DNA of 64,000 nt from Dasania marina DSM 21967 (GTDB lineage: Bacteria > Pseudomonadota > Gammaproteobacteria > Pseudomonadales > Dasaniaceae). Shown piece by piece: positions 1 through 64,000 of the stretch. The stretch's first letter is position 1. Every line of letters begins with the position of its first letter. Below the pieces are notes generated by a model. It worked only from the letters and a program-made list of their open reading frames with translations. It was not told the DNA's origin and searched no databases. The stretch is from NCBI RefSeq assembly GCF_000373485.1, contig NZ_KB891576.1, positions 434,001 through 498,000 of the forward strand, written 5' to 3'. The translations under genes were made by a program, and so were the position numbers.

Positions 1-281
1 GTATTGGTTTCACCATGGGCCACACTGGTACTTAAAAAACCGCCATTACGGCCCGAGGCACCATCACCTACAAAGGTTTTTTCAATTAAAATAATATCGG
101 CATCTGGCTTACGCTCTTTGGCCTGCATAGCCGCCCAAAGCCCGGTAAAACCACCACCCACTATCAGCAACTCGCAGCTCTCATCTTTTACAATTGGCGG
201 CAAAGGCTCTGGCATAATGGCAGGGTCATGCCAAAGCGGCTTTAATTCTGCGTCTTTTAGTGCGTCGTGGTGCTTATGCAT
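1..281 (-). CDS. FAD-dependent oxidoreductase (DAO/PuuB-like), N-terminal part only
   Basis: Partial gene: the minus-strand frame opens at the ATG at 279-281 and runs off the left edge, giving about 93 residues. The N-terminus has a short lead, then a Rossmann dinucleotide fold (LLIVGGGFTGLWAA) and, about 35 residues on, a GASGRNGGF segment. Both are typical of the DAO family of FAD amine oxidases, including gamma-glutamylputrescine oxidase PuuB. An AAAGAG stretch lies about 8 bases upstream of the start. It follows the cupin gene at 337-1086 by 55 bases in the same direction, so the two are probably cotranscribed. The same cupin-then-oxidase order recurs at 49253-47425. The substrate cannot be told from this fragment; an amine is inferred. 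Confidence 0.85.
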   Translation of the reverse strand, partial: MHKHHDALKDAELKPLWHDPAIMPEPLPPIVKDESCELLIVGGGFTGLWAAMQAKERKPDADIILIEKTFVGDGASGRNGGFLSTSVAHGETN

Positions 282-336
282 AATAGTTACTCTTTATTAC
301 AATTTTTTTGGCGCGGCATTAATAGCTTAGTTGGCT

Positions 337-1086
337 TTACGCTGTAGCGATAACCGTAAAGAATAGCGTTACGCTAGCTCTCACTATGGCGTGACAAACC
401 ACTGACTCAGGAATGAAGAAGGCATCACCGGCATTAAAGCGCTGCTCGTTGCCAGCCTCGTCGTATAAGCTAATAGAACCCCCCTGCACATAAGCAAATG
501 CATTATAGGGGAAGGCTTGCGGCGCAGATTCAAACGCCTCGCTAGCCCAAGTGCCGGCAATAAACTTGCCGGTAACATCGGTATAGCAAATATGCTCTTG
601 CGGGGCAGCACCCTGGGTTACGGCAAAAGGTGCGGCTGTGCGCATAGCCGATAAAGGCGCATCGGCTTTAGGAATAATAATACCTGCAACCGTAGGTTGT
701 GCCGGTATCGTTTCTTGCGGGTGCTCAGAAATCACAAAAAACTTACGCAAGTAACCCGTTTGCTGCCATTGGCAATCGTAGCCCTTGGGAATAATAAATG
801 CTTCACCGGCCTTGGCTTTTTCCATAGCGCCGGTTTTGTTATTTTTAATTTCGCACTCACCTTCTAACAACCACATAAACTCATCACAGCCATAGGGGCC
901 GGCAGCTTCTACCATGGTGTCGGTATCCCACACACCGATAAACAAGCCCAAGGCTTCATCTTCGTAGTAAATATGGGAGTGCTGTGCAGGGATTGCAGAG
1001 GCAAACATATCTTGGCTAAGTTCGTCGGCTACCTCGCCAAAACCTGCAGGGTTGGCGCTTAAACGAATAATACTTTTATCTGACAT
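337..1086 (-). CDS. Two-domain cupin protein (Cupin_3/DUF861 type)
   Basis: A 249-residue soluble protein with two cupin halves. The first half has a DEFMWLLEGE strand followed by a GEAFIIPKGYDCQW turn. The second has FAYVQGGSISLYDEAGN followed by GDAFFIPESVVCH. These are the features of the DUF861/Cupin_3 branch of the RmlC-like fold. The frame is open further upstream, but the ATG at 1084-1086 (MSDKSII) is the likely start because the upstream part is low-complexity and hydrophobic. Such cupins often sit beside amine-oxidising FAD enzymes. Here the downstream gene is one, and the single-domain cupin at 48888-49253 has the same kind of partner. The function is unknown; a small-molecule binding or lyase/isomerase role is possible. 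Confidence 0.85.
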   Translation of the reverse strand: MSDKSIIRLSANPAGFGEVADELSQDMFASAIPAQHSHIYYEDEALGLFIGVWDTDTMVEAAGPYGCDEFMWLLEGECEIKNNKTGAMEKAKAGEAFIIPKGYDCQWQQTGYLRKFFVISEHPQETIPAQPTVAGIIIPKADAPLSAMRTAAPFAVTQGAAPQEHICYTDVTGKFIAGTWASEAFESAPQAFPYNAFAYVQGGSISLYDEAGNEQRFNAGDAFFIPESVVCHAIVRASVTLFFTVIATA

Positions 1087-1440
1087 GGGAAAACCTTTAC
1101 AAAAATAAAATAAGCACACGGGCCGCACCCGCGCTAAATAGCTAGCTGGGTCTGTAAACTAACAGCCCATAGCCCCAGCGGACTAGCACTATAGCCCAGT
1201 AAAAGGCGGAATATGATTGCCATTAACTCAAGGGTGTTTTGCGATAAACGCAGCAACACTCATTGCCAGCAAGGAATTATAGGCCGACCGTACAAAAATC
1301 TCAATGTTCACGCGAATATAATTTATAGCTTATATTACGGCAACGGCCTACAGCCTGCTACGCGGCTTTGGCCTAAGCTCAAACTATTAGCGATAGTGTG
1401 TGTTGGGAAAGCCAAAAATCGACTTGTTCATCCTGAACAC
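1087..1440. other. Intergenic region without a convincing gene
   Basis: This stretch separates the cupin start from the terminator beyond the aldehyde dehydrogenase. A plus-strand open frame (1213-1488) is present, but it has no ribosome binding site, no recognisable domain, and runs through the terminator hairpin. The region probably holds the promoter of the cupin-oxidase pair on the minus strand; I could not pick out -35/-10 boxes with confidence. Confidence 0.5.
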
Positions 1441-1478
1441 AAAAAACCGCCAATTAATTGCTTAACCGGCGGTTTTTT
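1441..1478. terminator. Rho-independent terminator, symmetrical
   Basis: Perfect 11-bp inverted repeat AAAAAACCGCC (1441-1451) / GGCGGTTTTTT (1468-1478) with a 16-base loop. It reads as stem plus U-tract on both strands. On the minus strand it lies 29 bases beyond the aldehyde dehydrogenase stop, so it most likely ends that transcript and separates it from the cupin. Confidence 0.85.
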
Positions 1479-1506
1479 ATGCTTCTGAAACTAGCGATTT
1501 ATCGCT

Positions 1507-2973
1507 TTATTTCATGTACCAACCCCAAGGTTTGGGGCTGATGAACTCTGTAACCTGCTTAGTTTCTAGGTAGTTGTACATGCCCCAGCGTCCCAGCTCA
1601 CGGCCAAAGCCACTTTGCTTATAACCACCCCAAGGGGCTTCGGTGAAAGTAGGCTGTGAACAGTTAACCCAGATGATACCGGCGTGCATGGCATCGGCAA
1701 CCCGTGAGCAGCGATCTTTGTCGGTAGACATAATGGCGGCAGCCAAACCAAAGATAGAATCGTTGGCTAGCTCTATACCCTCTTCCTCAGTGCCGAAAGA
1801 ACGTACGGCTAATACTGGGCCAAAGATCTCATCGGTCCATAATTTGTCATCCAAAGGTGGATCAACAAAGATGGTAGGTTTAACGTAATAACCTTTAGCG
1901 AAATCGTCACAACGGCCACCCGTCAACATAGTTACACCGGTTTCAATGCCGTGGTCGATAAACGACAACACATCACGCATTTGGCCTGCACTAACTAATG
2001 GGCCCAATAAGGTGCCTTCAGTCATGCCATCACCTATGGTGATTTTTTCTGTTTCTTCTTTCAAACGTTTTAGGAATTTGTCGCGTATACCTTCTTGCAC
2101 TAACAAGCGCGACGTACCAGAACAAACTTGGCCTTGGTTCCAGAAGATACCAAACATGACCCATTCAACTGCGCCTTCAATATCGGCGTCGTCAAAAACG
2201 ATAACGGGCGACTTGCCGCCTAACTCTAAGCTAACATTTTTAATATCTTGCGCGCACATAGACATGATGCGGCTACCTATCGGTACGGAACCGGTAAAGG
2301 CGACTTTATTGACTAATTTGTGCTGCGTTAATGGATCACCAATCACCGAACCTAAGCCGGTAACAATGTTCAACACACCGGCAGGTAAACCGGCTTCTTG
2401 CGCGTAGCCGCCATATTCTAAGGCTGTCATAGGGGTAACGGTGGCTGGCTTTAATACACAGGTGGCACCGGCGGCAATCGCTGGCGCGATTTTCCAAGAA
2501 GCCATCAGCATGGGGTAGTTCCAAGGCGTGATTAACGCCGCTACACCTATGGGTGAGTAACGTACTTCCGACTTAAATCTGTCGTCACCTAACTCGGTGT
2601 TTTCTTTCTTATCATCTAGCTCTTCAGCAAGATTCGCGTAATAACGGAAACAACCTATAGCATCTTCTATATCCCATTCAGCTTCAGGGTAAGGTTTACC
2701 ATTATCCATCACTTCTAATTCAGATAATTTGCGCAGATCGCGCTCCATGCCATCGGCCATTTTCCGTAAATAAACCGCACGCTCTTTACCGGTGGTTTTA
2801 GACCACGGGCCTTTAAAGGCGACGCTGGCAGCCTTAACCGCCTTATCAACATCATTAGCACTACCAGCAGGCGCGTTGTGAAACACCTCTTCGGTGGCAG
2901 GGTTAATGACAGGGAAGGTGGCGTTGTTTTCGGGGGCTACCCACTCACCATTAATAAAAAGTTTATCTCGCAT
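1507..2973 (-). CDS. NAD(P)-dependent aldehyde dehydrogenase
   Basis: A 488-residue ALDH-superfamily enzyme that oxidises an aldehyde to a carboxylate in the cytoplasm. Visible features are the N-terminal FINGEWV strand, the cofactor region ITPWNYPM, the general base in LELGGKSP (E250), and the nucleophile in GQVCSGTSR (C284). The C-terminal PWGGYKQSGFGRELG segment is typical of betaine/aminoaldehyde-type ALDHs. The frame extends four codons upstream to a TTG, but the ATG at 2971-2973 is preceded by a good GGAGG and is chosen. It could serve the amine oxidase next door, which would release an aldehyde; the exact substrate is unknown. A symmetrical terminator follows. Confidence 0.92.
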   Translation of the reverse strand: MRDKLFINGEWVAPENNATFPVINPATEEVFHNAPAGSANDVDKAVKAASVAFKGPWSKTTGKERAVYLRKMADGMERDLRKLSELEVMDNGKPYPEAEWDIEDAIGCFRYYANLAEELDDKKENTELGDDRFKSEVRYSPIGVAALITPWNYPMLMASWKIAPAIAAGATCVLKPATVTPMTALEYGGYAQEAGLPAGVLNIVTGLGSVIGDPLTQHKLVNKVAFTGSVPIGSRIMSMCAQDIKNVSLELGGKSPVIVFDDADIEGAVEWVMFGIFWNQGQVCSGTSRLLVQEGIRDKFLKRLKEETEKITIGDGMTEGTLLGPLVSAGQMRDVLSFIDHGIETGVTMLTGGRCDDFAKGYYVKPTIFVDPPLDDKLWTDEIFGPVLAVRSFGTEEEGIELANDSIFGLAAAIMSTDKDRCSRVADAMHAGIIWVNCSQPTFTEAPWGGYKQSGFGRELGRWGMYNYLETKQVTEFISPKPWGWYMK

Positions 2974-3170
2974 TACTGCCTCCAAATTCTGTTATCAGGT
3001 CGCTAAAATTATGTTTATTGCTGCTATCGTTGCTTACAGCCTTCAAAATCATGCTGAATAGTAAAATTGGGCATGGCAAAAGTCTATACCCAAAATAGGG
3101 CTGCCGGCCAATTTTTTTGATCACAAAACAGCCAGTGACGCCATTTATTACGCCCACACTACCGACAGAA

Positions 3171-4394
3171 CTAGGCCAGTACTAGGCAGTTTCTACCCTG
3201 TTTTTTCGCTTTATATAGCGCCTGATCTGAGGCCTTTAATACCTGCTCAGCCTTGCGCAGCTCAACGCCCCGCTCAGCCACACCGACACTAATGGTTACT
3301 GAAACGGTTTTAGCCTTAGCGGCTGCGCCACGCTGGCTCTGCCCCTGTTTTTGCGAGGGTGGACGACTAGCCAGATTGCGTAAACTTATCCCATAGCTGG
3401 CGACAGCCACTCTTACCTGCTCTAAAAAAACGGTGCAAGCTTCAGCCGATTGCCTACCGGTAAACACCACACAAAACTCTTCACCGCCGTACCTATAGGC
3501 CACGCCACCGCCAGCCACTTTGCCTATCTGGGCAGCGACCAAGCGCAACACATCATCACCCACCTCATGGCCATAGCGATCATTAAATTTTTTAAAATGA
3601 TCGATATCCATGGTGGCGATAACGTAATGGCCCGCTAATGAGCGCAGCGTTTCATTAAAGGCACGACGATTGCGCAGACCCGTTAAATCATCCCTAAAAG
3701 CCATGTCATGCGAGTTTCTAACCAGGCAGTACATTAAACACAGCGCACAGCAGCTAAACAAAATGGCTGAAATATAGGCTGCAGAAAATAACTGCAGGGT
3801 TAAATACAGCGCAATTAAACACACTACTAGGGCGGCCTCAGTCTCCCCCTTACGTAGCACCAGTAGCCCCGCTGTAATCAGCAAGGCTAAAGCAAACAAT
3901 AAATTGGCAGCATAAGATAATAAATAGCCCTGTGCCGGGTGCGAATCAAACAGATAACGGTAAGGAAAGGGCTGTTGCAAAGACGCTTCAGGCCACACAC
4001 TCAAGCCTACCGCCTGCGCCAACAAACATAACAACAGTACAAAGCCATAGCGGCTCCATATGCCGCGTTCGGGCATAAGCGCTAGCAGCATCACATTAAG
4101 CGGCAACAATAGACTTAACGTCGTATATAAAAAAAAGGGTCTAGGCTCGGATAAGGGCTGCTGCAAGCCCAGCTGCACAGTGATGAATGCCAGCATAAAA
4201 AGTCCAGCAGCCGCAAACACCCGCAGGCGATTGAACTGCTGTGCCAACAGCATAGCCAATAACAGTAAGGGGTAAGGCAAGTAGGTCAATAAGGGCTGAT
4301 ATTGTGGCTGTATGCGGCCAATTTCAAACACTGAATACAGCGATAAAACCAACAGCAGAACGGGTATCAATAAGCGCCAGAAAATACTTAACAT
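3171..4394 (-). CDS. Membrane-bound diguanylate cyclase (GGDEF)
   Basis: A 407-residue protein. The first about 225 residues form roughly six or seven hydrophobic segments, giving a membrane sensor without an obvious named domain. A GGDEF domain follows, starting at DDLTGLRNRRAF (about 235) with the active-site signature RYGGEEF (GGEEF 303-307). Metal and nucleotide residues such as MDIDHFKKFND are present, so cyclic-di-GMP synthesis is expected. The RxxD inhibitory site usually found five residues before GGDEF is absent (GGGVAYRY instead), so allosteric product inhibition is probably missing. A Q/K/R-rich insertion (RPPSQKQGQSQRG) lies in the C-terminal part of the domain. The gene is monocistronic by context. 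Confidence 0.92.
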   Translation of the reverse strand: MLSIFWRLLIPVLLLVLSLYSVFEIGRIQPQYQPLLTYLPYPLLLLAMLLAQQFNRLRVFAAAGLFMLAFITVQLGLQQPLSEPRPFFLYTTLSLLLPLNVMLLALMPERGIWSRYGFVLLLCLLAQAVGLSVWPEASLQQPFPYRYLFDSHPAQGYLLSYAANLLFALALLITAGLLVLRKGETEAALVVCLIALYLTLQLFSAAYISAILFSCCALCLMYCLVRNSHDMAFRDDLTGLRNRRAFNETLRSLAGHYVIATMDIDHFKKFNDRYGHEVGDDVLRLVAAQIGKVAGGGVAYRYGGEEFCVVFTGRQSAEACTVFLEQVRVAVASYGISLRNLASRPPSQKQGQSQRGAAAKAKTVSVTISVGVAERGVELRKAEQVLKASDQALYKAKKQGRNCLVLA

Positions 4395-4532
4395 AGCTAG
4401 AGTGCCAACACGGTATTATTATGATTATAAAAAATACTGGCCAACAATAGCATAAGCTAATATTCACAAACAGGGCTTTACGCTACACTACCTACATTCG
4501 CTGCCAACTAACAATAATTATAGAGATATTAC

Positions 4533-4940
4533 ATGTCAGCACAGCCCAAACAAGCCCACCGCCCCCATAACAAAGCCGGCGGCAGCACCTTAGTCACCGC
4601 CCTCATTATTCTATTTTTACTATCAGCTGCGGTAGTCATTACGGTTATAGTCTTTGGCCCTAAGAATATAGAAAAAAAGTTTTTTGCTCGCAGCATAGGC
4701 GGCGCGGCAGATTCTTGCGAAGAAAAAATAAACGATTACTTTGGTGATCGCTTGGTCAGCAAATACTATGATGAAATTTCATCGCGACATGATAGCAGCC
4801 GCAAGCAATATACGATTTATTACCGCATCAGCCATAGCACGTCTACCGATGGCAGGCCCGGCATTGAAAACTCCATGGCCAAATGCGTAGTGTGGGAGAG
4901 CCTAGGCTATGTTTCTGATTTTAGGGTATTTAAACCCTAA
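4533..4940 (+). CDS. Small single-span membrane protein of unknown function
   Basis: 135 residues. A basic, polar N-terminus (about 20 residues) is followed by one strongly hydrophobic segment (TLVTALIILFLLSAAVVITVIVFG, about 20-43) and a soluble domain of about 90 residues with two cysteines. The topology suggests an inner-membrane anchor with the domain in the periplasm, or a pilin-like arrangement, though no prepilin cleavage motif is evident. I do not recognise the family. The start is the only ATG before the hydrophobic segment, with a weak AGAG upstream. It stands alone between the divergent cyclase and the convergent TRIC-type gene. Confidence 0.65.
   Translation: MSAQPKQAHRPHNKAGGSTLVTALIILFLLSAAVVITVIVFGPKNIEKKFFARSIGGAADSCEEKINDYFGDRLVSKYYDEISSRHDSSRKQYTIYYRISHSTSTDGRPGIENSMAKCVVWESLGYVSDFRVFKP
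4921..4940 (+). other. Hairpin ending on the stop codon of the small membrane protein
   Basis: TTAGGGT (4921-4927) pairs perfectly with ACCCTAA (4934-4940) around a 6-base loop. The TAA stop is the last three bases of the 3' arm. No U-tract follows, so it is not a classical terminator. Confidence 0.45.
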
Positions 4941-4996
4941 ACCAGGCACCTAAGCGTAATTGTATAAAGGTAACTACAGTAATACCCACTGTAATA

Positions 4997-5629
4997 TTAG
5001 GGGTTAATCGAGTCTTTTAACTTAGGCAGCCGCCAATCCCAAATCATCGCCGCGGCACGCAACATAAAAGCCGCGGCTACGGCCAACACAATAGCCAGCA
5101 CCTCATCAACGGCCAGCAGCCCTCGCAAAATAAAATAACCACTGCCACCCACCAACGCCGCCGTGACATAAATTTCTGGCTCTAATAACACCAGTTTATG
5201 ACCCAGTAAAAGATCCCGCACCACCGAACCAAATGTCGGAGTGATCATACCCATAGTAATCGCCACTACAGGGTCTGCATGCATAGCCATAGCTTTTGCT
5301 GTGCCCAACACACTAAACAGGGCCAGCCCCACCGCGTCCATCCACAATAGTGAACGACCAATCGACACCAGTAAATGTGAAAAGAAATAAGTTAATATCG
5401 CTGCCGCTATTGTTGTGTATAGATATAAGGGATCTGCCACCCAAAACACCTGCGGCGCATTAAGAAATAAATCCCTCATGGTGCCACCACCGATGCCGGT
5501 TACCGTTGCGAAGAATACCAAACTTAGAATATCGAGCCGCTCTTCGGCCGCAGCCAGGGCGCCACTAATGGCAAACACGGCAACTCCGACCATGCCGGAT
5601 AGATAAAGTACATTTTCAAAGCTGAACAC
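4997..5629 (-). CDS. TRIC-type channel / UPF0126 (YicG/YadS) family membrane protein
   Basis: 210 residues with about six to seven hydrophobic helices and the family's duplicated glycine-rich signature. ISGALAAAEERLD...GIGGGTMRDLF in the first half is echoed by GMITPTFGSVVRDLL in the second. This is the bacterial trimeric intracellular cation channel (TRIC) fold, formerly UPF0126. Members are inner-membrane homotrimers thought to conduct monovalent cations; the physiological role in bacteria is poorly known. The length fits the family. It is convergent with the small membrane protein gene and shows no functional link to its neighbours. Confidence 0.9.
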   Translation of the reverse strand: MFSFENVLYLSGMVGVAVFAISGALAAAEERLDILSLVFFATVTGIGGGTMRDLFLNAPQVFWVADPLYLYTTIAAAILTYFFSHLLVSIGRSLLWMDAVGLALFSVLGTAKAMAMHADPVVAITMGMITPTFGSVVRDLLLGHKLVLLEPEIYVTAALVGGSGYFILRGLLAVDEVLAIVLAVAAAFMLRAAAMIWDWRLPKLKDSINP

Positions 5630-5724
5630 TGCAGCGCACTCTTAATTAGTAAAATTAACGGCCATCATACAGGACAGCCATAAGTCAGTTATAGCTCAGT
5701 TATAGCCCAACATACCCACATAAT

Positions 5725-6483
5725 TTATATACGGTGAAATCCGTATTGCTTATGCACATTTTTTACTACGCTTGTGCTTAGCCCACGCAATAAGCTTGTA
5801 TTTAATAACTTAATGAGCTTTTTCCCTTTTTGAGGATCAGCCACACTCACGGCAAAAAATAGTTTTCTTAAGGGCTGACAACCGGAAATACGATAATTTA
5901 ACACTATATCTTGGCTAGCCTTATAGTACTCTGCGACTTTGCGGTCATTGATAAATACATCTACCTCTCCGCTATGCAACGCCGAAAATAGCTGGCTCAC
6001 ATCCGCATAGGCTTTAGCCGTTCCTAATTTTAAGGCCGCCGCTATAAAGGCATCTATACCTGTGCCATAACTATAGCCATTAATTGTGCCTACAACTTTA
6101 TGCTGTAAAGATTTAACACCTGAATAGTGCCAATCTGTTTTAACCGGGCTAAAAAAACAACTTTGGCTATAAGAAAAATGATAATCAGGAAATAATAGAT
6201 CCGGCGTTTCTGTTTTAACCGTGCCTATCAATACATCAGCCTCACCCGAACGCACTAGGCGTATAGCCTCAGCCCAAGCGGCGGTACGATAAACAACCTG
6301 ATACCCTCGAGCTTCAAAAAACTTCCGCGCCAAATCTACGCCTATTCCTTGCTGTTGATTTTCTGCACAAGTGAAAGGGCACCACTCATCAGCCACTAAA
6401 GTAATCGTTTCATCCGCGTGAACGACCACAGCAATCAGTAAACCATAAAGTACGCAAAGAGCCTTAATCATCGTTAGATTCAT
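5725..6483 (-). CDS. Periplasmic amino-acid-type solute-binding protein (SBP_bac_3)
   Basis: About 252 residues: an N-terminal signal peptide (hydrophobic core IKALCVLYGLLIAVVVHA, cleavage near VHA-DE) followed by the SBP_bac_3 fold. Motifs include GIGVDLARKFFEARGYQV, the lobe region AEAIRLVRSGEADVLIGT, and VDVFINDRKVAEYY near the end. There is no permease or ATPase gene beside it, so it may be an orphan ligand sensor or amino-acid catcher of the kind found in many gammaproteobacteria. The frame opens at a GTG at 6492; the ATG at 6481-6483 is preferred, but neither start has a clear ribosome binding site. An ATG four codons further in (near 6471) is also possible. Confidence 0.85.
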   Translation of the reverse strand: MNLTMIKALCVLYGLLIAVVVHADETITLVADEWCPFTCAENQQQGIGVDLARKFFEARGYQVVYRTAAWAEAIRLVRSGEADVLIGTVKTETPDLLFPDYHFSYSQSCFFSPVKTDWHYSGVKSLQHKVVGTINGYSYGTGIDAFIAAALKLGTAKAYADVSQLFSALHSGEVDVFINDRKVAEYYKASQDIVLNYRISGCQPLRKLFFAVSVADPQKGKKLIKLLNTSLLRGLSTSVVKNVHKQYGFHRI

Positions 6484-6570
6484 ATTCCACACAGCATGAC
6501 ATGCACGTTATTGTTAAATAGGACATTAGCAGTAGTAGCCCCATTCAACAAACAAATATTCTGTGCGTAA

Positions 6571-6600
6571 AAAAGCCCCTATTAAATAATAGAGGCTTTT
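6571..6600 (-). terminator. Rho-independent terminator after the glutamine-synthetase-like gene
   Basis: Minus-strand stem AAAAGCCTCTATT / AATAGGGGCTTTT (13 bp including one U-G wobble, 4-base loop) followed by a short T-run, 25 bases after the stop at 6625. The wobble pairs only in the minus-strand RNA, which supports minus as the acting strand. Confidence 0.8.
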
Positions 6601-6624
6601 GCTTAAACGCTAATAAAACCGCAA

Positions 6625-7974
6625 TTAAACATTAAGCAGTAGATGCTCTCGCTCCCAAGCTGTTACTACACAATTAGCCACTTCAAACTCTTTTAATTTA
6701 ACCGCTTTATATGCCTGCACAAAAGGTTCACCCAACACCGCTACTACTTCGGGTAAAGCATCTAGCAAGTTTAAACTGCTCAGTAAATCACGGGACAGTT
6801 TAATGCCCTCTTCTGAGGCATCCCCCAGATGGGGCTCTGTAGCGGCTACCGCATGCTTAATACCCAAATAGCCACAGGCCAAGGAGGCAGCCAAGGCCAA
6901 ATAGGGATTGGAGTCCGCACCGGGATAGCGATTTTCTACCCGCTTAGCAATAGCCGGGCTTTCCGGCACACGCAAGCCTACGTTCCGATTTTCATAACCC
7001 CACTCCATATTAGCCGGCGCGGAATGGCCGCTAGAATAACGCCTATAGGAATTAACATTAGGGGCATAAAGGCTAAGGCAATAAGGCGTATATTTTTGCA
7101 TACCACCTATAAAGTGCAGAAAGCGGGCGTTTTCATTACCCTGTTCATCCACAAATATATTTTTGCCTTCTTTATCCAAGACGCTTTGGTGTATATGCAT
7201 GGCACTACCCGGCTCATGCTGATAGGGCTTAGCCATAAAGGTGGCATACAGCTTATGCTGCAAGGCTACCTGCCTAACCGTGCGTTTAAACGCAAACACT
7301 TGGTCGGCTAAATACAAGGCATTGCCATGATTAAAATTAATCTCAAACTGCGCGGTACCGCATTCATGCACCAAGCCTTCAACGTCAATGTTTTGTTGAT
7401 AGCAGCAATCGTATAAGTCCTTCACAAAATCACTATATTCGCTCATGGCCTCTATGCCAAAAGGCGGCGGCGCCGTTTCACGCCTACCACTTCTACCTAC
7501 CGGTGGCTGTAATGCTTGTTTAGGATCTAGGTTTTGCTCGGTAATATAAAACTCCATCTCTGGCGCCACTACCGGCGTCCAACCCTCATCGGCATATAGC
7601 TTTAATACCTTTTTCAACACCGTACGTGAAGAGATGGGGTGCGGTATACCCTCTTTATTCACGCAATCATGTACCACTTGCGCAGTCGGCTTTTTGGCCC
7701 AAGGTACTAATCGCAGGGTGCTATTATCAGCCAACACAAACAAATCTATGTCTTTAGCATCCATATAATCAAAATGGGTATCGGCATATTCGCCGGTTAC
7801 CGTCATCGCCAATAAGCTCTCCGGCATGCGGCTATTGTTCTGCAAAAAAACCTCTGGCGAGATGAATTTGCCTATGGCATTGCCCACCATATTAGGGATG
7901 ATGCATTCCACCTCTTCTATGCTGTGTTTTTTTAGCCACTCTTCAACACTTGCTTCCATCGTACTACTACTCAT
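6625..7974 (-). CDS. puuA: Glutamine-synthetase-family gamma-glutamylpolyamine synthetase
   Basis: 449 residues, the length of type III-like GS enzymes such as gamma-glutamylputrescine synthetase PuuA, which ligates glutamate to an amine using ATP. Visible are the beta-grasp N-terminal domain, the metal-site segment VVAPEMEFYITE, FEINFNHGNAL, the HIHQS loop (GSAMHIHQSV), and the ATP-site RVPESPAIAKRVENRYPGAD. The adenylylation tyrosine region of housekeeping GlnA is not evident. It starts 9 bases after the PuuD-like gene, so the two are translationally adjacent in one operon, divergent from the PuuB-like oxidase. The exact amine (putrescine, diaminopropane, spermidine, other) is not decided by sequence. 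Confidence 0.88.
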   Translation of the reverse strand: MSSSTMEASVEEWLKKHSIEEVECIIPNMVGNAIGKFISPEVFLQNNSRMPESLLAMTVTGEYADTHFDYMDAKDIDLFVLADNSTLRLVPWAKKPTAQVVHDCVNKEGIPHPISSRTVLKKVLKLYADEGWTPVVAPEMEFYITEQNLDPKQALQPPVGRSGRRETAPPPFGIEAMSEYSDFVKDLYDCCYQQNIDVEGLVHECGTAQFEINFNHGNALYLADQVFAFKRTVRQVALQHKLYATFMAKPYQHEPGSAMHIHQSVLDKEGKNIFVDEQGNENARFLHFIGGMQKYTPYCLSLYAPNVNSYRRYSSGHSAPANMEWGYENRNVGLRVPESPAIAKRVENRYPGADSNPYLALAASLACGYLGIKHAVAATEPHLGDASEEGIKLSRDLLSSLNLLDALPEVVAVLGEPFVQAYKAVKLKEFEVANCVVTAWEREHLLLNV

Positions 7975-7983
7975 AAGACACCT

Positions 7984-8730
7984 TTACGCCTTGTTATTTC
8001 TATATTGATTACAGGCCTGCTCAAACAATGTAAACAAGCTTAAATTAAACGGATTGTTTTTTACCTGCCATTCCGGATGCCATTGCGCACCGATGATAAA
8101 ATGCTCAGGGTTATCGCTGGCATAGGCCTCTATCAAACCGTCGGCGGCTACGCCCTCGGCTTTTAAACCCGGCGCCAACTGCTGTATGCCCTGCTGATGT
8201 AAAGAATTAACCTGCGCCGTGGTTTTACCCCAGTGCGTGGCCAATAGGCCACCGGCCATTAAATCTATAGCATGCGCATCTTCATACTGCTGTTCCAAAG
8301 GCAGGCTTTTATCTTCGCGGTGATCGTTTATGCCCGCTACTGTTTGCAAGCGCTGGTATAAGCTGCCGCCCAAAGCCACATTCACTTCTTGAAAACCCCG
8401 GCATATGGCAAAGATAGGCAATCGTATGCGCTGCGCCTCTTTTATCACCGCAAAAGCAGTACTGTCGCGCGCGGGATCACGCAGTGGCTGGTCCTCCTCA
8501 TTGACTTGCTGATAATGGCGGGGATCTATATTGGAATAAGAGCCCGGCAACAGCAGGCCATCGACATGCGCCAGCAAAGCAGGCACATTCAAATCATCAG
8601 CTAGCACCGGAATTAATACCGGCACCGCATCCATAGACTGCACAATAGCCCGTACATACTTATCGCCCACAAAATGAAAATGGTGTTCGCCTATTTGCTT
8701 GTCATCACATAACACACCTATCAATAACAT
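7984..8730 (-). CDS. puuD: Gamma-glutamyl-amino-acid hydrolase (class I amidotransferase, PuuD-like)
   Basis: 248 residues, peptidase C26 / class I glutamine amidotransferase fold. The nucleophile lies in FAICRGFQEVN (C110); the His-Glu pair of the triad lies in GAQWHPEW (H218, E220). GSYSNIDPRHY matches the PuuD-family substrate region. In the glutamylated putrescine pathway this enzyme removes glutamate from gamma-glutamyl-GABA. Here it would release GABA, beta-alanine or a similar amino acid, depending on the polyamine. It is first in a two-gene operon with the PuuA-like synthetase. Its promoter lies in the divergent region holding two CCGAA-N6-TTCGG-type sites. Confidence 0.9.
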   Translation of the reverse strand: MLLIGVLCDDKQIGEHHFHFVGDKYVRAIVQSMDAVPVLIPVLADDLNVPALLAHVDGLLLPGSYSNIDPRHYQQVNEEDQPLRDPARDSTAFAVIKEAQRIRLPIFAICRGFQEVNVALGGSLYQRLQTVAGINDHREDKSLPLEQQYEDAHAIDLMAGGLLATHWGKTTAQVNSLHQQGIQQLAPGLKAEGVAADGLIEAYASDNPEHFIIGAQWHPEWQVKNNPFNLSLFTLFEQACNQYRNNKA

Positions 8731-8787
8731 CTACCCCACCCTCTTACATTAGCGCTGCCGTAAATAAGACTTGGATTATTATGGAAA

Positions 8788-8803
8788 CCGAACTATTATT
8801 CAA
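8788..8803. promoter_or_regulatory. Degenerate copy of the puu operator
   Basis: CCGAACTATTATTCAA matches the perfect palindrome 24 bases to its right at 13 of 16 positions, including CCGAA, the TATTA core and TTC. The 24-bp spacing is close to two helical turns, which fits two TetR-family dimers on the same DNA. The function is inferred. Confidence 0.5.
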
Positions 8804-8811
8804 CTATTATT

Positions 8812-8827
8812 CCGAATTATTATTCGG
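8812..8827. promoter_or_regulatory. Candidate TetR operator in the puuD/puuB divergent promoter
   Basis: Perfect inverted repeat CCGAAT/ATTCGG around TATT, i.e. CCGAA-TTATTA-TTCGG, in the 190-bp divergent region, 81 bases before the puuD start and 94 bases before the puuB-like start. An almost identical palindrome (one base different in the spacer) lies at 30039-30054. The adjacent TetR gene at 10334 is the natural candidate to bind it; this is inferred from position and symmetry only. Confidence 0.65.
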
Positions 8828-8920
8828 TTTACGCCATCAACCCTAGCTATATACCCTTAACTACGGGGCCGGCGAGCACAGTAAACACACCCTTAACACA
8901 GCATAAACAGGTTAGTTAAC

Positions 8921-10207
8921 ATGACAGGCGAACGCAAAGGCTATATAGACTCCTACTACACAGCAACGGCCAACCAGCACCCAAGCTACCCTAGCCTAAG
9001 CGACGATATGCGCTGCGATGTGTGCATTATAGGCGGCGGTTATAGCGGCCTATCCACCGCCTTACACTTGGCAAAAAAAGGCCTGCAAGTGGTGTTATTA
9101 GAAGCTGAGCGCGTGGGCTGGGGCGCCTCTGGTCGCAACGGCGGCCATGTGGGTACAGGCCAGCGCCAAGGCCAGCAAGAGTTGGAAGCCATGCTAGGTA
9201 AAGACACGGCCAAAACCCTGTGGCAATACGGTTTAGAGGCGGTGCAAACTGTCGAAGGGCTGATTAATGAGTACAGCATCGCCTGCGATCTTAAAAAAGG
9301 TAACGCCCATGTCACCAGCAAGGCCAAAGAAGCCGACCATTACAAAAAAGACGTGGAATATATGCGCTCCGAGTATCAATACGATCAAATACGCTACTTA
9401 GACAAAGACGAGCTGGCCGGTTTATTTGGCACCAATAAATTTCAAGCGGGCGAAATGGACGATGGCGCTAGGCACTTACACCCGCTCAACTTTGCCCTGG
9501 GCTTGGCACAGGCTGCCCAACACGAAGGGGTAAAAATTTATGAATACAGCCGCGTTAACAACTATAGCAAAGGCAGCCCCAGCCGTATAAGCACCGAACA
9601 GGCCACCGTCACCGCCGACCATATGGTGATAGCCTGCAATGGCTACCTAGAAAAACTGGAACCCAAAGTCGCCGGTAAAATTATGCCCATTAATAATTTT
9701 ATGCTGGCCACCGAGCCACTGCCGGAAGAGCTAGCCCGCAAAATCAACCGCGACGATGTCTCGGTTTCTGACAGCCTGTTCGTGATTAATTACTGGAAAT
9801 TATCCGGCGACAATCGCCTGCTATGGGGCGGTGGCGAAAATTACACCAGCCGCTTCCCCGGCGACATTAAAAACTTTGTGCGCAAATACATGCTGCGTAA
9901 TTACCCAGAGCTTAGCGACCTACGCATAGATTACGGCTGGGGCGGCACCTTGGCCGTTACCCTCAACCGCATGCCCCACTTTCAACGCCTAGAAAACAAC
10001 TGCTACGTTATTCAAGGCTATAGCGGCCACGGTGTACCTACCGCCATCTTTGCCGGTAAAGTCTTAGCCGAAGCCATAGCCGGTGACGCTGGGCGCTTTG
10101 ATACCTTTGCCAAAGTACCCAGCCCCACCTTCCCCGGCGGCACGCTGTTGCGCTGGCCAGGGCTGGTGGCGGGAATGTTATACTACTCGCTGCTAGATCG
10201 GCTATAA
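8921..10207 (+). CDS. puuB: FAD-dependent gamma-glutamylpolyamine oxidase (PuuB-like, DAO family)
   Basis: 428 residues. After about 30 residues comes the FAD-binding Rossmann motif CIIGGGYSGLSTALHL (GxGxxG at 38-43), then VGWGASGRNGGHVG, and near the C-terminus VIQGYSGHGVPTAIFAGKV. This is the architecture of PuuB/OrdL oxidases, which oxidise the free amine of gamma-glutamylputrescine to an aldehyde with release of ammonia and hydrogen peroxide. The gene is divergent from the puuD-puuA pair across a region with two candidate TetR operators. The TetR gene follows 126 bases downstream. The linkage makes a glutamylated-polyamine route very likely; the specific polyamine is open. Confidence 0.88.
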   Translation: MTGERKGYIDSYYTATANQHPSYPSLSDDMRCDVCIIGGGYSGLSTALHLAKKGLQVVLLEAERVGWGASGRNGGHVGTGQRQGQQELEAMLGKDTAKTLWQYGLEAVQTVEGLINEYSIACDLKKGNAHVTSKAKEADHYKKDVEYMRSEYQYDQIRYLDKDELAGLFGTNKFQAGEMDDGARHLHPLNFALGLAQAAQHEGVKIYEYSRVNNYSKGSPSRISTEQATVTADHMVIACNGYLEKLEPKVAGKIMPINNFMLATEPLPEELARKINRDDVSVSDSLFVINYWKLSGDNRLLWGGGENYTSRFPGDIKNFVRKYMLRNYPELSDLRIDYGWGGTLAVTLNRMPHFQRLENNCYVIQGYSGHGVPTAIFAGKVLAEAIAGDAGRFDTFAKVPSPTFPGGTLLRWPGLVAGMLYYSLLDRL

Positions 10208-10333
10208 GCACTACTTGTTAGTAGCCCGACAGCTGCTAGTCCGACTGAAACATCGACTAGAAGCTCGGCAGCATCTGATAGGGCTGCTCAGTAGCCCTCA
10301 GGCTTATCGCCCGTTATAGGAAATACATACTGA

Positions 10334-10978
10334 ATGAAAACGACTAATGCCGCTGGCAACGACGACAAACACAGCACCGCCGCCAGAAGAAAGCCGCGGC
10401 AAGCCAGAGCACAAAAACGTCACGACCAAATTTTAGATACCACCGCTGAATTGTTAGAAAGTGTAGGCATAGATGGCTTAACCACCATACTCATCGCCAA
10501 AGAACTGAACATCTCGGTGGGCTCGCTCTACCATTACTACCCCAATAAAGTCGCCATACTTTGCGCACTGGCCTCACGTTGGCTGGATGAAATGACCCAT
10601 ATCATTTCAGAGGTGGACAACAATATTGCAGAACATCGCGATATAGCCAGCTACGTGCAGGTTTATACCGATAAGATTAGTGATATGTATAAGCGCCAAC
10701 GCGGCATACTGCCACTGGTGCAGGCTATGTATGCCATACCCGAGGTTAGGCAGCTGGACGAGCAGCACGACACCTTGATGATTCAATATTTGGTCACCGC
10801 GCTTAAGCACTTTGGCTGCAAAGCCAGCAAGCCAGAGCTAGAGCGTATTGCTAGGCTTTACCACGAAACAACCTATATCTGCTCTATGACCATAGTCGAG
10901 CAGCAAGGCAGCAAAGCCAGCAGGAGCCAAGCTGATTTAAATCAGATGTTAAACGCGCTGCTGGCTAACTATTTTTAA
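10334..10978 (+). CDS. TetR-family transcriptional regulator, probable polyamine-pathway repressor
   Basis: 214 residues. A basic, disordered N-tail (about 25 residues) precedes a TetR_N helix-turn-helix: RHDQILDTTAELLESVGIDGLTTILIAKELNISVGSLYHYYPNK, about residues 29-73. An all-helical ligand domain follows. It lies directly downstream of the PuuB-like oxidase and is probably cotranscribed. E. coli puu uses PuuR, an HTH/cupin regulator, so a TetR protein here is a different solution. The palindromes at 8812 and 30039 have the size and symmetry expected for a TetR dimer. The ligand may be a polyamine or pathway intermediate. It converges with the SDR gene, 24 bases apart. Confidence 0.9.
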   Translation: MKTTNAAGNDDKHSTAARRKPRQARAQKRHDQILDTTAELLESVGIDGLTTILIAKELNISVGSLYHYYPNKVAILCALASRWLDEMTHIISEVDNNIAEHRDIASYVQVYTDKISDMYKRQRGILPLVQAMYAIPEVRQLDEQHDTLMIQYLVTALKHFGCKASKPELERIARLYHETTYICSMTIVEQQGSKASRSQADLNQMLNALLANYF

Positions 10979-11002
10979 ATCACGTGTTTAAACGCAAAAA
11001 TA

Positions 11003-11758
11003 TTACCCCGCGGTAGTGCCGCCATCGATAGCCAGCGCTATGCCGGTAATATTTTTGGCATCATCGGAAGCCAAATAAGCCACCGCTTTGGCAATCTCGC
11101 TGGGGGCCGCTATGCGCTGTAAGGGTGCCCTATCTTTCAACGCCTGCTCTGTAGCCGCTGGATTATCGGCTTTTTCAATAAAGTCCCGGCGCACCATGTC
11201 GGTATCCACATAGCCAGGGCATACGCTATTGACCCGTACCCTAGGTGCTAAATCCAGCGCCAAAGCGCGCCCCATATTGATCACCCCAGCCTTGGACGCA
11301 CAGTAGGCGGGCATTAAACGCTCACCCTGCAACCCGGCATCAGAAGCAATATTCACAATATTACCGCCACTCTCTTTTAACGCAGACAAAGCCGCTCGGC
11401 AGCAAAAGAACACCCCTTTTAAATTGATATCTAGGGTGAGATCCCACAACTCCTCGGTGGTGTCTTCTATAGCCGTTGAATAGTCTACCCCAGCGGCATT
11501 AACCAATATATCCAGGCCACCCAGCGCCTGCACCGCTTGCGCAACTAGATCTTCACAACCTGCGGCGCTACCGACATCGCCTATCACCTTGATGACTCTT
11601 TCATGCTCGCCCAAAGCCAGATAGGCCGCCTGCACCGTGGCAGCACTACGACCATTAACAGCCACATAGGCACCACGATTTAATAATTCTTGCGCTATAG
11701 CAAAGCCTATACCGCGTGAACTACCTGTTACCAAAACACGTTTAGATTCAAAACTCAT
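11003..11758 (-). CDS. Short-chain dehydrogenase/reductase (FabG-like SDR)
   Basis: 251 residues, classical SDR. Cofactor motif TGSSRGIG (11-18), NAAG (87-90), catalytic Ser in IVNIASD (S139), and YCASK (Y152, K156). The C-terminal GIALAIDGGTTAG is typical. It reduces or oxidises a carbonyl/hydroxyl with NAD(P)H; the substrate is unknown. An oxo/hydroxy acid from the amine pathway is a possibility by context only. GAGG lies about 7 bases upstream of the ATG. It starts 49 bases after the NhaC-type transporter stop in the same direction, so the two are probably one operon. Confidence 0.9.
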   Translation of the reverse strand: MSFESKRVLVTGSSRGIGFAIAQELLNRGAYVAVNGRSAATVQAAYLALGEHERVIKVIGDVGSAAGCEDLVAQAVQALGGLDILVNAAGVDYSTAIEDTTEELWDLTLDINLKGVFFCCRAALSALKESGGNIVNIASDAGLQGERLMPAYCASKAGVINMGRALALDLAPRVRVNSVCPGYVDTDMVRRDFIEKADNPAATEQALKDRAPLQRIAAPSEIAKAVAYLASDDAKNITGIALAIDGGTTAG

Positions 11759-11807
11759 ATTTACACCTCATCATTATTCTTAGCCTGCTTTGGTTTGACA
11801 CTAACCA

Positions 11808-13163
11808 TCAGGCTATTACATAAAAACCTATCGCGGCCAACGCAGCAGCGATTAACACATAGGGCAACTGACTGATTGCATGCTCGAATGTGCCACAGCC
11901 ACTACCCTGCGCCGACAACACGGTCGAGTCGCTATAAAAACAGGCTTGGCTGCCAAAGCCGCTGGCGGATAACAACGCCCCCACCACTAAGGGTATGCTG
12001 ACATCCATCGCTATCGCCAAAGGAATCACCACTGGAAAAGCAATCGCAAACACTCCCCAATTGGAGCCGGTCACAAAAGACACCAAAGCCATGGAAATAA
12101 ACGTAACTACCGGCAACGTTTTCGCATTCATTAAGGGTGTAACATGTTCAATAATATAGGCGGTAAAACCTATATGGTTATTCGCCTCTATGAGCATAAA
12201 TACCGCAACTAATATTACCAGCACCGGCAACATGGTTTTTAAACCGTCCATCATGGTGTCAAAAATTTCCGTTAGCTTTAACACTCCCGCCAGCCAATAC
12301 TGCAACACTGTTGCCATAGTCGCCGCTATCACCCCCATTAATAAATCGATTTCAAACCACAGGGTGAAAAAAATTAAGGTAATAATAGGAATGAAAAATA
12401 ATTCACTGTTGGGGTTATGCAACTCTTGCTCTACATAGGTATCACACACTTCACTGTGCTCACCATGTGATGGTGCCAGCTGGCCGGTAGTTTCGGCACG
12501 ATGTTCCGCGGCTTTCATTTTACCCAGCAGTGGTATCACCCCCATAATAACCAGAGGCACCATTAACACCGCAATAATGGGGTAAAACATATAGGGCATA
12601 GATGCTATAAACAGCGCCATACCCTGGCCACTCTCGGCAAGGCCGTTTTTTTCTAATAAACCCGAGTAATACACTGCCCAAGTAGACAAGGGCACTAACA
12701 AGCAAACCGGTGCCGCCGTAGAGTCCACCACATAGGCCAGCATCTCTCTAGACACTTTAAATCTATCGGTGACTTTTTTCATGGAAGAACTGACGGTTAG
12801 CGAGTTGAGGTAATCGTCCAAAAAAATAGCTAGGCCTAATAGCCAGGTGCATATTAAGCTACCTTTTTTACTGCTAACCCGCTTGGCCATCAAATCCCCA
12901 AAGGCCTGAGTACCACCAGCGCGCACTAACAGGGCAATAAAGCTACCGTACATGGCGCAAACTAATAACACCCATACATTGGTGTCATTCTTAAAAGCTT
13001 CCTGCAAGGTATAGGAAAATTGGCTTAAGAAATCCCAGCCATCAACAATAATAAAAGCAGTGAGCGCGCCAGCCATTACAGACTCTATAGTCCTGTGACT
13101 AAGCAAGGTCATACACAACACAATAGCAGTCGGTAATAATGTTAACAGGCCATAGTGCTCCAC
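11808..13163 (-). CDS. NhaC-type sodium/proton antiporter family transporter
   Basis: 451 residues with about eleven hydrophobic helices. LTVSSSMKKVTDRFKVSREMLAYVVDSTAAPVCLLVPLSTWAVYY and SFVTGSNWGVFAIAFPVVIPLA are hallmark regions of the NhaC / ion-transporter superfamily (seen in database names as Na+/H+ antiporter NhaC). In this family some members exchange amino acids or organic acids rather than protons. The position between an aminotransferase and an SDR makes an amine or organic-acid transport role conceivable. The start appears to be GTG at 13161-13163, with AAGGAA 7 bases upstream; an ATG two bases upstream is out of frame. Confidence 0.85.
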   Translation of the reverse strand: MEHYGLLTLLPTAIVLCMTLLSHRTIESVMAGALTAFIIVDGWDFLSQFSYTLQEAFKNDTNVWVLLVCAMYGSFIALLVRAGGTQAFGDLMAKRVSSKKGSLICTWLLGLAIFLDDYLNSLTVSSSMKKVTDRFKVSREMLAYVVDSTAAPVCLLVPLSTWAVYYSGLLEKNGLAESGQGMALFIASMPYMFYPIIAVLMVPLVIMGVIPLLGKMKAAEHRAETTGQLAPSHGEHSEVCDTYVEQELHNPNSELFFIPIITLIFFTLWFEIDLLMGVIAATMATVLQYWLAGVLKLTEIFDTMMDGLKTMLPVLVILVAVFMLIEANNHIGFTAYIIEHVTPLMNAKTLPVVTFISMALVSFVTGSNWGVFAIAFPVVIPLAIAMDVSIPLVVGALLSASGFGSQACFYSDSTVLSAQGSGCGTFEHAISQLPYVLIAAALAAIGFYVIA

Positions 13164-13220
13164 ATCGAATTCCTTATTTTTATTTTATAATTTTTATCAT
13201 ATCAGTTTTTTATAAAGATA

Positions 13221-13257
13221 AAAAAACCCTGCTAAATATAATATCTAGCAGGGTTTT
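13221..13257 (-). terminator. Rho-independent terminator after the aminotransferase
   Basis: AAAACCCTGCTA (13223-13234) pairs perfectly with TAGCAGGGTTTT (13246-13257) over 12 bp with an 11-base loop. On the minus strand it is followed by further Ts and lies 63 bases past the aminotransferase stop. The NhaC gene downstream therefore likely has its own promoter or depends on readthrough. Confidence 0.85.
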
Positions 13258-13319
13258 ATTAGCAAGCAATATCAACAGCACATGGTGCTGGTGCTGCTTG
13301 CAAGCTCACAGGCAAAAGC

Positions 13320-14693
13320 TTAACTGCCAAATTTAGCTTGTAGCTCTTCATAAGCTTGATCTAAAGCCGCTTTCGCTTTAGTCACTAGCTCATCGATTTG
13401 CTCTTTGCTTAATATTAACGGTGGCGAAATAATCATGGTGTCACCAGTAGCACGCATCACCAAGTCATTGGCGATAGAGGCATCTCTACAAAGACCACCG
13501 GCAGTGCCATCTGAGTCATAGCGCTCACGTGTTGCTTTGTTTTTAACCAGCTCAAGCGCACCCACCAACCCTAGCGTACGCACCTCACCCACTAACGGAT
13601 GATCGCTTAACTCAGCCATACGTTGTTGGAAGTATGGGCCAGTGTTTTCAGCAATATTCTCAATAATCTTTTCATCTTTGATGATTTTGATTGTTGCCAA
13701 CGCCGCGGCACAAGCAGCCGGGTGACCTGAGTACGTAAAGCCGTGAGCAAAATCGCCGCCATCTGATTTTAAGACATCAGCCACTTTATCACCGACAATA
13801 ACGCCACCTAAAGGTTGAAAACCATTAGTAACCGCTTTTGCAAAGTTAATAAAATCAGGCTTAGTGCCGTAGTAGTCGCAGCCAAACCATTTGCCAGTAC
13901 GGCCAAAGCCGAAAATAACTTCATCAGAAACAAATAGCACATCGTATTTGTTCAGTATGCGCTGTACTTCAGGCCAGTAAGTTTCGGGTGGAATAATAAC
14001 ACCACCGGCACCTTGAATGGGCTCGGCAATAAACGCGGCAACGTTTTCTTCTCCTAGCTCAAGAATTTTTTCCTCTAAAGCGCGAGCCGCTTGCAAACCA
14101 AACTCTTCACGGCTTAGGTCGCCACTTTCGCCATACCAATATGGTTGTGCGATGTGCTCAATGTTAGGTAGTGTTGCAAACTGCTTGTGCATAAAGCTCA
14201 TGCCACCCAAGCTGGCTGCAGCAACTGTAGAGCCGTGGTAAGCGTTTTCGCGGCTGATCACTATGCGCTTGTTAGGCTGCTTTTTTAAATCCCAGTAGCG
14301 GGCAATAAAACGTAAAACCGTATCGTTACCTTCTGAGCCTGAGTTGGTGTAAAACACATTGTTCATGTGTGCAGGTGCTAAGTCGGCGATCACCTTAGAC
14401 AACTCAATAGCTGCTGGGTGTGAACACTGGAAAAAGCTGTTGTAGTAAGGCAGCACTTTCATTTGCTCAGTAACGGCTTCAACAATAGCTGGCTGGGTAT
14501 AACCCAAGTTACAACACCACAAACCCGACATGCCATCTAATAACTTTTGGCCTTCATTGGTATAAATATAAGCGCCTTCGGCCTTAGTAATAATACGACT
14601 GCCCTTGCTAGCCAAATCTTTAAAGTCGGTAAAGGGGTGCATAAAGTGTTGCGCATCGGCGGCTTGCAAATCTTTTGTTGAATGCTGTGTCAT
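13320..14693 (-). CDS. Class III aminotransferase, polyamine/omega-amino-acid:pyruvate type (SpuC-like)
   Basis: 457 residues, PLP-dependent aminotransferase class III. LDGMSGLWCCNLGY, the TNSGSEGNDTVLR cofactor loop, AYHGSTVAAASL, VSDEVIFGFGRTG (D257) and the PLP lysine in NFAKAVTNGFQPLG (K286) are all present. The N-terminal HPFTDFKDLASKGSRI resembles putrescine:pyruvate and beta-alanine/omega-amino acid:pyruvate enzymes such as SpuC. It could deaminate a diamine or an omega-amino acid to the semialdehyde in this polyamine region. AGGAG precedes the start by 7 bases. Two GntR-type palindromes lie upstream, and the GntR gene is 207 bases upstream in the same direction. Confidence 0.88.
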   Translation of the reverse strand: MTQHSTKDLQAADAQHFMHPFTDFKDLASKGSRIITKAEGAYIYTNEGQKLLDGMSGLWCCNLGYTQPAIVEAVTEQMKVLPYYNSFFQCSHPAAIELSKVIADLAPAHMNNVFYTNSGSEGNDTVLRFIARYWDLKKQPNKRIVISRENAYHGSTVAAASLGGMSFMHKQFATLPNIEHIAQPYWYGESGDLSREEFGLQAARALEEKILELGEENVAAFIAEPIQGAGGVIIPPETYWPEVQRILNKYDVLFVSDEVIFGFGRTGKWFGCDYYGTKPDFINFAKAVTNGFQPLGGVIVGDKVADVLKSDGGDFAHGFTYSGHPAACAAALATIKIIKDEKIIENIAENTGPYFQQRMAELSDHPLVGEVRTLGLVGALELVKNKATRERYDSDGTAGGLCRDASIANDLVMRATGDTMIISPPLILSKEQIDELVTKAKAALDQAYEELQAKFGS

Positions 14694-14800
14694 ATCATTT
14701 CTCCTGCATTACATCGTTAGAGCCTAAGCTCATCGTGGGGTGTAGCTAATTTCACCTTAGCCTTGCTGCTTACAAACTGCTCACAGTGTAGACCAGATGT

Positions 14801-14812
14801 TTTGATCACATT
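14801..14812. promoter_or_regulatory. Half-conserved GntR operator
   Basis: TTTGATCACATT, a TGATCA-centred site, lies 23 bp (about two helical turns) from the perfect palindrome at 14822-14835 and upstream of the aminotransferase. Assignment is by similarity to the neighbouring sites. Confidence 0.5.
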
Positions 14813-14821
14813 TCAAGATGC

Positions 14822-14835
14822 AATGTGATCACATT
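14822..14835. promoter_or_regulatory. Candidate GntR (FCD-type) operator upstream of the aminotransferase
   Basis: Perfect 14-bp palindrome AATGTGATCACATT, 129 bases before the aminotransferase start. The same TGTGATCACA core recurs at 15772-15781 upstream of the GntR gene. FCD-subfamily GntR regulators commonly bind short palindromes of this kind. Confidence 0.65.
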
Positions 14836-14900
14836 ATTCATAAGCCTGTCAATACGCAGTTTTACCTTTACAACAACAAAACCTCGCGACGGTTGCTGAC

Positions 14901-15590
14901 TTAACTGGATATGGGCCAGCCCATAGCGGCTTGTAAACGTCTAACACCATCTAAAATATCGTCATGAATCAAATACTTAAGCTGGGTTACATTATTTTTC
15001 TCTATGGCTGAAAGTATCGCTTTGTGCTTATCTTCAGACTCATTAAAGCGATTTTCCGTTAAATACTGGCTGTGCACCATGCGCATAAAAGGGGCTATTT
15101 GCAGCCACAAGCTCTCTATCAAGGGCATCACCACTTCACACCGGCCGTGGCGATACAACTCTCTGTGAAACTCAAAATTGAGGTAGATATAGTTTTCTAC
15201 ATCGTCCTCCACTATGGACTGAGTATGTTTTTCATTGACTTCATAAAGATAGGCTAAGGCCTCAGGACTTATTTTTTGCATGGCTCGGCCAGCAGCATAA
15301 GACTCCAGCGATACCCTGGTCTGGTACAACTCCTCCAACTTGTCTGGGGTCATCATAGGCACGGTAATACGGCGGTTATTAAGCAGTTGCAAGGCGCGCT
15401 CAGTCGTTAAACGCCGCAGCGACTCCCGCACCGGCATTAGGCTCACCCCTAACATTTCAGCAATACCCCTTAGGGTCACGCTGTTGCCAGGCTCAAACTT
15501 ACCTCGCAAAATCGCCTCACGCAGCTGCATATAAACTCTTTCCTGCTGAGTTTTAGGCCCCTGATTGTCGGACTTATCATCGGTCTTCAT
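14901..15590 (-). CDS. GntR-family regulator, FCD (FadR C-terminal) subfamily
   Basis: 229 residues. An N-terminal winged helix (YMQLREAILRGKFEPGNSVTLRGIAEMLGVSLMPVRESLRRL, about 20-61) is followed by a wing with MMTPDKLEELYQTRVSLES, which opens the FCD helical effector domain. The family represses or activates catabolic operons in response to a carboxylic acid or amino acid. It is transcribed toward the aminotransferase. Palindromes with a TGATCA core flank it on both sides (two at about 14801-14835, two at 15628-15781). Autoregulation plus control of the aminotransferase is the simplest reading. No good ribosome binding site is seen before the ATG. Confidence 0.9.
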   Translation of the reverse strand: MKTDDKSDNQGPKTQQERVYMQLREAILRGKFEPGNSVTLRGIAEMLGVSLMPVRESLRRLTTERALQLLNNRRITVPMMTPDKLEELYQTRVSLESYAAGRAMQKISPEALAYLYEVNEKHTQSIVEDDVENYIYLNFEFHRELYRHGRCEVVMPLIESLWLQIAPFMRMVHSQYLTENRFNESEDKHKAILSAIEKNNVTQLKYLIHDDILDGVRRLQAAMGWPISS

Positions 15591-15627
15591 AAGAGATGTT
15601 TCGCTATAGGGCTAATTAGCCACAATA

Positions 15628-15639
15628 TTGTGATCAAAA
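15628..15639. promoter_or_regulatory. GntR operator-like site upstream of the GntR gene
   Basis: TTGTGATCAAAA, TGATCA-centred, 38 bases before the GntR start codon. One arm matches the other sites fully. It would fit autoregulation. Confidence 0.5.
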
Positions 15640-15771
15640 TATCCAGTATGCCCATATTCAAGCGCATTACAAACTTATATTATTCAGCAATAGGCTTTAC
15701 AATACTGCGCAAGCAAGCAACAACAGCCCCATTACAGCACCTAAACAGCTAGGTTATGGACTAACATATGA

Positions 15772-15781
15772 TGTGATCACA
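15772..15781. promoter_or_regulatory. GntR operator-like palindrome, TGTGATCACA
   Basis: Perfect 10-bp palindrome, embedded in ATGATGTGATCACAATA, about 180 bases before the GntR start and about 230 before the plus-strand membrane protein. It shares its core with the site at 14822. Confidence 0.55.
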
Positions 15782-15797
15782 ATACAGTGATTAGCAT

Positions 15798-15812
15798 CCC
15801 CTAATTTGGGTA
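15798..15812 (+). promoter_or_regulatory. Candidate promoter box (CCCC..GGG motif) with TATAAT
   Basis: CCCCTAATTTGGGTA is followed three bases after its GGGTAT by TATAAT at 15817-15822, a possible -10 box. It lies about 190 bases before the membrane protein at 16012, the first gene of the run that contains the LuxR regulator. Similar boxes lie upstream of the two TonB receptors (20679-20708; 26715-26728; 26816-26830). Confidence 0.4.
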
Positions 15813-15839
15813 TTTTTATAATGTGGCAAACACTCTAAG

Positions 15840-15995
15840 TTAAGGGCTGTTCTAACAATTAGAATTTTTTCGTGAGAGCAGGAAAGCGTCGCGCGAAAAA
15901 GCGCCGTTTACACGGAGTAAATGAGGGTTTGAGCACGGAGCTGACGCGACTGTTGCCGGAAAAGGTGATTTTTAGAGCTACTCTAATCCTGTTAC
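15840..15995. repeat. Possible intergenic repeat element (unconfirmed family)
   Basis: A GC-richer block inside an AT-rich intergenic region. It has an inner TTTAC-ACGGA-GTAAA inverted repeat (near 15909-15923) followed by TGAGGGTTTGAGCACGGAG. It is flanked by CTAACAATTAGAA on the left and an imperfect TCTAA-type counterpart on the right (TAGAGCTACTCTAA). GCGTCGCGCG and GACGCGAC face each other across it. No coding frame is supported. The layout resembles dispersed non-coding elements I associate with gammaproteobacteria. No second copy is in the window, so this needs a genome search. Confidence 0.35.
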
Positions 15996-16011
15996 TTCCT
16001 ATAATAAAATA

Positions 16012-16929
16012 ATGACAAGGCCTCCCAACGCGATGACAGCCATGACCACAGCCACAGCGCCAGGCAAAAACAAAACCTTTAATGCACAGCTGTTTTTTCA
16101 GCTCTTTAAGTATGCTGTTTACTGCCTGCTATCCATGAATATTTATTACTTTTTTGTGGACGATTACAGTGCCAGCTCGCAAACCTTTGCCGGTGGCATA
16201 GCGTTAAGCCAGCTGATCGAAGCCTTTACCGCCACCATAGACACCGCAGCATGGGTTGTTTTATTACTGCTTTTCGAGTTAGAAACCTATGTCTTAGACG
16301 ATGAAAAAATTAAAGGTGCCGTCAAATGGAGCATACACCTCACCCGCGCCGTCTGTTATCTGTTTATTATTTTCTCGTTTTACGGCTTTACTCAAAAATA
16401 TTCCCTATTGCACAACCTCATCCCTTATTCGATACCTGATGCCTGCTCATTAATTGGCTCTAAATTTACCCATGTGGTCTCCATAGACGAATACATAGCT
16501 ATCACCGCAGAAAGCTGCAAAATGTTAAATGCTCACAGCAGTGAATTAGTGCAAATAGCAGGCACCAATATTATTAGCGACCCCGCCAATTTGCTGGCCA
16601 CACAGCGCCTGTCCTTGGTTGAAACGACTAACTCAGCCACTTGGCTAATGATAGTCGCCATACTTGAAGTTGACGTATTCCTGCAAGCCAGGAACAAACT
16701 CGCCGGCACCCTTATGTGGGTCAGCAAAGCCTTTAAGGCCGTACTCTATAGCGTGCTATTTTTATGCGCGGTGTACTGGGGCGTAAAAGGTAGCTTTTTG
16801 GATTTCTGGGATGCTTTTTTGTGGTTAGTCGCCTTTGTGTTTATTGAAATGAATATTTTTGAATGGCATGAAGAAAATCAAGAAGCTAAATCTCTGGCCG
16901 AAGAAAGCCATCATGTCGACCCCGTATAA
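16012..16929 (+). CDS. Multi-span membrane protein of unknown function
   Basis: 305 residues, with roughly six hydrophobic segments: about 28-46, 75-95, 108-128, 205-222, 238-258 and 265-282. There is a soluble loop of about 80 residues (about 130-205) between the third and fourth that holds three cysteines. Acidic residues are embedded near the membrane segments (LLLLFELETYVLDDE and LVAFVFIEMNIFEW), and the two halves look like a repeat of each other. I do not recognise the family. In-frame ATGs also occur at residues 8 and 11; no good ribosome binding site separates them, so the start is uncertain. The serine hydrolase begins 15 bases downstream, suggesting cotranscription. Confidence 0.75.
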   Translation: MTRPPNAMTAMTTATAPGKNKTFNAQLFFQLFKYAVYCLLSMNIYYFFVDDYSASSQTFAGGIALSQLIEAFTATIDTAAWVVLLLLFELETYVLDDEKIKGAVKWSIHLTRAVCYLFIIFSFYGFTQKYSLLHNLIPYSIPDACSLIGSKFTHVVSIDEYIAITAESCKMLNAHSSELVQIAGTNIISDPANLLATQRLSLVETTNSATWLMIVAILEVDVFLQARNKLAGTLMWVSKAFKAVLYSVLFLCAVYWGVKGSFLDFWDAFLWLVAFVFIEMNIFEWHEENQEAKSLAEESHHVDPV

Positions 16930-16944
16930 CTACGCGCTGCTGCT

Positions 16945-18159
16945 ATGAAAATCATTACCGAGTGCCCCACCTATACTGTTAGCGAAAGCCTCGGTATTAA
17001 CCAAAGCAACTGGGATCACCCCGAGCATTTGGGGCTAGGTCAGCTGCACATGGAACAGTTGTTTAAAACCGTCACTCTAGAACCCGGCAAGGCGCAGACC
17101 TTAAACCGGTCGGCACAAACCCTAGATATAGACGGCTTGCAACTTAACGACCCGCTCATGCCCGAGCGCAAGATTAGCGGCGAACAATTCCTCAATCGCC
17201 GACTATATAACGATGCCCTGCTAGTGATGCAGGGCACCGAAGTACTACACGAATCCTACCGTAACGGCATGACTGCGGATGACAGACACGTTATACATTC
17301 CTGCAGCAAATCGCTGTGCTCTATGGTCGTAGCCATCACCATAGAACAAGGGCTGCTGCAAAGCAGCGAATTAATTAGCCATTACATACCCGAGTTTCGC
17401 CAGCGCCCCGAATGGCAAGGGGTTACCTTACAGCATGTGCTAGATATGCAAGCAGGCATAGCCTACAGCGAAGATTACAGCGACCCCGATGCCCATTACT
17501 GGCACTACGCAAGGGCCGCAGGTTATTATCCACCTCTGGCGGGCGAGCATGCCATAGGGGCCAAAGCTTGGATTATCGACAACCTCAACAGCCGTAGTCA
17601 CGCACCTGGCAGCAGCTTTGTTTACAACTCCTGCCTAGCTAACATTTTAGGCATGGCGCTAGAGGCGGTACATCGCAAACCACTAGCCGCAATTTTTGAA
17701 CAACTGCTCTACCAAGTCGCTGGCACAGAATCCGCCGCCTACTTTAATACCGACCCTATGGGCTTTGCCATAGTCGAAGGACAGCTAAATATGCGCCTGC
17801 AAGACTTTGCCCGATGCGCTAGCATTATGCTCAACCAAGGTAAAAGCCTCAGCAATCAACAAATTATCGCACCATCATTCATCAGTGAAACGATTGCTCC
17901 CGACCTACACGCTAAGGCAATATACCAAGCTGTTGATTCAGATACAGTTTTTAAGCTAGGCCAGTATAAAAATCAATTCTGGATAGTCAGCCCTGAACAA
18001 CAGCAATTTGCCATGCTGGGAATACACGGCCAATTTGCATGGTATGATCTACGGCGCGAGCTAATGATAGTCGGCTTTGGATCTTACCCTAGGCAGGATG
18101 GCCCTCTGATGACACAATCACTCAACACACTTTGGCAAGCCATTGCAGCCCAAGTGTAA
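16945..18159 (+). CDS. Serine hydrolase of the beta-lactamase/penicillin-binding (class C, NylB/EstB-like) family
   Basis: 404 residues without a signal peptide, so probably cytoplasmic. The SxxK motif is in IHSCSKSLCSM (about residue 115), the second motif is a Tyr-Asn-Ser in SSFVYNSCLANILG, and the fold motifs GVTLQHVLDMQAGIAY and GLLQSSELISHYIPEF match the family. The third motif near the C-terminus resembles the HxG version (LGIHGQFAWYD). Family members act as esterases, 6-aminohexanoate-oligomer hydrolases or amidases. Linkage to a membrane protein, LuxR regulator and sulfotransferase gives no clear substrate. Confidence 0.87.
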   Translation: MKIITECPTYTVSESLGINQSNWDHPEHLGLGQLHMEQLFKTVTLEPGKAQTLNRSAQTLDIDGLQLNDPLMPERKISGEQFLNRRLYNDALLVMQGTEVLHESYRNGMTADDRHVIHSCSKSLCSMVVAITIEQGLLQSSELISHYIPEFRQRPEWQGVTLQHVLDMQAGIAYSEDYSDPDAHYWHYARAAGYYPPLAGEHAIGAKAWIIDNLNSRSHAPGSSFVYNSCLANILGMALEAVHRKPLAAIFEQLLYQVAGTESAAYFNTDPMGFAIVEGQLNMRLQDFARCASIMLNQGKSLSNQQIIAPSFISETIAPDLHAKAIYQAVDSDTVFKLGQYKNQFWIVSPEQQQFAMLGIHGQFAWYDLRRELMIVGFGSYPRQDGPLMTQSLNTLWQAIAAQV

Positions 18160-18186
18160 AACAATAAAGGCCCCTCACTTATTGTT

Positions 18187-19032
18187 ATGAATAGCACAAA
18201 TAGCAACACACAATCCTTATTTAACCGCTTCAGCCACCATGCTGCCGAGCTAGTCGCGAGCACAGGTAATAACGACTTTTCCGGCAAGCTCATTAACATG
18301 CTTAAGGTGTTAACGGCAGCCAACGATGGCACTATCTTTGTCTATCTCGAGGGTAAAATGCCCACAGTTGAATACTTTGATCCGCCCGACAAAGGCGGCA
18401 GTATCAACTTAGACATATACAGCAAAGGTGCATTTTTACTAGACCCTTATTATCTGGCTGGTTTTGACAAACAATACGGCTGCTTTTCACTTAAAGAGCT
18501 AGCCCCCAACGCCTTTAAAAAAACCGAATACTACAACACCTATTTCCGGCTTTCTGGTGTCCATGATGAGTGTGGCTACGTACTACCGATAGGCGACAAT
18601 AGCTTTGTTAACATCTCTTTAAATAAAACCACGAACAAAGATAAATTTTATAAAAAAGATGTGAACATCTTAAAAGATATATTGCCTTTCATACAGTCCA
18701 TAACCACAAAGCACTGGGGCAATGGCAGCAATGACGCGCCGGCCAGCCACAAGAATTTACGCAAACCCTTGCAGTCAGCTTTAGATTGTTTTGGCAACAG
18801 CATACTCACCGAGCGCGAAAGCCAAGTCATCAATAAAGTTTTACGCGGTTACAGCACTAAAGCCATGGCTGAAAAGCTGTCCATCTCTAACGAAACCGTC
18901 AAGCTACATAAAAAACATGCTTACGCTAAATTAGACATCAATTCACAGTCAGAATTATTTCACCTCTTCCTCGACTCCCTAATGAGTGTGGACGAGTACA
19001 AAGGTGGCGACACCTTATCCGACTATTTATAA
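18187..19032 (+). CDS. LuxR-family transcriptional regulator
   Basis: 281 residues. An N-terminal domain of about 190 residues does not clearly match an autoinducer-binding domain. A C-terminal LuxR/NarL helix-turn-helix follows: LTERESQVINKVLRGYSTKAMAEKLSISNETVKLHKKHAYAKL, about 207-252. It has no receiver Asp pattern at the N-terminus, so it is a stand-alone regulator. It starts 27 bases after the hydrolase, and its stop is 13 bases before the TPR-sulfotransferase start. Shared CCCC/GGGG-type boxes upstream of this gene run and of both nearby TonB receptors make it a candidate activator of those genes (inference). Confidence 0.87.
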   Translation: MNSTNSNTQSLFNRFSHHAAELVASTGNNDFSGKLINMLKVLTAANDGTIFVYLEGKMPTVEYFDPPDKGGSINLDIYSKGAFLLDPYYLAGFDKQYGCFSLKELAPNAFKKTEYYNTYFRLSGVHDECGYVLPIGDNSFVNISLNKTTNKDKFYKKDVNILKDILPFIQSITTKHWGNGSNDAPASHKNLRKPLQSALDCFGNSILTERESQVINKVLRGYSTKAMAEKLSISNETVKLHKKHAYAKLDINSQSELFHLFLDSLMSVDEYKGGDTLSDYL

Positions 19033-19045
19033 AAAGATTTTTTGT

Positions 19046-20650
19046 ATGACTACACAAATAAAAATGAATGAACAACAAACGCTGCAAAAACTATTAAAGC
19101 AAGGGTTTGAGGCTTTAAAGAGAGGCGAAATACGTGAAGCTTCCGCCTATTGCCAACAGATTTTACATATCCAACCAGATTTAGTACAAGGGCATTTTTT
19201 AGTAGGGCTGGTTGCTCTAGAGGCCAAAGACAGAAAAATGGCTTACCACGCCTTTGGCTCTGTTACTAAGCTACAAAAAGATCACACGGCGGCATGGGCG
19301 CAACTAGCCAGGTTATATATGTCTGAAGGCCAGGTTAATATGGCCGATAACGCTCTAACAGAAGCCACCAAACACTCAACTCAAGACCCCATGATCCTAG
19401 ATGTATTAGGCGCAGTTTACTCAAGGATTGATGAGCACCAAAAGTCGGCCGAGTGTTTCAAAAAAGCCTACGAACTTGCCCCCACTAATCCCAGCTACAT
19501 GCTCAACTATGCCAATAACATGATTTTCAGAGGGGAGATAGAACAAGGTGCAAAGTTACTTGAAGAAGTTTTTAACGTTGACATCAATAACCCACAGGCT
19601 CACTGGACACTATCAGGCGCAAAAAAAGCAAAAAACACTGAGCACATCGAAGTCATGCAATCCCAGCTAAAAAAACACCAAGGCAAGTTACATCCTAGAG
19701 CTATCGCCTATTATCAATACGCCGTAGGTAAAGAGTCTGAAGACTTACAGCTATGGGATCAGGCCATTAACTCCATCAACATCGCCGCCAAAGCACGACG
19801 AGCCACAATAGAATACGACGAAAGGTCTGAAATAGAAGCATTCGATTTTCTAGAACAGGAATATACCCGCGAATGGTTTGACAACCTAGAAGACGGTAAC
19901 CCCGACCCTTCTCCAATCTTTGTATTAGGACAGCCTCGCACCGGTACCACGCTGGTAGAGCGCATTATAACTAGCCACTCACAAGTACATTCAGCAGGTG
20001 AACTGCAACAATTTGCCCTCTCCGTGCGCAGGCTTGGTAAATTAGACGACCCCAGAAGATATTCAAAAAAACTATTCGAAAAAGCCATGCGCCTATCGCC
20101 AAAGCAATTAGGCAGCATGTACTTACACACCACCCAAAAATTAACAGGTGATTCGCCGCGCTTTGTCGATAAGCTGCCGCTTAACTACCTCATGCTACCT
20201 CTAATACTAAAAGCGCTACCCAATGCAAAAATAATTCACTTAACGCGTAACCCTATGGATGCCTGCTTTGCTAGCTACAAACAATTATTTGGCGATGCCT
20301 ACATGCATTCATACGACCAAGCTGAAATGGCCAGGCACCACGCCCGCTATAGACGATTGATGGACGTATGGCGTGAGCGCTTCCCCGGCCAATTTTTTGA
20401 TATATCCTATGAATCCACCGCTAGCGACCTAGAGCCCAACGCTAGAGCCTTAATCAACTTTTTAGAACTACCTTGGGAAGACGCCTGCTTGCACTTTCAT
20501 GAGCAAAAAGCCGCCGTATCTACCGCTAGCTCGGTACAAGTGCGCGAGCCCGCACACACGCGCTCTATAGGCCGTTGGAAGCGCTATGAGCAACAACTTT
20601 CTACCATGATGAGTACACTACACGAGCAGGGGGTGCCTATTGATAACTAA
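19046..20650 (+). CDS. TPR-repeat sulfotransferase
   Basis: 534 residues. The first about 270 are tetratricopeptide repeats (ASAYCQQILHIQPDLVQGH, AWAQLARLYMSEGQ, SAECFKKAYELAPTNPSY). A sulfotransferase domain follows, with the 5'-phosphosulfate loop FVLGQPRTGTTLVERI (about 290-305), the catalytic-region FVDKLPLNY, and the 3'-phosphate-binding LTRNPMDACFASY. It should move sulfate from PAPS to an acceptor. The TPR half suggests a protein or peptide acceptor, or partner binding. The frame is open 20 codons upstream into the LuxR gene, but the ATG at 19046 after the LuxR stop is the likely start. TPR-sulfotransferases often lie beside TonB-dependent receptors, as here. Confidence 0.88.
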   Translation: MTTQIKMNEQQTLQKLLKQGFEALKRGEIREASAYCQQILHIQPDLVQGHFLVGLVALEAKDRKMAYHAFGSVTKLQKDHTAAWAQLARLYMSEGQVNMADNALTEATKHSTQDPMILDVLGAVYSRIDEHQKSAECFKKAYELAPTNPSYMLNYANNMIFRGEIEQGAKLLEEVFNVDINNPQAHWTLSGAKKAKNTEHIEVMQSQLKKHQGKLHPRAIAYYQYAVGKESEDLQLWDQAINSINIAAKARRATIEYDERSEIEAFDFLEQEYTREWFDNLEDGNPDPSPIFVLGQPRTGTTLVERIITSHSQVHSAGELQQFALSVRRLGKLDDPRRYSKKLFEKAMRLSPKQLGSMYLHTTQKLTGDSPRFVDKLPLNYLMLPLILKALPNAKIIHLTRNPMDACFASYKQLFGDAYMHSYDQAEMARHHARYRRLMDVWRERFPGQFFDISYESTASDLEPNARALINFLELPWEDACLHFHEQKAAVSTASSVQVREPAHTRSIGRWKRYEQQLSTMMSTLHEQGVPIDN

Positions 20651-20678
20651 AAAAAGCCAAATATTTACATAAACCTAC

Positions 20679-20708
20679 ACCCAAGGGGTATATAACCTTT
20701 AAGGGGTA
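20679..20708 (+). promoter_or_regulatory. Two CCC..GGGGTA-type boxes upstream of the first TonB receptor
   Basis: ACCCAAGGGGTA (20679-20690) and ACCTTTAAGGGGTA (20695-20708), with AAGGGGTAT repeated directly 18 bp apart. TATCTT follows the second box by four to five bases as a possible -10. The boxes lie about 175-205 bases before the receptor start and resemble boxes at 15798, 26715 and 26816. The proposed binder is the LuxR regulator. Confidence 0.45.
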
Positions 20709-20882
20709 TTCGCTATCTTGGGCAGTTACTTATGCATGTTGATTTAGTGAGCTTCAACTAAATCAGGGGCTGCAGTGAGTATCACATTTAAAAGTCAGTC
20801 TCAGGGCACTTTTAAGTAAAACCAATAAATCAACGCCAATAATTACAACAATAAAATCCAAAAAAGGTCAGTGAGGATAATT

Positions 20883-23405
20883 ATGTCTATGAAATCAGCT
20901 CCCCGAGTCATTCGGGCCAGGAAGTCAAAATTAGCCGCGGCAATTGCCGGGACAATTATGGCTACATCCCTTACCCCTTCTGCTTTTGCACAAGAGCTAG
21001 AAGAAGTAATGGTAACAGCAACCAAGCGTTCAGAATCCGTACAAGACGTCCCCTTAGCCATTACCGCGTTCTCTGGTAACTTCACCAAAGACGTCAACAT
21101 GGACGACGTAAAAGACTTAGTCTCTTTTACCCCAGGTGTAACCGGTAACAGCCAAGACAGCTTTATCGATGCCATCAGCATCCGTGGTATTCGTACCCAA
21201 GACTTTGGTATCGGTGGTGATCCATCAGCTGCCTTCTTTAAAAATGACTTATACGAAGGCCGTAACGGTTCTGCGGTAACGTCATTGTTTGATATGGAAC
21301 GCTCTGAGATCCTACGTGGCCCACAAGGCTTCCTATTTGGCCGTAACTCTATAGGTGGCGCATTCAGCGTACACACGCAAAAAGCCCAAATCGGCGGCAC
21401 TGATGGTTATGTTGATGTAGATCTTGGTGAAAACGAGCACCGCACTATCGAAGCTGCGCAAAACGTACCCGTTAATGACAACTTTGCTATGCGGTTTGCA
21501 GGCTATTACTCACATGAAGGCGGCGTGATAGAAAACCAATACCGTGGCGATAGCCGTAGCAAACGCTCAAATCCTAACAGCTCTCCTGATGCGGTTGCAG
21601 ATTCTGCCTTTCTTGATTATGACGGCGACGATTTAATTTCACACGAGAAAGCAGCGCTACGCTTCTCAACCACATACGAAAAAGACCAATTAATGGTTCA
21701 AACTTTCGTAGAATACGAAACTCGTAAACAATCGGGCTCTGTATACCGTGCAGTACAAGAAGGCGATACCTGGGACAAGCTAACAGCGGCTATTCCTGAG
21801 CTAGACCCATTAAAAGGCGGTGAATTCGATCTGGATAGTGATTTAGGCCAAGGCGATGATGATGACGCAGACATCTTAACCTTAGGTTTGAAAATCGAAT
21901 ATGATTTTGATTTTGCCACCTTAACCTCTAACACCGGCTACAAAGATCACGATTACTACTACAACGAAGATTATGACGGCACACCTCTATACTTGAGCAA
22001 CTACGGCCAAGATCAGGAAGGCGACTACTTCCAACAAGAATTCCGTTTAACGTCTAACACCGATGGTGCGCTGTCGTGGTATGCAGGTGCTTCTTACTAT
22101 AAAGAAGAAATTGAAACCACTTTTCTGCTGAATAGCTCTGAAGACCATATGTGTCAGATCTATGGCTACTTATACTCTGGTTATGAATATGATGGCTACG
22201 ACGGCGACGGCTATAAAAACTACGTCTACGACGAAGATGGCAACTACATATTCCATGCTGACCAAGCTACTCAGTATGCCGGCTGTGCAGACTTGTACCC
22301 AAGCCCTGATTATGACTTTGCGCCCTCCTCTGATGGCTTATTAAAAGAGCAGGGCACCATCCGCGGTAAATACACGGGCTGGTCGACTTATGTAGATTTA
22401 ACTTATCAGGTTAATGATCAGTTTGAAGTTGAAGTGGGCGCACGTTACACCTATGACGAAAAAGACTTCGATATCAATGTCAAGCAACCAGAAAGCTGGT
22501 TAGGCAACTACTGGGCATACGGCTTCTCAACTGATGGCTGGATAAAAAGCAATGCTGATTGGTCAGACACGCAAACTCGCATACTAGGTCGCTACCGTCC
22601 AAATGATGAAGCGCTCATTTATGCCAGTTATACAGAAGGCTTTAAAGCCGGTGGCTTTGCCAGCTTTGGTTTGGCCGATGCCAGCGGAACAGCTATCGGT
22701 TACGATGATGACCTGTACTCAAACGTAAAACAATCTGAGGGCTATCAAGCAGTTCCGTTTAACCCTGAAGTTGTTGACTCTTACGAGATAGGCTATAAAG
22801 ATACGCTCTTTGATGGCACTGCTGACATTAGCTTAACTGCCTTCTACTATGAGTATGAAGACCTACAGGTTGTTGTTTCTACCGATTCAGGTGCAGCCTC
22901 TGTTGAAAATGTCGGCCAATCAGAAAGCTTTGGCTTGGAAGGTACGATCACAGCACCTATCAATGACAACTTCAGCATCTATATGGCGTTATCATACTTA
23001 GACAGCGAAGCAACCGACATCCAAAAAGCCTGTAACAACACCGATGCATGTGAAGGTAGCAGCTTATTCTGGGCACCAGAATACTCTGGCGCGGTTGTGT
23101 TAAATCACAGAATGGCCATAGACGGCGGTGAACTAAAAGGTAGCCTGGAAGTCTTCGGTGAATCTTCACGTGGCGGCGGCTGGGAAGGCCTGAAAGAAAC
23201 TGAAATTGATGCGCAGTACGAAGCTGCCTTCCGTTACGGCTTCTTCTCGGATAACGGCTGGAACGTTGGTATGTACATAGAAAACTTAACCGATGAAGAT
23301 GGTTGGGATGGCCAAAACAACAATGGCGGTATTTTACCCGCTCATTTCTTTGGTCAAAAACGTCCACGTACTTTCGGTCTTAACTTAGGTTACGAGTGGG
23401 AGTAA
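20883..23405 (+). CDS. TonB-dependent outer-membrane receptor
   Basis: 840 residues. Signal peptide (basic start, hydrophobic AAAIAGTIMATSLTPSAFA, cut before QELEE), then the TonB box region EEVMVTATKR, the plug domain (SVQDVPLAITAFSG ... EILRGPQGFLFGRNSIGGAFSVHT) and a beta-barrel ending LGYEWE. The ligand is unknown. It is closely related to the receptor at 24288-26606: both carry SFIDA..IRGI.T.DFGIGGDPS. This copy deviates at the usual VDNV/VDGV turn, with FFKNDLYEGRNG. The extracellular part is rich in Asp, Gly and Tyr. ATG at 20883 is chosen because GAGG lies 6 bases upstream. Confidence 0.92.
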   Translation: MSMKSAPRVIRARKSKLAAAIAGTIMATSLTPSAFAQELEEVMVTATKRSESVQDVPLAITAFSGNFTKDVNMDDVKDLVSFTPGVTGNSQDSFIDAISIRGIRTQDFGIGGDPSAAFFKNDLYEGRNGSAVTSLFDMERSEILRGPQGFLFGRNSIGGAFSVHTQKAQIGGTDGYVDVDLGENEHRTIEAAQNVPVNDNFAMRFAGYYSHEGGVIENQYRGDSRSKRSNPNSSPDAVADSAFLDYDGDDLISHEKAALRFSTTYEKDQLMVQTFVEYETRKQSGSVYRAVQEGDTWDKLTAAIPELDPLKGGEFDLDSDLGQGDDDDADILTLGLKIEYDFDFATLTSNTGYKDHDYYYNEDYDGTPLYLSNYGQDQEGDYFQQEFRLTSNTDGALSWYAGASYYKEEIETTFLLNSSEDHMCQIYGYLYSGYEYDGYDGDGYKNYVYDEDGNYIFHADQATQYAGCADLYPSPDYDFAPSSDGLLKEQGTIRGKYTGWSTYVDLTYQVNDQFEVEVGARYTYDEKDFDINVKQPESWLGNYWAYGFSTDGWIKSNADWSDTQTRILGRYRPNDEALIYASYTEGFKAGGFASFGLADASGTAIGYDDDLYSNVKQSEGYQAVPFNPEVVDSYEIGYKDTLFDGTADISLTAFYYEYEDLQVVVSTDSGAASVENVGQSESFGLEGTITAPINDNFSIYMALSYLDSEATDIQKACNNTDACEGSSLFWAPEYSGAVVLNHRMAIDGGELKGSLEVFGESSRGGGWEGLKETEIDAQYEAAFRYGFFSDNGWNVGMYIENLTDEDGWDGQNNNGGILPAHFFGQKRPRTFGLNLGYEWE

Positions 23406-23451
23406 AAACCCAGTCACTAGTGGCTAGTCTTTAGTCGCTAGTAACCTCATA

Positions 23452-23490
23452 AAAAAGGGCAATAACCGCAAGGTTATCGCCCTTTTTCTT
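23452..23490 (+). terminator. Rho-independent terminator of the first TonB receptor
   Basis: AAAAAGGGCAATAACC (23452-23467) pairs with GGTTATCGCCCTTTTT (23472-23487), with one mismatch and a GCAA tetraloop. A T-rich tail follows. It lies 46 bases after the stop. Confidence 0.9.
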
Positions 23491-23593
23491 TTTTAAAAGC
23501 CCTTCGGGCAGTTACAAGCCTCAAGCAATAAGCTTCAAGAAAAGCATTATCTTTTTATTTTCATCTTGCCGCTTACAGCTTACAACTTGTAGC

Positions 23594-23625
23594 TTATCAA
23601 TTACCGCTAACGCGGTAATTGATAA
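23594..23625 (-). other. Perfect 14-bp inverted repeat enclosing the oxygenase stop codon
   Basis: TTATCAATTACCGC (23594-23607) / GCGGTAATTGATAA (23612-23625), 4-base loop TAAC. The TAG stop of the 2OG-oxygenase gene (23607-23609, minus) lies at the loop. No U-tract follows on the minus strand. A comparable arrangement is seen at the Pcs stop (37096-37120). Confidence 0.6.
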
Positions 23626-24146
23626 TCCTGAGATACTAGAAACCCAAACTGAAACACAATTCTAGGCTGCGCCACATCCACCAGCTGTGTTGCATGCTGC
23701 GCCTCGCTGGGGAAAAACCCCCACACAGCCCGCTCGGGCACATCAACTATTTCCCCTTCGATAACCGGGTTACCACTGGCATTTTCTTTATCCACCATAA
23801 TATTGCAGCGTAAATGCTTGGCTTTATGCTCATCGTGATAGGGGTATTTATCGTAATGCGGGTGCACTTGCCCGCCCTTTTCAATTAAAGAGATTATCCA
23901 ACCCAGCTGCGGGTCCACCGGGCAACCTTGCAGCCCAAAGAACTCAATAATGCGCCCGCCTAATTGTTTAATAAACGGCGTGCAGTGCTCGGTATCCCAT
24001 ATTTTTGCTCGATACCTATGGGGGCCTTTAGGATTGCTTTCTAACACGCCCTGCTGCCAGTAGGCTAAGGCTATGCGTCGTAACTCATCTTGCTCTGTAA
24101 CGCTAATAAAGCCTGTGGCGCACAGAAATTCAAATGACTTGCTCAT
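23607..24146 (-). CDS. 2-oxoglutarate/Fe(II)-dependent oxygenase-like protein
   Basis: 179 residues. A double-stranded beta-helix core is suggested by the metal triad: His and Asp in VHPHYDKYPY (H97, D99) and the distal His in EAQHATQLV (H151). The 2-oxoglutarate-binding Arg is in PRIVFQFGF (R162). The type resembles aspartyl/asparaginyl-hydroxylase-like cupin oxygenases. The substrate is unknown. It sits between two related, convergent TonB receptors and close to a sulfotransferase, which makes peptide or siderophore-like modification a possibility. Its stop lies in a long hairpin. The start has no strong ribosome binding site. Confidence 0.78.
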   Translation of the reverse strand: MSKSFEFLCATGFISVTEQDELRRIALAYWQQGVLESNPKGPHRYRAKIWDTEHCTPFIKQLGGRIIEFFGLQGCPVDPQLGWIISLIEKGGQVHPHYDKYPYHDEHKAKHLRCNIMVDKENASGNPVIEGEIVDVPERAVWGFFPSEAQHATQLVDVAQPRIVFQFGFLVSQDYQLPR

Positions 24147-24207
24147 TATGATGACTCTCTATTCTCATCTTGCAATAACTCGCAGTATCACAAAATAGCA
24201 GCACAAA

Positions 24208-24279
24208 AAAAAGCGACTCTCGTTAAAGCGTCGCTTTTTAATTAAAAATATAATATTGGCCTGTTTAACACAGGCCAAA
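24208..24279 (-). terminator. Terminator region after the second TonB receptor (two hairpins)
   Basis: In minus-strand order the first is GGCCTGTGTTAAACAGGCC (24259-24277), a 7-bp stem followed by an AT-rich run. The second is AAAAAGCGAC (24208-24217) pairing with GTCGCTTTTT (24230-24239), which ends in a U-tract. Together they lie 10 to 80 bases past the receptor stop. Confidence 0.8.
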
Positions 24280-24287
24280 TCTGGTTT

Positions 24288-26606
24288 TTAGAACCTCATA
24301 TCAAAAGTTACACCAGCCGTGCGAGGACGGTTTGGCCATACTAGAGTATTAGTCAAACCATAACCACCGCTGTTATTCGTGTCACGGTTTTCCCAACCAC
24401 GTTCGAAGTATTCTTCGTTAGTGATGTTTTCTACCCACAGGGTAACACCCCAGTCATCATCACTGCTGTAGCCTAAGCGCAAATCAATTTGCTCCCACTC
24501 TTCGATTTTTGCTGACTCGAAGTTACCTGGGCCACCAAATACTTCACCTTGATAGATATAGGTGCCGGTAACATGCACTTCACCACCCTCAACAGGTACG
24601 GTATAAGTCGTCATCCAAGAACCTGAAAACTCAGGGGCAATTTGCAGTTTATTACCTTTAGTGCCATCACCCGCTTCAATTTCTTCGGTGATTTCGGTAT
24701 CTAACCATGCGGCTGCAGCACGAATTTGCCAGTTCTCACCTGGCGTCCAGTTCATGTCTACCTCTACGCCATCGGCTTCGGCTTCACCTACGTTTTTAAC
24801 CAAGGACGAGCCACTCTCAAATATCACTAACTGCAGATCAGTATAGGTATAGGTAAAGTAAGTAACATTTAACTGCATGCTGCCATCTAACAATCGAGCT
24901 TTAACGCCTATTTCATTGTTAGTGGTTTCTTCTGGGTCGAAAGCTACAGGCCTAGCGTTTATAGCAAACCCTTCATTATCAACACCGTCATTATCAACAC
25001 CAAAAGTGGAGTAACCGCCGGTTTTGTAGCCTTTCGCTACGTTATAATAAACTGAAATCTCATCATTAACGTCAAAATTTACCGCTAGACGCGGGGTAAA
25101 TTGGCTCCATTCATCATCATCTTTAACCGGCCCTGGGGTAATAAATTCAAAACCAAAATTATTGCCCAAAGCGCCGCCTGAATCTAGAAACTCAATTTCC
25201 ATTTCTTTTTTATCAAGCGTATAGCGGCCACCTATGGTGACACCTAAGCGGCTATCCATAAACATCAGGTTTAAATCACCATAAACAGACCAACCTGTCG
25301 CTTTAATGCTATCGATGTTGGTTTCCGTTTTAGTGATAATGTCTGACTGAGGAATATCTTCAGCCGGATCTGGGTCAAACCAATATTCCTCAAAAACAGG
25401 ATCACTACAACCTGTCACAGGTGTCGCGAAATCTTCAGTATCGGTTTGGCTAATACGGGCGCATAAATCATCTTCGTTATAGGTAGAGCCAAAAGTCGCG
25501 TCTATATCTTCTTGATAGGCGCTGATACCCGCAAACCACGTTATGTTACCTTCACCTTCGTACACCAAACGAAACTCTTGGCTAAGGTAATCGACTTCTT
25601 GCTCCTGACTGTAGTTATTAACCTGCAAAGGAATGGAGTCATAATCTTCCAGATAATCAAAGTCATAGGTTTTGTAAGCCGTAACCGATGTCATGCTGTA
25701 ATCAGAGTTGATAAACCAACTAACGTTAGCTTGTAAGGTTAAAATTTCACTCTTATCGTGACCGCCATCTAGCAAATCAGAGTTGATTTTATCCTGAGGC
25801 ACGCCACTATCGGCACTCCAGTACACCGAAGCATCCTGCTCTCTATCTTCATAACCTAAACGGAATACCGCTTCAACGTCTTCACCTGCATATTTCAAAC
25901 CGAAACGGGTAGAAAGAATTTCACTTTTACCTACGTCATCACCACCCTGAACATTTTCCAGCCAACCATCAGCATCTTTGGTGTAGGCTGCCGCACGGAA
26001 AAACCAGTCATCCGTTAAGGGCACATTGACCATGCCGTCGGCATCATAACCATGCTCATCTATGGTTACAGCTATTGCGCCTTCTTCTAACTCGTTGGGC
26101 TCGTTAGTAATAACATTGATACCGCCAGCAATCGCATTACGACCAAACAATGTGCTTTGTGGGCCTTTAACCACCTCCGCACGGGCCATATCATAAAAAG
26201 CCATCTGCACACCGCCGTTACGGCCGGCCCACACATTATCCACAAATATGGCTACCGATGGATCACCACCAATACCGAAGTCATTGGTTACGATGCCGCG
26301 TATAGCCAAGGCATCAATAAAGCTATCTTCGGTTTTACCATTAAAGCCCGGTGTTAAATCTACCAAGCCACGTATATCGCCAACACCCATGTTGACCATC
26401 TCATCACCGTTAAACGCTGAAACGGCTACAGGGATATCCTGCAGGGTTTGCTCACGCTTTTGCACGGTTACAATCATCTCTTCCAAAACTGCGGAATAAG
26501 CTGAAGTGCTAGCCACGGCCAAGCTCAAAGCTGAAAGTTTAAAGAATTTTTTCATGGCTGGATCAGCCAATTTACGGGCTTTACTCACGAATGTGCTAGG
26601 AATCAT
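24288..26606 (-). CDS. TonB-dependent outer-membrane receptor, paralogue of the one at 20883
   Basis: 772 residues. A signal region with a longer than usual basic lead (MIPSTFVSKARKLADPAMKK) precedes the hydrophobic FFKLSALSLAVASTSAYSA. The TonB box LEEMIVTVQKREQTLQDIPVA, the plug (AEVVKGPQSTLFGRNAIAGGINVIT) and a barrel ending TFDMRF follow. It shares the SFIDALAIRGIVTNDFGIGGDPS stretch with the 20883 receptor but keeps the normal FVDNVWAGRNG turn. A TTG four codons upstream is possible; ATG at 26604-26606 with GAGG at good spacing is preferred. An internal ATG (MKKFFKL) would also give a normal signal peptide. The ligand is unknown. Confidence 0.92.
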   Translation of the reverse strand: MIPSTFVSKARKLADPAMKKFFKLSALSLAVASTSAYSAVLEEMIVTVQKREQTLQDIPVAVSAFNGDEMVNMGVGDIRGLVDLTPGFNGKTEDSFIDALAIRGIVTNDFGIGGDPSVAIFVDNVWAGRNGGVQMAFYDMARAEVVKGPQSTLFGRNAIAGGINVITNEPNELEEGAIAVTIDEHGYDADGMVNVPLTDDWFFRAAAYTKDADGWLENVQGGDDVGKSEILSTRFGLKYAGEDVEAVFRLGYEDREQDASVYWSADSGVPQDKINSDLLDGGHDKSEILTLQANVSWFINSDYSMTSVTAYKTYDFDYLEDYDSIPLQVNNYSQEQEVDYLSQEFRLVYEGEGNITWFAGISAYQEDIDATFGSTYNEDDLCARISQTDTEDFATPVTGCSDPVFEEYWFDPDPAEDIPQSDIITKTETNIDSIKATGWSVYGDLNLMFMDSRLGVTIGGRYTLDKKEMEIEFLDSGGALGNNFGFEFITPGPVKDDDEWSQFTPRLAVNFDVNDEISVYYNVAKGYKTGGYSTFGVDNDGVDNEGFAINARPVAFDPEETTNNEIGVKARLLDGSMQLNVTYFTYTYTDLQLVIFESGSSLVKNVGEAEADGVEVDMNWTPGENWQIRAAAAWLDTEITEEIEAGDGTKGNKLQIAPEFSGSWMTTYTVPVEGGEVHVTGTYIYQGEVFGGPGNFESAKIEEWEQIDLRLGYSSDDDWGVTLWVENITNEEYFERGWENRDTNNSGGYGLTNTLVWPNRPRTAGVTFDMRF

Positions 26607-26714
26607 AATCTGCCTCAAATATTACATTGGTATAATATGTCCACATGTCGCCATCACAGTAGCCTAACGCGGGTAATACCTGCATTAAATTACCTGTAAA
26701 AAGACTAATGTAGC

Positions 26715-26728
26715 TCCCCTAAGGTTTA
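26715..26728 (-). promoter_or_regulatory. CCCC/GGGG-type box, receptor-proximal
   Basis: Read on the minus strand, TAAACCTTAGGGGA precedes GC then TACATT, a possible -10, about 110 bases before the receptor ATG. It resembles ACCTTTAAGGGGTA at 20695. Confidence 0.4.
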
Positions 26729-26815
26729 ACACCCTTATTTTTTTATGCGGTGTATCAACTCCATGCTGATACACCGGCATTATCACTGTAGCCGATGTAA
26801 GTGGAAATACGCACC

Positions 26816-26830
26816 ACCCCTTTGGGGTAA
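26816..26830. promoter_or_regulatory. CCCC/GGGG-type box, palindromic
   Basis: ACCCCTTTGGGGTAA contains a perfect ACCCC/GGGGT palindrome around TTT, about 210 bases before the receptor and about 100 before the APC permease. It could serve either gene. It is the most symmetrical member of the proposed family. Confidence 0.45.
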
Positions 26831-26928
26831 TTCATTTTTCCTGTAGCTATGCCAAGCTACGCTAGATAAGAGTAGAGCTTTTTTTTTGATAATCCAGTAT
26901 TTACCATACCCACAAGGCTAGGAGCATT

Positions 26929-28320
26929 ATGAGCAGCCCCCAACACACTAAAACACTGGGCCAGAAAGACTTGGTCCTGTTTACCGTCTCAGCCATTTTA
27001 TTGCTAGAAACCTTGGCTGCCGCGGCCTCTATAGGCGCATCGAGTATCTTCTGGTGGATTTTTCTCTGCTGCATCTTTTTGATCCCTTTCGCCTTGATTT
27101 GCGCCGAAATGGGCTGTGCTTACCCCGAACAGGGCGGTATTTATGCCTGGATTAAGAAAGCCTTTGGTGGCCGTTGGGCTTCCAGAGCTACCTGGGGCTA
27201 TTGGGTCAACACCGCCGTGTGGATGCCCGCTATCTTTATCTTGTTTGCCGGCATCTTTAAGCAGCTGTTTTACCCTGAGTTATCCCTTAATGGCCAGATT
27301 ATGCTAGGGGTGGCACTCACTTGGATAGCGGTAGGGGTTAATGTAATGACCCTTAATATTGGCAAATGGGTACCCAATATAGGTGCCGTGCTTAAAGTGA
27401 TTATCTTTGCCATCATTATTATTGGCGCTTTTAACTACACTCAACATCAAGGTATGGCCAACCCGCTAACCTTTGACACGCTTATTCCCGACCTAGGCAG
27501 CAGCCTACAATATATACCCGCCATTATTTACGGCATGTTGGGTTTTGAGCTAATTAGCGCCAGCAGTGATGAAATGGAAAACCCCGCTAAAGATGTACCC
27601 CGTGCCATCTTTATGTCGGCGGGTATTATCATCACCCTTTATATACTGGGTACTATCGCGGTATTAGCCGCCATACCCGCTGATGAAATCAACTTGGTAG
27701 AAGGCCTAATGGATACGCTGTATCTATTCTTAGGTGACTCCCCAATAGGCCAAGCAGCTGCATTAGTTCTGGGTGTTGCCGCCTTATATACCTTCTTCTC
27801 TAATGGCGTTACCTGGTCATTGGGCTGTAATCGTGCCGCCGCTGAGGCAGCCCAAGATGGCGAACTACCCAAAGTGTTTGGCATAGTGCATCCAACCCGT
27901 GGCACCCCGGTAGGGGCGGCCATTTTAACTGGAGCAGTTAGTACTGCTACCTTACTGCTATACGGTTTTATCTCGGGCAGTAATGAAGACCTGTTCTGGT
28001 CGCTATTTGCCTTTAGCGCCGTCGTCTTCCTACTACCTTACCAAGGCATGCTGCTATCTTTTGTGCGTATGCGCAAAACCGACCCTGATCACCCCAGACC
28101 CTATAAAATTCCTGGTGGGGACCTAGTTGCCAAACTGTTGGCTTACTTATGCATGTCAGTTTTAGGCTTAACCATCGTCCTGTTTATTTACGTACCTGGT
28201 GAAGGCGTACAGTGGCCGGTATTAATAGGCGTTTTATTCACCCTAGGTTTAGGTGAAATCATCATACGCCAAGCGGAAAACCATAAATTCCCGCAAACAA
28301 CACAAACCGAGGCCCTATAA
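26929..28320 (+). CDS. APC-superfamily amino acid / polyamine permease
   Basis: 463 residues with about twelve membrane helices and APC-family sequences: FALICAEMGCAYPEQGGIYAWIKKAFGGRWA in helix 2-3, YGMLGFELISASSDEMENPAKDVPRAIFMS, and TRGTPVGAAILTG. It should import an amino acid or amine with a cation. The polyamine enzymes elsewhere in the window and the aldehyde dehydrogenase 64 bases downstream suggest an amine substrate, but selectivity cannot be read from sequence. AGGAG lies 5-6 bases before the ATG. It is divergent from the second TonB receptor. Confidence 0.9.
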   Translation: MSSPQHTKTLGQKDLVLFTVSAILLLETLAAAASIGASSIFWWIFLCCIFLIPFALICAEMGCAYPEQGGIYAWIKKAFGGRWASRATWGYWVNTAVWMPAIFILFAGIFKQLFYPELSLNGQIMLGVALTWIAVGVNVMTLNIGKWVPNIGAVLKVIIFAIIIIGAFNYTQHQGMANPLTFDTLIPDLGSSLQYIPAIIYGMLGFELISASSDEMENPAKDVPRAIFMSAGIIITLYILGTIAVLAAIPADEINLVEGLMDTLYLFLGDSPIGQAAALVLGVAALYTFFSNGVTWSLGCNRAAAEAAQDGELPKVFGIVHPTRGTPVGAAILTGAVSTATLLLYGFISGSNEDLFWSLFAFSAVVFLLPYQGMLLSFVRMRKTDPDHPRPYKIPGGDLVAKLLAYLCMSVLGLTIVLFIYVPGEGVQWPVLIGVLFTLGLGEIIIRQAENHKFPQTTQTEAL

Positions 28321-28384
28321 GCTTAGCAATAGCTTATAATGCCCGCCCTAATCGCGTATTTGGACTAAGAATTGGAGTACCCCC

Positions 28385-29809
28385 ATGCGAAATTACAACC
28401 AGTTTTACATTAACGGCCAGTGGGTAGCACCTATAGAGCCCAAGCTCTTAGATGTTATCAACCCCGCCAACGAAGAGGTTTGTGCGCAAATTTCTATGGG
28501 ATCAGAAGCCGATGTTGATGTCGCCGCCAAGGCTGCACGCCTAGCCTTTAATAGCTACGGCTACAGCAGCCGCGAAGAGCGTATCGCCCTGTTAGAAAAA
28601 ATTATCGAAGTCTACAAAAAATACTACGATGAAGTGGCCGATGCCATTACCGAAGAGATGGGCGCCCCTACCAAGCTAGCTAAAGGCGGCCAGGCCCACA
28701 CCGGCCTAGGTCACTTTCAATCAGCCCTTAAAGCCTTGAAAACTTACGAGTTTAATGAAGACTTAGGTAACTCTGAAATTGTCTTAGAGCCTATAGGCGT
28801 GTGTGGTTTCATTACCCCTTGGAACTGGCCCATCAACCAGATCGCCTGTAAGGTCGCCCCGGCTTTAGCGGTAGGTTGTACGGTAATTCTTAAGCCTTCA
28901 GAAGTAGCGCCTTTATCCGCTTATATCTTCACTAAAATTTTGGATGAAGCTGGCGTACCTGCTGGCGTATTCAACATGATTAATGGTGACGGCCCCGCGG
29001 TAGGCACGGCTATATCAACTCACCCTGAGATCGACATGGTGTCTTTCACCGGCTCTACTCGCGCCGGTACCTTGGTTGCCCAAAATGCAGCCCCTACCGT
29101 TAAGCGTGTAGCGCAAGAGCTAGGCGGTAAGTCAGCCAATATCGTATTGGAAGATGCCGACCTAGAAAAATGCATTACCGAAAGCGTATTGGACATGTTC
29201 AGCAACACCGGCCAGTCCTGTAATGCCCCTTCACGCATGATTGTGCCAGCTAACAAACTTACTGAAATCAACGAAATCGCAGCCCGTGCGGCGGCAACTG
29301 TAGTGACTGGCGACCCTAGAGCCGAAGGCATTACTATGGGCCCGGTAGTTAGCGAGGTGCAATTCAACAAGATACAAGGCCTGATTCAAGCCGGTATCGA
29401 TGAAGGCTCAGAGCTACTATGCGGCGGTACTGGTTTGCCAGAAGGTATAGAAAAGGGTTACTACATCAAGCCCACCATCTTCACCAACTGCACTAACGAT
29501 ATGATCATTTCGCGTGAAGAGATCTTTGGCCCAGTATTCTGCATCATCCCTTACAACACATTGGATGAAGCCATAGAAATAGCCAACGATACCCCTTACG
29601 GCTTGGCCGGCTATATTCAAGGCAAAGATGAAAAGACTATTCGCTACGTAGCCTCACGCATACGTGCTGGTAACATCAACATTAACGGCAACTACGGCGA
29701 CTACGACACCCCCTTCGGTGGTTTCAAACAGTCGGGTAATGGTCGCGAATGGGGGCCTCATGGTTTCGCAGACTACTTGGAAGTGAAAGCCATTTCAGGC
29801 CTTAAATAA
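28385..29809 (+). CDS. NAD(P)-dependent aldehyde dehydrogenase
   Basis: 474 residues. The base lies in AQELGGKSANIV (E245) and the nucleophile in NTGQSCNAPSR (C279). The cofactor-site FITPWNWPINQ and the C-terminal TPFGGFKQSGNGREWG are typical. GGAG lies 9 bases before the ATG. It probably shares a transcript with the upstream APC permease (64-base gap). An aldehyde made from an imported amine, such as a gamma-glutamylamino-aldehyde or 3-aminopropanal, is a reasonable substrate guess. The AHTGLGHFQSALKAL region resembles the subgroup annotated as general aldehyde dehydrogenases of catabolic clusters. Confidence 0.92.
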   Translation: MRNYNQFYINGQWVAPIEPKLLDVINPANEEVCAQISMGSEADVDVAAKAARLAFNSYGYSSREERIALLEKIIEVYKKYYDEVADAITEEMGAPTKLAKGGQAHTGLGHFQSALKALKTYEFNEDLGNSEIVLEPIGVCGFITPWNWPINQIACKVAPALAVGCTVILKPSEVAPLSAYIFTKILDEAGVPAGVFNMINGDGPAVGTAISTHPEIDMVSFTGSTRAGTLVAQNAAPTVKRVAQELGGKSANIVLEDADLEKCITESVLDMFSNTGQSCNAPSRMIVPANKLTEINEIAARAAATVVTGDPRAEGITMGPVVSEVQFNKIQGLIQAGIDEGSELLCGGTGLPEGIEKGYYIKPTIFTNCTNDMIISREEIFGPVFCIIPYNTLDEAIEIANDTPYGLAGYIQGKDEKTIRYVASRIRAGNININGNYGDYDTPFGGFKQSGNGREWGPHGFADYLEVKAISGLK

Positions 29810-29830
29810 GCTAAACCCTACGGCTTAGTT

Positions 29831-29860
29831 TACTGTCGGCAGCACCCGCTGCCGACAGTA
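29831..29860. other. Perfect 13-bp hairpin after the aldehyde dehydrogenase
   Basis: TACTGTCGGCAGC (29831-29843) / GCTGCCGACAGTA (29848-29860) around an ACCC loop, 21 bases past the stop. It is followed by CCCACCCC rather than a T-run, so a factor-independent terminator is unlikely. It may be an mRNA 3'-end stabiliser or a protein-binding palindrome. Confidence 0.6.
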
Positions 29861-30038
29861 CCCACCCCATAGCAACCCCTCTATCACTCATACCCCTAGC
29901 ATAAACTTCTAAAAAACCTCGCACTTACCGCCACAAAACAAAGCCATCTCCCTACAACTATCAAAAACGTGAATATTCACAATTTGCTAAAAATGTTTGC
30001 TTTTAGGGGGCGATTGTTTGTACTATCAGCGCAGCTTA

Positions 30039-30054
30039 CCGAATTATTGTTCGG
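30039..30054. promoter_or_regulatory. Second copy of the puu-type TetR operator
   Basis: CCGAA-TTATTG-TTCGG, with outer A and T extending the symmetry (ACCGAA/TTCGGT). It is identical to the site at 8812-8827 except one spacer base. It lies 372 bases before the iron alcohol dehydrogenase and 229 after the aldehyde dehydrogenase stop. This suggests that the ADH-Pcs genes share a regulator with the puu genes. Confidence 0.65.
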
Positions 30055-30425
30055 TTATATAAAAAATACTTATAACGGGTATCAACTGTACTCATGTCAT
30101 AAGTAAGAGCTGATGATAAGGCCGCTAATCTACCCGAGAAGCCGACCCCACCCATCGCTCGCAATTCATGCCTGCAGGCTACACCTCGCCGGCATACCCG
30201 AACACCGTCCAGTTAATACACTGGCGTGTTCCGTCAATAGTGATAGTCAGAACGCCTATCATTTCTCAATCCAGAGCCCACCTCTAGCTCTGTAAAGTTT
30301 TTGCAAGGCAGCACCAAATGTCTTTGTGAAAATTCGATGCCTAAACGTTGAATTGATCATCCACCGTCAGTCATTGCCATAACTAAATTTTTTAAAATTT
30401 GACATTGCAACCGATGGAGAGACTT
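30055..30425 (+). other. Long leader region before the iron alcohol dehydrogenase
   Basis: 371 bases between the operator and the ADH start. A 60-codon open frame (30113-30295) lacks a ribosome site and any recognisable content, so I reject it. I recognise no riboswitch. If transcription starts near the operator, the mRNA has an unusually long 5' leader; a second promoter near 30360-30400 (AT-rich) is the alternative. Confidence 0.4.
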
Positions 30426-31595
30426 ATGTCTTCAAATATCTTAGTGCCTGGCATTATGCAAATAGGCGCGGGCGCCAGCTTGTGCCTGCCCGAAGTGCTA
30501 GTCCAATTAGGGGTAAAGAAGCCCTTATTTATTACCGGCCCCGTAGTCACCAAATATGGCTACCTAAAGCGCGTTACCGACACCCTAGACGCCGCAGGCA
30601 TAGCCTATGGTGTATTTAACGATGTGCCCAACGACCCCACCACCAAAACCGTTAAAGATTCGTTAGCGGCACTGGCTGAAAGCGATTATGACTGCGTAGT
30701 TGGCCTAGGCGGCGGCAGCCCCATGGATACCGCCAAAGCGGTTTCACTACTGGCAGTTAAAGGCGGCGAAGTGCGTGACTACAAAGCGCCGCTCAATAAC
30801 TCGGTACCGGGCTTACCGGTTATCGCTATTCCAACCACTGCAGGCACCGGCTCTGAAGCTACCAGGGTAACGATAATCACCGATGCCGAATCCGATGAAA
30901 AAATGCTACTGATGGGTCGCGCTTTTATGCCCGTGGCCGCCTTAGTGGATTTTGAAATGACCCTTACTATGCCCTACCGCCTCACCGCAGACACCGGCAT
31001 AGACAGCATGACCCACGCCATGGAAGCCTATGTTAGCCGCAAGGCCAATCTATTTTCAGATGCGCTGGCGTTAGCGGCCATGAAAATCATCTACAAAAAC
31101 ATACGTAAAGTATGTGATGACTTAAGCAACCGCGAGGCTCGTGAAGCGATGATGTTGGGCGCCTGCCAAGCAGGCATGGCCTTCTCTAACGCTTCCGTTG
31201 CGCTGGTACACGGCATGAGCCGGCCCATAGGTGCCAACTTCCACGTACCCCACGGCTTAAGCAATGCCATGTTGCTGCCGGCGGTAACGGCCTTCTCAGT
31301 ACCCCATTGTGTTGAACGCTACGCCGACTGCGCCCGCGCCATGGAGATGGTAGCCGCCGACTGTGATGACGCCACCGCTAACAAAGTACTGCTAGAAGAA
31401 CTGCAGCGCCTAAACGATGACCTGGAAGTACCCAGCCCTGAAGACTACGGCATAGACCGCAGCCGCTTTATGGACTTGTTACCCACCATGGCTGAGCAAG
31501 CGATTGCCTCGGGCTCACCGGGCAACAACCCCGTGATACCCAGCACCGATGAAATTATTGCTATCTACAAAAACATATACAGCAACAATTCCTAG
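30426..31595 (+). CDS. Iron-containing alcohol dehydrogenase, probable 3-hydroxypropionate / malonate-semialdehyde enzyme
   Basis: 389 residues, group III (Fe-ADH) fold. NAD-binding GLGGGSPMDTAKA and the metal-site region DTGIDSMTHAMEAY...FHVPHGLSNAML, with its His residues, are present. Family enzymes interconvert alcohols and aldehydes. With the propionyl-CoA synthase 109 bases downstream, reduction of malonate semialdehyde to 3-hydroxypropionate (or the reverse) is the attractive role, but this is inferred. GGAGAG lies 4 bases before the ATG at 30426; frames open upstream (TTG 30399, ATG 30414) lack this. DddB-type Fe-dehydrogenases of DMSP catabolism are an alternative relative. Confidence 0.9.
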   Translation: MSSNILVPGIMQIGAGASLCLPEVLVQLGVKKPLFITGPVVTKYGYLKRVTDTLDAAGIAYGVFNDVPNDPTTKTVKDSLAALAESDYDCVVGLGGGSPMDTAKAVSLLAVKGGEVRDYKAPLNNSVPGLPVIAIPTTAGTGSEATRVTIITDAESDEKMLLMGRAFMPVAALVDFEMTLTMPYRLTADTGIDSMTHAMEAYVSRKANLFSDALALAAMKIIYKNIRKVCDDLSNREAREAMMLGACQAGMAFSNASVALVHGMSRPIGANFHVPHGLSNAMLLPAVTAFSVPHCVERYADCARAMEMVAADCDDATANKVLLEELQRLNDDLEVPSPEDYGIDRSRFMDLLPTMAEQAIASGSPGNNPVIPSTDEIIAIYKNIYSNNS

Positions 31596-31704
31596 CTGCG
31601 CCCTAAGCATCCTTAAAAAACGCAGGTAGAGCAGACTCCCCGTCAGCAGTACACATTAACAATAAATAGCACTGGCGATGTAGAAAGTGCCAGTAGGAGA
31701 CAAC

Positions 31705-34700
31705 ATGACAAGCAATACAACAACCACGGCATACACCCCCGCCGTACCGGCCATCATAGAGCAAAACCCCATACGCAGCGGCGATGACTGGCAACAAATG
31801 CGCACCGCCTGTGAGCAAGACCTAGGCGCTTTTCACGGTGACATCGCCGCCAAAAACTGCCATTGGTTTAACGCTGAACAAAACGCATGGCTCAGCAAAA
31901 CCGACAACGGCTGGACCGGCTGGAATACCAGCGGCCAGCCCGTAGACCTAGCCCAGTGGACACCTTGGCACACCGCCCTAGACGAAAGCGACGCACCTTT
32001 TTACCGCTGGTTTATAGGCGGCAAAACCAACGCCGCCTTTAACGAAGTTGACCGCCACGTATTAGCTGGCCACGGCGCTGAAACCGCTTTCTTCTACGAA
32101 GGTGACCGCTGGGATCCAACCGCTAACGGCGGCAAAGGTGGCCCAGTACAACACTATGCCATGTCGCGCCGCGACTTAATGATTCAGTCAGTATTAGCGG
32201 CACAAGCTTTACGCGACCTAGGCTTGCAATGCGGCGACCGTATCGCCATCAACATGCCGAATATACTTGAGCAAATCGTGTGGACCGAAGCAGCCAAGCG
32301 CGTAGGCGTCATCTACACACCGGTATTTGGTGGTTTTTCTGATAAAACTTTATCTGATCGCATAGAAAACGCAGGCGCTCGTATTGTTATCACCGCCGAT
32401 GGTGCAGCACGTAACGCCGAAGTGGCGGGTTTTAAAGAAGTGTATACCGACCCCGCTTTAGATAAATATATCTCTATCACTTCTGCTTTAGATATTCTTG
32501 CTAACGCCAACGTTGATGACGCATTAAAAACCAAAATTGTTGCTCATGTAACAGACGTACTCGGTGGCGAAATTACTTTAAGCCGCGCCGAAGTCATGCG
32601 CGAAGTGGGCCAAATTTTAGCGAAGGCACAATTGAGTGCTGAAGACACCGCCGAGTTACGTGGCGAATTAGCTGCGGCATTATCTAACTCCCCCGCCCGT
32701 GTAGAAAAAGTGGTGGTGGTACGCCACGCAGGCTTAAGCGACTTGCCTTGGTCAGAAGGCCGCGACGTATGGGCACACGATTTATTAGCCGATGCTGAAC
32801 AAAAAATATTAACCAACGCCGGTTTAAAAACACGCGCTGACTTGGACGCCTTAAGCGATCAAGACTTAGTCGCCGCATTGTACAAATCGGTACAACCCGT
32901 AGAGGTAGATGCTGAATTCCCCCTATTCATCATCTACACCTCGGGCTCAACGGGCAAACCCAAAGGCGTAGTGCATGTACACGGCGGCTATATTGCCGGC
33001 ATCACCGAAACCATGAAGGTAGCGTTTGACGCAGTACCGGGCAAAGACGTGATGTGGGTGATTGCCGACCCCGGCTGGATCACCGGCCAGTCGTATATGA
33101 TTAGTGGCGCGTTGTCTGCACGCATACCCTCCGTAGTTACCGAAGGCTCACCGGTATTTCCCCACACCGGTAGATTTTCTTCCATCATAGAACGCTATGG
33201 CGTCACCATTTTTAAAGCGGGCTCTACCTTTTTGAAAGGTATTATGACCAACAATCAAAACCGCGCCGACGTCGACCGCTACGACATGTCTTCGGTAAAA
33301 GTCGCCACCTTCTGTGCCGAACCTACGTCACCGTCGGTGCAAGAATTTGCCATGGACTTGATGACACCACAGTACATCAACTCCTACTGGGCTACCGAGC
33401 ACGGCGGCATAGTATGGACTCACCCCTACGGCAATAAAGATTTACCGCTGCGCGCTGATACCCACACTTACCCACTGCCGTGGATATTCGGCGACATCTG
33501 GATTCCACAAGGTAGCGCTGACGAGCAAGGCCGTGTTGGCTTCCGCTCTGCTGAGCACGAAGAAAAAGGCGAAATCGTTATTGCCCGCCCTTATCCCTAT
33601 TTAGCGCGCACCATTTGGGGCGACAGCAATAATGTAGGTAAGCCCGACTGGAAAGGCGATATCGCGCGTTTTGAAAAAACTTATTTTGGCAGCTACCGCA
33701 ATGACGATGGCACACCTGCCTACGGTTATTTGCAAGGTGACTTTGCCCGTAACTATGAAGATGGCAGTTTCTCATTACACGGCCGATCGGATGACGTTAT
33801 CAATGTATCGGGACACCGTATGGGTACCGAAGAAATTGAAGGTGCTATCTTAAAAGACAAGCAAGTTAACCCCGATTCAAAAGTCGGCAACTGTATTGTT
33901 ATAGGCGCACCGCACACGGCAAAAGGTTTAACACCCTTGGCTTTTATCTTGCCTATGGCTGGCGCGCACATCACCCGTGATGACGAGCGTAAGCTAAAAG
34001 AATTGGTACGCGAAGAAAAAGGGATTGTTGCCGTTCCTTCAGACTTCATCACCGTTTCTGCTTTTCCAGAAACGCGCAGTGGAAAATACATGCGCCGTTT
34101 CTTAAAAGCGATTGTTCTCGGTGAAGAGTTGGGTGACACCACCACACTACGCAACCCAGAATGTTTAGACGAGATACGCGCAGCAGTAGCTAACTGGCAA
34201 GCAGGCCAAGACCGTGCCGAGCGTCAAACCATTACTGAAACCACACGCACATTGCGTATTGAATACGCGCCAGTTGGCACTAAAAATGGCGTAGCCATAC
34301 GCGTTGCCACCGTCACCATTACCAACCCACCGGTTAATGCTTTATCTGAGCGTTTACTGGATGAATTGGAAACAGCACTCACCCACATAGCGCGTCGCTC
34401 CGATATAGGCGCAGTAGTGTTAGCCGGTGCAGGTAACAAAGCCTTTGTGGCCGGTGCCGACGTGCGCCAATTATTAGAAGACGTACACGATGCCGCCGCC
34501 GCGCGCTCACTGCCTTCTAAGGCGCATGCCGTCGCCAATATGATAGAAAACATGAGCAAGCCGGTGATAGCTGCTGTTGAGGGCGTAGCCCTAGGCGGTG
34601 GTTGTGAGATGGCACTAGCTTGCCACTTGCGGGTGGCGAACAGCCGCACTATTTTCGGCCAGCCAGAAATTAACTTGTACCTGCCACCGGGTTACGGTGG

Positions 34701-37110
34701 CACCCAACGTTTACCACGTGTTTTGATGGATGCGGCGGGTGATGATGCCATTACCGGCTTAAATCGCGCCATGGCTATGCTGTTATCGGGCCGTCAAATT
34801 AAAGGCCAACAAGCTAACGAGTTTGGTTTAGTTGATAAATACTGCACCGGCACTGACAGCGTATTACCGGCCGCGCAAGCACTGGCACGTGCAGCAGCAC
34901 TTAATGGTGCAGGCGATGCCATTAATGCCATGAACAAACGTCACCAGGCAGTGGCGCGCTGGAATCTAGCGGCAAGCTTCCCCGCAGCGACCTTAGACGA
35001 TGACTACGTACAAATTTGTATTAAGGCATCCGAACAAGCAGGCCGCGGCCCCGTTGCCCACGCTATTGTAGGTTTAGTTAAGCTAGGATTTGAGCAAGGC
35101 TTTAAAGCAGGCTTAAATAGCGAGATAGACACCTTCGCTAAATTTGTGATGGACGAAGAAAACGGCGGTAAAAAAGGCATACAGTTGTTTATGGATAAAC
35201 AATCGCCTGCGCTGCCCAGTAAGGCCCGTAAAGATATTAGCGAGAAAGCTGCGCTAATCGAAAGAGGCGACTTGCTACCTATGGGCGCGCCTTACTTAGC
35301 CGGTATCACCCCCATCCCCAGCTACCAATTAGCGAAGGCGGTTGTTCGCGATGCCAAAACCGGCGCTTACTGCCACGGCGATCCGATCGACGTAGAAGAA
35401 GAAGTCATCATCCCGGTGCCGCAACCAGAGGCTAATGAAGCTTTGGTGTATATGCTGACTTCTGAACTTAACTACAATGATATTTGGGCCATTACCGGCA
35501 TCCCCATTTCATTATTCGATGAGCATGACGAAGATATACACGTCACCGGTTCTGGCGGTATAGGCATAGTGGCAAAAATGGGCGAAGGCCTACAGGGCGA
35601 AGGCCGTTTGGCTGTGGGTAAACTGGTAGTGGTTTATTCCGGTGTGTCTGATGTGCTAGATCCCGCTGCCGGTGTAGACCCCATGTTCACCGACTTTCAT
35701 ATACAGGGTTACCAATCACCCGACGGCTCGCACCAGCAGTTTATGATTTGCTCGGGGCCGCAGATGATAGCCCCCGCCGCTGACTTAAGCTTAGAAACAG
35801 CTGGCTCTTACATGCTACCTGCAGGTACCGCCTATCGCGCCTTATTCCGCGCGTTAGAATTACGCCAAGGCGATAGAATGTTTGTTGAAGGTGCAGCTTC
35901 GGGCACCGGTGCCTGGTCGGTAGAATTAGGTATAGCCGCTGGCGCTAAAATTACCGGTATGGTGTCGTCGGAAGAGCGTTGTGAATATTTACGCAAACAA
36001 GGCTCTGCCGGTATTAATCGTAAAGACTCAGCCATCAAAGATTGCTTCAGCAAAGTCCCTGTCGATGCCATTCAGTGGGCAGAATGGCAGCAACAAGGTG
36101 AAGGATTCTTACAAGCAGTACGTGCAGCTAACGATGGCGAACTGTGTACCCACGGTTTATCACATGCCGGTGAAACCGCCTTCCCACGTAGCTTCCAAGC
36201 GCTAGGCGAAAACGGCGTAATGACCTACTTCGGTGCTAGCTCGGGTTACCACATGACCTTTATAGGCAAGCCCGGTAGCAGCTCAGCTACCGACATGTTA
36301 CGCAAAGCCAAGGCACGACCAGGGCAAGCAACTGTTATCTTCTACGGCAGCCGCACTGGCCAGCGTGATAACGAAGCACTAGCCGCCATTGAAGCGGGCC
36401 GCGCTTCGTCACTACGCATAGTTGTTGTTACCGACACCGATGCCGAACGCGACTTTGTGATGTCCTTAGGTTTTGGTGATGCGGTATTAGGCGCGGTAAG
36501 CCTGACAGAAATTAGACGCCGCGAACCTGAATTCGACTGGCCGGATACCATGGGTGATTTACCTAATCCCGAGTCACCAGAGTTTAAAGAATGCGTGCGC
36601 TTGATGAACGAAAATACCCTTAAGCCCATAGGTAAAGCAGTAGGTAAGTTGTTGCGCTCTGAAGACAACCCACGCGGCCAACCCGACATCATCATAGAAC
36701 GTGCGCACACGGACTCCTTGTTTGCCACCACCATGATGGTGAAACCCCACACCGGCATAGTGATCTACGCCGGTGACATGGGCGGCAAGCGTTACAGCTT
36801 CTACGCACCGCAAGTGTGGATGCGTCAGCGTTCTGTGCTCATGCCTACCGCATCTATAGTCGGCACCCACTTATGTAACGCGGCAGAAATCTTAGGCCTA
36901 AACCAAATGATAGACGCCGGCGCGGTACAAGTACCCGAGCCTTACTTAGGTGAGTGGGATGAAATGGAAAACCTACACCAAGCCATGTGGGAAAACCGCC
37001 TACCGGAAGTGACTAACGGCGCTGTTAAAACCGTTATCAACCACGCCCTACCCATGCACGGCTTAAAATCCATGGATGAGTTGCTGGCGGCGTGGGCTGA
37101 GCAGTCATAG
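31705..37110 (+). CDS. pcs: Trifunctional propionyl-CoA synthase (3-hydroxypropionate to propionyl-CoA)
   Basis: 1801 residues, three fused enzymes. (1) An acyl-CoA synthetase, about 1-850: phosphate loop YTSGSTGKPKGVVH near 410, and the adenylation lysine in ETRSGKYMRRF near 793. (2) An enoyl-CoA hydratase, about 860-1130: oxyanion and acid residues in EGVALGGGCEMALACH and GQPEINLYLPPGYGG. (3) A medium-chain reductase related to crotonyl-CoA reductases, about 1200-1800: ELNYNDIWAITG and nucleotide loop EGAASGTGAWSVELG. This order and size match propionyl-CoA synthase, known from the Chloroflexus 3-hydroxypropionate bicycle and from Erythrobacter. It converts 3-hydroxypropionate, via 3-hydroxypropionyl-CoA and acrylyl-CoA held in a reaction chamber, to propionyl-CoA. 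AGGAG precedes the ATG; a GTG six codons upstream is less likely. A small hairpin (31671-31694) abuts the ribosome site. Confidence 0.93.
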   Translation: MTSNTTTTAYTPAVPAIIEQNPIRSGDDWQQMRTACEQDLGAFHGDIAAKNCHWFNAEQNAWLSKTDNGWTGWNTSGQPVDLAQWTPWHTALDESDAPFYRWFIGGKTNAAFNEVDRHVLAGHGAETAFFYEGDRWDPTANGGKGGPVQHYAMSRRDLMIQSVLAAQALRDLGLQCGDRIAINMPNILEQIVWTEAAKRVGVIYTPVFGGFSDKTLSDRIENAGARIVITADGAARNAEVAGFKEVYTDPALDKYISITSALDILANANVDDALKTKIVAHVTDVLGGEITLSRAEVMREVGQILAKAQLSAEDTAELRGELAAALSNSPARVEKVVVVRHAGLSDLPWSEGRDVWAHDLLADAEQKILTNAGLKTRADLDALSDQDLVAALYKSVQPVEVDAEFPLFIIYTSGSTGKPKGVVHVHGGYIAGITETMKVAFDAVPGKDVMWVIADPGWITGQSYMISGALSARIPSVVTEGSPVFPHTGRFSSIIERYGVTIFKAGSTFLKGIMTNNQNRADVDRYDMSSVKVATFCAEPTSPSVQEFAMDLMTPQYINSYWATEHGGIVWTHPYGNKDLPLRADTHTYPLPWIFGDIWIPQGSADEQGRVGFRSAEHEEKGEIVIARPYPYLARTIWGDSNNVGKPDWKGDIARFEKTYFGSYRNDDGTPAYGYLQGDFARNYEDGSFSLHGRSDDVINVSGHRMGTEEIEGAILKDKQVNPDSKVGNCIVIGAPHTAKGLTPLAFILPMAGAHITRDDERKLKELVREEKGIVAVPSDFITVSAFPETRSGKYMRRFLKAIVLGEELGDTTTLRNPECLDEIRAAVANWQAGQDRAERQTITETTRTLRIEYAPVGTKNGVAIRVATVTITNPPVNALSERLLDELETALTHIARRSDIGAVVLAGAGNKAFVAGADVRQLLEDVHDAAAARSLPSKAHAVANMIENMSKPVIAAVEGVALGGGCEMALACHLRVANSRTIFGQPEINLYLPPGYGGTQRLPRVLMDAAGDDAITGLNRAMAMLLSGRQIKGQQANEFGLVDKYCTGTDSVLPAAQALARAAALNGAGDAINAMNKRHQAVARWNLAASFPAATLDDDYVQICIKASEQAGRGPVAHAIVGLVKLGFEQGFKAGLNSEIDTFAKFVMDEENGGKKGIQLFMDKQSPALPSKARKDISEKAALIERGDLLPMGAPYLAGITPIPSYQLAKAVVRDAKTGAYCHGDPIDVEEEVIIPVPQPEANEALVYMLTSELNYNDIWAITGIPISLFDEHDEDIHVTGSGGIGIVAKMGEGLQGEGRLAVGKLVVVYSGVSDVLDPAAGVDPMFTDFHIQGYQSPDGSHQQFMICSGPQMIAPAADLSLETAGSYMLPAGTAYRALFRALELRQGDRMFVEGAASGTGAWSVELGIAAGAKITGMVSSEERCEYLRKQGSAGINRKDSAIKDCFSKVPVDAIQWAEWQQQGEGFLQAVRAANDGELCTHGLSHAGETAFPRSFQALGENGVMTYFGASSGYHMTFIGKPGSSSATDMLRKAKARPGQATVIFYGSRTGQRDNEALAAIEAGRASSLRIVVVTDTDAERDFVMSLGFGDAVLGAVSLTEIRRREPEFDWPDTMGDLPNPESPEFKECVRLMNENTLKPIGKAVGKLLRSEDNPRGQPDIIIERAHTDSLFATTMMVKPHTGIVIYAGDMGGKRYSFYAPQVWMRQRSVLMPTASIVGTHLCNAAEILGLNQMIDAGAVQVPEPYLGEWDEMENLHQAMWENRLPEVTNGAVKTVINHALPMHGLKSMDELLAAWAEQS

Positions 37111-37167
37111 ACTGCTCAGCAGTAAGCCGCAGGCTTACGGGGACAGATCTTTAGCTCTGTCCCCTTT
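37096..37167 (+). terminator. Three consecutive perfect hairpins at the pcs 3' end
   Basis: First: GCTGAGCAGTC/GACTGCTCAGC (37096-37120, 11 bp), with the TAG stop in its loop. Second: GTAAGCC/GGCTTAC (37122-37138, 7 bp). Third: GGGGACAGA/TCTGTCCCC (37139-37164, 9 bp) followed by TTT. The third may terminate transcription weakly; the array as a whole may protect the very long mRNA. Confidence 0.65.
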
Positions 37168-37169
37168 CG

Positions 37170-37217
37170 CTACAAGCTACAAGCTACAAGCTACAAGCTA
37201 CAAGCTACAAGCTACAA
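37170..37217. repeat. Heptamer tandem repeat (CTACAAG)
   Basis: Six uninterrupted copies of CTACAAG plus a seventh partial copy, beginning three bases after the hairpin tract. Simple repeats with a 7-base period are prone to slippage, so copy number probably varies between strains. Related 7-base repeats occur at 40454-40474 and, degenerate, near 23413-23445. Confidence 0.9.
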
Positions 37218-37397
37218 AAGTATGTTGCTGTTTTATCAATAAACCAGCAACATACTTTTCATAAACCCGTTTTATCTGAAGTCGCTTTTACTTTCTAGAA
37301 GCCACTTCAAATACAACGACGAAGCACCCAACTCCCCTTGGGAGTCGCCGAGCAACGGAGATTTTTAACGGGACGAAGTAGTGAGGGATGTCTGAGT

Positions 37398-37424
37398 ATT
37401 TTGAAGATTTAGTATCTTCAAAAT
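37398..37424. repeat. Strong hairpin heading the intergenic repeat block
   Basis: ATTTTGAAGAT (37398-37408) / ATCTTCAAAAT (37414-37424), 11 bp perfect with a 5-base loop. It lies 28 bases upstream of the first direct-repeat copy and resembles in kind the AT-rich hairpin that begins each copy. Confidence 0.7.
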
Positions 37425-37452
37425 GCGAGTTCCGCAGCGGCCGCTAGTTTCT

Positions 37453-37533
37453 GATTCAAAAATGCTGGAGGCATTTTTTCACCCTACGGGCGCCTTTTGT
37501 AAAACAGGCGTCCAAATTGCTGTGCAATTTGTG
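37453..37533 (+). repeat. Structured direct repeat, copy 1
   Basis: About 81 bases. Hairpins within it: AAAAATGC/GCATTTTT, GGGCGCC/GGCGTCC (imperfect) and AAATTGC/GCAATTT. The outer framework CACCCTACGGGCGCC...AACAGGCGTCCAAATTG is identical in copy 2, while stem bases differ in a paired way. Confidence 0.8.
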
Positions 37534-37598
37534 AGTAGCGCAGGGAACCCGAAGGGCGACGGACTAGGGGTGCCCTTTCTTTTGGTTCTGTTTTCTTT

Positions 37599-37679
37599 GA
37601 TTCAAAAATTCTTCAAGAATTTTTTCACCCTACGGGCGCCTTTAGAAAACAGGCGTCCAAATTGAGGTACAATTTGTGG
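37599..37679 (+). repeat. Structured direct repeat, copy 2
   Basis: About 81 bases, starting GATTCAAAAATTC like copy 1. Its first stem is AAAAATTC/GAATTTTT and its last is AAATTG/CAATTT. Compared with copy 1, both arms of the first stem changed together (TGC/GCA to TTC/GAA), so base-pairing is kept. It is separated from copy 1 by 65 bases. Confidence 0.8.
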
Positions 37680-37772
37680 GCAAACAAAGAAAATGAACTC
37701 GCCTAGCAAGGCGAAACAAAGCCTAACAAAACACTATAAAATAGAACCTTGATCAAAATCACAGGCAACTAG

Positions 37773-37792
37773 ATACCGGCCTTCGCCGGTAT
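37773..37792. repeat. CCGG hairpin repeat, short copy
   Basis: ATACCGGC/GCCGGTAT (8 bp, loop CTTC) followed by GAC, i.e. the ...CCGGTATGAC pattern. It belongs with the longer element at 40365-40435 and the degraded copy at 45261-45286. Confidence 0.65.
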
Positions 37793-37837
37793 GACAAAAA
37801 ACAACTTCCTAGTAGAAAATACAGGCAAACACCCACC

Positions 37838-38824
37838 ATGCAATTCAAAGCACTACTAACCACCGAAAACCAAGGTAACTACGACACCAAACTCGTCACC
37901 CGCCACATCGACGACCTACCCCAAGGCGACTTACTCATTGCCGTTAGCTACAGCTGCCTAAACTACAAAGATGCCCTCTCCACCTCCGGCCACCCCGGCA
38001 TTGCCAAAAACTTCCCCCACACCCCCGGTGTCGATGCCGTAGGCGTGGTCAAAGAAAGCTGCAGCGACAAGTTTAATGTTGGCGATACTGTTATTGTTAC
38101 CGGTCACGACTTTGGCATGCATACCGATGGCGGCCTATCGGAATATATACGCGTGCCCGCAGCTTGGGCCATACCGCTGCCCGCAGGGCTAAGCCCACTA
38201 CAGGCCATGCAACTAGGCACCGCCGGTTTAACCGCGGGTTTAAGCTTATTAAAGCTGGAAGCCATGGGCGCCAAACCCGGCGACAGTGTATTAGTCACCG
38301 GCGCCACCGGCGGCGTGGGCTGCCTTAGCGTAGCCCTGCTAAGCAAATGCGGTTATAAAACTATCGCCAGCAGCGGTAAGGCTCAATACAGCGATAAGCT
38401 AATAGCACTGGGAGCTAGCGAAGTAATAGACCGTAAGCAACTGTCGGAAGACTCCCCCAAGGCACTATTAAAACCCCGCTGGCAACACGCCATAGACTGC
38501 GTAGGCGGCGACACCTTGGTGAATATTTTTAAAACCCTAGCCCCCGGTGGCAGTGTTGCCGCCAGTGGTTTGGTCGCCTCTGCCAACATCAACGCCACGG
38601 TATACCCCTTCATTCTACGCGGCATCAACCTATTGGGCATAGACTCGGTAGGAGTTAGCAATGACCTGCGCATAGCCGTATGGCAGCGCTTTGCCAGCCA
38701 TTGGCAATTAGACTTGCCTCCAGGGTTTGTTACCGAGATAGACTTAGAGCAAGCCTATGATTACATACAGCGATTCAAACAAGGCGACATATTCGGTCGT
38801 ATAGTGGTTAAAATCACCGCATAA
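37838..38824 (+). CDS. acuI: Acrylyl-CoA reductase family (AcuI/YhdH) zinc-independent MDR
   Basis: 328 residues, YhdH/AcuI group of medium-chain reductases. N-terminal YSCLNYKDALSTSGHPGIAKNFPHTPGVDAVG and the NADPH motif VTGATGGVG (154-161, with VAL after) are diagnostic; the family lacks the structural-zinc cysteines. AcuI reduces toxic acrylyl-CoA to propionyl-CoA with NADPH. Acrylyl-CoA is also the trapped intermediate of Pcs, encoded just upstream. The gene lies 727 bases after pcs across a repeat-rich region and probably has its own promoter. There is no good ribosome binding site before the ATG. A generic quinone-oxidoreductase role cannot be excluded. Confidence 0.87.
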   Translation: MQFKALLTTENQGNYDTKLVTRHIDDLPQGDLLIAVSYSCLNYKDALSTSGHPGIAKNFPHTPGVDAVGVVKESCSDKFNVGDTVIVTGHDFGMHTDGGLSEYIRVPAAWAIPLPAGLSPLQAMQLGTAGLTAGLSLLKLEAMGAKPGDSVLVTGATGGVGCLSVALLSKCGYKTIASSGKAQYSDKLIALGASEVIDRKQLSEDSPKALLKPRWQHAIDCVGGDTLVNIFKTLAPGGSVAASGLVASANINATVYPFILRGINLLGIDSVGVSNDLRIAVWQRFASHWQLDLPPGFVTEIDLEQAYDYIQRFKQGDIFGRIVVKITA

Positions 38825-38835
38825 ATACTAATACT

Positions 38836-38873
38836 AAGGGGCTAGTTGCCAGATTGTCGCTTTGCCCCTTTTT
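38836..38873 (+). terminator. Probable terminator after acuI
   Basis: AAGGGGC (38836-38842) / GCCCCTT (38864-38870) with a 21-base loop, followed by TTT; 12 bases past the stop. The loop is long, so strength is uncertain. Confidence 0.6.
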
Positions 38874-38935
38874 CATAGGCTGTTAAAGTAGCGGTCTTAA
38901 CAACTCACGATTATATTTACAGGGCTGCGTTTTTT

Positions 38936-40330
38936 ATGTCTTCAAAGCAAGAGCAATTCATAGGTGAACCTTTAAGCCCTGCACAAACCATGGATAGCGG
39001 CTCACCACAGGTGACTTCCTCCGGTATTTTATTAGAGGTACACCCCAGCCGCGCCGAGTTATATGAAGAGCTACACAATCGCCCTTCACCGCTGGTTAAA
39101 ACCCCCTGCTGTGTGACCCATATTGCGCTATTAGTGAGCCGTGAGCAGCGCGCCGATGAATACCAGCACCTAGTGCAGCTATGCCAACGCTTTAGCATTA
39201 ACCCACCAGCCGAAGGTGCCTCTTGTTTTTATCAAAACTTTGGTGGCTTTGAGTTGCGCTGGGAAAGCCACATGGAGTTTTCCACCTATACTTTTATTTG
39301 CAGCGCATCCGACCCGGAGTCCTTTATCACCAAACCTTACACCGGCCGCGCCTTGCAGTATGTGCCTCGCGACTGGTTACAAAAACTACCCGGCCAATCT
39401 ATGGCCGCGGTGCATTTAGCCATGGCCAAAAGCAGCGAGTCCATCAATCAAGATCATTTGGATAATGCCTTTGAACAAATGCGTTTATCGGGCAGCCAAG
39501 TGGCGGGTAATAAAGCCGAAGTTTTTACCAGCTTTCGCATACACAGCGATGGTTTTAGCCGTGCACTCATCATAGACAAAGGCTTAAATAGCTATCAAGC
39601 GGGCCGCTTGATGCAGCGGGTATTAGAAATAGAAACTTATAGAATCATGGCCCTGTTATCTCTGCCTATAGCCAGAAAGCTATCGCCACGCGTACAAAAA
39701 ATGGAAGAGAAGCTGGCCAAAATCAATAACTCTATCGCCAGCTTAAAAGAAAACATAGACGATAATGGCATGCTAGTGGAGCTCTCAGAGCTGGCCGCCA
39801 AAATCGAACAGTACCGCTCAGACACCAACTATCGCTTTGGCGCTACCGTCGCCTACTACGATATTGTCAACGCTAGGCTCAGACAGTTACATGAAAAAGA
39901 AATGTCAGGCTACCAAACCCTGCAAGAATTTATTGGCCGCCGCTTAGGTCCCGGCATTAAAACCTGTGCCGCGGTGAAAGAACGCATGGAAAGCTTATCA
40001 CTACGCATAGCGCAAACCAGTAGCTTATTACGCACCCGGGTAGAGCTCTCTATAGAAGCGCAAAACCAAGCTCTGCTTACCTCTATGAACCACCGCAGCG
40101 GTATGCAATTGCGCTTACAACAAACGGTAGAAGGGCTATCGGTAGTCGCCATTGCCTATTATTTAATGGGTTTGCTGGAATATATTTATGATGCAATAGA
40201 GCATCAAGGTATACATATCGATAAAACAACAGCACTGGGGCTGTCCGTTCCCTTTGCCGTATTAATCACGTGGGCAGCTATGCGCAAAATGATGCGCAGT
40301 GTTAAAGAGAAAAGTACGACGACTAAATAG
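38936..40330 (+). CDS. DUF3422 family protein
   Basis: 464 residues. The N-terminal signature EVHPSRAELYEELHNRPSPLV is that of DUF3422. A central helical region with coiled-coil character (KMEEKLAKINNSIASLKENID, about 260-290) and two C-terminal hydrophobic helices (about 395-450) suggest a membrane-anchored, mostly cytoplasmic protein. Family members are widespread in proteobacteria, with no established function. The length is normal. There is no clear ribosome site at the chosen ATG. A CCGG-type repeat follows the stop. Confidence 0.88.
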   Translation: MSSKQEQFIGEPLSPAQTMDSGSPQVTSSGILLEVHPSRAELYEELHNRPSPLVKTPCCVTHIALLVSREQRADEYQHLVQLCQRFSINPPAEGASCFYQNFGGFELRWESHMEFSTYTFICSASDPESFITKPYTGRALQYVPRDWLQKLPGQSMAAVHLAMAKSSESINQDHLDNAFEQMRLSGSQVAGNKAEVFTSFRIHSDGFSRALIIDKGLNSYQAGRLMQRVLEIETYRIMALLSLPIARKLSPRVQKMEEKLAKINNSIASLKENIDDNGMLVELSELAAKIEQYRSDTNYRFGATVAYYDIVNARLRQLHEKEMSGYQTLQEFIGRRLGPGIKTCAAVKERMESLSLRIAQTSSLLRTRVELSIEAQNQALLTSMNHRSGMQLRLQQTVEGLSVVAIAYYLMGLLEYIYDAIEHQGIHIDKTTALGLSVPFAVLITWAAMRKMMRSVKEKSTTTK

Positions 40331-40364
40331 CCGCCCTAACGCGTTTTTTCTAGCACTTTCTTCT

Positions 40365-40435
40365 GTCGTGCCGGACTTGATCCGGCATCCATCTTTCTAC
40401 CAAAAACCGTAGATTCCGGGTCCAGCCCGGAATGA
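40365..40435. repeat. Dispersed CCGG double-hairpin repeat, full copy
   Basis: Two hairpins: TGCCGGA/TCCGGCA (40369-40387) and ATTCCGGG/CCCGGAAT (40413-40433), each with a 5-base loop, joined by about 25 bases. GTCG...GGCATCC at one end mirrors GATTCC...AATGAC at the other, giving a larger inverted structure. The ...CCGGAATGAC pattern is a common gammaproteobacterial intergenic repeat type. Confidence 0.8.
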
Positions 40436-40453
40436 CGCTATAGCGTGTTTTTT

Positions 40454-40474
40454 CTAGCGACTAGCGACTAGCAA
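40454..40474. repeat. Heptamer tandem repeat (CTAGCGA)
   Basis: Three copies of CTAGCGA, the third with one change (CTAGCAA). It has the same period as the CTACAAG array at 37170. Confidence 0.75.
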
Positions 40475-40512
40475 CTCCCCACTAAAGACTGTTACTTGGT
40501 AACTCCCTTAGG

Positions 40513-41007
40513 CTAAGCCGCCTTATAAATATGGCGATAATAACCGATCACCCCACTGCTTAAAAACACCACCTCTAACAAAATCGCAACCGGGCTAACA
40601 ATCAATATATTGTGTATTAACCATACCGAGGCACCAGCCATTAGTAATAGCCGCATGCTTTTTTGCGTATGCGAAAACGAGCCCGACACCATCAGTAGAT
40701 TAGCAGCCCCACTCAACAAGCTCAGATAGCCAGCATAGGTGGCAGACACAAAACCTATAGCACTCATCACAAAGGCTACATAAAGATACTTAGAGCGATA
40801 ACGAATGGTAATAAAGTGCCGTACCGAGGCAATTGCAAACATAGCAGCTGCCGTATATTGCTCCAGCACATAAAAATGCCCGGCAATAAAAATAGACCCC
40901 ACCCCCATAGCGGCAAAAACCTGATAGCGCTGTTTGAATTGGGCCGAACAAGAATCAAACAATAAGCCTAACAAGCCCAAGAGTTGTGAAAGTGCAAAAT
41001 CACTCAT
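40513..41007 (-). CDS. YgjV-family inner-membrane protein
   Basis: 164 residues, about five or six hydrophobic helices. SAQFKQRYQVFAAMGVGSIFIAGHF near the start and a region like RHFITIRYRSK fit the YgjV / Imp-YgjV family of small inner-membrane proteins of unknown function. The length fits. It stands alone on the minus strand between DUF3422 (convergent) and the sensor cyclase. Confidence 0.8.
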   Translation of the reverse strand: MSDFALSQLLGLLGLLFDSCSAQFKQRYQVFAAMGVGSIFIAGHFYVLEQYTAAAMFAIASVRHFITIRYRSKYLYVAFVMSAIGFVSATYAGYLSLLSGAANLLMVSGSFSHTQKSMRLLLMAGASVWLIHNILIVSPVAILLEVVFLSSGVIGYYRHIYKAA

Positions 41008-41130
41008 TACCTATACCACCAAAATACTACATCATAGGCGGCTATTAGATGATATCTACTGCTAAATAACACTACCCCATTTAGGTGGTCGCCCCATCAA
41101 AACCATACTCATGGCTTAACTATCGTGCCA

Positions 41131-43122
41131 CTATATGATCTCAGCTGTACGGTGCGTTAAACCCTCGCTACAGTTTCTGCCCTTAGCTTTTGCCTTATAT
41201 AAATAGTTATCAGCCCGCGTAATTAAGCTTTCATAACTATCATCAGTCGACCATTCCGCCACACCAAAAGAACAACTCTGTTTAGGCAGATCGGTAAAGC
41301 TATAATTTGATATTTTTATACGCAGTTTTTCAGCGAGAAAATAAGCACCCTGCAAATCAGTTTCCGGACAAAAAACAACAAATTCTTCTCCACCCCAACG
41401 GCCTGGCACATCGGCCTCCCGTATGGTATCGCGCATAATGTCAGCCACGGCCCGTATCACCTCATCACCTTGGCTGTGACCATAACTATCATTAATACGC
41501 TTAAAATAATCCACATCAAAAATAATAATGCTGAACTTTTTATTGTAACGCTTAGCTAAGGCGATACTGTGATTAAAGGCATCACCCAAACCGCGACGGT
41601 TATACAATGAGGTTAGCGGATCTATGCTGGACAATGCCTCTATACGTTTTTTATCACTAATGTTGACGCTAATTTCCATTAAACCTGCCAACCTACCTTT
41701 GGCATCAACTACAGATTCCAGATCCATCATCAGCCAAAAAACACCCTCTGTTTTATGCTGTAATAACAGCTCGCCTGACCACGCCCCCTGTTTAACAAGC
41801 GCGACATTAAAAGCATCACGCAGCATTACTATGCTGGATTCATGGGCCAAATAGTCAAAATGTTTTCCTAACAGCTCTGCAGCGGTATAGCCTGAGGCTT
41901 CACAAAACGCTTGTGATACACGGGTAAACTCGCCCTTGGTATTCATCACACTGTTGATCACATAACGATCTACCACATCCAAGTAATAACCCAATTCATC
42001 CCTTGCTTCAACAAGTGCTTGGGAGCGTAGCGCCACTTGTTTTTTTAAGCGATGATTATAGGCCCAGAGTATAAAAGCAACGGATAGCGTTAAAGCCAGC
42101 GCTAGCAGCAATAGTTTTAACCAGCCGTGCTGTGCTTGCTCTTGGTAGTAGTCTAGATAATTAATGCCCTCTATATCTTGCGTAGTGTCGGCCAAACCTA
42201 GCTGTTTATAGATATCGCTAATACGCCCAAAACGATTAAGGCTAAAATAACCCAATTCCACTAACTGGGGTTTAATTAAACGTACGGTGTTCTCAGCTTC
42301 GTATAGCAAATGAGCCAGTGTTTTCTCTGTTTCTAGGTTTTTAAAAATCCATTCTGCCATTTCTTTTGGATGAGCAATGGCATACTCCCAGCCTTTAAGG
42401 CTGGCCTCACGAAAACGTAACACTTTCTGCTTATTGTTTTTTAAATAGTCTTCACGGGTAAACAGCATATCGCCATAAAAATCTATGCCGTAACTGGCTG
42501 GAGAAATAATATTTATTGCTATATTTTTTTCTATATATAAATAAGGCTGATCAGTGATATAGCCAGACATTACATCCACTTCGCCGTTAAGCAAGGCATC
42601 GTCTTTAAAGCTATGAGGCATATGGCTGTATTGATCATCATCTAAACCAAATTCGGTAAACATTGCGGTTAACACCGCATCATCGACATTGCGCTGAAAC
42701 ATAACCCGCTTACCCACCAACTCTAACGGGCTGAGTATATTGGATGACTGTTTACTAATAAGCACTAAAGGGGAATGTTGAAATACCGCCGCCAAAATAA
42801 CGACGGGCTTACCCTGTAACCGTGAAAGCACCAAACTAGAGTCAGCAACGCCAAACTCAGCTGCGCCACTGAGCACTACCTCGGACGCACTACGCTGAAA
42901 ATTAACCGGCAATATATCCACATCAAAACCGGCATCGGCATAATAACCTTGCTTGATAGCGGCATAAAAACCAGCAAATTGAAATTGATGTTTCCATTTT
43001 AATTGCAGGCGAACTTTTTCTAAAGCTAGCTCAGGCTCAGGCTGAGCCACGGTGGAATTGCTAAGCAGCAAGATCACCACCGCTAGCAGCGCACTAGCCA
43101 GCCACCTCGTCACATTCAACAT
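41131..43122 (-). CDS. Sensor diguanylate cyclase: NMT1-type binding domain, PAS, GGDEF
   Basis: 663 residues. Signal peptide, then a periplasmic THI5/NMT1-like solute-binding domain (LQLKWKHQFQFAGFYAAIKQGYY, about 35-300), one membrane helix (LLLLALALTLSVAFILWAY, about 333-351), a PAS domain (about 375-490), and a GGDEF domain with RWGGEEF (GGEEF 577-581). READ just before it provides the RxxD inhibitory site. It should make cyclic-di-GMP in response to a small heteroaromatic or amine-like ligand. THI5-type domains bind pyrimidine-like ligands, but this ligand is unknown. GAGG precedes the ATG by 7 bases. Confidence 0.92.
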   Translation of the reverse strand: MLNVTRWLASALLAVVILLLSNSTVAQPEPELALEKVRLQLKWKHQFQFAGFYAAIKQGYYADAGFDVDILPVNFQRSASEVVLSGAAEFGVADSSLVLSRLQGKPVVILAAVFQHSPLVLISKQSSNILSPLELVGKRVMFQRNVDDAVLTAMFTEFGLDDDQYSHMPHSFKDDALLNGEVDVMSGYITDQPYLYIEKNIAINIISPASYGIDFYGDMLFTREDYLKNNKQKVLRFREASLKGWEYAIAHPKEMAEWIFKNLETEKTLAHLLYEAENTVRLIKPQLVELGYFSLNRFGRISDIYKQLGLADTTQDIEGINYLDYYQEQAQHGWLKLLLLALALTLSVAFILWAYNHRLKKQVALRSQALVEARDELGYYLDVVDRYVINSVMNTKGEFTRVSQAFCEASGYTAAELLGKHFDYLAHESSIVMLRDAFNVALVKQGAWSGELLLQHKTEGVFWLMMDLESVVDAKGRLAGLMEISVNISDKKRIEALSSIDPLTSLYNRRGLGDAFNHSIALAKRYNKKFSIIIFDVDYFKRINDSYGHSQGDEVIRAVADIMRDTIREADVPGRWGGEEFVVFCPETDLQGAYFLAEKLRIKISNYSFTDLPKQSCSFGVAEWSTDDSYESLITRADNYLYKAKAKGRNCSEGLTHRTAEII

Positions 43123-43290
43123 ATTCAGCCTCTAAGCTTCACTATTATTATTTGTTGAGATCACAATAATTATTCATTGTACACGCTGCCACGCAGCGTG
43201 AATACTCGCGCCTTTTTACCGTTCACCTATATTTTTACCGTTCACCTCTACAGGCAGCAGCGCAAACCGCTAGCCGAGGCTACACCTGCG

Positions 43291-43947
43291 ATGAATAATG
43301 CTTACACACTAGATACTGCAGCCCAGCCACTAGCAACTTACGCACATATTGCCGAACAATTATACAGCAAAGGCTATTGCATACTCGAACAGGTTATACC
43401 GCATAACCTGGCTGCCACTTTGTGCGCGCAAGCAAAAACATATAGTGATGACTATAAAAAAGCTGAGGTAGGTAGGGGCGATAATAAGCACTACAACCCA
43501 GCTATACGCAGCGATGAGATTTTATGGATTAGTGAGAAAACTGCGGCGGAGACGAATTGGCTGGCTTGGGCGGAAGGTTTACGCGTGCAGCTGAACCAGC
43601 GCTTATTCTTAAACCTGTCCCATGTTGAAAGCCACTTTTCGCATTATCCACCCGACGCCTTTTATCGCAAGCATCGTGATGCCTTTCAAGGTAATAGCAA
43701 TCGCCTAGTCTCTATGGTGACCTACCTCAACCCCAGCTGGTGCCCTGAAGATGGTGGCGAAATGCTGTTATATGATGACAATGAGCAACAGATATTGCGG
43801 GTACAACCCACTCTAGGCACGCTGGCAGTATTTTTAAGCAATGAGTTCCCTCACGAAGTACTGGCCACCCAGAAAGACCGCTACAGCATAGCCAGCTGGT
43901 TTAGAGTCAACGAGCTTGACGCCCCAGTAATATCCCGGCTTAAGTAA
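43291..43947 (+). CDS. 2-oxoglutarate/Fe(II)-dependent oxygenase (prolyl-4-hydroxylase-like)
   Basis: 218 residues from the chosen ATG. Triad residues are His and Asp in FYRKHRDAFQ (H128, D130), the distal His in NEFPHEVLATQ (H188) and the 2-oxoglutarate Arg in KDRYSIASWF (R197). TYLNPSWCPEDGGEMLLYD is typical of the P4Hc/SM-20 type. The frame is open 38 codons upstream to a TTG at 43177, but that stretch is not conserved-looking and ATG at 43291 gives a normal N-terminus; a weak GAGG lies 11 bases upstream. The substrate is unknown; proteins or free amino acids are known substrates in the family. Confidence 0.85.
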   Translation: MNNAYTLDTAAQPLATYAHIAEQLYSKGYCILEQVIPHNLAATLCAQAKTYSDDYKKAEVGRGDNKHYNPAIRSDEILWISEKTAAETNWLAWAEGLRVQLNQRLFLNLSHVESHFSHYPPDAFYRKHRDAFQGNSNRLVSMVTYLNPSWCPEDGGEMLLYDDNEQQILRVQPTLGTLAVFLSNEFPHEVLATQKDRYSIASWFRVNELDAPVISRLK

Positions 43948-43991
43948 ACTGGCCAGCCCCTGCCATCAGTATGACGGGGCTTATTAACTAA

Positions 43992-44495
43992 TTATTCGCC
44001 CTGACGCCGGTCTTTATGGCTTCTTTTTGCTTCCCGGTAGCGATTTACCCGCGCATGCACCCCACGGCTAAACAAGACAGTACGCTCTTCTAGCAAATCC
44101 ACCCCGTATAAAATCATCACCACCAAAATAGAAAGCTTAATTGCCGGCCCCAAATGTTCACAGGCAATAAGCACGCCCAATGAGGCCAACACCCAAATCG
44201 TCGAGGCCGATGTCACCCCCACTACTGCACCGTCTTTAGCTAACATCACACCGGCACCTAAAAAACCCACCCCGGTAATCACCTGCCCTATTACCCGCGA
44301 GGTATCCACTTGTTGGCCGCTAAACAAAAAGGAGGTGGCGACAAATAAATAGGTACCCAAAATAATCAAGGAAGCGGTACGTATGCCTACGGGCTTACCA
44401 CGTACTTGCCGCTCCAAACCAATTATGCCACCACAAAACAGCGCAACGGCTATGGAGTGCCAATTAAAAGGGCTGATATCAAATAGTTCTGCCAA
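43992..44495 (-). CDS. MgtC/SapB family membrane protein
   Basis: 167 residues. The four or five helices and motifs ALFCGGIIGLERQVRGKPVGIRTASLI and GVGFLGAGVMLAKDG...GVTSASTIWVLASLG define the MgtC/SapB family. Homologues are linked to magnesium limitation, acid pH or virulence, though many family members are of unknown role. A basic cytoplasmic tail (VNRYREAKRSHKDRRQG) ends the protein. GAGG precedes the ATG by 8 bases. It is divergent from the small-protein pair. Confidence 0.9.
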   Translation of the reverse strand: MAELFDISPFNWHSIAVALFCGGIIGLERQVRGKPVGIRTASLIILGTYLFVATSFLFSGQQVDTSRVIGQVITGVGFLGAGVMLAKDGAVVGVTSASTIWVLASLGVLIACEHLGPAIKLSILVVMILYGVDLLEERTVLFSRGVHARVNRYREAKRSHKDRRQGE

Positions 44496-44776
44496 TCGTT
44501 TTACCTCGAAGTAATGCTTTGTATAGCGTCAAAATGTCTATGCCTAAACAGCTAGTAAACACTAACAGAAAGGCTAAAACTAGCGCGCACTATAATTCAT
44601 TTATACGGAAAAACAACGGACTACAACTAGTATTTTTAATACTCTCTTTCAACCTAGCGGCTAAACGTCTTCGATAAAAAATATTAATTATCACGTTAAA
44701 AAAATATTGATTTACCAGCAGCTAATCTCAAGGCATATTCCACAAAAAAGTGGCCCTGAATGATTGGAGTTAGGCT

Positions 44777-44962
44777 ATGAATGATTTTGACGATGACATT
44801 GAATTGGATGCTGATGACTTTGACGATGCCGTAGATAGCTATGTCGAGGAGGAAAGCAAAAAAACTCAATTGACCAACCGCCGTCGCGAGCTAGAAGACC
44901 GCATTGAACTGTGGAAAATGCGCGATGAATTAGGTATTTATGACGAAGACCTTTATGCCTAG
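44777..44962 (+). CDS. Small acidic protein (PA3496-like)
   Basis: 61 residues, very acidic N-half (NDFDDDIELDADDFDDAVD) and a basic/helical C-half (TNRRRELEDRIELWKMRDELG). The composition matches the PA3496-type family of small gammaproteobacterial proteins annotated as putative envelope-integrity factors; the role is not established. GGAG lies 8 bases before the ATG. It is followed by a 34-residue basic protein 50 bases downstream. The stop codon lies in the loop of an 8-bp hairpin (44951-44974). Confidence 0.75.
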   Translation: MNDFDDDIELDADDFDDAVDSYVEEESKKTQLTNRRRELEDRIELWKMRDELGIYDEDLYA

Positions 44963-44974
44963 CTTTGCATAAGG
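44951..44974 (+). other. Hairpin with the small-protein stop codon in its loop
   Basis: CTTTATGC (44951-44958) / GCATAAGG (44967-44974), one U-G pair, 8-base loop containing TAG (44960-44962). Confidence 0.45.
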
Positions 44975-45012
44975 GCCTATTTTGACCGGCAATCACGCCC
45001 ATAGGTGAGACC

Positions 45013-45117
45013 ATGAAAGACAGAAAAGCCAAAAGCAGTAAAAAATTCAGCGACGATAAAAGTCGCAAACAAGCCCGTAAAATAAAATACGCCCAAAAAG
45101 GCCGTTATATGGGCTGA
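45013..45117 (+). CDS. Very small basic protein, 34 residues
   Basis: Begins MKDRKAKSSKKFSDDKSRKQ and ends KGRYMG: lysine/arginine-rich, no hydrophobic segment. AGGTGAG lies 3 bases before the ATG. It follows the acidic 61-residue gene by 50 bases and is followed by a terminator-like hairpin (45150-45187), so a two-gene transcript is likely. I do not know a family. An acidic/basic partnership with the upstream protein, or nucleic-acid binding, is a guess. Confidence 0.6.
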   Translation: MKDRKAKSSKKFSDDKSRKQARKIKYAQKGRYMG

Positions 45118-45149
45118 ACCCCTAGCTATTAACGCGTTGTACTGCGCTA

Positions 45150-45187
45150 CAGCCTTCCGCCTATCTGTTAGTCAAGGTGGAAGGCTG
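45150..45187 (+). terminator. Terminator-like hairpin after the small-protein pair
   Basis: CAGCCTTCCGCC (45150-45161) / GGTGGAAGGCTG (45176-45187), 12 bp with one G-U pair in plus-strand RNA, 33 bases past the stop. The following sequence has only a short T-run (ATTTTAG). Confidence 0.55.
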
Positions 45188-45260
45188 CTAGATTTTAGCT
45201 GTTGTTATTCGGCAGCGCTGCAACGCTCACCCTAGCTTCATTACAACAAGCACCCCCACC

Positions 45261-45286
45261 TATCCCGGACTTATTGTCGGGTATCA
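45261..45286. repeat. CCGG hairpin repeat, degraded copy
   Basis: TATCCCGGAC...GTCGGGTATC forms an imperfect stem around TTATT. It has the same sense as the elements at 37773 and 40365 but with a bulge, so it looks like a decayed copy. Confidence 0.45.
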
Positions 45287-45319
45287 AAGCGCGAATTTCA
45301 GTCACTAGTGACTTAATTA

Positions 45320-45778
45320 CTATACATATAAAGAATAGCCATAAAACTCTTCATTAACTTTTTCATAACCTAGTTTTTCATACAAATGCTGGCCGGGCTT
45401 ATTACTGTGCCCCGTCAACAAATCAACACGCCCCGCGCCGCTGGCTTTTGCAAATTCAGAGGCCTTATTCATTAGTAAAGCCCCTATACCTTTGTTGCGG
45501 CCATCGGCATCCACGTACAAATCATAAAGAATAAATATCTTCATCACTTCTACCGAACAAAATGAGGGGTACAACTGCACAAAACCTAATAAAGTCTCAC
45601 CGTCTTCGGTGGCAGCAAAAATAACAGACTCATCATTGTTAATACGATCAGAGATGTATTGTTTAGCTAACTCAAGATCGGCATCACAGTCATAAAACTG
45701 CCTATATAAATCGAATAAACGGCCAAGCTCTGCGGTGTGAGCCTGCGTCACTCTGATAATATCTAACGGTTTGCTCAT
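45320..45778 (-). CDS. GNAT-family N-acetyltransferase
   Basis: 152 residues, GNAT fold: LYVDADGRNKGIGALLMNKASEFAKA carries the acetyl-CoA loop (RxxGxG type), and HLYEKLGYEKV is the C-terminal motif. It uses acetyl-CoA to acetylate an amine; the substrate is unknown. It is divergent from the MocR-type regulator at 45885 across about 105 bases. MocR regulators often control a divergent neighbour, so this gene is a likely target. Confidence 0.88.
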   Translation of the reverse strand: MSKPLDIIRVTQAHTAELGRLFDLYRQFYDCDADLELAKQYISDRINNDESVIFAATEDGETLLGFVQLYPSFCSVEVMKIFILYDLYVDADGRNKGIGALLMNKASEFAKASGAGRVDLLTGHSNKPGQHLYEKLGYEKVNEEFYGYSLYV

Positions 45779-45884
45779 AATAAGCTCTCTTTTTAATTAG
45801 TGTTTTTACTGCCGTTAATCCTATACTATTTTGGCACCCACAAAAGAGCCAATATGTTATTTTTAAAGGTACCAATTTAGTAGT

Positions 45885-47378
45885 ATGAACACCCTCACTA
45901 GCACCATGCTTAACGACATACAACTAGATAAACAGCTCAGCTCAAGCTTGTCACTACAGCTGTACGAAGCGATACGCGGCAGAGTTTTGTCTAGGCAGCT
46001 GGTGGCTGGCACCAAGCTAGCATCCAGCCGCGTGCTAGCTCAGCAGCTACAGATATCGCGCAACACCGTGCTAACCGCCATCGACCAACTGCGTGCCGAA
46101 GGCTATTTAGAGAGCCGAACCGGCTCTGGGGTTTGGGTGACTAGCAGCCTACCTGACTATCATATGGAGCCAGCACCTGCGCTATCTCTCACAAAAACCT
46201 CTGCCATAAAAACGACACTATCAGAGTTTGGCTGCCAATTAGCCAAGATGGATGCCGATAATGAGCCGGTTAACCATAGCTTTAGCCTAGGCGTACCCGC
46301 GCTAGATCATTTCCCTACGGATGTTTGGCAACGCTTAAGTAATCGACAGCAAGAATTAAAAGACCCTGACCTGCTAGGTTTTACAGACAGCTTAGGCTAC
46401 CTACCGCTAAGAGAATCCATACGCCACTACCTGCAAGAATCTCGTGGTATTAACTGCACAACCGAACAAATTTTAATAAGCTACGGTGCGCAACAAGCAC
46501 TGGATCTTTGCGCCCGCGTATTGCTTAACCGCAAAGATATGGCGGTAGTCGAAGAGCCGGGTTATCACGGCATGAAGGCAGCGTTAACCTCGGTGGGGGC
46601 CAGCATCAAGCCCTGCAAGGTTGATCAGCAAGGTTTGAATATCAACGCCCTGCGCTTATTGAAAAACAAACCCAAAATGATTTACACCACACCCGCCCAT
46701 CAATACCCCTTGGGGCAGATCATGCCGCTGACTAGGCGCTTACAATTACTGGAGTGGGCTGCAACAAACAACTGTTGGATTATCGAAGATGATTACGACA
46801 GCGAATACCATTTTACCCACCGGCCACTGCCCGCCATGCAAAGCCTAGCGCAACATGATCAGGTGATTTACCTAGGTTCATTTAGCAAAGTGCTATTCCC
46901 CGCCATACGATTAGGCTATTTAGTGTTACCTAAAAACTTAATAAAAGCTTTCACTAACGCTAAGTTCGTCAGCTGTGCGGAAACCGCCATACACAACCAA
47001 ATTGTAACGGCTAATTTTTTGCAAGAGGGCCACTTTAAAACACATCTCAAACGTATGCGGGTGCTTTACGGTGAACGCTGGCAAATTATCCGCCGTGAGT
47101 GCGAACAACAGCTGCCTAACTGGTGTGAGCTACAAGCCGAACATGCTGGCATGCACGTGGTAATTATTTTTAATAAGCACGTTGACGATCAAAAACTGCA
47201 AGACATATTGGCCAAAAAACAGCTTATCACCCATAGCCTCAGTGATTTTTATTACGGCAACAATAAACGCTATGGATTGGTGCTGGGCTTTGCCAATAGT
47301 TCGCCTGAACAAATAAAACAAGGTATCGCCACTATCGCCACAGAACTATTAAATAACAGCCATAATACAGCCCCATAA
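45885..47378 (+). CDS. MocR/PdxR-type GntR regulator with aminotransferase domain
   Basis: 497 residues. An N-terminal winged helix (YEAIRGRVLSRQLVAGTKLASSRVLAQQLQISRNTVLTAIDQL, about 27-70) is joined by a linker to a class I aminotransferase-like domain with PLP lysine in YLGSFSKVLFPAIRLGY (K335) and the IIEDDYDSEYHF region. These regulators sense PLP or an amino acid such as GABA. The divergent GNAT gene is the nearest candidate target. No clear ribosome site precedes the ATG at 45885; a second ATG at 45906 is possible. It ends just before a shared terminator. Confidence 0.92.
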   Translation: MNTLTSTMLNDIQLDKQLSSSLSLQLYEAIRGRVLSRQLVAGTKLASSRVLAQQLQISRNTVLTAIDQLRAEGYLESRTGSGVWVTSSLPDYHMEPAPALSLTKTSAIKTTLSEFGCQLAKMDADNEPVNHSFSLGVPALDHFPTDVWQRLSNRQQELKDPDLLGFTDSLGYLPLRESIRHYLQESRGINCTTEQILISYGAQQALDLCARVLLNRKDMAVVEEPGYHGMKAALTSVGASIKPCKVDQQGLNINALRLLKNKPKMIYTTPAHQYPLGQIMPLTRRLQLLEWAATNNCWIIEDDYDSEYHFTHRPLPAMQSLAQHDQVIYLGSFSKVLFPAIRLGYLVLPKNLIKAFTNAKFVSCAETAIHNQIVTANFLQEGHFKTHLKRMRVLYGERWQIIRRECEQQLPNWCELQAEHAGMHVVIIFNKHVDDQKLQDILAKKQLITHSLSDFYYGNNKRYGLVLGFANSSPEQIKQGIATIATELLNNSHNTAP

Positions 47379-47380
47379 AA

Positions 47381-47403
47381 AATGCCGGCTTTTAGCCGGC
47401 ATT
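47381..47403. terminator. Terminator between converging MocR and FAD-oxidase genes
   Basis: AATGCCGGC (47381-47389) / GCCGGCATT (47395-47403), 9-bp stem, 5-base loop. On the minus strand it is followed by a T-run (TTTTTTATGG), so it suits the oxidoreductase gene best; on the plus strand the tail is weaker. Confidence 0.8.
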
Positions 47404-47424
47404 GTTCTGACATCACTCTTGGCA

Positions 47425-48840
47425 CTAAGCCATCAACAGCGCCAATTTATCACAAACGGCACCGGTAGATTTTCTCAGCCACGCAGGCGCTTTACCTTTG
47501 TTGTATAATTCCTCCTCCCAAGAAAATATATTGAGCAGAGTCTGGTAGGTTAACCAGCGGCAGGGCTCTGGCTCCCAGCGTTTGAGTGCGCTTTTATGGG
47601 TAGCCTGGGTGAAAGCCCAAGGCATGGCCGTGAGCTGAGTTTCTTTTTGCAAAATCATATCGGCCAGAGTACGACCAAATAAATTAGCAGCCCCTACCCC
47701 TTCACCACCGTAACCGCCAGCACTGGCTATACCCGTGTTAGCATCAAACACCGCAAAGGGCGTGAAGTTTCTCGCCATGCCTAAAGTACCGCCCCAGCCG
47801 TGGGTGACGTTAACGCTGGCTAAACTGGGGAATAAATCCCGCAGTATTTGCTCGCGCTCTCTAAACGCTGGGTCGCTTAAGGCAAATTGATGGCGCACTT
47901 TGCCGCCAAAAATATAGCCGCCACGGGCACCAAAAATTATACGGCCATCGGCAGAGCGCTGGCCATAAGTAGCCATGCGGCCCGCATCGCTAAAAGTGGG
48001 CCTATCGGCTAGGCCGATTTCATCCCACTTTGATTCTGTTAAAGGCTCGGTGGCGACAATTAAACTTTGTATAGGTAGCACGTAGCGCTTTAAGCCCATC
48101 AGCTCGTCGGCAAAGCCTTCGGTGGCAGGCACAATCACATCGGCACGCACACTGCCCTGTGCTGTTTGTAGCTGCTTGTGGCCCACGTGAGTGACAGCGC
48201 TTTGCTCATAAATGCTAACGCCCTTACGCTCCAAACATTCGGCCAAACCACGCACTAATTTAGCGGGGTTAATCGCTGCGCAGTGCGGGGTATAGATAGC
48301 GCCCATGCCATTGCGCATGCGCACGGTGGCATCCAGTTCGGCTTTGTTTAGCCAGCGATAATCGTCCTCGCTTAAGCCAGCCTGGTATAAATGTTTAAGC
48401 TCACTTTGCTGAAAGGCCAACTGCTCGGGGTAGCGGGCAGCGGCGTAAACTGAGCCGCCGTGATGCAAATCGCAGTCTATATTCTCAGCCGCTAACACCT
48501 GCTTAACCTCATCAATAATAGAAAAGATCAGCTGATAAGCCGCCTGCCGCTCAGGTTCTGGCAGCCCCGCTAGGTATTTGGTTTCACCGGCCAAAGCGCC
48601 CATTAACCAGCCGCCATTGCGGCCAGAGGCACCAAAACCAGCGGTTTCGGACTCGATGATGGCTATACGTAAATCGGGCTGTTGCTTATTAAGATAGTAA
48701 GCCGTCCATAGTCCGGTAAAGCCGGCACCGATAATGGCCACATCGACTTGTATATCTTCGCTTAGTATCGGCCGGGGCTGTATTTTCTCGGCCAAGGTAT
48801 CAAACCAAAAGCTTACCGCTTGCTTGTTGTAATCCGTCAT
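47425..48840 (-). CDS. FAD-dependent oxidoreductase (DAO/PuuB-like), second copy
   Basis: 471 residues. The FAD motif VAIIGAGFTGLWTAYYL (about 34-50) and FGASGRNGGWLMGALAGE resemble the partial gene at the left window edge (GGGFTGLW, GASGRNGG). The C-terminal ASAGGYGGEGVGAANLFGRTLA completes the DAO fold. It is a likely amine or amino-acid oxidase. The last about 80 residues (EPCRWLTYQTLLNIFSWEEE) extend beyond the PuuB-like gene at 8921. It is 47 bases downstream of a cupin and appears to be in an operon with it. GAGG precedes the start by 8-9 bases. Confidence 0.9.
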   Translation of the reverse strand: MTDYNKQAVSFWFDTLAEKIQPRPILSEDIQVDVAIIGAGFTGLWTAYYLNKQQPDLRIAIIESETAGFGASGRNGGWLMGALAGETKYLAGLPEPERQAAYQLIFSIIDEVKQVLAAENIDCDLHHGGSVYAAARYPEQLAFQQSELKHLYQAGLSEDDYRWLNKAELDATVRMRNGMGAIYTPHCAAINPAKLVRGLAECLERKGVSIYEQSAVTHVGHKQLQTAQGSVRADVIVPATEGFADELMGLKRYVLPIQSLIVATEPLTESKWDEIGLADRPTFSDAGRMATYGQRSADGRIIFGARGGYIFGGKVRHQFALSDPAFREREQILRDLFPSLASVNVTHGWGGTLGMARNFTPFAVFDANTGIASAGGYGGEGVGAANLFGRTLADMILQKETQLTAMPWAFTQATHKSALKRWEPEPCRWLTYQTLLNIFSWEEELYNKGKAPAWLRKSTGAVCDKLALLMA

Positions 48841-48887
48841 AGGGCTTTACCTCTTCCCCAAATACATACACGTAGTAAGGCTGGGCC

Positions 48888-49253
48888 TTAGCTACACTGA
48901 CAAATAATATAATGCTTACGCACCTTGCCTAAAGACTCCCACACGCCATCAAAACCGGGCTGTACGATAAAGGCCTGGCCCTGGCTAAACTCTTGTGAAT
49001 TACCCTCTTTGTCGGAGATGCGTACGGTACCTTCCAATATCAAACAGTACTCCATCTCGTTGGGGTGCTGTTTGATTTTATGGTATTCCTGCGACTCCCA
49101 TATGCCTATGCTGACGCGGCCGTCGGCGCTATCGAAGGCTGGCCAATCGGTGGTGACGGGATTACCACTCAGCATCACTTCGGCGGGGGCGGTAACTGAC
49201 TCACCGTCTTGCCCTTGTAGGCTATCAAAGGCAAATATGTGTTTTACAGGCAT
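48888..49253 (-). CDS. Single-domain cupin (Cupin_3/DUF861)
   Basis: 121 residues. EYCLILEGTVRISDKEGNSQEFSQGQAFIVQPGFDGVWESLGKVRKHYII spans the cupin beta-strands, with a tryptophan-rich DUF861 look. It corresponds to one half of the double cupin at 337-1086. It lies between the LysR gene (106 bases upstream) and the FAD oxidoreductase (47 bases downstream) on the same strand. GAGG precedes the ATG. The role is unknown; the recurring link to an amine oxidase suggests handling of an amine-derived product or a binding/sensing role. Confidence 0.85.
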   Translation of the reverse strand: MPVKHIFAFDSLQGQDGESVTAPAEVMLSGNPVTTDWPAFDSADGRVSIGIWESQEYHKIKQHPNEMEYCLILEGTVRISDKEGNSQEFSQGQAFIVQPGFDGVWESLGKVRKHYIICQCS

Positions 49254-49359
49254 GGTAATTCCTCAATCGGATCATAAATAGGTGTTAAATCATTAAGAAA
49301 GGAGTGTAAAACAAGCCCGCAACCACTGTCTTACGGGCGGGACCGGCCGAAAAACCCGG

Positions 49360-50319
49360 TTAAACCGCTAAGGTATCGCCCTCGTTACCCTGTTCACAGG
49401 GCGAGGCCAGCCACTCAAAAGCACCCTCATGGCTGGAATCATGCAAGGTCGCATTAATCGCCCGTAATAGTGCCTTGAGTTTTTGCTCCATTTCCAAGCT
49501 TTTGTCATAACAAACAAAATAGGTAATGGTGGAGTGTATATGTGGTAACACGGTGGCTAAATGGCCTTGCGCTATGTCTTGCGCCACTAAATAGTGCGGT
49601 AAATACGCTATACCCAAGCCCGCCCTGACTGCCTCTACTATCGCCAAGGTATTATTAATATAGGTCACCTGGTCAGTGGCTATGGCTAATTCAGGATTAT
49701 CCGAGAGTAACGATGTCCAATCACTATCATCCATTTGCCCCATAATAATTTGGTGCGTGCTTAAGGCCTCGGCACTAGTAATACTGCCATGCTGGGCCTG
49801 ATACTCCGGCGACACCACCAATTGCATTTTCACCTTCATTAACGGTTTATAGTGCAAACCCTCAACCAGAGTGTTTACCCGTATAGCCACATCAATATTA
49901 TTAGCCACTATATCAACTAGCTTATCTTCCAAGGCCAGTTTTAATTTTAAATCGGGATGTTGTTTTTTAACATTGGCCACCACCTTGGGCATAAAAACTG
50001 AGCCAAAACAGGTAGGCGCCGCTATGGTAAAGCTGCCCCCCACGCTTTTGCCGCTAAGGCTTTCAAAAACCTGATCCAGCTCCGAAAAAATAGATTGGCA
50101 CTTCGTCGCCAATACTTCACCGGTAGCCGTTAACCGCACCGTGTTGCGGCAGCGCCTATCCAGCAACTGCACATTGAGTAAGGATTCTAACTTTTTTATT
50201 TGGTAGCTAACCGCCGACTGGGTGACGCATAGCTCCTCGGCGGCGCGAGTAAAACTATGGTATTTAGCTACCGTGTAAAAACCGTAAAGATGCGAGAGGT
50301 GATGTCGTGTTGCTGCCAT
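49360..50319 (-). CDS. LysR-family transcriptional regulator
   Basis: 319 residues. A winged helix-turn-helix (FYTVAKYHSFTRAAEELCVTQSAVSYQIKKLE, about 13-45) is followed by a LysR substrate-binding domain (GSFTIAAPTCFGSVFMPKVV onward). The adjacent cupin/FAD-oxidoreductase pair on the same strand is the likely target; the effector is unknown. A 106-base gap separates it from the cupin, so it may be cotranscribed or act on a promoter there. No clear ribosome site is visible at the ATG. Confidence 0.9.
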   Translation of the reverse strand: MAATRHHLSHLYGFYTVAKYHSFTRAAEELCVTQSAVSYQIKKLESLLNVQLLDRRCRNTVRLTATGEVLATKCQSIFSELDQVFESLSGKSVGGSFTIAAPTCFGSVFMPKVVANVKKQHPDLKLKLALEDKLVDIVANNIDVAIRVNTLVEGLHYKPLMKVKMQLVVSPEYQAQHGSITSAEALSTHQIIMGQMDDSDWTSLLSDNPELAIATDQVTYINNTLAIVEAVRAGLGIAYLPHYLVAQDIAQGHLATVLPHIHSTITYFVCYDKSLEMEQKLKALLRAINATLHDSSHEGAFEWLASPCEQGNEGDTLAV

Positions 50320-50928
50320 CGTTTTTATATCCGCTATTAATTATTTTTATATCCATGACAGTAAAAACCGTTATTCCCTTAACTAAAGCGAGTCACTATA
50401 CACACTAAAGCCCTGCTTTAGAATGCTCAATAAGAGGCATAAACCTAGGTGAAAATCGTCCTACTACCGAGAAAAACCCTGCATCTGTAAGCATAGCCGT
50501 TATTAAAATAATTGACGGCATCTTTTCAAATAATTAATAGCGACACACCCCTAATCACTGAGCTTATAAACCCTATCAATTATTTTAATAGACATCGCTA
50601 AAAAGTCAGATTATCTACCGTAAAAATGCCGTAAATTATCGCTAAACCACTGTTTATAAAAGACTTTTTAAAAACAGTAGCAAACTAACCCTACTAACAA
50701 ATTTGATTTATGGAAATAATTTTTCGGCCAAAAAAATAGAGCTAAATCCGATTGATAACTCTTATTAAAAAATTTGACTAGCTAGCCTTGCAAAATGCTA
50801 ACACTATCGAAAAACGGCATCGCTAAATGCATTACAGATCACAGTCCTAAATAACTGGCTGGTATTTATCCCTGTCACCCATACAGCAAAAAAATAGCAC
50901 AACAATAAAGCAACCCTGTGGGGTCATG
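50320..50928. other. AT-rich intergenic region, no gene
   Basis: 609 bases between the divergent LysR and the first amine oxidase. It is strongly AT-rich compared with the flanking genes. No ORF with a ribosome site, no hairpin terminator and no recognisable repeat were found. It must hold the promoters of both genes. Confidence 0.5.
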
Positions 50929-50971
50929 TTAACAACAACAAAAATAGATCAACGATAGTAAGGAGAGTCTC
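50929..50971 (+). promoter_or_regulatory. Leader of amine oxidase 1, shared with oxidase 2
   Basis: The 43 bases before the ATG begin TTAACAACAACAAAAATAGA and end with GGAGAG six to eight bases before the start. Nearly the same leader precedes the second oxidase (53100-53140), so the duplicated unit includes the 5' untranslated part. Confidence 0.6.
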
Positions 50972-52657
50972 ATGGGCCGTAAATCACGTCGTTCCAATAA
51001 CCCCATTGCCAGCTTAATCAAACGTCTTCAATGGGCACACAACACCTCTAAGCAAACCGGCATACCCACCGATGAGCTGCTAGATCAATTGAAAGAACAG
51101 AAAAAAATACAACATGCACAGCGCCAAGAGCGACGTGACTTTGTTAAACACATGGGCATGGGGGTAGCCGCAGCGGGTGCCCTGGGTGCCGCAGCACCCA
51201 GTTTCGCAGGCAAGGGTGGCAAACCACCATCACCGCCACCTTCAGGTAATGTAGGTGTTGCCATTATCGGTGGCGGCTTAGCGGGCTTGCGCTGTGCTCA
51301 CCGCTTACAGCAATACGGTATTAGCTCAAAAATTTATGAGGCCAGCACCCGTATAGGTGGTCGCTGCTTTACTACCCGCGGATTTTTCGACGATGGTATG
51401 AACGTAGAGCGCGGTGGTGAGCTTATCTCTACCGAACACAGCGCCACTCGTAACCTGGTTAACTCCCTGGGCTTAACGTTGGAAGACGTAGGCGGCGGTT
51501 CCTTACCTGGTGGTGAAGAGCTGTATCATGTAAACAATCAACTCTACACAGAGGCACAACTAGAGAGTGATTGGCGCGATCTTTACCCCATTTTCGGCAA
51601 CACCGAAAGTGCTGCCCCTTGGCAGCCCACCTATGACAATCACAACGCTGAACATGTGCGTTTGGACCATATCAACGTTAATGACTGGATGAATCAAGTC
51701 GGCATAGGTGCCAACAGTAACTTTGGCCAACTGATGCAAGCGGATGTTATTTCAGAATATGGCTTAGCGCCCGAAGAACAAACCTGTTTGAATTTGGTTT
51801 ATCTACTGGCTTGGAACTCCATCAATAACCCGCTACCGCTAGCGGGCACCGATGAGCGCTTCCACATCGTTGGCGGTAATGATGCACTAGTGTATAAACT
51901 AGCCGATGACTTACCCAACGACACCATAGTCACCGGCAAAGCCTTAACCGCAATTACCGGTGCGGCGCAAGGCCCTTATACCTGTACCTTCAACGACGGT
52001 AGCACCACCACCGCCAACAAATTGGTATTGGCTCTGCCTTTTACTAAGCTGCGTGAAGTCAGTATTGCCCCGGCGATATGGAATACTTTCTCCAGCGCCA
52101 AGCAACAAGCCATTAATGAAATGAGCATAGGTGCCAACGGTAAAATACACATACAAACTAAATCACGGCCATGGAGTGGTGTACGCAACGTTGATGGCCA
52201 CAACATACAAATGAATGGCGTCAGTTATTCAGGCGGTGATGGCTTTGTTACCGTGTGGGATACGCAAGTTAACGGTAGCACTACCGGCAGCGTGATGTGT
52301 GATTATCTAGGGGGTCATCAAGGACGTAACCTCAGAGGCAGTCAGCCCTTTGCCAGCGCCAACAAAATCGATGTGAATAAGTTCTTAGGCCAAATCGAGC
52401 CGGTATTTCCTGGCACTACAGCAGCCTATGACCGCAAGGCACTAACCTCTAAGTGGGCAGTAAACCCCTGGTCTAAAGGTAGCTACTCTGCTCCAGGCTT
52501 AGGCCAATTCACCAGCTTCTGGGGTGCGCAATGGGAGAAAGAAACCACCAACAATGTACACTTCTGTGGTGAACATACCTCAGTAGAGTATTGGGGATTT
52601 TTGCAAGGTGCCGTAGAAACCGGTGAACGCGTAGCCACAGAAATTCACCTCAGTTAA
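50972..52657 (+). CDS. Tat-exported FAD-dependent amine oxidase, tandem copy 1
   Basis: 561 residues. A twin-arginine signal has an unusually long n-region: the RRDFVK motif is at 54-59, followed by HMGMGVAAAGALGAAAPSFAG. A proline-rich linker (about 84-90), the FAD motif AIIGGGLAGLRCAHRLQ (about 98-114), an NADP/FAD segment GGRCFTTRGFF and the MAO-type C-terminal HFCGEHTSVEYWGFLQGAVETGE follow. It is predicted to oxidise an amine or amino acid in the periplasm. A possible second basic, helical region lies at residues 1-53. Copy 2 at 53141 is highly similar throughout. The substrate is unknown. Confidence 0.9.
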   Translation: MGRKSRRSNNPIASLIKRLQWAHNTSKQTGIPTDELLDQLKEQKKIQHAQRQERRDFVKHMGMGVAAAGALGAAAPSFAGKGGKPPSPPPSGNVGVAIIGGGLAGLRCAHRLQQYGISSKIYEASTRIGGRCFTTRGFFDDGMNVERGGELISTEHSATRNLVNSLGLTLEDVGGGSLPGGEELYHVNNQLYTEAQLESDWRDLYPIFGNTESAAPWQPTYDNHNAEHVRLDHINVNDWMNQVGIGANSNFGQLMQADVISEYGLAPEEQTCLNLVYLLAWNSINNPLPLAGTDERFHIVGGNDALVYKLADDLPNDTIVTGKALTAITGAAQGPYTCTFNDGSTTTANKLVLALPFTKLREVSIAPAIWNTFSSAKQQAINEMSIGANGKIHIQTKSRPWSGVRNVDGHNIQMNGVSYSGGDGFVTVWDTQVNGSTTGSVMCDYLGGHQGRNLRGSQPFASANKIDVNKFLGQIEPVFPGTTAAYDRKALTSKWAVNPWSKGSYSAPGLGQFTSFWGAQWEKETTNNVHFCGEHTSVEYWGFLQGAVETGERVATEIHLS

Positions 52658-52720
52658 TAACACTACGCTCATTAAATAGCGGCAAGGATGGTGCTATTTA
52701 ATTATCAACAACCTCTTCGT

Positions 52721-52750
52721 AACCTGCTGGCTTAACTAGTAGGTTTTTAT
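52721..52750 (+). terminator. Rho-independent terminator after amine oxidase 1
   Basis: AACCTGCT (52721-52728) / AGTAGGTT (52738-52745), one G-U pair, followed by TTTATA; 64 bases past the stop. It implies separate transcripts for the two oxidases. Confidence 0.7.
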
Positions 52751-53099
52751 ACTATAAAACTCCCATTTCAACATTTTTATTGCCAAATATATGTTGTTTA
52801 TAGCTAATAAACGCACATCCATATTATCCACTCTCGTTAAGTCACTCTTCTATAAGAGAAATTACACAACAAATAATTATATCTACTCAATCACCTACAC
52901 TGCATGGCGGTGATTTTATAGCTGTTATCAAATATTTTGATTAGCTTCTGTCGCTCAGCTGTAACAATATCCCCTCGGCGCTAAAAAATGTTTTACCGCT
53001 AACAAAAAAATAACAATAACAAAAAATAAGCTAGCTTATTTTTTAACGCCACCTCTAATTCAGCCACGCACTCTCCCCCTAGGCTGTGTAGTTTAGTTA
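52751..53099. other. AT-rich spacer between the tandem amine oxidases
   Basis: 349 bases with no ORF of interest and no clear similarity to the region upstream of copy 1 beyond the last about 40 bases. It should contain the promoter of copy 2. Confidence 0.5.
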
Positions 53100-53140
53100 T
53101 TAACAACAAAAATAGACTAACGAAATGATAGGAGAATTCT
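53100..53140 (+). promoter_or_regulatory. Leader of amine oxidase 2
   Basis: TTAACAACAAAAATAGACTA at the start and AGGAGA close to the ATG parallel the leader at 50929-50971, with a few substitutions and a three-base difference near the start. Confidence 0.6.
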
Positions 53141-54817
53141 ATGGGCCGTAAATCACGCCGCTCAAACAACCCCATCGCAGGTTTAATTAAGCGTTTGCAA
53201 TGGGCACAACACACTTCAAAAAAAACCGGTATACCCACTGATGAGTTGCTGGATCAATTGAAGGAGCAAGAAAAAATCCAGTATGCACAGCGCACGGAGC
53301 GACGCGACTTTGTTAAACATATGGGTATGGGTGTAGCCGCTGCCGGCGCTTTAGGTGTAGCAGCACCTAGCTTTGCAGGCAAAAAGCCACCGCCACCACC
53401 GTCAGGTAATGTAGGCGTTGCTATTATCGGCGGCGGTTTAGCCGGTTTGCGCTGCGCCCATAGATTGCAGCAGTACGGCATAAGCTCAAAAATTTATGAA
53501 GCCAATACCCGCATAGGTGGCCGCTGCTTTACTACCCGTGGATTTTTCGACGACGGCATGAATGTTGAACGCGGTGGTGAGCTAATTTCTACCGAGCACA
53601 GCAATATACGCAACCTAGTTAATCAACTAGGCCTAAGCCTAGAAGATGTAGGTGGTGGCGCCCTGCCCGGCGGTGAAGAGCTTTACCGTGTTAACAACCA
53701 GTTCTATACCGAAGCCCAGTTAAGCAGCGACTGGAACTCTATACACACTATTTTTGGCAACACCGAAAGTGCCGCCCCTTGGCAGCCCACCTATGACAAT
53801 CACAATGCTGAGCATGTACGCTTAGATTATACAGACGTAAATACTTGGTTAGATGACGTAGGCATAGGCGCCAGCAGCAACTTTGGCCAACTGATGCAAG
53901 CCGATGTTATTTCGGAATACGGCCTAGCTCCCGAAGAACAAACCTGCTTGAACTTGGTTTATTTAATGGCATGGAATTCCATTAATAATCCCTTACCGAT
54001 AGCGGGTACCGACGAACGCTACCACATAGCTGGCGGTAATGACTCCTTGGTATACGCCATGTCTGACGATTTACCAGTAGACACCATAGTCACTGGCAAA
54101 GCTTTAACCGCTATTACCGGCAATGCGCAAGGCCCTTATACCTGCACCTTTAACGACGGTAGCACCACCACCGCCGATAAGCTGGTATTGGCTCTGCCTT
54201 TTACCAAGCTGCGCGAAGTCAGTATTGCCCCGGCAATATGGAACACCTTCTCCAGCGCCAAGCAGCAAGCGATTAATGAAATGAGCATAGGCGCTAACGG
54301 TAAGATACATATACAAACCGATTCACGCCCATGGGATGCAGTACGTAACATTGACGGCCACAACATACAAATGAATGGCGTTAGCTATTCCGGTGGCGAT
54401 GGCTTTGTTACGGTATGGGATACTCAAGTTGGCAGTGGCACAACCGGCAGCGTCATGTGTGATTACTTAGGGGGCCATCAAGGCCGAAACCTTAGTGGTA
54501 ACCAGCCTTTTGGCAACGCCAGTAACCCCAACGTCAATAACTTCCTAAGCCAAATCGAGCCGGTATTCCCTGGCACTACCGCCGCCTACGACAATAAAGC
54601 CCTAAAATCTAAGTGGACGGTAAACCCTTGGTCTAAAGGTAGTTACTCTACCCCAGGCCTAGGCCAGTTCACCAGATTTTGGGGTGCGCAGTGGGAGAAA
54701 GAAACCACTAATAACGTACATTTCTGCGGCGAGCATACGTCAGTAGAATACTGGGGCTTCTTGCAAGGTGCCGTAGAAACCGGCGAACGCGCAGCCACGG
54801 AAATTTTCCAAAGCTAA
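53141..54817 (+). CDS. Tat-exported FAD-dependent amine oxidase, tandem copy 2
   Basis: 558 residues, the same architecture as copy 1: a long n-region, RRDFVKHMGMGVAAAGALG twin-arginine signal, a shorter proline linker (three residues less), the FAD motif AIIGGGLAGLRC and FCGEHTSVEYWGF. By eye identity to copy 1 is well above 80%. Many differences are silent third-position changes, and amino acid changes cluster in a few stretches (such as residues 155-200 and 290-310). Both copies keep all flavin-site residues, so both are probably functional, perhaps with different substrate range or expression. A strong terminator follows. Confidence 0.9.
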   Translation: MGRKSRRSNNPIAGLIKRLQWAQHTSKKTGIPTDELLDQLKEQEKIQYAQRTERRDFVKHMGMGVAAAGALGVAAPSFAGKKPPPPPSGNVGVAIIGGGLAGLRCAHRLQQYGISSKIYEANTRIGGRCFTTRGFFDDGMNVERGGELISTEHSNIRNLVNQLGLSLEDVGGGALPGGEELYRVNNQFYTEAQLSSDWNSIHTIFGNTESAAPWQPTYDNHNAEHVRLDYTDVNTWLDDVGIGASSNFGQLMQADVISEYGLAPEEQTCLNLVYLMAWNSINNPLPIAGTDERYHIAGGNDSLVYAMSDDLPVDTIVTGKALTAITGNAQGPYTCTFNDGSTTTADKLVLALPFTKLREVSIAPAIWNTFSSAKQQAINEMSIGANGKIHIQTDSRPWDAVRNIDGHNIQMNGVSYSGGDGFVTVWDTQVGSGTTGSVMCDYLGGHQGRNLSGNQPFGNASNPNVNNFLSQIEPVFPGTTAAYDNKALKSKWTVNPWSKGSYSTPGLGQFTRFWGAQWEKETTNNVHFCGEHTSVEYWGFLQGAVETGERAATEIFQS

Positions 54818-54840
54818 GCTAGCCATTCAAGCTATAGACC

Positions 54841-54872
54841 AAACCCGGCTTATCTTTTAACCGGGTTTTTTT
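54841..54872. terminator. Rho-independent terminator between amine oxidase 2 and AraC
   Basis: AAACCCGG (54841-54848) / CCGGGTTT (54861-54868) followed by TTTT on the plus strand. It lies between the stops of two convergent genes; the plus-strand tail is the better one. Confidence 0.85.
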
Positions 54873-54883
54873 ATGGCTAGCGA

Positions 54884-55660
54884 TTAAGCCTGGCTGTTTT
54901 TTAAATAGGCTTTTGGGGTTAGACCTGTGTGTTGTTTAAAAAACTTATAAAAGGTTGAAGTCGAATTAAAACCCACCTGCAAGGCAGCGTCACTAATATT
55001 ATGGCTAAAGTCATCACTTAATAATTTCAGTAAATGTTCTATCCGCGACAAATTTACATATTCATAAAAACTTTTTTGTAAGCCACTATTCAGTGCATAG
55101 GATATTTGGTTGCGGGTATAGCCGGTAGCCTTAGCCACTTGCGCTAGGTTTAAACGGCTATCTAAGTAGGGTTGATGCTTTTCAAAGTAATCGCGTAGAT
55201 CCTGTAACAAAATCTGCAGGCGACTATCGTCTAAACCTATCTTGCCTTTTTTCTCGCTACTCAACTCTTCTTGCGAACGTATTAATGATGAATACTCATT
55301 AATACGAATAATCTTGCCATCCGACACCGTTAAGGCCTCGCTGGAGCGATAATGGTAAATCTTGTTATTGGCACGTTTAATGGAATAGTTGTATTGAATA
55401 AACGCCGTATCGCCATCCACTCTTATGCGATCGGTGTGCTGCAAGGTCACTAGACTGGGGGTTAACAAGGTAAAGGTAAGGTAGTCGGCTAACTCGTCGC
55501 GGGTAATTTCTATATTATTAAGATAATCAAAATAGCGTATATCGGGGTGATACAGCGACATAATGCCGGTGATATCGCCCTGCAACCAATACTGGTGGTG
55601 GCGGCTCACTATAGCCAAGGTTTGTTCGCTACCCGTCGAATTATCTGTGTGCTTTGCCAT
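54884..55660 (-). CDS. AraC-family regulator with SnoaL/NTF2-like sensor domain
   Basis: 258 residues. The first about 130 match a SnoaL-like/NTF2 fold: HHQYWLQGDITGIMSLYHPDIRYFDYLNNIEITRDELADYL, and later YNYSIKRANNKIYHYRSSEALTVSDGKIIRINEY. A C-terminal AraC double helix-turn-helix follows (LNLAQVAKATGYTRNQISYALNSGL ... ISDAALQVGFNSTSTFYKFFKQHTGLTPKAYL). The sensor presumably binds a small ligand. Its position beside the amine oxidases makes them plausible targets. The domain combination is uncommon; most AraC proteins use a cupin-like sensor. Confidence 0.88.
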   Translation of the reverse strand: MAKHTDNSTGSEQTLAIVSRHHQYWLQGDITGIMSLYHPDIRYFDYLNNIEITRDELADYLTFTLLTPSLVTLQHTDRIRVDGDTAFIQYNYSIKRANNKIYHYRSSEALTVSDGKIIRINEYSSLIRSQEELSSEKKGKIGLDDSRLQILLQDLRDYFEKHQPYLDSRLNLAQVAKATGYTRNQISYALNSGLQKSFYEYVNLSRIEHLLKLLSDDFSHNISDAALQVGFNSTSTFYKFFKQHTGLTPKAYLKNSQA

Positions 55661-55895
55661 ACCACCCTATACCGCTTTAGCTATGATGCCTGAGAGTTGA
55701 ACTACTGGGGCGACAAATTCTATGCTAAAGGCTGAATAAAGCAAATGGCTAAAACGCAGCCATAAAAAATCCCACTACAATCGGCCTGGCATTTAATAAG
55801 TGCAACAAGTATTGCCCCCCGCATTACTTATTTTCTTATTGTAACAACACCATTGTGACTGAGTGGGATTTAAAACGGTTTACGTAACTAGGCGC

Positions 55896-57095
55896 TTATA
55901 ACTCTTCGATGATATTGGTTTCAATTTCAACGTGAAAACGCCTGCGTTTCACCTCTTTGAAATACTCCTCTACATCGTAATATTCTTCAGGCCCCCAAAC
56001 ACCGGGCTTTAAGGCATTGCGTAATAATAACTGCGCGCCTATAGAGACATTCATAGAGGTAGCGGCATCGTTATAGGCTTCGTATAAAGGATCGGGCTTG
56101 GAAGACACCACACACTTCACCCGTGTTTTCTTACCATCCTTCATGCCTTCGCCTATGGCAAAGTGAATCTCATAACCTTCCTGCTCGGGAATTTTATCAT
56201 TATTGCGCTCTATATTGCGGCGTATCACCGCTTGCAAATACTCTACCGGTTTAATATCCACACCCTTGATAGTAATAGGGTCGTCAAAATCACCGAAACC
56301 AGCTTTGACTATGCCTACCCAAGCTTCGTGCTCGCGGGCCGGTAAGGATAACTTCCAAGTAAACTCTTTAATGCCTTTATCGGCAAAGCCTTGGGCAAAG
56401 GGTACGGTTAGCGGCTCGGAATGTTGTGAGTAGATAAATTCAGTGGTACCCCAGGGCTCGGGCAAGTCGATAATTTCATTACCGGTTTGTGGACCCACTT
56501 CACGCAAAGCGCCTTCTAAAAACTGCTGGCTGTTGTTAGCGTATTCACCCAACACGGTAGACTCGCTATAAGGCGGCACCAGTATGGGGTTTTCTGGCCC
56601 TTCAATTTCGGCAGCCCAATACAGATTAATTTTATCGATAGTATCTAAGCGCTCGGCTACCGCCTTGCAAGTCATATTGGACATACCGGGGTCAGCACCC
56701 AAACCTAATACCGCAGTCACGCCAGCTTTTTCCCACTCGGCATGCTCTTTCTTTTGCTTAACGGTATACACACCCATGCCGCCGTAATCTACATAGGGGG
56801 TTTTAGCTTCTAAGCAGTAATGGAAAATATCCATTTGATAGCCCGCAAAAGTCGGCACGGCATTGATGCAGATATCAGCATTGCGCAGCAGCTCCATGGT
56901 GGCGTCTTTATTGGTTACATCGAGAATAACCGAGCTAATACGCTCATCGTTTAACTCGCCTAATAATTCATCCATACGCTGTGGTGAAACATCAGCCACT
57001 ACCAAGCTATCTACACCTGAGGATAATTCCGATACCAAGTCCCTAACCGTGCCGGACCCCATAAGGCCAGCGCCACCTAAAATTACAATATTCAT
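55896..57095 (-). CDS. Saccharopine-dehydrogenase-like NAD(P)-dependent enzyme
   Basis: 399 residues. The Rossmann motif MNIVILGGAGLMGSGTVRDL opens the protein. The Sacchrp_dh family regions DICINAVPTFAGYQMDIFHYCLEAKTPYVDYGG and GLGADPGMSNMTCKAVAERL follow. Relatives include saccharopine dehydrogenase, lysine-6-dehydrogenase and carboxynorspermidine synthase. The last would fit a polyamine theme, but its diagnostic residues cannot be checked by eye, so I leave the substrate open. TTG two codons upstream is possible; ATG with GAGG upstream is chosen. It is last in the minus-strand run that begins with the kinase at 61915. Confidence 0.83.
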   Translation of the reverse strand: MNIVILGGAGLMGSGTVRDLVSELSSGVDSLVVADVSPQRMDELLGELNDERISSVILDVTNKDATMELLRNADICINAVPTFAGYQMDIFHYCLEAKTPYVDYGGMGVYTVKQKKEHAEWEKAGVTAVLGLGADPGMSNMTCKAVAERLDTIDKINLYWAAEIEGPENPILVPPYSESTVLGEYANNSQQFLEGALREVGPQTGNEIIDLPEPWGTTEFIYSQHSEPLTVPFAQGFADKGIKEFTWKLSLPAREHEAWVGIVKAGFGDFDDPITIKGVDIKPVEYLQAVIRRNIERNNDKIPEQEGYEIHFAIGEGMKDGKKTRVKCVVSSKPDPLYEAYNDAATSMNVSIGAQLLLRNALKPGVWGPEEYYDVEEYFKEVKRRRFHVEIETNIIEEL

Positions 57096-57183
57096 TAACA
57101 ACCTCTTATGTCATTTTTTTAATCAAACACACAAACCATAACGCCCTGTTAGTAGCGTTACTATTTACTTAATTCGTTTTTTT

Positions 57184-58419
57184 TTACGCTTTGTTATTTG
57201 TATTAGCGCTCCTCAAAGTGCGGTTATTTAACGTCCCCAAAGCGATTAAGGCGCACAGCAAGGTAAGCCCCACCACACCAGCGGCCACCCAACCCATTAA
57301 TACATAGCCACCGGCATCTAAAATATAACCCGAAATAACCGGTGCCACTGCCGAGCCAGCAATCAGCAAACCACCCGATGCCGCCACGATGCGGCCATCT
57401 TTATCCAACTCGGCAGCTAATGAGGTTAAGTAGGCTAGGGAATAAAAATAACTAATAGAAATTAGCGACACCGTCGCGGTATACAACGCCACAGAATCGG
57501 TGGATAGCAACACCATCACGGTGACTAGGCCTGAACCCAACACACCAATAATGACCGGCATTTTTAAGCCAAAACGCGAACCCATCAAAGTTGCAATAAC
57601 CGGCCCTAATAAACCCAATACCGCTTGCAGCGACAGTAAATTACCCACCTCTGCCGAAGAGTAACCGACGCCAGCACCTATACGCTCGACAAAAGCCCAG
57701 GACATGGTGTCGCGCATTTGAAAGCAAAACATAGCCAACATCATCACTATGCCCGCCAGCGAAAACAGCTGTTTGTTATTAGTGCCTGCCGCGGCTTCAG
57801 CATGTACTGCAGCGCTGGGGTGTTGCGGTAAACCCAACAGCAACAAGCTGACCACCGCAATGGTTGCCGCCAATGCGCCGTAGCTGCCCTGGTAACCATA
57901 CATATCGCCTACCCGCGCAAAGATCATCATTAAGGCCACCATAATCACCACAAAAAAGATGGACATATGAGCGGCCATTTTTTCTGGGTTTTTAGAACAG
58001 GCCACCGTGGCATTACCAGCGGCCAGTGCCAAGCCACAACCTAGGCCAGCAATCGCGCGGCACAGCATCAGTAATTCATAAGACAGGCTAGTCATGCTCA
58101 CTAGGTTGGCGGCTATCGCCAAGGCAGCACCACTCATAGCTAGAGTACGACGCGGCAAGCGCCCTATCCACGGTGCCACTATAAATGAGCCTAGGGTTAC
58201 CGACAGCAATTCGGCGCTGCCCAACCAACCGGCCTGCGAACCACTTAAACCCAAGGAGCTCATGGTGGCACCGATTAAAAAAGGCAGCACTAATAAAGAC
58301 AACATACCTATGCCATAGGCTGCCGCAGCGGCACCTAAGGTGGCGGGCCAATCATCAGGCAGTGAGTCTTTTAATAAGCCGTTTTTACTATCGGCTATGG
58401 TGTTATCTAAGCTATTCAT
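57184..58419 (-). CDS. Major facilitator superfamily transporter
   Basis: 411 residues, about twelve membrane helices with the MFS central loop. Motif-like sequences are APWIGRLPRRTLAMSG (loop 2-3 region), ATVACSKNPEKMAAHMS and TLMGSRFGLKMPVIIG. It resembles sugar/drug-proton type permeases; the substrate is unknown. It lies between the nucleotidyltransferase (41 bases upstream) and the saccharopine-like gene (88 bases downstream), so it may import or export the pathway's metabolite. Confidence 0.88.
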   Translation of the reverse strand: MNSLDNTIADSKNGLLKDSLPDDWPATLGAAAAAYGIGMLSLLVLPFLIGATMSSLGLSGSQAGWLGSAELLSVTLGSFIVAPWIGRLPRRTLAMSGAALAIAANLVSMTSLSYELLMLCRAIAGLGCGLALAAGNATVACSKNPEKMAAHMSIFFVVIMVALMMIFARVGDMYGYQGSYGALAATIAVVSLLLLGLPQHPSAAVHAEAAAGTNNKQLFSLAGIVMMLAMFCFQMRDTMSWAFVERIGAGVGYSSAEVGNLLSLQAVLGLLGPVIATLMGSRFGLKMPVIIGVLGSGLVTVMVLLSTDSVALYTATVSLISISYFYSLAYLTSLAAELDKDGRIVAASGGLLIAGSAVAPVISGYILDAGGYVLMGWVAAGVVGLTLLCALIALGTLNNRTLRSANTNNKA

Positions 58420-58460
58420 GGGGGGACCTGCTATTTATTATTGAATGGGCGCTAACTGTA

Positions 58461-59195
58461 TCAAGCCAATAAGTTTTCTACTTCTGCCAATTCGGCTTTG
58501 GTGTTAATGCCTAACACTTCCTGTGGATCACCTTCCACAAAGGCGCAGTTAAGACCTTTGCTTTTAGCGATGGCAACAACATCGGTTAAGTAATACTCAC
58601 CTTTAGAATTATCATCCGTAATCGCATCTAATAATTCAAACAGGTATTGGCCGTCAAAAGCCATCACCCCAGAATTACAGAGGTTGGAAGCTTTTAACTG
58701 CTCGTTACAGTCAACAAATTCAACTATAGCCTCTAACTGACCATCTGCGCCTTCTTGTAAGCGACCATATTGCAATGGATCATCAGGGCGAAAGCCTAAC
58801 ACCACTACCGCAGGCTGGGCGGCGCTATGCCGCTCTGCTAATAAACGCTGTAACGTAGCAGTGGTAATTAAAGGCGTATCGCCATAAACCACCAACACAT
58901 CACCATGAAAATCTTCCAGCATAGCTCTAACGGCTTTTACCGCATCGCCAGTGCCTGACTGCTGATGCTGTATCGCGGTTAGGCGTGGTGCGACACAGGC
59001 TTTTACGTTATCCATATCGGGGCCTATCACCACCACGCACTTGTCAGGGTTAATGCCATCCACTGCTTTTAATAAGTGGCTAATTAAAGGCTGACCTTTT
59101 AAAGGCTGTAACACTTTCGGCAAATCCGATTGCATGCGCGTGCCTTTGCCCGCGCCTAATACCACTACGGCTACTTCTGCTTGTTGCTGGCTCAT
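58461..59195 (-). CDS. Nucleotidyltransferase resembling the GlmU N-terminal (pyrophosphorylase) domain
   Basis: 244 residues. VVLGAGKGTRMQSDLPKVLQ (residues 11-30; catalytic K27) is the nucleotide-sugar pyrophosphorylase signature. QQSGTGDAV, VVYGDTPLI, NSGVM and GEYYLTDVVAIAKSKG follow in GlmU order. The GlmU C-terminal left-handed beta-helix acetyltransferase domain is absent, and the frame ends cleanly. A UDP-sugar-type product is likely (GlcNAc-1-P or MurNAc-1-P as candidates). An APH-type kinase encoded upstream in the same run could supply the sugar 1-phosphate. Confidence 0.86.
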   Translation of the reverse strand: MSQQQAEVAVVVLGAGKGTRMQSDLPKVLQPLKGQPLISHLLKAVDGINPDKCVVVIGPDMDNVKACVAPRLTAIQHQQSGTGDAVKAVRAMLEDFHGDVLVVYGDTPLITTATLQRLLAERHSAAQPAVVVLGFRPDDPLQYGRLQEGADGQLEAIVEFVDCNEQLKASNLCNSGVMAFDGQYLFELLDAITDDNSKGEYYLTDVVAIAKSKGLNCAFVEGDPQEVLGINTKAELAEVENLLA

Positions 59196-59274
59196 AACAA
59201 TTCTTCTTTTAACGCTTATTAATAACGGGTATTCGGGTTCTGCTTATCGCTAGCGCTTATTGAGCATCGGACAC

Positions 59275-60795
59275 TTATTTAGCATCGGGATGAAAAGCTG
59301 AATCCGGATAGGGATACCACCAATCGTGCATAATGGGGTCGGCGTCTTGTATCACCATTTTACTTTGACGGAAGGCATTTAAACCTTCGCGGCCCAGCTC
59401 GCGACCCAAGCCCGACATTTTGGCACCGCCAAAGGGTAAGGCATCGTTATCTATCATAGGGTTGTTGACCCATACCATGCCGGTCTGTAATAGCTCGGTG
59501 GCTTTAGTCGCTTCTTTAAAGTCGTTAGTAAAGATACAAGCACCTAAACCAAACCGTGAGTTATTGGCTTTGGCTATCGCCTCATCCACATCTTTCACTC
59601 GACAAATCGCCGCTACAGGGCCGAACACTTCCGAGTTCATAATTTCCATATCATCGGTAACATCGGTCAAAATAGTAGGCTCGTAATAAGCGCCGGTATC
59701 AAAACCGTCAGGGATTTTGCCACCGCAGACTATGGTTGCACCTTGCGCAACAGTTTTGTCTACCAGGTTTTTAATTCTATCTCTGGCGGCCATATTCACC
59801 ACCGGGCCTATTTCGGCCTTGCTTAAACCGTGGCCTATACGCAAGGCTTTGGCACGCTTGGCAAAGGCCTCTACAAATTCATCGTGTATGTCATCCACCA
59901 CAAAAAAGCGTTCAGCAGAGGTGCACACTTGGCCACTTAAATGAAAGGCGGCACAGATGCTGCCCGCGGCGGCGATGTCTATATCGGCAGACGCGGCAAT
60001 AATCATGGCATCGTTACCACCCGCTTCTATCACCGCTGGTTTCATCGCTTCGGCACAAGCGATATTGACCCTGCGACCGACTGCGACACTGCCAGTAAAG
60101 GCCACCGCATGGGTCAACTCAGAAGCAACTAGATGACTACCCACACTGGCGTTACCGGTGATACAAGAGGCCAAGCCTTCGGGCAGCACTTTAAAGTGAT
60201 CCATAAACATCAGCGAACTGATAGAGGTCGCCTCGGCAGGCTTCATCACAAAGGCATTACCGCAAGCCAACGAAGCCGCGGCCGTCCAGGCGAATAATAA
60301 AATAGGGAAGTTAAAAGGCATGATATGCACACTCACCCCTAAAGGCTCGTAGCGGCAATACTGAAAAGACCCAATCTGAGTAGTACCGGCAATATGACCG
60401 CCATCATCACGGGCCATTTCAGCCATGTAACGAAACACGGGGCCTACGTTGGCAATTTCACCCAACGCTTCGGGGTAGGGTTTGCCCATTTCTAAACTCA
60501 TCGCCTCAGCTACGGGCTGATGATTGGCGTGTTCTATAGAATCGGCAATTTTATGCAAATACGCCGCGCGAGTTTTGGCGTCGGTATTGGCCCATTTTTT
60601 TTGTGCAGCGTTGGCAATGGTTAAAATTTTATCAATCTCTTGCTCGGTAGGGCTGGCTATTTCAGACACCTGCTGTTCGGTAGCAGGATTGATAACCGGT
60701 ATGCGCACATCGGAAACTGAATCGTGCAGGGCGTTGTTATAAAAAATTTTACCCGCACAATCCACTAAACCATTTCTTTTTTCACTGTTGCTCAT
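59275..60795 (-). CDS. NAD(P)-dependent aldehyde dehydrogenase
   Basis: 506 residues. The base is in AVIEAGGNDAMI (E257), a variant of ELGGKS, and the nucleophile in LSGQVCTSAERF (C291). MPFNFPILLFAW and PFGGAKMSGLGRELG are ALDH motifs. An AGGAAG lies about 9 bases before the ATG. It sits 46 bases below the kinase and 79 above the nucleotidyltransferase, in a five-gene run. The EAGGND variant is seen in succinate-semialdehyde / lactaldehyde-type members, but the substrate is not settled. Confidence 0.92.
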   Translation of the reverse strand: MSNSEKRNGLVDCAGKIFYNNALHDSVSDVRIPVINPATEQQVSEIASPTEQEIDKILTIANAAQKKWANTDAKTRAAYLHKIADSIEHANHQPVAEAMSLEMGKPYPEALGEIANVGPVFRYMAEMARDDGGHIAGTTQIGSFQYCRYEPLGVSVHIMPFNFPILLFAWTAAASLACGNAFVMKPAEATSISSLMFMDHFKVLPEGLASCITGNASVGSHLVASELTHAVAFTGSVAVGRRVNIACAEAMKPAVIEAGGNDAMIIAASADIDIAAAGSICAAFHLSGQVCTSAERFFVVDDIHDEFVEAFAKRAKALRIGHGLSKAEIGPVVNMAARDRIKNLVDKTVAQGATIVCGGKIPDGFDTGAYYEPTILTDVTDDMEIMNSEVFGPVAAICRVKDVDEAIAKANNSRFGLGACIFTNDFKEATKATELLQTGMVWVNNPMIDNDALPFGGAKMSGLGRELGREGLNAFRQSKMVIQDADPIMHDWWYPYPDSAFHPDAK

Positions 60796-60841
60796 GGTGA
60801 TACTTCCTATCTATACATCTATAAATTTAATAAATTGATGC

Positions 60842-61915
60842 TTACTCGCAGAGCATGCCTCGAACTATGCCGGCATCAAACTGTAAGGGCGCAGAAACAA
60901 AACCCGGATGATTTCTATCCAACCAGTCGGCAAGTAACTGCAACTCTGGATTCAATAGAGATTGCTCTAGCAAGCGCTGCACGCGGGGTAAATAATCTAG
61001 GTAATGAGCCTTGCGGTCGCGCACACACAGGCGTACGAATATGCCCACAATTTTTATATGCCTATGAGCGCCTAATACGCTGTAGTCATAATGGAAATCG
61101 GCCGCCTGTTGAGGGCTAAAATCTTTGAGGTAATTTTGAATTAAGCGCTGCGCCATGGTTTGGTCTACATCGCGCCTAGCATCTTCAAACAAAGACACCA
61201 TGTCATAGGCGCGGGAGCCGATTAAAGCATCTTGAAAATCGAGCAGGCCGCAGCTATTTAAACCACTTTCGCCCTCTATCACCATCAGGTTATCAACATG
61301 ATAATCGCGCAACACCATGCATTCATTATCGCGCGAGAGCTGCGCCAATAATTGCTGCCACACGTCCATATATTCACGGCGTAAGTTGGCCGAAATCTGG
61401 CCTCCGGTTCTGGCTGGCCAATACCAATCTATAAATAAGGCAGCTTCGTCTAGGTAATAACCTTGGTCGTACCTAGGGATATCGATTCGACTAACATCTA
61501 AATCATTGTGCAAACGCGCCAAGGCATTAATTGCCAAACTATATAAGGGCTCTGCTTGCGCGCCAGCATCGAGTAACTGGGTATAGGTTTGATTGCCAAA
61601 GTCTTCAATAATGGCAAAACCATTTTGTTCATCTAAGGCGTGAATTTTGGGCGCCCGTAAACCTACCGACAACAAATATTCAGCCACATTTATGTAACTG
61701 TCCATATCTTCGCTGTCGGGCGGAGAATCCATCAGCAGCGCCGACTGGCCATTATGGCTCAGGCGAAAATATCGACGAAAAGAGGCATCGGCCGTTAAAG
61801 CATCTAGCTGCCAATCATGCCAGGCAGTTTCCGCTAAAAAGGCGGCTCTTAAAACAGATCGCTGCTCGCCTTTATTACCGGCGTCAGCAACCACTACACT
61901 GTTTTTAGCACACAT
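60842..61915 (-). CDS. APH-family phosphotransferase, AmgK-like sugar kinase
   Basis: 357 residues from the ATG at 61913-61915. It has the catalytic loop VLRDYHVDNLMVI (D204, N209) and the metal-binding LLDFQDALIGSRAYDMVSL (D226), diagnostic for the APH/choline-kinase superfamily. The LDFQDA and RDYH forms match AmgK, the anomeric MurNAc/GlcNAc kinase of peptidoglycan recycling. The frame is also open to an ATG at 61975, but that start would place the TonB-receptor terminator (61944-61963) inside the gene. GGAG sits 5 bases before 61915, so the shorter form is preferred. With the GlmU-like gene it could form a kinase/uridylyltransferase pair. Confidence 0.85.
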   Translation of the reverse strand: MCAKNSVVVADAGNKGEQRSVLRAAFLAETAWHDWQLDALTADASFRRYFRLSHNGQSALLMDSPPDSEDMDSYINVAEYLLSVGLRAPKIHALDEQNGFAIIEDFGNQTYTQLLDAGAQAEPLYSLAINALARLHNDLDVSRIDIPRYDQGYYLDEAALFIDWYWPARTGGQISANLRREYMDVWQQLLAQLSRDNECMVLRDYHVDNLMVIEGESGLNSCGLLDFQDALIGSRAYDMVSLFEDARRDVDQTMAQRLIQNYLKDFSPQQAADFHYDYSVLGAHRHIKIVGIFVRLCVRDRKAHYLDYLPRVQRLLEQSLLNPELQLLADWLDRNHPGFVSAPLQFDAGIVRGMLCE

Positions 61916-61943
61916 ATGCGCTCCAAAAAATACGGATAAAAGA

Positions 61944-61963
61944 GCTGCACCCGAAGGTGCAGC
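61944..61963 (-). terminator. Terminator of the partial TonB receptor, UUCG-capped
   Basis: Minus strand: GCTGCACC-TTCG-GGTGCAGC, a perfect 8-bp stem capped by the very stable UUCG tetraloop, followed by TCTTTTATCC. It lies 61-80 bases past the receptor stop. Confidence 0.8.
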
Positions 61964-62023
61964 CAAACTAGTCATACAGACCTAGGGGATAAGCCTAACT
62001 ATTCAAACTAGAAACGGTACTCT

Positions 62024-64000
62024 CTAGAAACGGTACTGTGCTTGCACACCTACCCAACGTGGTGGGCCGTAAATTTCTAGGGAATAACCGAAAAATTCAG
62101 CCAAGTCGAAAGCGTAGGTACGATATTCTTTATCGCCAGCATTCTTAACAAAAGCAGCAATATCCCAGTTTTCTTGTGCGTAACTAACACGCGCATTCCA
62201 AATGGTATATGAGCTAGTCATTGCTAACGGACTATTTACCGTACTCAGCTCCTGCTCATCAACATACTGCCCGTCAACTTGCACGGCAAAATCACCGCCA
62301 TTAAATTCCCAACTTTTTCTAATTAACAAATTAGCGGTTAAATCAGGTGATGTGGTTTTAGTTTGGTCGCCTACTGCGCCAACAACATCTTCCACTTCGG
62401 TGTCAAGAACAGCTGCACCTATAGAAATATCCCAGCCGTCAGCTGGTGACATATATAGTTCAACTTCACCACCTGTCACTGTTGCGTCATTGTTCACAAC
62501 CACAGAGGTTAAGCCAACAAATACAAAGCCTTGATAGTCTTGATAATCATACTGGAACGCACTGGCGTTCAACCGAACACGCCCATCAAGCCATTCAGAT
62601 TTAATACCTACCTCATAGCTAGTTAATATTTCTGGTTCATAAGACAAGACATCTGTTGGCAGTAAACCATCTAAAGGCGCTGTAAAACCACCACCTTTCA
62701 TGCCTCTATTAACACCCGCATACATCAGCACATCTTCAGTCAAGCTCCAGTCTAATTGCAACTTACCTGAATAATCTTCATCACGACGCTCAAATTCTTG
62801 AGTGCCGGGAAGCGACAAAACAGTATTATCAAAAGGATCATCAAAGCTCAGTAAATAGGCACAATCATAAGGAGTACCAGGGCCAACACCTAATGCTAAC
62901 GCACCTGGATCTTCAGTTTCAGCACATTCACTTGTTAGATCATATTCTTTTTCATCCTCAGTCCAACGAACACCAGCCGTTAACAACAGGGCCTCTGTTA
63001 GATCATATTCAACCTGACCAAACACCGAGAAAGATTCAGTTTTCAACGTATAATTATTAACTGAAGCGCCACCAAATGTTGGCTCATCAATACGAGAATT
63101 ATACTCGCCGTCGATATTTAAATAATACAAGCCACCCTGCCATTTCAGATTTTCACTCTCACCATTTAAGCGTAGCTCTTGCGAGAACTGATCAACATCT
63201 GCTGCAGCGTGATACCACAAATAAGAAGCTGGGGTGCTATCTGAATCTTCTTGGAAGTATTTACTAATTTCTTGTGCATCTGTAATTGATGTAACTGTAA
63301 AATTATCGGTTTCAATTTCAACAGTCATCATAAGGCCGTGTGAATCTTTATCTACCTGACCTTGAACATTGGGCGCGCCTTCGTTAGCACCAGGATAATC
63401 ATCCGCGGTACCTGCCCCATCGGTTCGATTACCCTCACCGTTCACATACAAATCACTACCGTAAAACTCAGTACCTGCACTAGTTACGATATGGTCATAA
63501 ACACCACCAGCAGCATGATCGGTAATATTTTGCCAAGCCGATAAATTGATCGTCGATTTATCGTTCACTTCAAACTGTAACTGACCGCGCCAGCTAAAAT
63601 TATCACGTACACGTAGATCTTTCGCCTTATTGCCACTGGCATCCACATACTTATTATCGAAATAGCCATCAGCCGTCTCTCTCAATAAAGAGAATCGACC
63701 CAATATGTTATCGGTTATAGGGCCACTAACGGCTCCCTCAACGCGAACTTGATCAAAATCACCTAAGGTTAAATCAATATAACCCTCGAACTCTTCGGTA
63801 GGCTTTTTATTGATGATGTGCATCAAGCCGCCCGTTGCGTTACGGCCGAATAAGGTACCTTGTGGGCCACGTAGAATTTCCACACGATCTACATCAAACA
63901 TTTGGAAGCCAGCAGCACCCGTATTCGAAATATAAACACCATCAACATACATAGCAGTAGGTGCTTCTTGGTGATCGGCAAAGTCATTTTGGCCTACACC
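62024..64000 (-). CDS. TonB-dependent outer-membrane receptor, C-terminal part (start outside the window)
   Basis: Partial, at least 658 residues. The frame runs off the right edge with no start. Plug sequences YVDGVYISNTGAAGFQMFDVDRVEILRGPQGTLFGRNATGGLMHII are near the edge; the barrel ends GPPRWVGVQAQYRF, with the usual terminal aromatic. A large share of residues are Asp, Glu, Tyr and Asn. The ligand is unknown. It is followed by a UUCG-capped terminator and then by the kinase operon on the same strand. Confidence 0.93.
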   Translation of the reverse strand, partial: GVGQNDFADHQEAPTAMYVDGVYISNTGAAGFQMFDVDRVEILRGPQGTLFGRNATGGLMHIINKKPTEEFEGYIDLTLGDFDQVRVEGAVSGPITDNILGRFSLLRETADGYFDNKYVDASGNKAKDLRVRDNFSWRGQLQFEVNDKSTINLSAWQNITDHAAGGVYDHIVTSAGTEFYGSDLYVNGEGNRTDGAGTADDYPGANEGAPNVQGQVDKDSHGLMMTVEIETDNFTVTSITDAQEISKYFQEDSDSTPASYLWYHAAADVDQFSQELRLNGESENLKWQGGLYYLNIDGEYNSRIDEPTFGGASVNNYTLKTESFSVFGQVEYDLTEALLLTAGVRWTEDEKEYDLTSECAETEDPGALALGVGPGTPYDCAYLLSFDDPFDNTVLSLPGTQEFERRDEDYSGKLQLDWSLTEDVLMYAGVNRGMKGGGFTAPLDGLLPTDVLSYEPEILTSYEVGIKSEWLDGRVRLNASAFQYDYQDYQGFVFVGLTSVVVNNDATVTGGEVELYMSPADGWDISIGAAVLDTEVEDVVGAVGDQTKTTSPDLTANLLIRKSWEFNGGDFAVQVDGQYVDEQELSTVNSPLAMTSSYTIWNARVSYAQENWDIAAFVKNAGDKEYRTYAFDLAEFFGYSLEIYGPPRWVGVQAQYRF

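Follow-up and report, generated by a model that had tools for sequence, protein, structure and literature searches.

A probable mobile four-hairpin DNA module inserted twice into an intergenic repeat of Dasania marina, with relatives in tRNA T-loops

Given that two copies of a sequence of about 80 bases stand close together between two open reading frames of Dasania marina DSM 21967, we asked what kind of element they represent. The window, by which we mean the whole 64,000-nucleotide stretch analysed, carries them between plus-strand frames at 31687-37110 and 37838-38824. A first-pass annotation had described the block as one structured intergenic element, a direct repeat headed by an 11-bp hairpin, and had offered an RNA, a protein-binding site or a mobile palindrome as its function. 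Both copies lie where it placed them, and their ends, which we set from all copies and from the comparison of filled with empty sites, were refined to 37453-37532 and 37599-37677. We estimate at roughly two in three the probability that each copy is a mobile non-coding DNA module of four hairpins, moved by a putative mechanism. The module measures 79-86 nt and reads GATTC...TTTGT on the window strand and ACAAA...GAATC on the opposite strand. It sits within a larger host repeat, whose parts are given here with the matching bases of a 311-base query, the block itself:

37319-37452, plus strand: left part of the host repeat (ACGAAGCACCC...GCTAGTTTCT); matches to query 1-65
37398-37424, no strand assigned: 11-bp hairpin of the host repeat, seen in the sequence and recurring in other host-repeat copies
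37453-37532, plus strand: module copy 1, 80 nt, GATTC...TTTGT, at host-repeat site A, which is empty in other host-repeat copies
37533-37598, plus strand: middle part of the host repeat (GAGTAGCGCAGGG...TTTTCTTT); matches to query 137-210
37599-37677, plus strand: module copy 2, 79 nt, at host-repeat site B beside the loop of a CTTTG/CAAAG hairpin; site B is empty elsewhere
37678-37717, plus strand: right part of the host repeat (GGGCAAACAAAGAAAATGAACTCGCC...GCGAAAC); matches to query 288-311, with relatives in other genera

Within its own 4.1-Mb genome the 311-base block is partially matched 29 times, itself counted, and these matches are of two kinds, the larger repeat and the module. The larger repeat is hairpin-rich and intergenic, spans about 37319-37717 in the window and would measure about 240 nt without its inserts. 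Own-genome copies that lack the module join its parts directly: query 137-210 adjoins 288-309 or 288-311 at C11:606719-606812 and C1:494291-494390, and query 1-65 adjoins 137-210 or 139-210 at C1:494235-494368 and C1:717626-717757. The direct repeat therefore consists of one module inserted twice into another repeat, and the idea of a single structured element has to be given up; the 11-bp hairpin is real and belongs to the host repeat. Within this repeat the module occupies preferred sites. The insertion point lies mostly between T and G on the window strand, and at filled and empty pairs any target duplication amounts to at most 1-2 ambiguous bases. The search for more copies that the annotation had proposed was productive, with strict full-module matches at 11 places in the own genome and degenerate ones in addition. 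A strict DNA pattern run over genome contigs, possibly with the own genome excluded, found 7 stretches, 4 in Dasania sp. GY-MA-18 and 3 in Microbulbifer litoralis.

The surroundings hold other repeats as well. Between the terminator and the host repeat, 37170-37259 contains a run of CTACAAG heptamers followed by a 21-bp inverted repeat at 37216-37259, and a palindrome, GATACCGG..TTCG..CCGGTATGACA, lies at 37772-37796 and recurs beside host repeats at loci L103, L104 and L105, sometimes with another hairpin inserted within it. The neighbouring 31687-37110 is a single frame of 1807 aa, in which a CoA ligase, an enoyl-CoA hydratase and a reductase seem to be fused, the arrangement of propionyl-CoA synthase.

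When the two window copies were folded as single-stranded DNA, each strand of each gave a z-score between -4.0 and -5.2 relative to 200 shuffled sequences. The paired stem changes first seen between the two copies, AAAAATGC/GCATTTTT to AAAAATTC/GAATTTTT and AAATTGC/GCAATTT to AAATTG/CAATTT, are real. The framework drawn from them needs correction in one respect: its paired stems stand, but two hairpins, a CCC-TNC-GGG mini hairpin and a CGCC/GGCG stem, occupy the module's middle. Covariance model R1 had paired GGG with TCC at the base of hairpin H2; we dropped this pairing because one of its pairs is G-T in 67 of 73 cells, and GGG instead pairs with CCC in the mini hairpin. Of the cells in the 10 own-genome copies, 99.5% are paired, and both sides have changed in 6 of 20 pairs, values as high being found in none of 500 shuffles, and the number of further pair types was not unusual (57/500 shuffles). 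A larger alignment drew on 77 matches from 8 genomes, giving 75 distinct rows, with one place entered twice (L111 = L169). In this set all five covariation measures exceeded all 500 shuffles: standard pairs fill 97.3% of 1508 pair cells, compared with 77.9% after shuffling, and 16 of 21 pairs are altered on both sides (246 such cells), in an alignment fitted to a related structure by a covariance model, which favours its pairing score. Sliding the partner columns by 1-3 lowered pairing to 39.5-53.6%. Chance similarity of the copies is ruled out by the genome-wide matches together with the covariation against shuffles. Collectively, the covariation in the 10 own-genome and the 75 distinct copies strongly supports conservation of the module by structure rather than sequence; further copies exist, and their stem differences do pair, the opposite of what the annotation had named as refuting it.

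We then compared shared loci between the window's genome and a second genome of the same genus (G000 and G001). At L107/L137 both carry the host repeat and only G001 carries a 79-nt module, beside the CTTTG/CAAAG hairpin loop; some of the host repeat's left part is also missing from G001. At L104/L132 an identical module occupies one site in both genomes, and G000 has two additional modules that G001 lacks, a clean case and one where the surrounding stem is altered. At L139 of G001 a module lies within the loop of a terminator hairpin, and the window's counterpart of that loop, at about 37140-37165, is empty, in a comparison whose synteny ends on the far side. The same module ends recur at unrelated sites, and tandem modules in G007 repeat head to tail every 73 nt. 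Filled and empty sites at shared loci make a mobile palindrome the best fit of the three functions first offered; deletion losses could also produce such pairs. A general preference for insertion into hairpin loops was rejected: 21 of 92 insertion points fall in predicted hairpin loops, as do 136 of 552 nearby positions, which is no excess, so we describe only the single cases of site B, the T-loops considered below and the L139 terminator. A different hairpin module (TAGCATGCCCC...TTTGGGTA) is inserted just after GGCGT in modules of L106, L113, L141 and L142; modules thus nest in modules.

To follow the module into other genomes, we used R1, a second model, R2, and a sequence pattern. Of the 10 family genomes, 8 had R1 matches (65 rows at E <= 0.001), and R2, under stricter filters, matched 9 of 276 class genomes, the own genome and 8 others in 7 families. 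The pattern GTTCGA..CCCGNAGGG..ATCC occurred in 86 of 232 class genomes, some of its matches looking like coding sequence, and its reversed control in 6 of 232. Counting a row as tRNA-linked when a tRNA lies at most 700 nt upstream on a fixed strand, we found 31 of 77 family rows to be tRNA-linked, with 22 in the host repeat, 6 with an orphan T-arm flank and 18 in other contexts. The corresponding figures were 15, 0, 6 and 3 for the 24 class rows, and 19, 0, 11 and 0 for the 30 fetched pattern loci, some of which are plainly chance and whose orphan T-arm figure is meaningless because the pattern requires GTTCGA.

Many different tRNA genes have module relatives 3' of them, and 43 of the 65 tRNA-linked rows begin 32-100 nt past the tRNA. 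Most of these copies have the order GGTTCG, ACAAA...GANTC and AATCC, followed by a copy of the same tRNA's 3' end; tRNA-linked modules split a duplicated T-loop. The copied 3' end scored 13.2, 13.9 and 16.8 of 19 against the neighbouring tRNA, compared with 9.4, 10.0 and 10.8 against other tRNAs, and the cognate tRNA beat every non-cognate one in 18 of 31 family, 8 of 15 class and 15 of 19 pattern rows. In the arrays at L114 (19 and 13 of 19) and L141 (19 and 10) the copy that follows the nearest module is perfect and the outer one decayed, as expected if an old end were pushed outward. Both copies are perfect at L152, and at L113, L142 and L154 all are alike and imperfect. Outward displacement is therefore only partly supported. 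The module at L152, L181 and L190 is preceded by the tRNA 3' end in inverted copy and so lies in one arm of a palindrome of tRNA sequence.

The tRNA 3' ends copied beside some modules, in inverted and in direct orientation, are also what might be left if no transposase were involved and template switching during replication at palindromes both spread the hairpins and changed the two stem arms together. The both-sided stem changes with few intermediates agree with such a process, as do the hairpin modules within modules at L106 and L113. Fixed ends that recur at unrelated sites, together with conserved linkers, suggest a defined unit instead, and we regard template switching as an unlikely origin. 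For a mobile module, the form recognised and moved may be a folded single DNA strand, and the mover would be a putative transposase or hairpin-type recombinase acting in trans, with template switching as the alternative. In Dasania the module would then have quit its tRNA niche for a second, widespread repeat.

The host repeat itself is 95-97% alike between the two Dasania genomes, compared with 82-88% for flanking DNA (whole-locus and L107/L137 results), which is as compatible with a selected function as with a selfish element. With three candidates per genome scored, a module-free copy of it matched 24 of 232 class genomes, its own included, mostly through the right half. This conservation above the flanks would suit a BIME-like site, a transcription terminator or attenuator or a site for a DNA-bending protein, whose spread was incidental. 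The rtT-like BIMEs upstream of gatY, rbfA and cvpA have been proposed as attenuators, and an rtT-BIME link is already in print (PMC2965389). Such a site leaves both the splitting of T-loops and the filled and empty sites unexplained, and we consider it improbable as an account of the module.

If the fold functioned as RNA, G-U mismatches would be tolerated on the transcribed strand, and either G-T or A-C would dominate among the mismatches. In 1508 cells of module stems we counted 18 G-T, 15 A-C and 25 other mismatches. Neither the 39 tRNA-linked or T-arm rows (10 G-T, 9 A-C) nor the remaining 36 (8 and 6), with row contexts listed by hand, departed from this balance, compared with 28 G-T and 1 A-C in the acceptor and T stems of 60 tRNAs from the fetched loci. 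A wider set of 23 pattern units gave 4 G-T, 5 A-C and 30 other mismatches; 20 wide pattern units aligned too poorly under MAFFT to support a covariance model. Neither strand shows more G-U than would match its A-C count, and the small counts (33 mismatched cells in a covariance-model alignment) point to stem complementarity kept in DNA and are compatible with transcription. An RNA role for the module stems is disfavoured.

This bears directly on whether the module is a functional small RNA or a processed RtT-type tRNA trailer, with its RNA fold selected and the intergenic copies being extra genes or relics. The module layout equals that of E. coli RtT, and RtT-family RNAs are described as expressed in Thioalkalivibrio (PMC8092127) and Actinobacillus (PMC4986893). 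AaHKsRNA22 of Aggregatibacter (RF02902) has the same order of hairpins and matches the module over its full length (E 6e-5 in one search). The 14 matching rows score 23.3-35.0 bits, the window copies among them 32.3 and 30.0, and all lie on the tRNA strand. Every one of these matches falls below the gathering score of 39.8 bits, in a match list where unrelated Rfam families and chance matches score alike; at the gathering score, Rfam has no match within the window. The missing wobble asymmetry, the occurrence of the module in both orientations within host-repeat copies and its presence or absence between close relatives also count against an RNA, which we judge quite unlikely to be what maintains the module.

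With a mobile DNA module as our preferred reading, we turned to known systems. RtT is filed in Rfam as an RNA of unsettled function. The E. coli K-12 tyrTV locus has three of its 178-bp repeats (RF00391, rttR), with Rfam scores of 133.8-137.5 bits, and the order of their parts (GGTTCG, two hairpins, a CCC-GAA-GGG mini hairpin, a last hairpin, GAGT, AATCC and the tRNA 3' end) is shared by the tRNA-linked relatives, which keep the hairpin order between GGTTCG and AATCC plus the tRNA 3' end. Unlike these, the window copies lie away from tRNA genes inside another repeat, with the hairpins kept and the tRNA flanks absent. The Rfam RtT model matched 43 of 232 class genomes, 16 of them over its cut-off, and of 63 chosen pattern places 53 overlap RtT matches and 10 overlap R2 matches. 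No place within those match lists was matched by both models, none of the 10 family genomes reached the RtT gathering score of 45 bits (best E 0.27), and R2 recognised the E. coli repeats weakly (E 0.039, 0.045 and 0.12), yet as the top three of that stretch. We therefore claim a shared layout and not membership.

Judged by the 86 pattern-bearing genomes, the RtT layout looks widespread in the class. It is linked to tRNA T-loops, and a module with this layout is variably present at shared loci of one genus, its stems kept as DNA. A tentative extension, which we think possible and somewhat doubtful, is that RtT-type repeats across Gammaproteobacteria form one class of selfish DNA: tiny four-hairpin elements that would enter tRNA T-loops in the form of folded single strands. 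Every insertion would supply the tRNA with a new 3' end and displace the old one outward, and the elements could also leave tRNAs and nest in other hairpin repeats. If true, this would be a new kind of mobile element, with the RtT RNA as a by-product. In the literature searched we recognised no paper that describes these modules or connects RtT with mobile DNA across the class. The old RtT puzzle now becomes testable by asking what the mover is and whether tRNA 3' ends are rewritten.

REP and BIME sequences with RAYT (Y1) transposases are likewise short, palindromic, intergenic and high in copy number; unlike them, the module has four hairpins in fixed order and inserts into T-loops. The Y1 transposase domain PF01797 was found in 5 of 9 relatives searched, and RAYT was rejected as the mover, none of the 16 fetched Y1 loci carrying the module at E <= 1. 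At L118, L117 and L125, Y1 (RAYT-like) genes are flanked near their ends by other short direct repeats (AGGGGTC...). Integron attC sites, a further system considered, are marked by R and L boxes, with the gene for an integron integrase close by. A parent transposon for the module was not found, and unlike MITEs it has neither end-to-end terminal inverted repeats nor a clear target-site duplication; like MITEs, it is a small non-autonomous insertion with filled and empty sites at shared loci.
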